Below, one piece after another: positions 1 through 32,191 of a stretch of 32,191 nt of DNA. The stretch lies in the NCBI GenBank assembly GCA_938028465.1, contig CALJAA010000166.1, forward strand, positions 1 through 32,191, in the 5' to 3' direction. The notes beneath the pieces are model-generated. The model saw nothing but the letters and a program-made list of their open reading frames with translations, searched no databases and had not been told where the DNA came from. Source of the stretch: an uncultured Granulosicoccaceae bacterium (GTDB lineage: Bacteria > Pseudomonadota > Gammaproteobacteria > Granulosicoccales > Granulosicoccaceae). The position numbers and the translations under genes are program-made. Each line of letters begins with the position of its first letter. Position 1 is the stretch's first letter.

Positions 1-149
1 TGCCAGCTGATGTCGTAATATAACCACAAGCTAGGCATTGACACAACAGTTAATTGTAAATCTTCGAATACTTTGTAACTAATTGATATTTAATAATATA
101 TTTAGTGAAAAAATAGCACATATCGATCTTGACAATAGCCAAAATTGAT

Positions 150-596
150 CTATCGGTCTCGCCATTCAATGATGTGAGCAGGAAGCTCATGAACAGGCAC
201 TTCATTTTCAGCTTTACAGCGCCTCGCCATACTGATACCAGCGGTTACAACGGTTTGCGGATCTCCGCTGATTAATGGATGCCAATTGGCCAAGCCCTCA
301 CCTAGTGCCAAACGCCGATAAGCACAGCTTGGCGGCAACCAACTAATTTTTTGTTCGTCCAGAGGCCTGAGTGACACGCAATCCTCCACATGCTTAAAGC
401 GGTTACTGTAATCACTACACTGGCAGCTATCTCGATCTAGCAAGCGACAAGCGACATCGGTGAAATACACATCGCCCTCATCGGCATCTTGTAGTTTTTG
501 CATGCAGCATCTGCCGCAGCCGTCACACAAAGATTCCCACTCCGCATCTGATAGCTCATCCAACGTCTTTTGTTGCCAAAACGGCTCACTACTCAT
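150..596 (-). CDS. ycgN: YcgN-family cysteine-cluster protein (UPF0260)
   Basis: This 148-residue protein has the usual length for the YcgN/UPF0260 family. The N-terminal half carries the family's cysteine cluster: CDGCGRCC near residues 25-32, then CRLLDRDSCQCSDY and a CVSLRPL motif, followed by WLPPSCAYRRLALGEGL. The spacing suggests metal or Fe-S binding, but no biochemical role is established for the family and none is claimed here. The start codon overlaps the stop of fbp as ATGA, so the two are probably translationally coupled, with this gene second in the transcript. Family assignment is secure; function is unknown. Confidence 0.93.
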   Translation of the reverse strand: MSSEPFWQQKTLDELSDAEWESLCDGCGRCCMQKLQDADEGDVYFTDVACRLLDRDSCQCSDYSNRFKHVEDCVSLRPLDEQKISWLPPSCAYRRLALGEGLANWHPLISGDPQTVVTAGISMARRCKAENEVPVHELPAHIIEWRDR

Positions 597-1603
597 GACT
601 GGCTCTGGTGATACTCAATTAAGCGTTCAACCTCTTCAGAGGATCCCATAATCACCGGCACACGTTGATGTAAGCCATCGGGTTGAATGTCCAATATATT
701 TTGTAAGCCCGTGTGCGCTAATCCACCCGCTTGTTCCATTAACATACCCATCGGGTTCGCTTCGTATAACAAGCGTAGTTTGCCAGCAGTTCCTTTAGCG
801 ATCATGCGTTCATCAAGCGGGTAAAGAAACACACCACCTCGACATAAGATTCGGTGAACATCTCCAACCATCGAACCGGCCCAACGCATATTAAACGCCT
901 TTCCGCGAACGCCATCAGAACCAAGCACGCATTCGTTAATATACTGCTTAACCGGTGCTTGCCAATGTTCAGAATAAGCTGCATTGATAGCAAATTCGTT
1001 AGCGGCGGCAGGTACGCTCATACTAGGATGCGTTAAAACAAAATCACCAATGCTGTTATCAAGCGTAAAGCCTGCAACACCGTTGCCCAGTGTTATCACC
1101 ATCATAGATGCGCTGCTATACAAGCAATAACCTGCACACACTTGTTGCCGGCCGCTTTGTAGAAAATCATCGTCGCTTGCAGTGCCTTCACCCTCAAAAC
1201 GCGTGATCGAAAATATCGTACCGGTTGCGCCATTAACATCAATGTTGGATGAACCATCTAGCGGGTCAAACGTCATTAAAAATTTGCCGCGTTTAAACTG
1301 CCCACTAATCGGATAGTGGTTGTCCATTTCCTCAGATGCCAATGCGGCCAACTGGCCTGTCCATTCCGTTGATTCAATGAACACATCGTTGGCAATAATA
1401 TCGAGTTTCTTTTGCTCTTCGCCTTGTACGTTTTCTTGCCCTGCCGCACCTAGCACACCCGCCATCTCGCCACGACGCACCAAATCAGATAAGCGACGAC
1501 AAGCGGCATTGACTGCATCCAGTAGCGTAGTTAAATCGCCGTTTCCGCCAGCTAGCGCTTCTTGCTCGGCGCAGAAGCGAGCGAATGTCATACCTTTTTG
1601 CAT
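593..1603 (-). CDS. fbp: Fructose-1,6-bisphosphatase, class I
   Basis: The enzyme hydrolyses fructose 1,6-bisphosphate to fructose 6-phosphate plus phosphate, the committed cytosolic step of gluconeogenesis. At 336 residues it matches the class I family length. The metal- and phosphate-binding signature DPLDGSSN is at residues 113-120, preceded by the acidic LASEEMD metal site. The sugar-phosphate region MRWAGSMVGDVHRIL and the FLYPLDERMIAKGTAGKLRLLYEANPM segment (quoted here only as landmarks FLYPLDER and RLLYEANPM) are present in the C-terminal half. The start is supported by GGAG eight bases upstream of the ATG. It is first in a two-gene unit with ycgN and is transcribed divergently from hemL. 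Confidence 0.97.
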   Translation of the reverse strand: MQKGMTFARFCAEQEALAGGNGDLTTLLDAVNAACRRLSDLVRRGEMAGVLGAAGQENVQGEEQKKLDIIANDVFIESTEWTGQLAALASEEMDNHYPISGQFKRGKFLMTFDPLDGSSNIDVNGATGTIFSITRFEGEGTASDDDFLQSGRQQVCAGYCLYSSASMMVITLGNGVAGFTLDNSIGDFVLTHPSMSVPAAANEFAINAAYSEHWQAPVKQYINECVLGSDGVRGKAFNMRWAGSMVGDVHRILCRGGVFLYPLDERMIAKGTAGKLRLLYEANPMGMLMEQAGGLAHTGLQNILDIQPDGLHQRVPVIMGSSEEVERLIEYHQSQS

Positions 1604-1791
1604 CAGTTGTTCTCCACGATGTGCAGTTTATTCATAGCAGCGACAGGGCCCTTTCGCACCAATATCTGTGCCTAAGCGCCTCACCATCGCCCTATTGTCG
1701 CAAGTATCACAAGAGTGTGCCGAGCCCGAGCGCTCTTTTGAAGGCTTGGTCATGGTAAATTTGCGTTCGATTTAGTGAATTGGAGAAAACA

Positions 1792-3081
1792 ATGTCAAAA
1801 GCTGAAGCCCTGTTTGAGCGTGCTCAACGCGTCATCCCTGGTGGGGTTAATTCTCCAGTTCGCGCCTTTGGTAGCGTAGGTGGCACGCCCCGCTTCATCG
1901 CGCGTGCCAGCGGTGCTTACGTGTTCGATACCGATGACAAGCAATACATCGATTACGTTGGCTCTTGGGGCCCGATGGTGCTTGGTCATGCCCACCCTGA
2001 GGTCATACGCGAGGTGCAAGAGACAGCAGCTAACGGATTAAGCTTTGGCGCGCCAACAGAGATCGAAACTGAAATGGCGGAGCGCATTTGCGAGCTTGTG
2101 CCTTCGATTGATCGTGTACGCATGGTGAGCTCGGGTACGGAAGCAACAATGAGTGCAATCCGTTTGGCGCGAGGTTATACCGGTCGCGACAACATCCTTA
2201 AATTTGAAGGTTGCTACCACGGCCATTCAGATTCACTGCTGGTAAAAGCAGGCTCTGGAGCGCTCACTCTCGGTGTGCCAAATTCTCCTGGTGTACCAGA
2301 AGCATTTGCACAGCACACACTAACGGTTCCGTTTAATGATCCAGAAGCACTTCGCGAGGTATTCAAACAACACGGTAAAAGCATCGCCTGCATTATTGTT
2401 GAACCCATCGCTGGCAACATGAATTTTGTAGCGCCATTGCCCGGCTACCTTCAAGCCATGCGTGACGTCTGCGACGAGTACGGTAGCGTACTAATTTTTG
2501 ATGAGGTAATGACCGGCTTTCGGGTAGCACTCGGTGGCGCACAAACACACTATGGCGTAACGCCAGATCTCACAACACTAGGTAAAGTTATCGGTGGCGG
2601 CATGCCAGTCGGCGCATTTGGTGGCAAGCAAGCGATAATGGAGCACATAGCGCCACTGGGCAAGGTGTATCAAGCCGGTACGTTATCGGGTAATCCAGTT
2701 GCAATGTGTGCTGGTTTAAAAACGCTGGAGCTCATCGCTAAACCTGGTTTTTTTCAAGCATTGGAAAAAAAGTCGGAAGCACTACTAGCTGGTATTAGCA
2801 CTGCAGCTAAAAAACACAATATCGGATTCACTAGTGACCATATAGGCGGTATGTTCGGTATGTTTTTTAGCGATCAAGTTAAGGTCAGCCATTTCAGTGA
2901 TGTGATGCAATGCAACACAGAACACTTCAATCAGTTTTTTCATTCCATGCTGGCATCAGGTATTAACCTTGCGCCATCTTCGTTTGAAGCAGGCTTTATT
3001 AGTGCTGCACACACCGATGAAGATATCAACAATACCATTGCGGCGGCTGACAAAGCATTTGCTGCTATCGCTAGTTCATGA
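1792..3081 (+). CDS. hemL: Glutamate-1-semialdehyde 2,1-aminomutase
   Basis: HemL is a PLP enzyme that converts glutamate-1-semialdehyde to 5-aminolevulinate, the precursor of heme and other tetrapyrroles in the C5 pathway. From the ATG at 1792 it is 429 residues. This start is preferred over an in-frame TTG at 1780 because GGAG at 1782-1785 lies six bases upstream, and the protein then begins [12 protein letters not shown] as usual for the family. The PLP-binding lysine is K265 in [18 protein letters not shown]. Other hallmarks are [26 protein letters not shown] and [11 protein letters not shown]. The downstream gene overlaps its stop by four bases. Confidence 0.97.
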
Positions 3082-3806
3082 GCGAGGGCCTCATCATAGC
3101 GATGTGGTCAGCGCCACGTAACATCTCTACAGCGATGATGCGCTCATGGGAAAACCGTAGCGATACGGTTGTTATTGATGAGCCCTACTACGCTAATTAT
3201 TTGCACGTCACTGGCATTGATCACCCAATGGCACAAGAAATCATAGACAGTGGCGATACTGATTGGCGCAGCGTTACTGCCGCTATTACTCAACCGCCAG
3301 CAAACGGCATTTTTTTTCAAAAGCATATCTGTACGCACAACTTACCGCACATCGATTTAACTTGGGTTAATGGCATCAGCAATGTGTTTTTGATCAGAGA
3401 CCCACACCTAGTCGTGGCGTCCTATGCAGCAAAACGTGAAGAATGTGTAGCCAGCGATTTAGGTTATGACTTACAGAAAGCTCTTTTTGACCAAGTCATA
3501 AACTGCGGGGTTAAAAAACCATTGGTTATCGATAGCGCGTTGTTTTTAGATAACCCACATGAACAGTTCACTATCTTGTGCGAAGAACTCGATATTCGTT
3601 TTGATGAGGCGATGCTGAGCTGGCCCGCTGGTGCACGTGACACAGATGGCGTATGGGGTAAGCATTGGTATAACGCTGTAAACAAATCGACAGGCTTTAA
3701 AAAGCAAAATACCGCGTACCCTGCACTAAGCGAGGCACAGCGGCGAGTTGCGGAAGAGTGCATGGCCGACTATGAAACAATTAAGGCATACGCCATTCGG
3801 CATTAG
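3078..3806 (+). CDS. PAPS-sulfotransferase-like P-loop protein
   Basis: This 242-residue soluble protein has a sulfotransferase-type nucleotide fold. Near the N terminus [15 protein letters not shown] matches the 5'-phosphosulfate-binding loop. [13 protein letters not shown], about 115 residues in, matches the 3'-phosphate-binding RDPxxxxxS motif of PAPS-dependent enzymes. The protein is otherwise poorly characterised: related domains have been attached to names such as branched-chain aminotransferase-like, which this is not. It overlaps hemL by ATGA at 3078-3081, so it is translationally coupled to a tetrapyrrole gene. The acceptor substrate cannot be told from sequence. It ends one base before the convergent outer-membrane gene, with no obvious terminator between them. 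Confidence 0.8.
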
Positions 3807-3807
3807 T

Positions 3808-4323
3808 TTAGAAGTAAAGTTTGATACCAAAACTAACAGCCGAGAAGTGTTCAAATAATCCGTCGTCTGCGATGTAGCGCATGTAATCAGCCGTTAGATC
3901 AGCATTCTCTGTGAGCTTAGTTTCTAAACCAAAGCCGTACGAAAAACCACTTCTGCTATCACTAAATTTTTGATCGTTCACTGTTTGAGTTAATTCAACT
4001 GCAGTTAAACCACCTAAGGCAAACAAGGCGCTGTTATACCCAATAGGCAAGTAGCCTTTTAAATAAGCACCGGCGAAAGCTGCGCCCAGCTTATCAACAT
4101 TATCTATCGTGTCATCACCCAAGAAACCAAACTGCACTTCTAGATCAAAGGTTTCATCAATTCGAGTACCTAATCGAAGCCGCAGCCCAGCAGGATCAAT
4201 TTCGGTGTTACTCGGGTTATCCAGCGTACCGGCTATGCCTTCAATGGCAATGTATTCGTCTGCTTGAGCTAGGCCTGCAACGACAGTTAACAGGAGTGTT
4301 GAGCAAAGATGGCGAAGCTTCAT
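3808..4323 (-). CDS. Small outer-membrane beta-barrel protein
   Basis: The 171-residue product has a Sec signal peptide of about 21 residues (MKLRHLCSTLLLTVVAGLAQA, cut before DEYIAIEG). It then shows alternating hydrophobic/polar stretches typical of an eight-stranded outer-membrane barrel. It ends in an aromatic residue (FGIKLYF), the signal recognised by the BAM assembly machinery. Segments such as YLPIGYNSALFALGGL and FSYGFGLETKLTENADLT read as successive strands with glycine-rich turns. No catalytic motif or specific porin family could be assigned. It is convergent with the sulfotransferase-like gene, and its upstream region contains a palindromic repeat at 4394-4440. No convincing Shine-Dalgarno was seen. 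Confidence 0.75.
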   Translation of the reverse strand: MKLRHLCSTLLLTVVAGLAQADEYIAIEGIAGTLDNPSNTEIDPAGLRLRLGTRIDETFDLEVQFGFLGDDTIDNVDKLGAAFAGAYLKGYLPIGYNSALFALGGLTAVELTQTVNDQKFSDSRSGFSYGFGLETKLTENADLTADYMRYIADDGLFEHFSAVSFGIKLYF

Positions 4324-4393
4324 AATGGGATGCCTAGTTAGTTATGCCTTCAGAGTACGGCTATGAGGCTGAACGGTTTCTGAATGTGCCACT

Positions 4394-4440
4394 TGTCATT
4401 CCCGCGTAGGCGGGGATGACAGTGCTCTGCGAGGATGACA
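4394..4440. repeat. REP-like palindromic repeat plus half-copy
   Basis: Left arm TGTCATTCCCGC (4394-4405), loop GTAG (4406-4409) and right arm GCGGGGATGACA (4410-4421) form a near-perfect hairpin with a single T-G pair. A half-copy, TCTGCGAGGATGACA, follows at 4426-4440. Related copies occur at 5165-5179, 23602-23677 and 30176-30199, always between genes or at gene ends. Confidence 0.8.
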
Positions 4441-4498
4441 CGCCCCACTACAACTCATGTATTCTCATCACTAGCACTTCACAAAATTGGAAAAAGCC

Positions 4499-5131
4499 AT
4501 GCTAGAAGCTTATCTACTCACCCTCTTGGGTGTCGTCGCGGCTCAAGCATCGCCAGGCCCAAATTTAATGGCCGTAGCCTCTGCAGGTTTGGGCCAAGGT
4601 CGTCGGCCTGCTCTATTGGTCACCTTGGGCATTTCCACTGGCATGTTGATCTGGGCTGTTGGCGTGTCATACGGCTTAGGTACGCTATTCACAACGTACC
4701 CACTTTCTTTGGTTGCATTAAAACTCGTTGGCGGCAGTTACTTGTTGTGGCTTGCGTTTCGCGCGTTTAAATCAGCACTTGCCAATACACCAACAAGAAT
4801 CGTATCTGACGATCGCACCCAATCAGGTATCGCCAGTTGGAAACATGGTGTGTTAGTGGTGCTAACCAATCCAAAAGCTGCGCTGATGTGGTCCGCTGTT
4901 GCCGTGTTTCTCTTCGGTGCAGGGTTGAACACTTGGCAGGTGGCGTTATTCGGTCCGGTTGGTGCTACTAGCGGCTTCATTATCTACGGCAGTTATTCCA
5001 TTTTGTTTTCAACTGGTACGGCTATCAAGCTTTACAAACGGTTCTCTCGTTGGTTTGAGGCCGCATTCAGTGCATCATTTGCACTGCTAGGTGGAAAGTT
5101 GTTATTTGATGGAGTTCGTGCCTTTCGATAA
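4499..5131 (+). CDS. LysE/RhtB-family amino-acid exporter
   Basis: The protein is a 210-residue polytopic inner-membrane transporter of the LysE/RhtB superfamily, which exports amino acids or related metabolites. It carries the family signature AQASPGPNLMAVASAGLGQG close to the N terminus. About six hydrophobic segments follow, including VTLGISTGMLIWAVGVSYGL, LVALKLVGGSYLLWLAF and GVLVVLTNPKAALMWSAVAV. The ATG at 4499 is preferred to an in-frame TTG at 4487, since the protein then starts directly before the first membrane helix; the Shine-Dalgarno (GGA) is weak. The substrate is unknown. The gene is a single unit convergent with gcvP and is flanked by a perfect 15-bp inverted repeat (4426-4440 and 5165-5179). 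Confidence 0.88.
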   Translation: MLEAYLLTLLGVVAAQASPGPNLMAVASAGLGQGRRPALLVTLGISTGMLIWAVGVSYGLGTLFTTYPLSLVALKLVGGSYLLWLAFRAFKSALANTPTRIVSDDRTQSGIASWKHGVLVVLTNPKAALMWSAVAVFLFGAGLNTWQVALFGPVGATSGFIIYGSYSILFSTGTAIKLYKRFSRWFEAAFSASFALLGGKLLFDGVRAFR

Positions 5132-5132
5132 C

Positions 5133-5164
5133 GGTCACTCGCTTTTGCTGATGCTGCGGTGACC
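5133..5164. terminator. Candidate bidirectional stem-loop
   Basis: GGTCAC at 5133-5138 pairs with GTGACC at 5159-5164. The stem continues inside, after one bulged base, with CGC (5140-5142) pairing to GCG (5156-5158). It begins two bases after the LysE-family stop codon and lies between convergent genes, which suggests transcript-end formation. There is no strong U-tract, so intrinsic termination is uncertain. Confidence 0.4.
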
Positions 5165-5179
5165 TGTCATCCTCGCAGA
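5165..5179. repeat. Half-copy of REP-like repeat, inverted
   Basis: TGTCATCCTCGCAGA is the exact reverse complement of 4426-4440. The two copies flank the LysE-family gene and match nothing further on either side. Confidence 0.75.
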
Positions 5180-5182
5180 TAA

Positions 5183-8017
5183 CTAACTCTCGTAAGTACT
5201 CAACGGTGGGCATGAGCAGATGAGGTGTTTATCACCATGTACGTTATCGATGCGCGCGACCGCTGGCCAGTATTTGCCATCAGTGTTGCCGCTTGGGAAT
5301 GCCGCTTGTTGACGCGTGTAACCGTGCGCCCAGTCATCACTCGTTACAGCGCTTGCCGTGTGCGGTGCATTGACTAATGGATTGTCATCTGCTGCCCATA
5401 CACCGTCTTTCACCTTTCTGGCTTCTTCATAGATAGCTAGCATAGCTTCGCAGAATCGATCAACTTCAGCCAGCGATTCACTTTCAGTTGGCTCAATCAT
5501 TAACGTGCCTGCCACTGGGAATGACATGGTTGGTGCATGGAAGCCGTAGTCCATTAAGCGTTTGGCAATGTCATCCACGGTGATACCCATGTCATCTTTA
5601 AGTGGGCGTGTATCGATAATGCACTCGTGAGCAACTCGATTGTTTTCGCCGCGATACAAAATGGGGTATACCGGTGACAGTCGATGAGCGATGTAGTTGG
5701 CGCTGAGTATCGCAACTTCCGTTGCGGATCGAAGGCCTTGCGCTCCCATCATGCGGATATACATCCAAGTGATCGGTAATATCATTGCACTACCCCATGG
5801 TGCCGCACTGACCACACCAGTGGCATCACCCAGCTCTCGATGGCCTGGGAGAAAAGGTTCGAGGTGTTTTCCTACTCCGATTGGGCCAATACCCGGGCCA
5901 CCACCACCGTGCGGGATACAAAATGTTTTGTGTAAATTAAGGTGCGATACGTCTCCGCCAAACTTTCCAGGCTGCGCAGTACCTACCATGGCATTAAGAT
6001 TCGCGCCGTCGATGTATACCTGGCCGCCTGCAGCATGTACGCGTTCGCAAACATCTCTAACACCCGCTTCAAATACACCATGTGTTGATGGGTAGGTAAT
6101 CATGACAGCCGATACCTTGCCTTCGTTGGCGTCGATCTTGGCTTGTAGATCATCAACATCTACGTTGCCTTGATCATCACAGGCACACACCACCACTTTT
6201 AAACCGGCCATTTGTGCACTAGCTGGGTTAGTACCGTGAGCAGAACTTGGGATCAAACAAATGTCACGATGCGCCTCTCCGCGGCTAGCCTGATAAGCCT
6301 TAATAGCCAGCAAGCCAGCGTATTCACCTTGGCTACCGGCATTAGGCTGCAATGACATGGCATCGTAACCAGTACATGCACACAACATGCTTTCAAGCTG
6401 GGTAATCATTTCGCGATAACCCACACTTTGCTCTTGTGGAGCGAACGGATGAATATCAGAAAACTCTGGCCAGCTAACCGGGATCATTTCAGAGGCTGCG
6501 TTGAGCTTCATGGTGCATGAACCCAGTGGAATCATTGCGGTATCGAGCGCCAGGTCTTTGTTTGCCAGCTTGCGCAGGTAACGCATCATTTCGGTTTCAG
6601 AGTGAAACTCATGAAAACAAGCTTGCGACATGTAATTGTGGGCACGCTCACTATCGCTGTTGCGCGATGCCGCTTGCTCAAGTGCGTCAACCGCTATCGC
6701 CTCACCTACGATCAAACCGGCAACCGCTGCAACATCGGCCTCTGAGGTTGTTTCATCAAACGACAATACGATTGTATTGGCATCGTGCTTACGTATATTG
6801 ATACCGGCAGCGTGACCAGCGGCAATGATTTTATCTGCATCGTCAACTGCTACAGATACCGTATCGAACCACTCTTCTTGCAACACATTGAGCTTATGCT
6901 TTTTAAGTGTTGCTACTAGTTGGTCAACCTTGCCTCTTACGCCCGCCGCTATATCACGCAAACCATCTGGGCCGTGATAGCAAGCGTAAAGCGTGGCAAT
7001 AATGGCCAGCAATGCTTGCGCGGTGCATATGTTTGACGTTGCCTTTTCGCGGCGGATATGTTGTTCACGCGTTTGTAACGCTAAACGATAAGCAGGCTCT
7101 CCACTTGCCGTAATCGATTGGCCAATTAATCGCCCCGGTAAATTACGCTTGTGCTTATCCGACGTTGCCATATAAGCCGCATGCGGGCCACCAAATCCCA
7201 TTGGCACGCCAAACCGTTGTGCACTGCCCACAGCAATGTCTGCGCCCCACTCCCCTGGCGGTGGCAAGAGCGTTAGTGCTAATAAATCAGCCGCAACAAT
7301 CACGATAGCACCGGTGTCTTTTGCAGCCTTAGCGATAATTTGGGGTTCACCGATATCGCCGTTCGTACCCGGATACTGGATCAACACACCAAAAACATCA
7401 TCGGCATTCGCAGCGATTTGAGCAGCAAGATCATCACTAGCCACAGTTGTCACCACGATGCCTAGAGGCTCTGCACGCGTGTTTAGAATGTCGATGGTTT
7501 GTGCATGACAATCACTGGCTACTAGAATTGTGTTGCGTTTGCCGCGTAACGCGCGATGCGCAAGTGCCATGGCTTCTGCTGCTGCCGTACCTTCATCAAG
7601 CAATGATGCGTTGGCCATGGGAAGCGCCGTTAGCTCGGTGATCATAGTCTGAAAGTTAAACAACACTTCTAGCCTACCCTGTGCAATTTCAGGCTGATAC
7701 GGCGTGTAGGCTGTATACCAAGAAGGATTTTCTAATACATTGCGCTTTATGACGCTGGGTAAATGACACCCATAATAGCCCTGCCCCAGCATGCTCTTAT
7801 TGATAATGTTTTTACTGGCTATTGCAGCAAGCTGCGCCAATGCGTCAGCCTCGCTAATACCACCTGCCAAAGCTAAAGCTTCCGTGCTTTGAATGTTGTC
7901 TGGCACGACCTCATCTATCAACGTTTTTAAATCAGCCACGCCTAATGCGCTAAGCATGGTTTGCTGATCATTTGAAGACGGGCCTATGTGACGGCGAACA
8001 AAGTTACTGTGCTGCAT
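5183..8017 (-). CDS. gcvP: Glycine dehydrogenase (decarboxylating), P-protein
   Basis: The P-protein of the glycine cleavage system decarboxylates glycine with PLP and transfers the aminomethyl group to the lipoyl arm of GcvH. At 944 residues it is a full-length single-chain form, with the two homologous halves fused. The N terminus reads [21 protein letters not shown]. The PLP lysine lies in the C-terminal half in [18 protein letters not shown]. The glycine-rich and substrate segments [12 protein letters not shown] and [15 protein letters not shown] are intact. It is last in the gcvT-gcvH-gcvP unit, 49 bases after gcvH, and shares control by the upstream glycine riboswitch. Confidence 0.98.
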
Positions 8018-8066
8018 AGCAAATAATATAGAAATCGAAAGTTAATAGAGTCGAAGCTGAAGCTAA

Positions 8067-8456
8067 TCAGCCTTCGTTTTCAGTCATCGCCTGATAGTCA
8101 TCAGGGCCCATTAGCTGTTCATAATCATCGGGGTTATCCGGCATGATCGTAAATATCCAACCATCCCCGTATGGGTCGCTATTAATTAGCTCAGGCGTGT
8201 CGGCCAACGAAGGGTTGCACGCCACGACAGTGCCTTTGATTGGTGCATAAATGTCTGAGGCTGCTTTTACCGATTCAACAACAGCAACACCTTGCTCTGC
8301 ATCACAGCTCATATCCATTTCGGGTGTTTCAACATAAACAAGATCACCCAGCTGCTCTTGTGCATGTTGTGAAATACCAATCGTGACGCTTCCATCGTCA
8401 TTCATTCGTACCCATTCATGCGACGGTGTAAAACGCAAATCACCTGGAATTTCCAT
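8067..8456 (-). CDS. gcvH: Glycine cleavage system H protein
   Basis: GcvH is the small lipoylated carrier that shuttles the aminomethyl intermediate between the P, T and L proteins. The 129-residue length is typical. The lipoyl-attachment lysine is K64 in VVESVKAASDIYAP, within the biotinyl/lipoyl-like fold. The N terminus FTPSHEWVRMNDDGSVTIGI is standard. A GAGGAG-type Shine-Dalgarno lies just upstream of the ATG. It sits 44 bases after gcvT and 49 bases before gcvP, in one operon. The L protein (lipoamide dehydrogenase) is not encoded in this window. Confidence 0.98.
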   Translation of the reverse strand: MEIPGDLRFTPSHEWVRMNDDGSVTIGISQHAQEQLGDLVYVETPEMDMSCDAEQGVAVVESVKAASDIYAPIKGTVVACNPSLADTPELINSDPYGDGWIFTIMPDNPDDYEQLMGPDDYQAMTENEG

Positions 8457-8500
8457 AACACTCTCCTCGAAGTTACACTAGATTTAAAATTAAAACGGAC

Positions 8501-9601
8501 TTAAGAAAAAGTCGCCTGCCCACCTTTTATAAAAGGTAATGGAACTATTTTTGCAGCTATTGGCTTATCTCGAATTACCACATCACAGCTGCCCGTTATC
8601 GGCTTGCTGATGCGGATCATGCCAATCGCTTTTTGTAAGCTGGGGCTGAACGTGCCTGATGTAACGACGCCTACATCTTGACCTGCTAACTGAACCACTT
8701 GCCCACTGCGCAAAACACCTCGGCCTTCTAGCACTACACCGGTAAACGTGTGTTTACCACCAAAGGCTTTGTGATCCTCTACGACTTCGCGGCCGATAAA
8801 ATTGCGATTCTCATCATCGCAATCAACCACCCACGCTAATCCAGATTCCACTGGTGTATGCTCTTCGTCCAGATCATTGCCGTACAGGTGCATGCCGGCT
8901 TCTAGCCTTAGCGTGTCACGTGCACCCAAACCTGCCGGGCTTACACCACCATCAAGCAGTGTTTGCCAAAGTTGTTGTACTAGGGAATCAGGCAGTACGA
9001 TTTCCACACCGTCCTCACCGGTATAACCCGTGCGAGCGATAAACCAATCACCAACAAATTTTGCAGAAAACCGTTTCAGATCCAACATATCAACTGTTGC
9101 ATCAGACAACATTTTTTGGACAGCCGTGTTGGCATTCGCGATGGCGTCTGGGCCTTGCACAGCGATCATGGCTAAACCAGAAGGCACGTCAATAGTGACA
9201 TCACCTTTTTTCTTTTTTTGCATCCACGCGATATCTTTTTCACGAGTAGCAGAATTTACAATCACGCGGTAGTTGGTCTCGCTAAGCTGATAGACAATTA
9301 AGTCATCCAGCACACCGCCCTGTTCGTTGCACATACAGCTATAGAGGGCTTTGCCATCACTTAGTTTAGCGACATCGTTAGTCAGCAGAGTGCGTAGCCA
9401 AGTTTGGGCATCAGCCCCTTTTACGTCGACCACTGTCATATGCGACACGTCAAACATGCCCGCAGCGGTGCGCACTGCTTTGTGCTCATCGATTTGTGAA
9501 CCGTAGTGAATGGGCAATTGCCAACCAGAGAAGTCAACAATCTTGCCACCTGCATCGAGGTGCGCATTGTATAGCGGTGTTTTCTTACTTGTGTCACTCA
9601 A
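8501..9601 (-). CDS. gcvT: Aminomethyltransferase, T-protein
   Basis: The T-protein takes the aminomethyl group from GcvH, releases ammonia and makes 5,10-methylene-THF. Motifs include FSGWQLPIHYG, MFDVSHM, the catalytic-aspartate region GGVLDDLIVY, and GLGARDTLRLEAGM in the C-terminal part. There is no ATG start. An in-frame GTG at 9622 has no Shine-Dalgarno before it. The TTG at 9601 has GGGAGAG a suitable distance upstream and gives a protein starting MSDTSKKTPLYNAHL (366 residues), so it is preferred. The ribosome-binding segment CGTTGGGAGAG is an exact copy of the 5' end of the riboswitch. First gene of gcvTHP. Confidence 0.95.
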   Translation of the reverse strand: MSDTSKKTPLYNAHLDAGGKIVDFSGWQLPIHYGSQIDEHKAVRTAAGMFDVSHMTVVDVKGADAQTWLRTLLTNDVAKLSDGKALYSCMCNEQGGVLDDLIVYQLSETNYRVIVNSATREKDIAWMQKKKKGDVTIDVPSGLAMIAVQGPDAIANANTAVQKMLSDATVDMLDLKRFSAKFVGDWFIARTGYTGEDGVEIVLPDSLVQQLWQTLLDGGVSPAGLGARDTLRLEAGMHLYGNDLDEEHTPVESGLAWVVDCDDENRNFIGREVVEDHKAFGGKHTFTGVVLEGRGVLRSGQVVQLAGQDVGVVTSGTFSPSLQKAIGMIRISKPITGSCDVVIRDKPIAAKIVPLPFIKGGQATFS

Positions 9602-9656
9602 GACTGATCTCTCCCAACGCACAGCATAAGCTGCGCAGACAATTGCTATATAGCGA

Positions 9657-9868
9657 AAGCCCCTCTGTCCGGGATACCTGAGAGATTCGAGCTGGCGAGC
9701 TCTTTCCCCTTGGGCGGGTATGCGATTGACATGCAGGCATACCAGCAGTCATATCAGCAGTCATCCATACCTCTCTCCAGAGTCAACTAGCTTCGCTGGT
9801 CCTTGGTGCCTGAGCGTTTTCGGGCGATTGCGCCTTCGGCGCCGGTGCAAGACCGGACTCTCCCAACG
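9657..9868 (-). promoter_or_regulatory. Tandem glycine riboswitch upstream of gcvTHP
   Basis: Read on the minus strand, two successive glycine aptamers are present. Aptamer I has GTTGGGAGAGTCCGG at its 5' end, then GCCGAAGGCGCAA and CGCTCAGGCACCAAGGACC. Aptamer II has CTCTGGAGAGAGG, then CGCCCAAGGGGAAAG and finally CTCTCAGGTATCCCGGACAG with AGAGGGG closing P1. These are the conserved GGAGAG, CCGAAGGGG-type and CTCAGG blocks of this class. Members of the class usually switch glycine-cleavage genes on when glycine is high. The structure ends about 55 bases before the preferred gcvT start, and its 5' end lies about 20 bases from the end of lnt. Confidence 0.96.
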
Positions 9869-9887
9869 AGCGTAAGTTGTGACGTTA

Positions 9888-11441
9888 CTATACTGCTTTA
9901 CGTCTTGTTTGTGCCCAAAACATGACAAGTATTAGCAACGCTAGGATCGCTATGGGGTAATTTCCCGTGCGCGCATAAGGTGTCATGCCGGTTCGCGGCG
10001 TTACCGATACGTCGAGCACCCCTTGCCTGTTTTGCGCGATTCGGCCGCCAACGACGCCATAATGATCAATAACTGAACTAACACCGGTATTCGTTACCCT
10101 CACTAACGGCCGCCCAAGTTCGCGTGCGCGCATTTGAGCTATTTGTTCATGCTGATGTGGCGCTACACGCGTGCCAAACCACGCGTCGTTTGACACATTA
10201 ATCAACACGGTTGCATCGGGTAATACGGCTCGCATCTCTTCACCAAAAACATCTTCGTAACAGATCGAAATACCCACTTGTTCGCCGGCAATCGATAACG
10301 GTACGTGCGGGCCATCGCCTGCTGACAAATCAGACATCGGAATGGCGATAAAGTGCTTGATCGGTTCGAGTAAAAATCTAAACGGCATAAATTCACCGAA
10401 CGGCACCAAGTGACGCTTTTTATACACTGCGCTTTGCCTGCCTAGCTGCCGCACACTATTATAAAATTTGCCGTCGTCCTCGGTAAATACACCAGTAAGT
10501 AAATCCACTTGTTGCAAGCGTAGCTGGTTAACAAACGGCTCCATCGCCTTTTCAACTGATGAGTAGTACGAAGGAATGGCTGTTTCGGGCCAAACAATTA
10601 ACTGAGTTGATGGGTCAAGATCCGTCAATGAGAGTCGTTGATATTGCTCAATAGAAGTACGCAAACGCTCCTTACTAAACTTAAGCTCTTGTGGAATATT
10701 GGCCTGCACCATGCGGATCGATAACTGCGACACTTTTGGCGCTGTAAACTCAACTCGGCTTATTCCGATTAGCGCAACAGCCAGCAAACCAACACCGGCG
10801 AGCATACCAATCAAGCGCAATGATGATTGCTTAAACAAGACACTAATACTTTGTGGTGCATCAGAGGCGCTATGGGTAAACCCCGAGGGTACAAACGCAC
10901 AAGCAAACCAAACCCACACAAAGCTGATGCCGTACACACCAATTAATGGCGCTAAAGCTCCCATCAGCGTGCTGGTTTGGCTATAGCCGACTAACAACCA
11001 TGGGAAGCCACCCATAATTTTTCCGCGCAGCAACTCCGATACCACCCAAATGGACGCAAACAAAATCGCATTAAACACACCCCGGTAATGACCACGAAGC
11101 TTTAAGTAAAGCCAGCATGTTAACGCTGGGAAAACTGTCATCACCAACACGAATAATAGGGTTACGGCAACAGCTAGCGGCATCACCGCACCGCCGAATA
11201 GTGACACGCTGTTGTAAATCCAATGCACGCCAAAACCAAAATAACCCAATCCAAACCACCAGCCCGCTTTTAAGCCTTGTTTAGGGTTAAGCTTGTTGAC
11301 GACGTCGAACAGCACATAGAGCGCAATCCACGACAGCACACTGTAGCCAAACGGCGCGAAGGAAAAAGATAAGGCAATGCCTGCCAACAGCACCTTTATG
11401 AGCTGAACAACAGGCAAGGATTTTGGAGAGTCTGACTGCAC
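9888..11441 (-). CDS. lnt: Apolipoprotein N-acyltransferase
   Basis: Lnt adds the third acyl chain to the N-terminal cysteine of lipoproteins in the inner membrane. The 517-residue protein has several N-terminal transmembrane helices (for example VLLAGIALSFSFAPFGYSV), then a periplasmic nitrilase-like domain and a final C-terminal helix (YPIAILALLILVMFWA). The catalytic triad is visible as Glu in VWPETAIPSYY, Lys in YKKRHLVPFGEFMPF and Cys in VGISICYEDVFGE. The start is GTG, one base after the corC stop, so expression probably depends on coupling. It ends the miaB-ybeZ-ybeY-corC-lnt block. Confidence 0.96.
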   Translation of the reverse strand: MQSDSPKSLPVVQLIKVLLAGIALSFSFAPFGYSVLSWIALYVLFDVVNKLNPKQGLKAGWWFGLGYFGFGVHWIYNSVSLFGGAVMPLAVAVTLLFVLVMTVFPALTCWLYLKLRGHYRGVFNAILFASIWVVSELLRGKIMGGFPWLLVGYSQTSTLMGALAPLIGVYGISFVWVWFACAFVPSGFTHSASDAPQSISVLFKQSSLRLIGMLAGVGLLAVALIGISRVEFTAPKVSQLSIRMVQANIPQELKFSKERLRTSIEQYQRLSLTDLDPSTQLIVWPETAIPSYYSSVEKAMEPFVNQLRLQQVDLLTGVFTEDDGKFYNSVRQLGRQSAVYKKRHLVPFGEFMPFRFLLEPIKHFIAIPMSDLSAGDGPHVPLSIAGEQVGISICYEDVFGEEMRAVLPDATVLINVSNDAWFGTRVAPHQHEQIAQMRARELGRPLVRVTNTGVSSVIDHYGVVGGRIAQNRQGVLDVSVTPRTGMTPYARTGNYPIAILALLILVMFWAQTRRKAV

Positions 11442-11442
11442 G

Positions 11443-12279
11443 TTAACCAGGCAACTTTACCTGGATTTTATGTATCTGCCGCGAATCAGATTCGAGTACT
11501 TTAAATTGACAACCATCTAATAGCGTTTCTTCACCGATTGCTGGCATATGCCCAATGTGCTGCATTAATACGCCGCCAATGGTTTGGAATTCTTCATCAC
11601 TGAAGCGCGTACCCATCGCCTCGTTAAATTCCTCAATCGGGGTTAAGGCACTAACGTCAAATAAGCCTTCCCCTAAATCACGAATAGAGGCAACTTCGTC
11701 GATATCATGCTCATCATCAATCTCACCAACGATTTCTTCGAGCACATCTTCAATGGTTACCAGCCCCGTTACGCCACCGTATTCGTCCATCACAATAGCC
11801 ATGTGATTATGGTCAGCGCGAAAATCTTTCAGCAGTACATTCAAGCGCTTTGTTTCAGGCGTAAACGTGGCCGCACGCGCCACGTCCATTATATTGAACA
11901 CTTGCTGGCCTTCGGCTCCGGTGTACTTCAATACATCTTTGGCCAAAAGCACGCCGACTATGTCGTCTTTGTCTTCGTTGATAACGGGAAAACGCGAATG
12001 ACCCGACTCTATAATGACAGGCAAGATATCATCCAGCGATGCTTCTTGATCCAACACCACCATTTGCCCGCGCGGGATCATGATGTCTCGCACACGCATA
12101 TCAGTAACCTGAAATGCACCCTCCACCATTTGTAGAGTATCGGCATCGAATATTTCGCGAGCTTGTGCATCACGCAGCAGCTCAAGCAACTCTTCGCGAT
12201 CACGTGGTTCGCCGCCGATGGCGTGAACCAGTCTGTCCATTAGGGAGCGTCCACTACTCTCCGAGGGCGAGTCTGTCAT
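11443..12279 (-). CDS. corC: CorC/HlyC-family CBS-domain protein (YbeX)
   Basis: This 278-residue soluble protein has an N-terminal segment (DRLVHAIGGEPRDREELLEL), a pair of CBS domains, and a C-terminal CorC_HlyC transporter-associated domain ending near FKVLESDSRQIHKIQVKLPG. CBS signatures include VRDIMIPRGQMVVLD and HNHMAIVMDEYGGVTGLVTI. It lacks the membrane DUF21 domain of larger relatives. The family is linked to magnesium/cobalt efflux, and YbeX also to ribosome metabolism. Its ATG overlaps the ybeY stop as ATGA, and lnt follows one base after its own stop. Confidence 0.95.
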   Translation of the reverse strand: MTDSPSESSGRSLMDRLVHAIGGEPRDREELLELLRDAQAREIFDADTLQMVEGAFQVTDMRVRDIMIPRGQMVVLDQEASLDDILPVIIESGHSRFPVINEDKDDIVGVLLAKDVLKYTGAEGQQVFNIMDVARAATFTPETKRLNVLLKDFRADHNHMAIVMDEYGGVTGLVTIEDVLEEIVGEIDDEHDIDEVASIRDLGEGLFDVSALTPIEEFNEAMGTRFSDEEFQTIGGVLMQHIGHMPAIGEETLLDGCQFKVLESDSRQIHKIQVKLPG

Positions 12280-12797
12280 TTTGTTTGGTTAAACACTGAG
12301 TTATACGGGTCGGGGATATCCAATAAGGATAGTATCTGAATTTCAGCCTGCTCCATAGCTTCAGCTTCATTTTCTATGTGATGATCCATGCCACCTAGGT
12401 GTAGCACACCGTGTACCAACATATGGGCAAAATGGTGTTCTACTGGCTTACCTTGCTCAAGGGCTTCATCCTGAATAATTTTAGGACAAAGCACGATATC
12501 GCCAAGCAAGCCACTGACTTGCAGCGACGGGTCGATTAATTCTTCTATAGCAGAAAAGGTCAGCACGTTGGTTGGGCGATCACTACCTCGATATTGCTTG
12601 TTAAGTGCCTGCATGGCATCAACATCCATATATGCAACGGATATCTCCAGCTCGTCGCCGTGATCCGCTTGGATCGACGTAAACCTGACAGCCTTATTTG
12701 CCCACACATCAAGCTGTTCAGGGGCAGCTAAGAACAGACCACTGTCATTGCTCTCGAAAGCATCCGCATTGCACGTTACTGTTATTACAGCGCCCAT
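12276..12797 (-). CDS. ybeY: Endoribonuclease YbeY (16S rRNA maturation)
   Basis: YbeY is a single-strand-specific metalloendoribonuclease involved in 16S rRNA 3'-end processing and ribosome quality control. The zinc motif HxxxHxxxxxH is intact as HGVLHLGGMDH, residues 129, 133 and 139. The upstream segment SDRPTNVLTFS is also characteristic. At 173 residues it is somewhat longer than the common 150-160, with the extra length at the N terminus. The Shine-Dalgarno before the chosen ATG is poor, so a later start is possible. It lies between ybeZ and corC in the usual order. Confidence 0.95.
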   Translation of the reverse strand: MGAVITVTCNADAFESNDSGLFLAAPEQLDVWANKAVRFTSIQADHGDELEISVAYMDVDAMQALNKQYRGSDRPTNVLTFSAIEELIDPSLQVSGLLGDIVLCPKIIQDEALEQGKPVEHHFAHMLVHGVLHLGGMDHHIENEAEAMEQAEIQILSLLDIPDPYNSVFNQTK

Positions 12798-12833
12798 TTT
12801 AGCAATTGTAGTCGCTAAGTGGTTTGTTGCTCA

Positions 12834-13799
12834 CTAGTCGCCACCGTTTGATTGCTCGGCGTGCTCATAGGCCGCAACAATACGTTGAACCAACGGGTGC
12901 CTGACAACATCAGAAGCGCTGAAACGACAAAAACCAATACCATCGACATCTTCCAACACATTCTGTACGTGCTTAAGGCCAGACAACTGATGCTTGGGTA
13001 AATCCACCTGAGTAACATCACCTGTGACAATTGCTTTTGAGCCAAACCCGATACGGGTTAAGAACATTTTCATTTGCTCTACAGTCGTGTTTTGAGCTTC
13101 GTCCATGATCACACACGAATGATTAAGCGTTCGGCCACGCATGTAAGCCAAGGGCGCGATCTCGATTACGTTACGTTCAACTAATTTACCGACTCGTTCT
13201 ATGCCCATAAATTCGTATAGTGCATCGTAAATTGGCCGTAGGTAGGGATCAACCTTTTGCATCATGTCGCCTGGCAAAAATCCCAAACGCTCACCCGCTT
13301 CAACCGCAGGCCGCACCAGCACTAAACGCTGCACCTGCTCAGACTCTAAAAGCTCCACTGCACAAGCAACAGCTAAAAAAGTTTTGCCGGTCCCCGCTGG
13401 CCCAATACCAAAGCTTAGGTCACGCTCTTTAATACTATTGACATACTGACTTTGGCGTTCGCCACGACATTGAATTGTCGAGCGCCTAGTTTTGATCACC
13501 ACGCCTTGTGTTTCGGCAGCGCTGTTTAACATCATCTCTAATCCTGAATCCTGTAAAAATAAATGCACTCTGTCGGGTGCAAGCGTTTCCGTCTCTGTTG
13601 CTGCGTACAAGTGCTTGATAAGCTGCTGCGCGCTTTGGGCAGTTTTATCAGGGCCCACCACCATAAATTGATCACCACGGTTGCTGATCTGTACTTTCAA
13701 CCGCTCTTCAATTTGTTTTAGATGTTCGTCAAACTGACCACAAAGATTTGCCAGTCTGTCGTTATTTGCTGGGCTTATTTTAAATGCTAGTTCTGTCAT
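12834..13799 (-). CDS. ybeZ: PhoH-like ATPase (YbeZ)
   Basis: The 321-residue protein is a PhoH-family P-loop ATPase, thought to act with YbeY in rRNA processing. Walker A is GPAGTGKT at residues 133-140 and Walker B is CVIMDEAQN. The N-terminal part is a small KH/R3H-like region typical of Ybe[21 protein letters not shown] is a family-specific block. Its ATG overlaps the miaB stop as ATGA (13796-13799), so translation is coupled. ybeY follows 36 bases downstream. Confidence 0.95.
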
Positions 13800-15142
13800 G
13801 AAACGTTAGGCATGGGTGCGCTATCGATGGTTCCACGTAATGAGTTAGGCCTTACTTCGGTAATAACCACATCGACAAAAGAGCCGATCAGGCTTTCATC
13901 GCCTGCAAAGTTAACCACGCGGTTGTTTTCAGTCCTGCCAGCGATATCGCCCGTATGTTTGCGCGCTGGGCGCTCGACCAATACAGATTGTGTCGTCCCC
14001 AACATCGCTTCACTTATTGTCGCAGCTTGTCGTGTGATCGTCTGTTGCAAATGAGCAAGACGTTCTTTTTTAATGCTCATGGGTGTGTCATCAGCTAAGC
14101 TCGCCGCCGGCGTGCCAGGGCGCGCGCTATAAATAAAACTATACGAGTGATCAAAGCCAATTTCTTCAATTAACTTCATGGTGTCGGCGAAGTCTTTGTC
14201 TGTCTCACCAGGGAAGCCAACGATAAAATCAGACGACAAGGTGAGCTCTGGGCGTACAGCGCGTAGCTTACGTATTTTCGATTTGTATTCCAGCGTGGTA
14301 TGCCCGCGCTTCATTGCTGCCAATATACGATCCGACCCACTCTGTACCGGCAAATGCAAAAAGTTAACAAGCTCTGGCACATTGGCATACGCCTCAATGA
14401 GGGAGTCATTAAATTCGACGGGGTGTGATGTAGTAAAGCGAATACGCTCAACCCCTTCTATCGCTGCAACGTAGTGCACCAATAACGCTAAATCAGCAAT
14501 GCCACCATCGTGCATCGTGCCACGATAAGAATTAACGTTTTGCCCTAGCAAATGGATTTCACTAACACCCTGATCAGCCAGTGCCACCACTTCAGCTAAC
14601 ACGTCATCCATTGGACGGCTAATTTCCTCACCGCGTGTATAGGGTACAACACAAAAGCTGCAGTACTTACTGCAACCTTCAATGATCGACACATAGGCAC
14701 TTGGCCCTTCAGCATTAGGCTGGGGAAGACGATCAAATTTTTCAATTTCAGGGAAGCTAATATCCATCACCGTATTTTTGGTTGATTGGGATTGCTTCAA
14801 TAGTTCAGGCAAGCGGTGCAGTGTTTGTGGACCAAACACCGTGTCCACATAAGGCGCGCGTTGACGTATGACATCGCCTTCCTGGCTGGCCACACAACCA
14901 CCCACAGCAATGAGTAAATCCTTTTTCGCTTCTTTTAGCGGACGCCAACGACCCAGCTGCGAAAACACCTTCTCTTCCGCCTTCTCCCGAATCGAGCAGG
15001 TGTTGAGAAGCAATATGTCAGCTTCAGCCTCGTTATCGGTTTTTTCGATGGGGCCATCTTCTGCGAGAACATCCAACATCTTCGCCGAGTCGTACTCGTT
15101 CATCTGGCAGCCGTGCGTTCTGATAAATACTTTTCGTGTCAT
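13796..15142 (-). CDS. miaB: tRNA-2-methylthio-N6-dimethylallyladenosine synthase
   Basis: MiaB is a radical-SAM methylthiotransferase that adds the 2-methylthio group to i6A37 of tRNAs reading UNN codons. From the ATG at 15142 the protein is 448 residues and starts [19 protein letters not shown], as in the family. An in-frame TTG 18 codons upstream gives an unusual extension and is not preferred. The auxiliary cluster cysteines are C12, C49 and C83, and the radical-SAM CxxxCxxC is C157, C161 and C164 in [19 protein letters not shown]-terminal TRAM domain follows. It is the first gene of the miaB-lnt block. Confidence 0.96.
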
Positions 15143-15196
15143 GATTTGCTGGGATCGCCAGCATTTAACTTTAAATAGACGAGAATCATACGCCAA

Positions 15197-15597
15197 TTTT
15201 GTGTGATCAGTGAGCCAGAGAGCATGCTCATGTGCTGGCGACTCTTACAAATTATTGACTCAGCTGGCTGCAAGACAGGGTGCGATCATCACGGCTACAC
15301 GCTTGTGAATGGAATTCAACGACCTATATCCTACTCTGCTCTACCACACAGATAAATATAAGCTATTGTTTTAATTAACTATATCTATTTTAGCATTAGC
15401 GACAGCATTTTACCGCAAGCTTCTTACGGTAAGGGCTCTGGATTTTGAAAAGCCCCCCATCTTTAGGGCACGAAAAATGTAAGATAATTAGCAACATAGC
15501 ACCGGTTTGGGTCATTAATTGGCAACGGGGCTGACTCAAGTACCTCGTTGTACGCTTTTCCCGTGTTACCACGGCACCCAAATGAATCACAGACGAT
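15197..15597. other. Intergenic region between miaB and cysNC
   Basis: This 400-base divergent spacer contains an AT-rich stretch around 15340-15395 and an inverted repeat TTACCG (15410-15415) / CGGTAA (15427-15432). A possible GGGCT/AGCCC hairpin lies near 15433-15456. I see no convincing gene, RNA or cysD remnant. Promoters for miaB and cysNC must lie here, but no -35/-10 pair stands out. Confidence 0.5.
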
Positions 15598-17319
15598 ATG
15601 GATAACAATAATCAGCCAAACAAAAGCCAATTGCGCTTTGTTACTTGGGGCAGCATCAACGACGGCAAGAGCACGCTAGTCGAGCGATTGTTGTCTGAAG
15701 CTGCCAAGACGACATCTGATCGCCACAACTTTATCGTTGCCGACGCACCTGGCAATGAAATCTATACGCCCGAGATGATTACTGACGCATCCAATGCAGA
15801 TATTGCCATTGTATTGTGTGATGCGGATGAAGGAATACAAAAACAAACACGACGCCATGCCTATGTATTGGCAACGCTGGGTATTAAACATATTGTATTA
15901 GCTGTTAACAAAATGGATGTCAATGATTACAGCGAAGCCGTATTCAACGACATCGTTATTGATTTCAATGAATACGCAGAGCAACTTGAATTCGACACCA
16001 TAACGGCCATACCTGTTTCGGCCCTTAAGGGCGACAACGTTAGCAGCAAGAGTGACGCTACACCGTGGTACGACGGCACTACCCTGTTGTCTCACTTAGA
16101 AACAGTAAAGGTTGATAATGAGTCACGACGCAATGCACCGTTTCGCATGCCGGTTCAATCAGCAAACTCTGTCAATGCCGATACCTTAGGCTTTTACGGC
16201 ACTATCGTCAGTGGCTCAGTAAAGCCTGGTGACGCACTTCGGATTGCACCTTCGGGCAAGTCAGGCACTATTGATCGCGTTATTGAAAACGATGCGGATC
16301 TTACTCAAGCCGTCGCAGGCCAATCGGTCACGCTAACCCTTAAGGGTAATGTGGTACTTGAGGTTGGCGATGTACTGGCCAGTACCGAAATGCCGATCAG
16401 CGCCGCTGATCAATTCGAAACTACCATCGTGTGGATGAGCGAGGACGCGCTACTACCTGGCCGCCCTTACCTACTTAAGCTTGGTACCAAAACGGTTGTT
16501 GCAACCATTACCGATATCAAGCACAAAGTTCATGTGAATACCTTGAGCCAGCTAGCTGCTAAACAACTCGAATCTAATGACATTGCTGTGTGCAATATCA
16601 GTACGGGTCAGCAAGTTGCCTATGACGCGTTTAGTGAGAACTCAGACACCGGCGGCTTTACGCTGATCGATAGAGAAACCAACAACACCGTGGGAGCTGG
16701 CATGGTGCATTTTGCACTACGCCGTTCTGACAACATACATATGCAAGCTGTCGATGTTGACAAGCAAGCACGATCAACCATGAAAAACCAGAAAGCATGT
16801 GTGGTTTGGCTAACCGGCTTATCAGGCTCTGGTAAATCCACAGTAGCAAATATCGTAGAGCGAAAACTTGCTGCAATGGGTCAACACACCTATCTACTCG
16901 ATGGCGACAACGTACGCCACGGATTAAATAAAGACTTGGGCTTTACAGATGCCGACCGAGTAGAAAACATTCGACGCATTGGAGAAGTCGCCAAACTCAT
17001 GGTGGATTCTGGCCTTATCGTTATGACAGCCTTTATCTCGCCCTTTAGATCAGAGCGCGGCCTTGCCCGTAGCTTGGTTGATGAAGGCGAGTTTATTGAA
17101 GTACACGTTGATACTCCACTAGAGATAGCCGAGTCGCGTGACCCTAAGGGCTTGTACAAAAAAGCGCGCAGAGGTGAACTGAAAAATTTCACAGGTATTG
17201 ATTCACCTTACGAAGAACCAGAAAACCCTGAGATCAAAATCGATACTGGTAAACACTCTGCTGAAGAAGCGGCAGATATCGTGATTGAAGAGCTAAGTAA
17301 AGGTGGCTTATTGGGCTAG
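15598..17319 (+). CDS. CysN-CysC fusion with switch-I-deleted GTPase, intact APS kinase
   Basis: The protein is 573 residues. Residues 12-370 match CysN, the regulatory GTPase subunit of ATP sulfurylase: P-loop GSINDGKST (18-26), NKMD (104-107), SALKGDN (141-147), then beta-barrel domains with [11 protein letters not shown]. Residues 397-573 are a complete APS kinase that makes [13 protein letters not shown] (407-415), DGDNVRHGL (435-443), ISPFRSER and [18 protein letters not shown]. Against canonical CysN, about 48 residues are missing between the P-loop and G3. Switch I and the G2 GITID motif are gone, and G3 reads DAPGNE instead of DTPGHE, so the GTPase is probably inactive. The frame is intact. 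No cysD lies alongside. It may be a PAPS-making kinase with a structural or pseudo-GTPase domain. Confidence 0.88.
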
Positions 17320-17327
17320 CCCACCCA

Positions 17328-20300
17328 CTAGGCGACCTTAGTATCGCAACGGCCGTTGTCTAACCATGCCTCTAGCGCTTGTAACTGCAGAGGCTTAGCA
17401 AAATAATAACCCTGAGCTTGCTCACAGCCCATCTCGGTGATCAGCCTCATTTGTGATTCTGTTTCCACACCTTCTGCTATCAAGTTCAACTCTAGGCTTT
17501 TGCCCAGCGCTATCACCGATCGAACAATAGAGACATCCACGGAACCTTCGTCATCAGTATTATCAAGATCAAAAATAAAAGATCTATCAATCTTTAAACT
17601 ATTAATGGGCAGCTTCTTTAGATAACTCAATGAAGAATACCCGGTACCAAAATCATCGATCGACACTCTGATGCCCATATCACGCAGCTGACCTAGCTTA
17701 ACAACATTGGCTTCAACTTGTGTCATAACACCACTTTCAGTTATCTCTAGCTCAAGCAAGGTCGCTGTGAGTTGAGTCATTTTTAGAATTTTGGAAACCT
17801 GCTCTATAAAATCACTTTTCTGCAACAGCTGCACCGATAGGTTCACCGCAACGGAGATAGCTTGGCCTTTAAGCTCCCACTGACGAGCCACTCTGCACGC
17901 TTGCTCTAAGGCGTACAAATCTAGTTGCGAGATAAATCCCGTCGACTCTGCAATGGGGATAAACTCATCAGGCATCGAATGAAATATTGTACCCTCGGGT
18001 GTATCCACCACCCAACGCATCAGAGCCTCAACACCGCATACCTCTCCGGAGGCTAAATCTATTTTCGGTTGGTAGTAGAGCTGGAACTCATTGTTATAAA
18101 TGGCAGAGCGCATTTCTTGATCGATGCGTAAGAACACACGCTCTTCCACACCCATATCGGTTGAAAAATACGCCATGCAGTTTTTACCTTGTGCCTTTGC
18201 ATGATACATCGCAGTATCGGCATGCTTTACCAAGGTTTCGGCGTTAACGCCATCGTCAGGAAAAAAGGCGCAACCAACACTACCCGTCACTGCTAGCGTT
18301 TGTTTTTCTATCTCAAACGAGTTCGACAATTCACATAAAATTTTATCAATAACGCTAGTGATCTCGCCTTTGCGCTCAGCCTGATCAATAATCAGAGTGA
18401 ATTCATCACCACCTAAGCGAGCGATAAATACAGAGGGCGACACAGCGCTTTCAAACAACGCTTCAAGCCGCGCGGCCACCGCCTGCAACAAATGATCTCC
18501 AGCACCATGCCCAAGTGTATCGTTGATATGCTTAAAACCATCAAGGTCTATAAACAGTACCGCAAACTTTCGACTTATTTTGGCAGCTTGCCTGCATTGA
18601 CGAGCTAACTCCTGCTGAAAGTTTAAGCGATTGGGTAAACCGGTAAGCGCATCATATCTGGCCAAGGTATAGAGCTCACTATTAGCTGATTCCAAACTAT
18701 TCTTTTGTTGCTCTAATGTTTCAATTAGATAGCGATTACGCATAGCATTGCCGATGCTGTTAGCGGTACTTTCAAGATCAAGATGCTCTTGGTCCGATGG
18801 GTCGATCAATAAAAACCCAAATAGTTTTTCGCCAGCATGCACTGGACACATAATCAACAAGCCGTTTGTTAATTCACGCTGTAGCGAAGCAGGCAATAAA
18901 TCGACGGCTAAAAACGTTTCATCCGTGCAGGCCTCTACCATGCCTTGACGAAAAACATGCACTAAATTGGCTCGCTCACTTGGTTGCAAAGCCGGTTTGG
19001 AAAACTTAATCAAAAAGCTACGTTCTACACCGAGTGTTTCTAACCAGTCAGCTAATACGTGGAGAATCTCGCCGAACTCCGTACATGAGCTCATTTGCAA
19101 CTGCATTCGATTTTGTACAATCTCAGCCCTATGCATCTCAAACTCATGATCAAGGCTAACAGACCAAGCGCGCTCGCGTATTTGCGCAAGAATAGTTAAT
19201 ACAAATTGTTCGTACTGCTCCCCGCTTTGCTGTAACAGCATTATTTCGGTGTGATACGTCAGTTGGTGACTAAGGTTGCTCCACCAATGTATATCTTCAT
19301 ATTTAATGCTGGTATCAAGGTGTTGTTCAATATAGTCAAATAATTTATTGTTGCCCGTAAGCAATGACTCCCAGTAGGCTTGCGTAACATCAGATATGCT
19401 CACGCCATTGGGCACGATTAACCCAGCCAATGATAAAACAAGGTCACCGCGTATTTTTTCCACTGAGTAGTTAATCGTAGCGGCACCATCATCGGATTGA
19501 CTTTTAGTCGAACCACGAACAATTAGCTCGTTATCGACAATCACAACATCAGGGGTTTGCTTCGTATCCTTATTTTGTGTGTAGCCATCTTGTGAATAGC
19601 CGCGGATCGTTTCCAGTAATAACTCAACACAACTAATTGCAATGGACTCGATCGGTTGCCTTACCGTTGTTAACGCGGGGGCGTTTTTGGTCGCATCTGG
19701 CGTGTCATCAAAACCGGTAACCGCAATGTCGTTCGGAATACGAAACCCCTCGGCTGAAATTGCACGCGCTGCACTTAAGGCCATTAAATCATTGGCCGCC
19801 ACTATCGCATCCGGTGGAGCTGATACCTGTAATAATTCAGTTACCGCTGCATAGGTTTCAAATTTATCGTAGTTACCTTTAATGAATAGCGCTTCGTCAA
19901 TCGCCCGGTTGTATTCTGTCATCACTTCGCGAAAAACAGTTTCGCGACGCAATGAGTACGGATCATTATCGTAGCCTCGAATATAGGCAATGCGTTGCCT
20001 ACTATCATCATTCAACAGATGACACATCAGCTGGCGCATTCCGGTGAGATCGTCTAACAGCACGCTGGGCACGCCGGTGGTGGATGCATTGAGACTGATC
20101 TTGGGGATGTTGAACTGTGTAAGAAACCGCTCAAGCACGTCCGCATCAACACTGTGCCCGATACTGCCTGAGATACTGATTAACCCCTTAATCCGACGAG
20201 AGTGTGCTAATGCATAGATTGCATTGCAAGCTGGTCGCGCTCCATCACGATCATCGCACTGACTTAACTCCCGCCCTGCAATGCACAACAAGCCATAACC

Positions 20301-20411
20301 CCTTTCATTCAAGGCCGCTGAAATCGTATCGATCACCAGCTTAGGATAGTGAGTGTACTCATCGGTCAGTATGGCTATGGTGCCATTGACTTGATGATTT
20401 ATAGAGCTCAT
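17328..20411 (-). CDS. LacI-type sensor–GGDEF–EAL c-di-GMP enzyme
   Basis: The 1027-residue protein begins with a LacI/periplasmic-binding type ligand domain (residues 8-300; GTIAILTDEY, AIVAANDLMALSAARAI, IAVTGFDDTP). There is no helix-turn-helix, signal peptide or membrane helix, so it should be cytosolic. A helical linker and a GAF-like region span about 310-570. GGDEF follows, with RLGGDEF at 665-671, then EAL with EALMRW at 795-800. The EAL catalytic set is complete: NLS, ELEITESG, IDDFGTGYSS, LKIDRSF and AEGVE. The GGDEF signature is intact, but no RxxD inhibitory site precedes it. Both cyclase and phosphodiesterase activity are possible. The ligand is unknown, probably a sugar or similar small molecule. 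No clear Shine-Dalgarno. Confidence 0.93.
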   Translation of the reverse strand: MSSINHQVNGTIAILTDEYTHYPKLVIDTISAALNERGYGLLCIAGRELSQCDDRDGARPACNAIYALAHSRRIKGLISISGSIGHSVDADVLERFLTQFNIPKISLNASTTGVPSVLLDDLTGMRQLMCHLLNDDSRQRIAYIRGYDNDPYSLRRETVFREVMTEYNRAIDEALFIKGNYDKFETYAAVTELLQVSAPPDAIVAANDLMALSAARAISAEGFRIPNDIAVTGFDDTPDATKNAPALTTVRQPIESIAISCVELLLETIRGYSQDGYTQNKDTKQTPDVVIVDNELIVRGSTKSQSDDGAATINYSVEKIRGDLVLSLAGLIVPNGVSISDVTQAYWESLLTGNNKLFDYIEQHLDTSIKYEDIHWWSNLSHQLTYHTEIMLLQQSGEQYEQFVLTILAQIRERAWSVSLDHEFEMHRAEIVQNRMQLQMSSCTEFGEILHVLADWLETLGVERSFLIKFSKPALQPSERANLVHVFRQGMVEACTDETFLAVDLLPASLQRELTNGLLIMCPVHAGEKLFGFLLIDPSDQEHLDLESTANSIGNAMRNRYLIETLEQQKNSLESANSELYTLARYDALTGLPNRLNFQQELARQCRQAAKISRKFAVLFIDLDGFKHINDTLGHGAGDHLLQAVAARLEALFESAVSPSVFIARLGGDEFTLIIDQAERKGEITSVIDKILCELSNSFEIEKQTLAVTGSVGCAFFPDDGVNAETLVKHADTAMYHAKAQGKNCMAYFSTDMGVEERVFLRIDQEMRSAIYNNEFQLYYQPKIDLASGEVCGVEALMRWVVDTPEGTIFHSMPDEFIPIAESTGFISQLDLYALEQACRVARQWELKGQAISVAVNLSVQLLQKSDFIEQVSKILKMTQLTATLLELEITESGVMTQVEANVVKLGQLRDMGIRVSIDDFGTGYSSLSYLKKLPINSLKIDRSFIFDLDNTDDEGSVDVSIVRSVIALGKSLELNLIAEGVETESQMRLITEMGCEQAQGYYFAKPLQLQALEAWLDNGRCDTKVA

Positions 20412-20842
20412 GTTGGGCTGATACTACTCGTGAGTAAATATTGATGTTCTGACGTCATCATGCCGATATCCGTTCGACGCTGCTAAACGCATCTGCTATT
20501 TATAGTTTCGGCCGGCGCTTGGTGCACCTTTGCTTGGGGATACGTGTGCTGTCGCAATTCGCACGAATGGTTAAAATGCAGGAGGCCCTTATCGACTAAT
20601 TGTGTGATTACAGTCGCAGTAATTACCGTTGTGTTACATGGCATTCAAAGCTATACCTGCACTCAAAATAAATATCATAATCAGGAGTGCACACGTTTTC
20701 ATTTTCGTATTCAAATTCCATTCTGATTTCAATTGTTGTTTCCAGCAATAGGTTTAGGTTTATAAACTCTGGCGGCAGTGCTTAGCTTTAAACTGAGTAA
20801 CATTGAACGAAGGATGTAATTTGTAGAAGGAAGCGTGACACA
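20412..20842. other. Intergenic region upstream of the GGDEF-EAL gene
   Basis: I find no gene here; a 60-codon reading frame at 20544-20726 looks random. Two short inverted repeats lie just upstream of the GGDEF-EAL start: TACTC-GT-GAGTA at 20425-20436 and TGACGTCA at 20450-20457. They could be operator sites. A TATAAA-like -10 on the minus strand sits near 20500-20505 without a good -35. Confidence 0.4.
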
Positions 20843-20884
20843 ACAAAAAAAGCCCCGCTGCCAATAAAGGCTGCGAGGCTTTTG
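20843..20884 (-). terminator. Intrinsic terminator after ahcY
   Basis: On the minus strand AGCCTCGCAGCC and GGCAGCGGGGCT form a strong GC-rich stem (one A-A mismatch, one wobble) around loop TTTATT, followed by a run of seven T. It lies just after the ahcY stop. The opposite strand ends in TTTT after the stem, so it may work in both directions. Confidence 0.88.
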
Positions 20885-20909
20885 CTTGCTTAACTACTCA
20901 GCTGAGTGC

Positions 20910-22199
20910 TTAGTAGCGATAAGTTTCTGGCTTAAATGGGCCTGCGTTGTCAATACCTAAGTAATCAGACTGATCTTTTCGTAGCTCAGTTAAGTTAGCG
21001 CCTATCTTCGCAAGGTGCAATGCTGCAACCTTCTCATCAAGTGCCTTAGGTAGTACGTGTACATCCACACTGTATTGATCAGCACGTTCCCATAGTTCTA
21101 GCTGAGCCAATACCTGGTTAGTGAAAGATGCTGACATGACAAAGCTAGGATGGCCCGTTGCACAACCTAGGTTAACTAGGCGACCTTCAGCCAACAAGGT
21201 AATACGCTTGCCGTCAGGGAAGATTACTTGATCAACCTGTGGCTTAACGTTTTCCCATGTGTATTGCTTAAGGCCAGCAACGTCAATCTCGTTATCAAAG
21301 TGACCGATGTTACAAACGATAGATTCGTTCTTCATCTTAGCCATGTGATCATGAGTGATAACATTAACGTTACCTGTTGCAGTTACAAAGATGTCGGCCT
21401 GGTCAGCTACGTCATCCATGCGCACTACGCGATAACCTTCCATCGCCGCTTGCAACGCGCAGATAGGATCAACTTCAGTCACCATGACTGATGCACCCAT
21501 GCCACTAAACGCTTGAGCACAACCCTTACCTACGTCACCGTAGCCAAGTACCACTGCAGTTTTACCTGCAATCATTACATCAGTTGCGCGCTTGATGCCA
21601 TCAAGCAGTGATTCACGACAACCGTACAGGTTATCAAACTTAGATTTAGTCACTGAATCATTAACGTTTATCGCAGGCACTTTCAACTTGCCAGCTTTAG
21701 CCATCTCATAAAGACGATGAACACCAGTTGTTGTTTCTTCCGACAAACCTTTAACGTCCGCTAGTAGCTCGGGATAATCTTCGTGCATCATCACGGTTAG
21801 ATCGCCACCATCATCAAGAATCAAGTTTGGCAACCAACCATCAGGGCCTTTGATCGTCTGGTGGATACACCAGTTGAATTCTTCTTCAGTCTCGCCTTTC
21901 CAAGCAAACGTCGGAATACCCGCTGCTGCCATTGCTGCCGCTGCGTGATCCTGTGTTGAAAAAATGTTGCATGAAGACCAACGAAGTGTTGCACCCAAGT
22001 CAACCAGTGTTTCCATCAACACAGCGGTTTGGATTGTCATGTGTAGGCAACCCGCAATGCGAGCACCTTCTAGTGGCTTCTTGCCTTTGAACTCTTCACG
22101 TAGTGCCATCAAACCAGGCATCTCGTGCTCGGCCATGGCAATTTCCATGCGACCAAAATCAGCTTGGCTGATATCAGCAACTTTGTAATCTGTACTCAT
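20910..22199 (-). CDS. ahcY: Adenosylhomocysteinase
   Basis: The enzyme reversibly hydrolyses S-adenosylhomocysteine to adenosine and homocysteine, relieving product inhibition of methyltransferases. At 429 residues it is the shorter bacterial type. The NAD-binding loop is [15 protein letters not shown]. Substrate and structural motifs include [33 protein letters not shown] and the C-terminal PFKPETYRY tail that closes the cofactor site. It lies 33 bases after metK in the same direction and is followed by a strong terminator, so metK-ahcY is a methyl-cycle operon. No SAH riboswitch is seen in the short gap. Confidence 0.98.
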
Positions 22200-22232
22200 T
22201 AGTAGTAATTCCTAGTTTTATTCAATACTGAA

Positions 22233-23399
22233 TTAAATACCGGCCGCTTGACGTAAAGCATCAGCACGGTCCGTTTTTTCCCAAGTAAAATCTGCATGCT
22301 CACGACCAAAGTGGCCATACGCAGCAGTTTGACGGTATATCGGACGTAATAAATCAAGCATGGTCACGATGCCGTATGGACGTAGGTCAAACACGTCGCC
22401 GACGATATCTTCGATCTTGCGATCGTCAACTTTGCCGGTACCAAACGTGTCAACTGTAATAGAGGTTGGGCGAGCCACACCGATTGCATAGGAAACTTGA
22501 ATCTCGCATTTGTCAGCAAGGCCAGCAGCAACAATATTTTTGGCGACATAACGCCCAGCATAAGCAGCAGAACGATCAACCTTTGATGGATCTTTACCTG
22601 AGAACGCACCACCACCGTGTCGAGCCATACCACCGTAAGTGTCTACAATGATTTTACGACCCGTTAGGCCGCAATCACCAACTGGGCCACCGATAACAAA
22701 GTTACCCGTTGGGTTGATGTGGATGTTTTCGCTTGGGCATTCAGCTAACCAAGTTGGAGGCAAGATGGGCTTGATAATGTTTTCCATCACACCTTCACGC
22801 AAATCAGATAATGAAATATCTGGATCGTGCTGTGTGGACAATACAACCGCATCTATCGCAACTGGCTTGCCATCTTGATAGCGAAGCGTTACTTGGCTTT
22901 TCGCATCAGGGCGCAACCATGGCAAAGTGCCTTCTTTACGCATCTTGGCTTGTTGTTCTACCAATCGATGTGAATAAGTAATGGGTGCAGGCATTAAAAC
23001 GTCAGTTTCGTTGTTGGCATAACCAAACATCAAACCTTGATCGCCAGCACCCTGCTCTTCGGGAGCAGCTCGATCAACACCCTGTGCAATGTCTACTGAT
23101 TGTTTACCAATGCCGTTTAATACTGCGCAGGTTGCGCCATCAAAACCAACATCCGAACGGTCATAACCAATTTCTAATACTGTTTTACGGACTAAGTCCT
23201 CTAGGTCAACATAGGCCGAGGTAGTCACCTCACCTGCAATGACAACCAAACCGGTTTTAACCATAGTCTCAACAGCAACACGCGAACCCGGATCTTGGGC
23301 TAGCAGTGAATCCAAAACCGCGTCAGATATCTGATCGGCCATCTTATCCGGATGTCCCTCTGAGACGGATTCGGACGTAAATATGTAATCTTTAGCCAT
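22233..23399 (-). CDS. metK: S-adenosylmethionine synthetase
   Basis: MetK makes S-adenosylmethionine from methionine and ATP. The 388-residue length is typical. Diagnostic motifs include [20 protein letters not shown] at the N terminus, [12 protein letters not shown] (the GAGDQG hexapeptide), [19 protein letters not shown] (phosphate loop) and [20 protein letters not shown]. It heads the metK-ahcY operon. A candidate promoter lies 60-90 bases upstream with an inverted repeat over its -10 element. The short leader leaves little room for a SAM riboswitch, and none was recognised. Confidence 0.98.
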
Positions 23400-23450
23400 T
23401 GCTGTGCATCTCTCGTTTGTAAGGCGCGCTTATTGTACATTCAAATACAT

Positions 23451-23487
23451 AAAGAAATCTTTATATTTCTTAAAACCCTTGTTACAA
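23451..23487 (-). promoter_or_regulatory. Candidate metK promoter with overlapping inverted repeat
   Basis: On the minus strand TTGTAA (23482-23487) and TATAAA (23460-23465) are separated by 16 bases. An inverted repeat AAGAAAT (23452-23458) / ATTTCTT (23465-23471) covers the -10, which could be an operator. Motif match only. Confidence 0.45.
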
Positions 23488-23601
23488 AAGGGCTGCAGAC
23501 GAAGTGATTGTCAATAATCAAGCGCTTTAGCGTTCAAGACTGATGCCAAGTGGCGGGTTAATTTGAATTAAGTAGTGGTGTGGGGGTTATTGTCACCGCT
23601 T

Positions 23602-23677
23602 TCATCCCCGCGGGGATGACAACTGTGCAGGGATGACTAAAGCGCGGGGATGGCAGCAGTTCGTGGATGGCAACAAC
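23602..23677. repeat. 17-bp tandem repeat array beginning in a perfect palindrome
   Basis: TCATCCCCGCGGGGATGA (23602-23619) is a perfect 18-bp palindrome of the same family as 4394-4421. From 23610 four 17-bp units follow at exact spacing (23610, 23627, 23644, 23661). Their cores are GCGGGGATGAC, GCAGGGATGAC, GCGGGGATGGC and TCGTGGATGGC, each followed by an A-rich tail such as AACTGT or AACAAC. The array runs right up to the stop codon of the lipoprotein gene. Confidence 0.8.
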
Positions 23678-25149
23678 TATTTACGACGAACAAAACTAGG
23701 CAGCTCAATCACATAAGTATCAACCGAGCCTGAGTCGTACCAGTCTGAGCCGAATAATATGCGAGTGCCCGAAGGGCTAATGGTGGCGTGGGGTTCGCCA
23801 AAATAACCGTAATAACCACCCTTCTCTGCGTGCTTGGCGTACGAGCGATGCTGGGCCAAGCGGCAAACCACTTCGTTATCAGGGTCAGTATTCGCTAAGT
23901 AGATTTCAGAAAACAGCACCGGCGCTTTGCGGCCATTTTCAAAATAATTTACCTGGGGTGAGCCCACGCTCGACATGGCTACCCAACCTGGCTTTTTATA
24001 AGCCTGCGCCGAGACATGTGTACCGCTGGTGGTATACGGATACCCTTTTGCTTCATTAATGATCGGCCGGCATTTGCCGGTTTCGAGATTGTGCTCGACT
24101 AAGTGCCCAACCCCTTGCCAAATATCGCCGTCGCATCCGTTGGGAGATGGGTCAAAAACCGTTTGGAAAATCGCATCCTGACCATCATGCGTCAGGCCAA
24201 CATTAGAGTGCTCAGCCGCTTTCGCCATATCTAAGCGATGTTCAACTGTCTCTAAATCAAGCGATAGTGCATTGCCTTGAAACCAAAACCGCTTACCGCT
24301 TGGCGAAGGAGTTGGTGCTGTCCAAGGTAGCCATTTTGAACCTTCGCCGATCGGCTTAACAATCGTCTCATCGGTACTAATACGATATGACAACATGATG
24401 TATGACAGGTCTGTCAAACGGCAACGAAAGCCAAACAAGTCATCATCTAGTGATTGCATGTGGATATCACCACCGCCACTCGGTTTGCCTCGAGGGCCAC
24501 AATGGTTTGAAAAATCTTTAATGAGCGTTGAATTGTTATTCTTGATGTTATAGCGCTTGAACTGACCAAAGTCGCCAGAAAAGGCACTGACATAAAAGAA
24601 CTCATTAGGGTCACTGTGGCTCCAGAAGATTTCCTCTATGTCGGATGGAATCATCTGTAATTGGCGAATGGGCTCGTAAGTTTGACCATCAACCAACATA
24701 TGCCCGCTACCGGAAGCCGTCTTTTGAAACAGAATCATTAATGACTCATCGGCATTCCATGCCTGCATCGTGCTGTAATTTGGCTTTCGAACTTCTCCAA
24801 ACTTACTATCGGTGATACGAGTGATATGCGTACCAAAGGCAGGGTCTTTATAGGTTTTTAAAAATGGTGGTTTTGCAACAGGCTTAATATGAACACGATC
24901 AGTATGGGTAACCATGCCTTCGCACAAATTAATGTCGTTGGGTTTTAGCGCAACTTTGGCAATAACTCCAGCTTTCGACAACGGCTTTTCCGGGGCAAGT
25001 TCAACAACAAACGGCGTCGACACTGGCTGTTTTGCTGCTTTTTGTGTACCGTTTGCTGGCGCGCCGGTTGATTCTTCTAAAGAATCGTATCCACAGCTAG
25101 CAAGTGATGATAGAGATACTGAAATTGCAAAGAGAGTTAGTAAGCGCAT
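23677..25149 (-). CDS. Beta-propeller lipoprotein (TolB / oligogalacturonate-lyase-like)
   Basis: From the ATG at 25149 the protein is 490 residues with a lipoprotein signal peptide, MRLLTLFAISVSLSSLASC; the lipobox is LASC and C19 is acylated. No Asp follows at +2, so outer-membrane sorting is likely. A TTG-started form 23 residues longer would bury the signal and is not preferred. After a low-complexity linker the chain shows repeated beta-propeller blades, e.g. QAWNADESLMILFQKT, TPSPSGKRFWFQGNALSLD and EPHATISPSGTRILFGSDW. These resemble PD40/TolB-like or oligogalacturonate-lyase-type propellers. No catalytic assignment is possible from this. It stands alone between metK and ssb. Confidence 0.8.
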   Translation of the reverse strand: MRLLTLFAISVSLSSLASCGYDSLEESTGAPANGTQKAAKQPVSTPFVVELAPEKPLSKAGVIAKVALKPNDINLCEGMVTHTDRVHIKPVAKPPFLKTYKDPAFGTHITRITDSKFGEVRKPNYSTMQAWNADESLMILFQKTASGSGHMLVDGQTYEPIRQLQMIPSDIEEIFWSHSDPNEFFYVSAFSGDFGQFKRYNIKNNNSTLIKDFSNHCGPRGKPSGGGDIHMQSLDDDLFGFRCRLTDLSYIMLSYRISTDETIVKPIGEGSKWLPWTAPTPSPSGKRFWFQGNALSLDLETVEHRLDMAKAAEHSNVGLTHDGQDAIFQTVFDPSPNGCDGDIWQGVGHLVEHNLETGKCRPIINEAKGYPYTTSGTHVSAQAYKKPGWVAMSSVGSPQVNYFENGRKAPVLFSEIYLANTDPDNEVVCRLAQHRSYAKHAEKGGYYGYFGEPHATISPSGTRILFGSDWYDSGSVDTYVIELPSFVRRK

Positions 25150-25316
25150 AGCCTTCACTGGCGTGTTGATGTCAAATTTGACATGTTTGTCGATGTGGAG
25201 CATCAAGCTTTTATGCAACCAGTTTGTTACATATACCGAGCAGCGCCGATAAAACTATCAGCGCTGCGCGGGTTTGTCGTATTAGATAACGATCAGTTAC
25301 CTTTAAAAACCACTAC

Positions 25317-25778
25317 TTAGAATGGGATGTCGTCATCAAACTCAGCACCAGCAGGCGCTGCCATCGCGGGCTGCTGAGGCGGTCGTTGCTGTTGTTGGTT
25401 ATTTGATGGCCTAAAATCTCCACCATTATTATCACTCGGTCGACCACCTAACAGCTGAAGGTTATTAGCAATTACCTGCGTGCTGTAACGATCTTCACCT
25501 GTCTTTTTATCTTGATACTTATCCGTACGGATAGAACCTTCGATATAAACCTGCGAACCCTTCTTGCAGTATTCGCCAGCTATCTCACCAAGCCGGTTGA
25601 ACAAGGTCACGCGATGCCATTCGGTGCGCTCTTGTTTTTGCCCAGTGTTTTTGTCTGTCCAGCCTTCTGATGTGGCGATATTGATAGTCGCAACGGCACT
25701 GCCGCTAGGGGTATATCTCACTTCCGGATCTGCACCCAGATTGCCCACCAAAATAACCTTGTTTACACCTCGTGCCAT
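25317..25778 (-). CDS. ssb: Single-stranded DNA-binding protein
   Basis: SSB coats single-stranded DNA during replication, recombination and repair. The 153-residue protein has an N-terminal OB fold (residues 1-110; [57 protein letters not shown]). A Gln/Pro-rich flexible linker follows, with the conserved acidic tip DDDIPF that recruits partner proteins. It follows the MFS gene in the same direction, and uvrA lies divergently beyond it. This ssb/MFS/uvrA arrangement is common in gammaproteobacteria. Confidence 0.97.
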
Positions 25779-25839
25779 GATTTGTTTCTCCTGTAAATGA
25801 TTAGCGCCCGTCCGTGGCGCGGTTCCAGTTTACCGCAAG

Positions 25840-27198
25840 CTAGGCTGCCGGGGTATTGCTGAACTGTGACTTGTCGATCTTTAGGTAGGCAACGCCCTCA
25901 TCCAAGGCCACTGCCACCTCTGCAACACCAGCCAAATTGGATAATTCGGAGGCAATTGCTGCCTCCCCACTGGCCAATTGACTCTCTGAGAGCACCTGTC
26001 GTAGCCGACTTAGCTTGGCTGGGCGCTTAAAACCCAGCAACACCACTATCCACACCAGGCAAGCGACAGCCAGAACAATAAACAATCGTGGCGCATCCGC
26101 CACACCCAGCAACCAACCCCCACCTGCACCACCCACAAAGGCACCCATAAATTGGCTACTGGCGTATATGCCTGTGGCACTTCCACGAGAGGCCGCCGGT
26201 GCAATGCGAGAAACCAGCGATGGCAGTAAGGCTTCCATCGTGCTGAAAAAGCCGAAAAATAAGGCCATACCGATCACCAACATGGTGATCTGCGTAGAGA
26301 ACTGAGAGAACAGTAAAAGTGACGCCATTAAGCCTGCGATACAGGTGATCAAAACGCCGCGCATCATTTTGCGCTCAGCCAACATGAGTAACGGGATCAG
26401 CATGACGATGGCAGCAGCAAATGAGCCTAGATAAAGCTTCCAATGTTGATCGGCAGGCAAACCACTTTTAACCAACAATGGTGGCACCGCTACAAACGTG
26501 GCCGTCACTAATACATGCAAATAAAAGATACTGAAATCTAAACGCAGCAATTGCGGATGCCGCAGTAGTTCAAACACAGTTGAGGCTTTAGCACTGGTAT
26601 CAGCAGCAAACCCACCTTTTTCTGGATCTGGCACTAAAAAGTACAACACCAACAAACCCAGTACCGCCATGCCGCCAGTGAACCAAAACAGCCAAGCAAT
26701 CGATAACCATTTAATTAAGATGGGCCCAATCATTAAGGCCAATAGAAAAGAGAAGCCAATACTAGCGCCAAGCATCGCCATCATCTTGGTTCGTTGATCA
26801 TCACGACTTAAGTCAGCCGCCAGAGCCATGAGCACCGCGGCGATTGCACCGGAACCCTGCAAGGCGCGACCAAAGATCACCCAGTAGATTGACTCGGATA
26901 AGGCCGCAACGGCACTACCCGCGATCATCAGGATTAGCCCAGCAGCAATAACGGGTTTACGACCAATCTTGTCACTTAATCGACCAAATGGAATTTGTAG
27001 AATGGCTTGGAACAAGCCATACACGCCAATGGCCAAGCCAATCAAAAACGGTGTGCTGTGCTGGTAATCGGTGGCCAGCAAACTGAATACCGGCAGGACG
27101 ACAAACAGGCCCAGCATCCGCGTCAGGTAGATCAGTGAGAGCGACCACGCTGCGCGTTTTTCAGATGGCAGCATGCCAGTTGACGGAGTGTTAGACAA
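25840..27198 (-). CDS. MFS transporter, YajR-like
   Basis: The 452-residue inner-membrane protein has 12 predicted helices of the major facilitator superfamily, with motif A as PFGRLSDKIGRKPVI after helix 2. The C-terminal soluble tail (LSNLAGVAEVAVALDEGVAYLKIDKSQF region; note GVAYLKIDKSQF) resembles the ferredoxin-like YAM domain of YajR, so a drug- or metabolite-efflux role is plausible but unproven. The start is ATG followed by SNTPSTGMLPSEKRA, an N-terminal tail before helix 1. It sits between ssb and divergent uvrA. Confidence 0.9.
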   Translation of the reverse strand: MSNTPSTGMLPSEKRAAWSLSLIYLTRMLGLFVVLPVFSLLATDYQHSTPFLIGLAIGVYGLFQAILQIPFGRLSDKIGRKPVIAAGLILMIAGSAVAALSESIYWVIFGRALQGSGAIAAVLMALAADLSRDDQRTKMMAMLGASIGFSFLLALMIGPILIKWLSIAWLFWFTGGMAVLGLLVLYFLVPDPEKGGFAADTSAKASTVFELLRHPQLLRLDFSIFYLHVLVTATFVAVPPLLVKSGLPADQHWKLYLGSFAAAIVMLIPLLMLAERKMMRGVLITCIAGLMASLLLFSQFSTQITMLVIGMALFFGFFSTMEALLPSLVSRIAPAASRGSATGIYASSQFMGAFVGGAGGGWLLGVADAPRLFIVLAVACLVWIVVLLGFKRPAKLSRLRQVLSESQLASGEAAIASELSNLAGVAEVAVALDEGVAYLKIDKSQFSNTPAA

Positions 27199-27250
27199 AA
27201 ACCCAATAGCCCTGAGTGGTGGATAAAGCGTTATATTAGCAACACGATTT

Positions 27251-27270
27251 GGCCGCTAATACCAGCGGCC
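27251..27270. promoter_or_regulatory. Perfect inverted repeat between MFS gene and uvrA
   Basis: GGCCGCT (27251-27257) and AGCGGCC (27264-27270) are separated by AATACC. The repeat lies in the divergent promoter region. It could be an operator or a hairpin; no flanking T-run supports a terminator. No LexA-type CTGT-N8-ACAG box was found here. Confidence 0.4.
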
Positions 27271-27347
27271 CATGTTAGCAGTTATGTGGCTGGGTGTTAG
27301 TTTACCGAGCTGTCTAATTTGCGCAGCTAGGCCAACCAACGCCCCTT

Positions 27348-30173
27348 ATGGATACAATTCGCATACGCGGTGCCCGAACGCACAATCTCAAAGCCATCGA
27401 TGCCGATTTACCGCGCGACAAGCTGATTGTGATTACCGGCCTTTCAGGCTCCGGTAAATCTTCCCTTGCGTTTGACACCCTGTTTGCCGAAGGCCAACGT
27501 CGTTACGTGGAGTCACTTTCCGCTTACGCTCGTCAGTTTCTATCGGTCATGGAAAAACCCGACGTCGACATGATCGACGGGCTATCCCCTGCAATCTCTA
27601 TTGAACAAAAATCAACATCGCATAACCCTCGTTCAACTGTGGGTACTATCACGGAGGTATACGACTACCTGCGTCTATTGTTCGCAAGAGTCGGTACGCC
27701 GATGTGCCCCAAACATAACGAACCACTAGAAGCTCAAACCATCAGCCAAATGGTCGACATGATTTTGGAGCTACCTACTGGGCAAGCGATGGCGTTACTA
27801 GCCCCTGTTGTAAAAGATAGAAAAGGTGACCACCAAACTGTACTAGATCAGTTACGTGCTCAAGGTTATTTACGTGCACGAATTGATGGAACGATTACCG
27901 AACTAGAAGGCGAGATAAAACTTAACGCTAAACGTAAACACAGTATTGATGTCGTGGTTGATCGTTTTAAAGTGCGTGATGATATCAATTTGCGCTTGGC
28001 AGAGTCCTTAGAGACTGCCACCGCACTGGGCGAAGGCTCTGCATCGGTCACACTACTGGATGGCAGTGGTGAGGATCTTGTGTTTTCAAGCCGGTACGCC
28101 TGCCCTATCTGTGGTTACGCGTTTGGTGAGCTGGAACCACGAGCATTTTCATTTAACAGCCCGCACGGTGCTTGCGGCGAATGCGATGGTTTAGGCGTTA
28201 GTCAGTTCTTTGATCCCGACCGAGTCGTCACTAACCCAGAGGCCTCACTAGCTGATGGTGCGATACGCGGCTGGGATAGCAGCACGCACTATTACTTTCA
28301 GATGATCAAATCATTGGCTACACATTACAAGGTCAAGATTGATGTGCCGTTTAATAAGTTACCCGCTAAGTTTCGTAAAACGGTGCTGTATGGCAGTAAC
28401 GGTGAAGAGATAAAATTTAAATACGAAAAAGAAAAGGAGAAAGGTAAAGCCATACGCCAAACCACCCACGCATACGAAGGTATTATCCCTAACCTCACAC
28501 GTCGATTTCGTGAGACGGAATCCAACACCGTACGAGAAGAACTAGGCAAACTACTCGCCTCCCAGCCTTGCGACACCTGCAAGGGCGCAAGGCTTAATGA
28601 AGCGGCACGCCATGTATTAGTAGATGGACATACCTTGCCCGATATCGTTTCCTGCTCTATTGCTGATAGCCAAACCCTAATAGCCAAGCTCAAACTGAAA
28701 GGGCAACGCAAAGCTGTGGCCGAGAAGATTACAGCAGAAATCTCACAGCGCTTAAGCTTTTTAGTGAACGTTGGCCTCAACTACCTATCACTAGATCGTA
28801 GCGCCGACACGCTCTCCGGTGGCGAGGCACAACGTATTCGTTTGGCAAGCCAAATTGGTGCAGGCTTACAAGGCGTGATGTACGTACTAGATGAACCATC
28901 AATCGGTTTGCATCAACGCGATAACGACAAGCTACTTAAAACCTTGGAATACCTAAGAGACCTAGGCAACACCGTTATTGTGGTTGAGCACGATGAAGAC
29001 GCGATACGCGCTGCCGATCATATTTTGGATATTGGGCCAGGTGCGGGTGTGCACGGCGGGCAGATTGTTGCTAGTGGCACGCTTAAGGATATTTTAAAAG
29101 CCAAGGATTCCTTAACGGGGCAGTATTTATCTGGCAAGAAAGAGATCGCGGTACCAAAGCGTATTAAGCCCAGCAAGGATATGATCTCCATTAAAGAGGC
29201 ATCAGGTAATAACTTAAAGAAGCTAAGCGTGGATATACCCATTGGTTTATTTAATGTGATTACCGGTGTATCAGGCTCCGGTAAATCAACATTAATTAAC
29301 GATACCCTCTATCAATCTGCCGCGGCTACCATTAACAAATCCAAACGCAAAATCGCGCCGGTTAAATCGATTAGCGGTATTAACAAGTTCGATAAAATTG
29401 TAGAAATAAACCAAAGCCCCATCGGTCGCACACCGCGTAGTAACCCTGCCACCTATTCTGGCCTGTTCTCCATTGTGCGCGAGCTTTTCTCCAACACACC
29501 CGAAGCCCGCTCACGTGGCTATAAATCAGGCCGTTTTAGTTTTAATGTTAAGGGCGGCCGATGCGAAGCTTGCCAAGGCGATGGTTTAATAAAAGTAGAG
29601 ATGCACTTTTTACCCGATATTTTTGTAGCCTGCGATGTGTGCACTGGTAAACGTTATAACCGAGAGACGTTGGATATTCGTTATAAGGGTAAGAATATTC
29701 ATGAAGTGTTGGAACTCACCATTGAGCACGCGTTCGAGTTTTTTGAAGCTGTACCTACACTTCATCGAAAACTAGAAACCTTAATGGACGTAGGCCTCTC
29801 CTATATAACACTCGGCCAAAACGCCACCACCCTATCCGGTGGTGAAGCACAGCGTATTAAGCTAGCTAAAGAATTATCCAAACGTGATACCGGTAATACG
29901 CTTTACATTTTAGATGAGCCAACTACCGGCTTGCACTTCGAAGATGTTAACGCCTTACTGAAAGTGTTAATGCGCTTACGTGACGCCGGTAATACGATGA
30001 TCATAATTGAGCACAACCTAGATGTAATTAAGTGTGCTGACTGGATTACTGACCTAGGGCCTGAAGGCGGCAATGGCGGCGGGACGATTGTTGCGTCTGG
30101 GCCGCCTGAGAAAGTGGCTAAGGTTAAGAAATCTTATACCGGACAGTATTTGGGGAGGATGCTTAAAAAGTGA
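27348..30173 (+). CDS. uvrA: Excinuclease ABC subunit A
   Basis: UvrA is the DNA-damage sensor of nucleotide-excision repair and works as a dimeric ABC ATPase with UvrB. The 941-residue length matches the family. Two Walker A motifs are present: [20 protein letters not shown] at the N terminus and [19 protein letters not shown] in the second half. Both ABC signatures appear as [16 protein letters not shown] and [17 protein letters not shown]. Zinc sites are CPICGYAF with CGECDGLG, and CEACQGDG with [10 protein letters not shown]. Divergent from the MFS/ssb pair. No LexA box was found upstream, so SOS control is not evident. A REP-like repeat follows the stop. Confidence 0.98.
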
Positions 30174-30175
30174 CA

Positions 30176-30199
30176 GTCATCCCCGCGCAGGCGGGATCC
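30176..30199. repeat. REP-like palindromic repeat after uvrA
   Basis: GTCATCCCCGC (30176-30186), GCAG (30187-30190) and GCGGGATCC (30191-30199) match the family seen at 4394-4421 and 23602-23619. The hairpin starts three bases after the uvrA stop, between convergent genes, and may protect or end transcripts. Confidence 0.75.
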
Positions 30200-30220
30200 A
30201 TACTCAACTTTGTTAAAACC

Positions 30221-31120
30221 TCACCTTAGCTTTCCCACCGCACGCATCGGTAGCTCATCTGGCAACTTGGCATCCCAAACCCATCCAATTTTTATCAACG
30301 CGCTTAATAACCACCAACCTGGGTCAGCTTGATCATCCTGTATTCCAAGCTTTGCAGAACCTGGAAACGCATGATGATTGTTGTGCCATGACTCACCCAT
30401 TGTGAGGACACCAACGAAAGGTACATTATAGCCCTGTACCGCTACGTCTTCGATATGCCAATCACACTGCCCTGTATTATGAGCAAAGTGCCCAATCAAC
30501 CAATGTCCAGTTAATGAAATCACGATACGAGTAGATACACCCCACACTAACCAGGGCAAGCCACCTATTAAAAACAACACTATCGCCAATGGCAGTTGTT
30601 GCAACATCCAAGTTGATTCCATCCATTGGTATACGCGATTATTTTTAATCTGTGGTTCGATAATAAGAACAGGTGCATTAGTCAGTTTCAACTCACAATG
30701 CAGTTGATACCAAGCGTCGAGCCAAAAGGATTCTCCATGTCGAAGAAAAGTATGGCATCGCTTTTGACGTTGCGCCCAATCTCGTAAGTCGTGTTGATAG
30801 ATCATGCCAAATGGGCCAGCCATACCCACCAACACGCCCAAGTAGACAAACACTTGCTCTAACCACAAGGGGCACTGATAGCTTTTATGTATCAGCCTTC
30901 TGTGCATACCTAGTGAATGACCTAGGCAAATAGACATCGCAGCCAACACTATAAAAACAATCAGCGCAGACCACGTAAACCAATAGATTCCACCCACCAC
31001 CCCTACTAGTAGGTGGCTGGTGTACCAAACCGATTTTGACGGCGACCAAACTACCTGACCGTATTCAGCGCTGGTGCTGGCGTGCTCCCATATTCTTGCC
31101 GTGTCGGATACTTGTAACAT
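30221..31120 (-). CDS. Membrane fatty-acid (acyl-CoA type) desaturase
   Basis: The 299-residue membrane protein belongs to the di-iron fatty-acid desaturase family. Histidine box I is HRRLIH (73-78). Box III is HNNHH (246-250) in MGESWHNNHHAFPGSAKLG, and GHFAHN at 210-215 provides a further ligand. At the usual place of box II (HRxHH) the sequence reads YQHDLRDWAQRQ, so that box is not canonical; a branch of the family with HDLRDWAQRQ is plausible. Four hydrophobic helices fit the fold. A strong GGGGAG Shine-Dalgarno precedes the ATG. It is convergent with uvrA. Substrate and position of the double bond are not known. Confidence 0.87.
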   Translation of the reverse strand: MLQVSDTARIWEHASTSAEYGQVVWSPSKSVWYTSHLLVGVVGGIYWFTWSALIVFIVLAAMSICLGHSLGMHRRLIHKSYQCPLWLEQVFVYLGVLVGMAGPFGMIYQHDLRDWAQRQKRCHTFLRHGESFWLDAWYQLHCELKLTNAPVLIIEPQIKNNRVYQWMESTWMLQQLPLAIVLFLIGGLPWLVWGVSTRIVISLTGHWLIGHFAHNTGQCDWHIEDVAVQGYNVPFVGVLTMGESWHNNHHAFPGSAKLGIQDDQADPGWWLLSALIKIGWVWDAKLPDELPMRAVGKLR

Positions 31121-31379
31121 GTGATCTCCCCTTCAAACGTGCTTAATCGTTGGCTTAAGGGATGTTACGGCCAGTGATACAGGCAAGACTACCGCTACGA
31201 GCATACCGCAATAAAAATAGTTTATTTAATTTAATATCAACTAGTTACGCACTTACAGAATGATCATTTGGAAGGGCATACTATTAAACGCTTGTTCGTC
31301 CGTTGGCCTATACGGGCGATGACCGTTGTAGCCATACGCCTCCGACACTTATACTCTTTCATTAACACAGTGTGGTTGC
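31121..31379. other. Intergenic region upstream of desaturase
   Basis: No gene is visible. The segment 31198-31250 is AT-rich and is the probable desaturase promoter region, but no good -35/-10 pair is seen. Confidence 0.4.
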
Positions 31380-31540
31380 TTACTTAGCCGCAACTCGAAG
31401 CTTTTTTAACTCCGCTAACAAAATATCCCGATCAAAGCCGCGATACTCCTCCCCACTATCTTCACGAATCTCCAACCCCTCTATCGCGTCATATGCCAAC
31501 ATATGCCCTGCATGGGTAGAAATAAATCTTATTTCGGTCG
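31380..31540 (-). pseudogene. Coding-like 3' fragment, out of frame with upstream lipoprotein
   Basis: On the minus strand an open frame ends at 31380 and reads IRFISTHAGHMLAYDAIEG and then LEIREDSGEEYRGFDRDILL, closing with AELKKLRVAAK. Its composition is protein-like. No ATG, GTG or TTG precedes it in frame except the ATG at 31502, which would give only 40 residues. It continues directly from the end of the 39-residue lipoprotein if the frame is shifted by -1 near CCGAAATAAG. The likeliest reading is the 3' part of one small lipoprotein gene (about 89 residues) broken by a single-base change. A separate 40-residue gene or a sequencing error are alternatives. Confidence 0.5.
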
Positions 31541-31648
31541 TAGCCCGTTGATGGTTTGTACTTTGGGCGTTTTGGTGGGTTCGCCTTTGCAGCCCATTAA
31601 GGGTGTGTTGAGTAGAATTAATACAGCTGTTATCAAGAACCGATTCAT
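31529..31648 (-). CDS. Small lipoprotein (39 residues, possibly truncated)
   Basis: The reading frame encodes MNRFLITAVLILLNTPLMGC followed by KGEPTKTPKVQTINGLRPK. The first 20 residues are a classical lipoprotein signal with lipobox LMGC and lipidation at C20, leaving a 20-residue mature peptide. The start is well supported: AAGGA lies six bases upstream, and a TATAAT promoter lies about 40 bases further up. Small lipoproteins of this type are known, but the next frame downstream also looks coding, so this may be the first half of a frameshifted gene. Function unknown. Confidence 0.6.
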   Translation of the reverse strand: MNRFLITAVLILLNTPLMGCKGEPTKTPKVQTINGLRPK

Positions 31649-31670
31649 TGACTATCCTTAGTTTGCTTAC

Positions 31671-31713
31671 AAGGTTTAAACCTTAGATTATAGTTGTTAG
31701 GCTTTTGGCTCAA
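31671..31713 (-). promoter_or_regulatory. Promoter with palindromic operator candidate
   Basis: On the minus strand a perfect TATAAT (31687-31692) has TTGAGC (31708-31713) 15 bases upstream. A perfect 14-bp palindrome AAGGTTTAAACCTT (31671-31684) lies over the expected transcription start. A repressor bound there would block initiation at the small lipoprotein gene. Confidence 0.55.
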
Positions 31714-31792
31714 AGGTTAACGGTGGTTAATCGTGGTCTGCCCTCATTTTTATTGGTAGGCTATTAGATCGAATGGTAAAAGCAACCAGCCA

Positions 31793-32191
31793 ATGCCTGC
31801 CACACTCACCATCAAACGACGCTCCTCAGCTCATAGCGCTTACTGGATGAGTAATGCCTTAGTGCCCGCGGGGCTTGTGTTGATTTATAAATATGGTTTC
31901 GCCTTTGAGAGCCTGATCGGCTTGCTGTTTGTCGCCATTGGCGCAATCGGTTGGGGAATCTACAAACAGAAGATGAATGTGCCGCTGATCGAACATCATG
32001 GTGAGTATCTTAAGCACAAGCCATCAGCCACCCAGCACGGCGTTATCAAGATGGATTCATCTGCCATATTTACTGTGCGCGAATTGGGTTTAACTGCAGA
32101 GACCCGAGATGAGCCAAATTCAAAATTGGAAGTCAGCCGCCTTGATTTTAATTCCAATGAAGATTGGCAAACTTTTATTAACCACTTACAA
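31793..32191 (+). CDS. Membrane protein, N-terminal part (runs off window)
   Basis: An open frame from the ATG at 31793 continues to the window end without a stop, giving 133 residues. It has a short basic N terminus (MPATLTIKRRSSAHSAYW), then two adjacent hydrophobic helices (around NALVPAGLVLIYKYGF and SLIGLLFVAIGAIGWGIY). A soluble domain follows (VPLIEHHGEYLKHKPSATQH, IFTVRELGLTAETRDEPNSK). The two-helix plus beta-rich arrangement resembles bacterial PH-like membrane proteins, but that is tentative. There is no good Shine-Dalgarno, so the true start could be the ATG at 31847. Unknown function, partial. Confidence 0.55.
   Translation, partial: MPATLTIKRRSSAHSAYWMSNALVPAGLVLIYKYGFAFESLIGLLFVAIGAIGWGIYKQKMNVPLIEHHGEYLKHKPSATQHGVIKMDSSAIFTVRELGLTAETRDEPNSKLEVSRLDFNSNEDWQTFINHLQ

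Follow-up and report, generated by a model that had tools for sequence, protein, structure and literature searches.

A CysNC without switch I in two Granulosicoccus species, possibly an APS kinase supplied by Sat

CysN spends GTP hydrolysis to drive the formation of APS, and its switch I closes over the nucleotide and Mg2+. The stretch of 32,191 nucleotides analysed here (the window), from an uncultured Granulosicoccaceae bacterium, carries a CysNC gene whose product lacks switch I. What can such a protein do, and why has it been kept? The answer that we favour, at a probability somewhat below three in five, is that a pseudo-GTPase CysNC acts as an APS kinase on APS made by the ATP sulfurylase Sat, and gives PAPS for sulfation. 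The window belongs to a MAG (G000), presumably of the genus Granulosicoccus, with 223 contigs, a total of 4.1 Mb and a completeness of 88.76%.

The gene (15598-17319, + strand) is a clean open frame of 573 aa without stops. Its product scores over the NCBIfam cut-off both for CysNC (NF004035, 769.3 bits against 715) and for CysN (TIGR02034, 419.4 against 336.1), and misses that of the CysN equivalog NF003478 (407.3 against 590). In Pfam searches the EF-Tu GTP-binding domain starts only at residue 35, and is accompanied by two beta-barrel domains and by APS kinase (PF01583, residues 400-549, 239.3 bits). The CysN half, in which beta-barrel domains II and III cover residues 181-371 (16138-16710, +), is predicted to take a three-domain EF-Tu-like fold, and a complete APS kinase (CysC) domain is fused C-terminally (residues 396-573; 16783-17316, +), the arrangement by which a CysNC is recognized.

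The sequence-only reading of this DNA held that the segment between the P-loop and G3 is about 48 residues shorter than in canonical CysN, and the measured spacing bears this out: 27 residues in the window protein, against 75 in 96 canonical frames. Spacing was measured from DGKST to D[AT]PG[HN]E in the 99 of 110 loci that gave a frame (11 gave none). It is 75 in 96 of the 99, 27 in L003 and L032, and not measurable in L079; L003 and L032 are a single gene of the genome G005 drawn from two collections, and several other loci are likewise the same gene counted twice. A separate count over 80 loci agrees: 78 exceed the window protein by 46-52 residues in this stretch, L032 has its length there, and L079 begins too late to tell. 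In the alignment with canonical copies the missing piece begins where helix alpha1 ends and takes in switch I, GITID (G2) and strand beta2, with 30 near-invariant columns inside the 48-residue gap and the junction at residues 38-44 (15709-15729, +). CysN of P. syringae (1zun_B) matches in two pieces, residues 8-49 with chain 21-62 (weakly) and residues 41-370 with chain 102-432; nothing in the window protein corresponds to the part of the chain between these pieces, where switch I lies. The junction loop (39-44) lies under pLDDT 50 in the predicted model, and the first 82 residues of a canonical control model do so too, so that no comparison of switch I can be drawn from it.

The nucleotide-binding motifs that flank the deletion are changed in part (all on the + strand). 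The P-loop (G1; residues 18-26, 15649-15675) reads GSINDGKST for canonical GSVDDGKST, positions 20-21 having gone from VD to IN. G3 (residues 49-54, 15742-15759) is DAPGNE in both deletion-bearing species, the window's and G005, for canonical DTPGHE, and has lost its histidine. G4 (NKMD, residues 104-107, 15907-15918) and G5 (SALKG, residues 141-145, 16018-16032) are kept. The earlier description of an absent switch I and GITID, an altered G3, intact G4 and G5 motifs and a clean frame thus holds, in the alignment and against 1zun_B. The 11 scored nucleotide-contact residues of G1, G3, G4 and G5 are all kept, against 25 changes at the 69 other near-invariant positions of the G domain (Fisher p = 0.014), in a test for which the motif set was chosen by the analyst and P-loop positions 20 and 21 and the G3 histidine were not scored as motif. 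Near-invariant positions are changed at 15 of 29 in domain II and 4 of 26 in domain III; in CysC, 70 of 70 are kept, in agreement with the claim that the APS kinase half retains all its motifs.

The loss of these motifs suggests that GTPase activity has gone as well. CysN residues around switch I and switch II are reported to adjoin the regions of contact with CysD (PMC5770160). Because switch I and G2 are gone, together with the G3 histidine, the cysD of the locus itself and the domain II invariants, no coupling to CysD of the usual kind is expected. The sequence-only reading had said that the variant cannot work in the usual CysN way, and the conclusion that it cannot drive CysD in that way is well supported by the sequence comparisons.

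The same deletion occurs at the same place and in the same surroundings in G005, a second Granulosicoccus species, whose protein is 86% identical. Between the two, dN over the whole gene is 0.085 and dS 2.08 by NG86, with synonymous sites saturated. By domain, dN/dS is 0.158/1.56 in the G domain (a ratio of about 0.1) and 0.033/1.87 in CysC by NG86, and 0.152/1.83 and 0.029/1.40 by YN00. Because a second species has the same deletion, with saturated dS and a dN of 0.085, the protein is not an assembly error and is probably not a decaying copy. A decaying pseudogene was rejected as the main reading on the saturated dS with low dN, and on barrel and CysC identities that lie in the canonical range. 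What had been proposed earlier as a sign of decay, a complete cysDN elsewhere plus absence of the deleted form from relatives, gives a mixed result: G005 has a canonical cysNC and the end of a cysD elsewhere, yet a relative has kept the deleted form, and for that reason decay is disfavoured.

Constraint differs among the parts of the protein. Where MiaB of the two species is 93.0% identical, the deleted proteins have 79.3% identity over the G domain, 86.4% over the barrels and 95.9% over CysC. In 19 canonical pairs with MiaB at 88-94%, the barrels range from 82.2 to 92.1% and CysC from 91.2 to 97.1%, and the G domain in 18 of the 19 from 84.8 to 96.3%, the exception being G015-G020 at 76.2%; the canonical pair nearest in distance (MiaB 93.8%) stands at 90.9%. 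The G domain of the deleted pair falls below 23 of 24 canonical pairs with MiaB at 87-97%. It appears that constraint on the barrels and the kinase now equals that in canonical copies, and that the G domain is under less. Among the canonical proteins, that of G020 (L004) has EREQSITID rather than EREQGITID in its G2 region, and between G015 and G020 the G domain (76.2% identical) falls below that of other pairs at similar distance; from these signs, relaxation of CysN possibly began early in the Sat-bearing clade.

Conservation extends upstream of the gene. A 34-nt element (15467-15500, +), a candidate promoter or operator that starts 131 nt upstream of the ATG, is identical at 32 of 34 positions in G005, where the intergenic sequence around it has diverged. 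When it was aligned locally to the stretch between miaB and cysD in 14 loci of relatives, no score exceeded the shuffled maxima, for which reason an inherited cysD promoter was rejected; a sigma-70 scan found nothing.

Wider searches gave no third example among the matches listed. In 57 genomes, 36 of them of the family, a match over residues 1-573 occurs only in G000 and G005 among the matches listed, so the survey of homologues proposed earlier has yielded one conserved deleted form and no other among those matches. In 369 genomes of the class, no other match runs through the junction among the matches listed, from which G005 is itself absent. The one early-starting match there, in G354, covers 8-100 at 31% in a 402-residue frame, the length of EF-Tu. 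Matches occur in 361 plasmid records, and the 15 listed span 45-51 residues beyond the query stretch and are therefore canonical.

The position of the gene indicates its origin. No cysD adjoins the window cysNC, as had been noted. The canonical order is miaB and then, divergently, cysD and cysNC, and in 21 of the 24 CysD-bearing Granulosicoccus genomes miaB and cysD share a contig, no more than 3 kb apart; in the remaining three (G011, G015 and G022) miaB is on another contig or no miaB orthologue was found. G000 and G005 have no cysD at this place, only the deleted cysNC next to miaB (13796-15142, - strand, in the window), the marker of the ancestral cysD-cysNC site. Since it is located at this site, the window gene is most simply read as a vertically inherited cysNC that has lost its cysD. 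In G010, which has Sat and AprA, neither CysD nor CysNC was found; only 108 nt of contig follow miaB, which makes loss and assembly gap look the same there.

Trees of the two halves agree on placement. In the CysN tree the two deleted proteins share a fork with G004, G011, G015 and G020; in the CysC tree they share one with the same genomes except G015 (support 93 in each, not starred). Both trees leave out 3 of 29 family loci (G013, G022 and G033) and 1 of 10 outgroups, which gave no frame. In MiaB, G000 and G005 are nearest to G010, G011, G013, G015 and G020, weakly (support 73). A recent extra paralogue was ruled out by the ancestral miaB-side locus and the tree placement; the misplaced copy is the canonical one of G005. 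The stem of the deleted pair is long, with 1.04 changes per site in the CysN half (sister tips 0.12-0.25) and 0.36 in CysC (sister tips 0-0.12), and the pair's own tips are short (0.07 and 0.21 in the CysN half, 0.04 and 0.04 in CysC). Identity to nine outgroups is 49.5-52.6% in the G domain and 52.5-55.9% in the barrels of the deleted forms, against 58.5-72.2% and 62.4-71.0% in the other 26 family rows, and 75% in CysC, against 72.3-75.6%. These values point to a burst of change mainly in the CysN half, after which constraint returned.

The second, canonical copy of G005 lies at a contig edge: contig C55 (L142:1-1967) opens with the last residues of CysD, followed by the canonical CysNC, which groups with those of G021, G009 and G002 (CysN tree 100, starred; CysC tree 90). 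This copy looks acquired, and would be a later acquisition, probably a horizontal re-acquisition, or else a chimeric contig end. The deleted form has been kept in G005 beside it. The flank of the canonical copy was found in G000 on C141 and C32, with cysNC absent there; a canonical cysNC may be hidden in a gap of the G000 assembly. CysI in the genus is of two very distant types. That of G005 (L222:4540-6294) is of the G021/G009/G002/G025 type (compared with L215 and L219-L221), and G010, G011, G013, G015 and G020 carry the other; at 68% identity at best to its group, the G005 gene is suggestive, and only suggestive, of horizontal origin. A nearly identical stretch of about 25-30 nt (L142, about 7996-8042) turns up again at several places in G005 and at eight among the matches listed for G000, and resembles a short interspersed repeat.

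If the window protein does not serve CysD, its APS must come from elsewhere. CysD is found in 24 of the 27 Granulosicoccus genomes, those without it being G005, where only the CysD end at the contig edge was seen, and G000 (89% complete) and G010, where none was found. Nor was a second CysNC found in G000, and the window protein is the only APS kinase found there. The separate sulfurylase that the sequence-only reading had envisaged elsewhere in the genome was found as Sat and not as CysD. Sat, which is unrelated to the CysDN ATP sulfurylase and is present in both deletion-bearing species, is a 397-aa protein encoded by a separate gene on another contig of G000, with 373 of its 397 residues identical in G005. 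The earlier suggestions of a PAPS producer and of a partner for a different sulfurylase fit this gene content; a scaffold, or a direct partnership with Sat, would go beyond it. The third suggestion, a GTP-binding sensor, is possible in view of the scored contact residues that are kept. The best PDB matches of the G000 Sat, 1jhd and 4dnx, are of the sulfur-oxidiser type and come from a Riftia symbiont and A. vinosum. In Allochromatium vinosum the dissimilatory type of Sat is described as favouring ATP formation, with assimilation proceeding via CysDN (PMC3779200); this counts against the reading that we favour.

Sat is not confined to the deletion-bearing species. PF01747 is present in 12 of the 27 genomes of the genus. 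Eight of these (G000, G005, G010, G011, G013, G015, G020 and G022) have it in a frame without kinase, that of G013 being cut at 271 aa near a contig end. In G001, G003, G017 and G021 the frame is shared with APS kinase, which suggests Sat-APS kinase fusions of the PRK05537 type. Five genomes (G011, G013, G015, G020 and G022) keep both Sat and CysD, and Sat alone therefore does not force the loss of CysDN. AprA scores over the cut-off in seven of the eight genomes with kinase-less Sat; G000 is the exception, with only sub-cut-off matches, and the apr stretch of G005 (11.6 kb) has no counterpart in G000 but for two short matches to C187, both inside one flanking gene.

The fate of PAPS can be judged from the same genomes. 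The sulfite/nitrite reductase family PF01077 (NIR_SIR) occurs in 25 of 27 genomes and was not found in G000 or G003. Assimilatory sulfate reduction has been reported in 8 of 8 kelp Granulosicoccus MAGs (PMC9238374). A Sulfotransfer_5 family protein (3078-3806, +; PF19798, 211 bits), encoded 12 kb from cysNC, is a possible consumer of PAPS. The simplest reading of this gene content is that G000 lacks sulfate reduction and spends its PAPS on sulfation. Some reductive use of PAPS is possible, since a 256-residue protein encoded beside the G000 Sat (L168:7882-8652) exceeds the cut-off of the Pfam PAPS reductase domain (PF01507, 45.9 against 22.5); it misses all four listed NCBIfam cut-offs. The corresponding spot in G005 (L169) gives a partial match in a 59-aa open frame, and looks degraded. 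As G000 is a MAG at 89% completeness, its lack of cysD, canonical cysNC, CysI and AprA may in each case reflect assembly loss.

Two further features of these loci were seen. CysD of the genus is extended at its N-terminus by about 280 residues that resemble helix-turn-helix domains and IS630 transposases (e.g., L034:6202-7950), scoring 27.5 bits with HTH_28 (cut-off 25) and 46.7 with NF033545 (below the cut-off of 100). In 22 of 24 genomes the extended CysD has an open frame, 580-672 aa long, with full-length matches outside the genus in L041, L042, L049 and L053, and the extension is apparently a DNA-binding domain fused to the ATP sulfurylase subunit. Downstream of cysNC, positions 17328-20411 of the window code for a long sensor protein with GGDEF and EAL parts by eye; the G005 counterpart (L032:10771-13047, 758 aa) ends after the GGDEF part by eye, and a gene resembling an ion channel sits between it and cysNC.

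The pathway that we favour would run as follows. One Granulosicoccus lineage would have lost cysD and the GTPase turnover machinery of its inherited CysN. The N-terminal half would now be a conserved pseudo-GTPase, a folded EF-Tu-like body that neither switches, nor hydrolyses GTP in the usual way, nor couples to CysD. It would give the kinase a structural platform, possibly with nucleotide bound. The C-terminal half would be an ordinary APS kinase, converting APS and ATP to PAPS and ADP, with APS supplied by the unrelated, GTP-independent Sat, and in the window's organism PAPS would go to sulfation rather than to sulfate reduction. The deletion, its recurrence in a second species, the absence of cysD from the locus, the intact kinase residues and the presence of Sat are read from the sequences themselves; kinase activity, the flow of APS from Sat and the use of PAPS in sulfation we infer from them. 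Two published cases bear on the scheme: the CysC domain of M. tuberculosis is reported to be active when cut from CysN (PMC4373884), and NodP/NodQ of Sinorhizobium is described as a sulfate-activating set devoted to sulfation (PMC1780047).

Selection may act on the kinase alone, the CysN half being a passive passenger that slowly erodes, with in-frame removal of a fused N-terminal domain being rare. We regard this as unlikely, while giving it real weight: it draws on the long stem branch in the CysN half, on the 15 of 29 near-invariant positions lost from domain II and on a G domain (79.3%) below 23 of 24 canonical pairs, and has against it barrels (86.4%) that match the conservation of canonical pairs from similarly distant species, a G-domain dN/dS of about 0.1, and the full set of scored motif residues kept (11 of 11) where 25 of 69 other near-invariant G-domain positions changed (p = 0.014). 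A G domain with less conservation than the nearest canonical pairs show, together with a CysC stem that is also long, slightly strengthens the passenger account and slightly weakens the platform account. The same retention of motifs invites an active role. The P-loop GKST, DxxG, NKxD and the G5 serine persist in both species against a background of change, as they would if the CysN half were a non-hydrolysing guanine-nucleotide sensor that gates PAPS synthesis, fixed after Sat had made CysD dispensable. Such a sensor is quite improbable on present evidence, and the specific version in which the N-terminal half is locked on GTP or GDP without turnover and sets the kinase by the guanine nucleotide pool is a shade less probable again: switch I is missing, P-loop position 21 has changed from D to N, and the junction is predicted with low confidence. 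Were the sensor real, an energy-coupling G protein would have been turned into the allosteric domain of a kinase.

Where a canonical CysD-CysNC coexists, as in G005, the deleted protein could instead join or compete with it and tune sulfate activation as a regulatory or decoy subunit. This has a slightly poorer chance than either form of the sensor, as the search for CysD in the window's genome came back empty, residues of both switch II and domain II are altered and switch I and II adjoin the CysD contact, and the G005 canonical copy, which looks acquired later, would not explain the origin of the deleted form. That the deletion arose as an artefact of assembly or frame is far less probable than any of these: both genomes are MAGs, but the same length and place recur in the MAG of a second species whose DNA has diverged, in a clean frame without stops. 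An APS kinase on a retained pseudo-GTPase body, fed by Sat, accordingly stays the reading to which we give most credence.

The window protein can be placed among known systems. With CysNC and NodQ (NF004035; M. tuberculosis CysNC, Rhizobium NodQ) it shares the domain order, the predicted CysN fold, the near-invariant APS kinase residues, a family score over the cut-off and an inherited cysNC locus; it differs in lacking the 48 residues (switch I, G2 and beta2), the G3 histidine, domain II invariants and a neighbouring cysD. Unlike the CysN of CysDN (1zun_B), it has neither switch I nor an adjacent CysD gene, and it carries CysC. Stand-alone CysC and Sat-APS kinase fusions of the PRK05537 type appear to share its APS kinase chemistry, and like them it would use APS supplied by Sat; its kinase, however, is fused to a pseudo-GTPase, and Sat is encoded on another contig. 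Pseudo-GTPases, a term used with p190RhoGAP, keep the GTPase fold after loss of turnover motifs. The window protein has the same kept fold and differs in its origin, which is CysN. Among the titles and abstract openings listed in open-access searches, none points to a CysN without switch I or to a CysN-derived pseudo-GTPase.

The annotation CysNC does not, on this evidence, imply a GTP-driven ATP sulfurylase, and should be read with that warning. In this lineage the partner and the hydrolytic apparatus have been dropped, and what remains of the G protein has been kept under selection beside an intact APS kinase. The protein is a natural case of separation of function, and lets one ask what the body of CysN does for a fused kinase beyond GTP turnover, and how a GTP-dependent sulfurylase comes to be displaced by a GTP-independent one.
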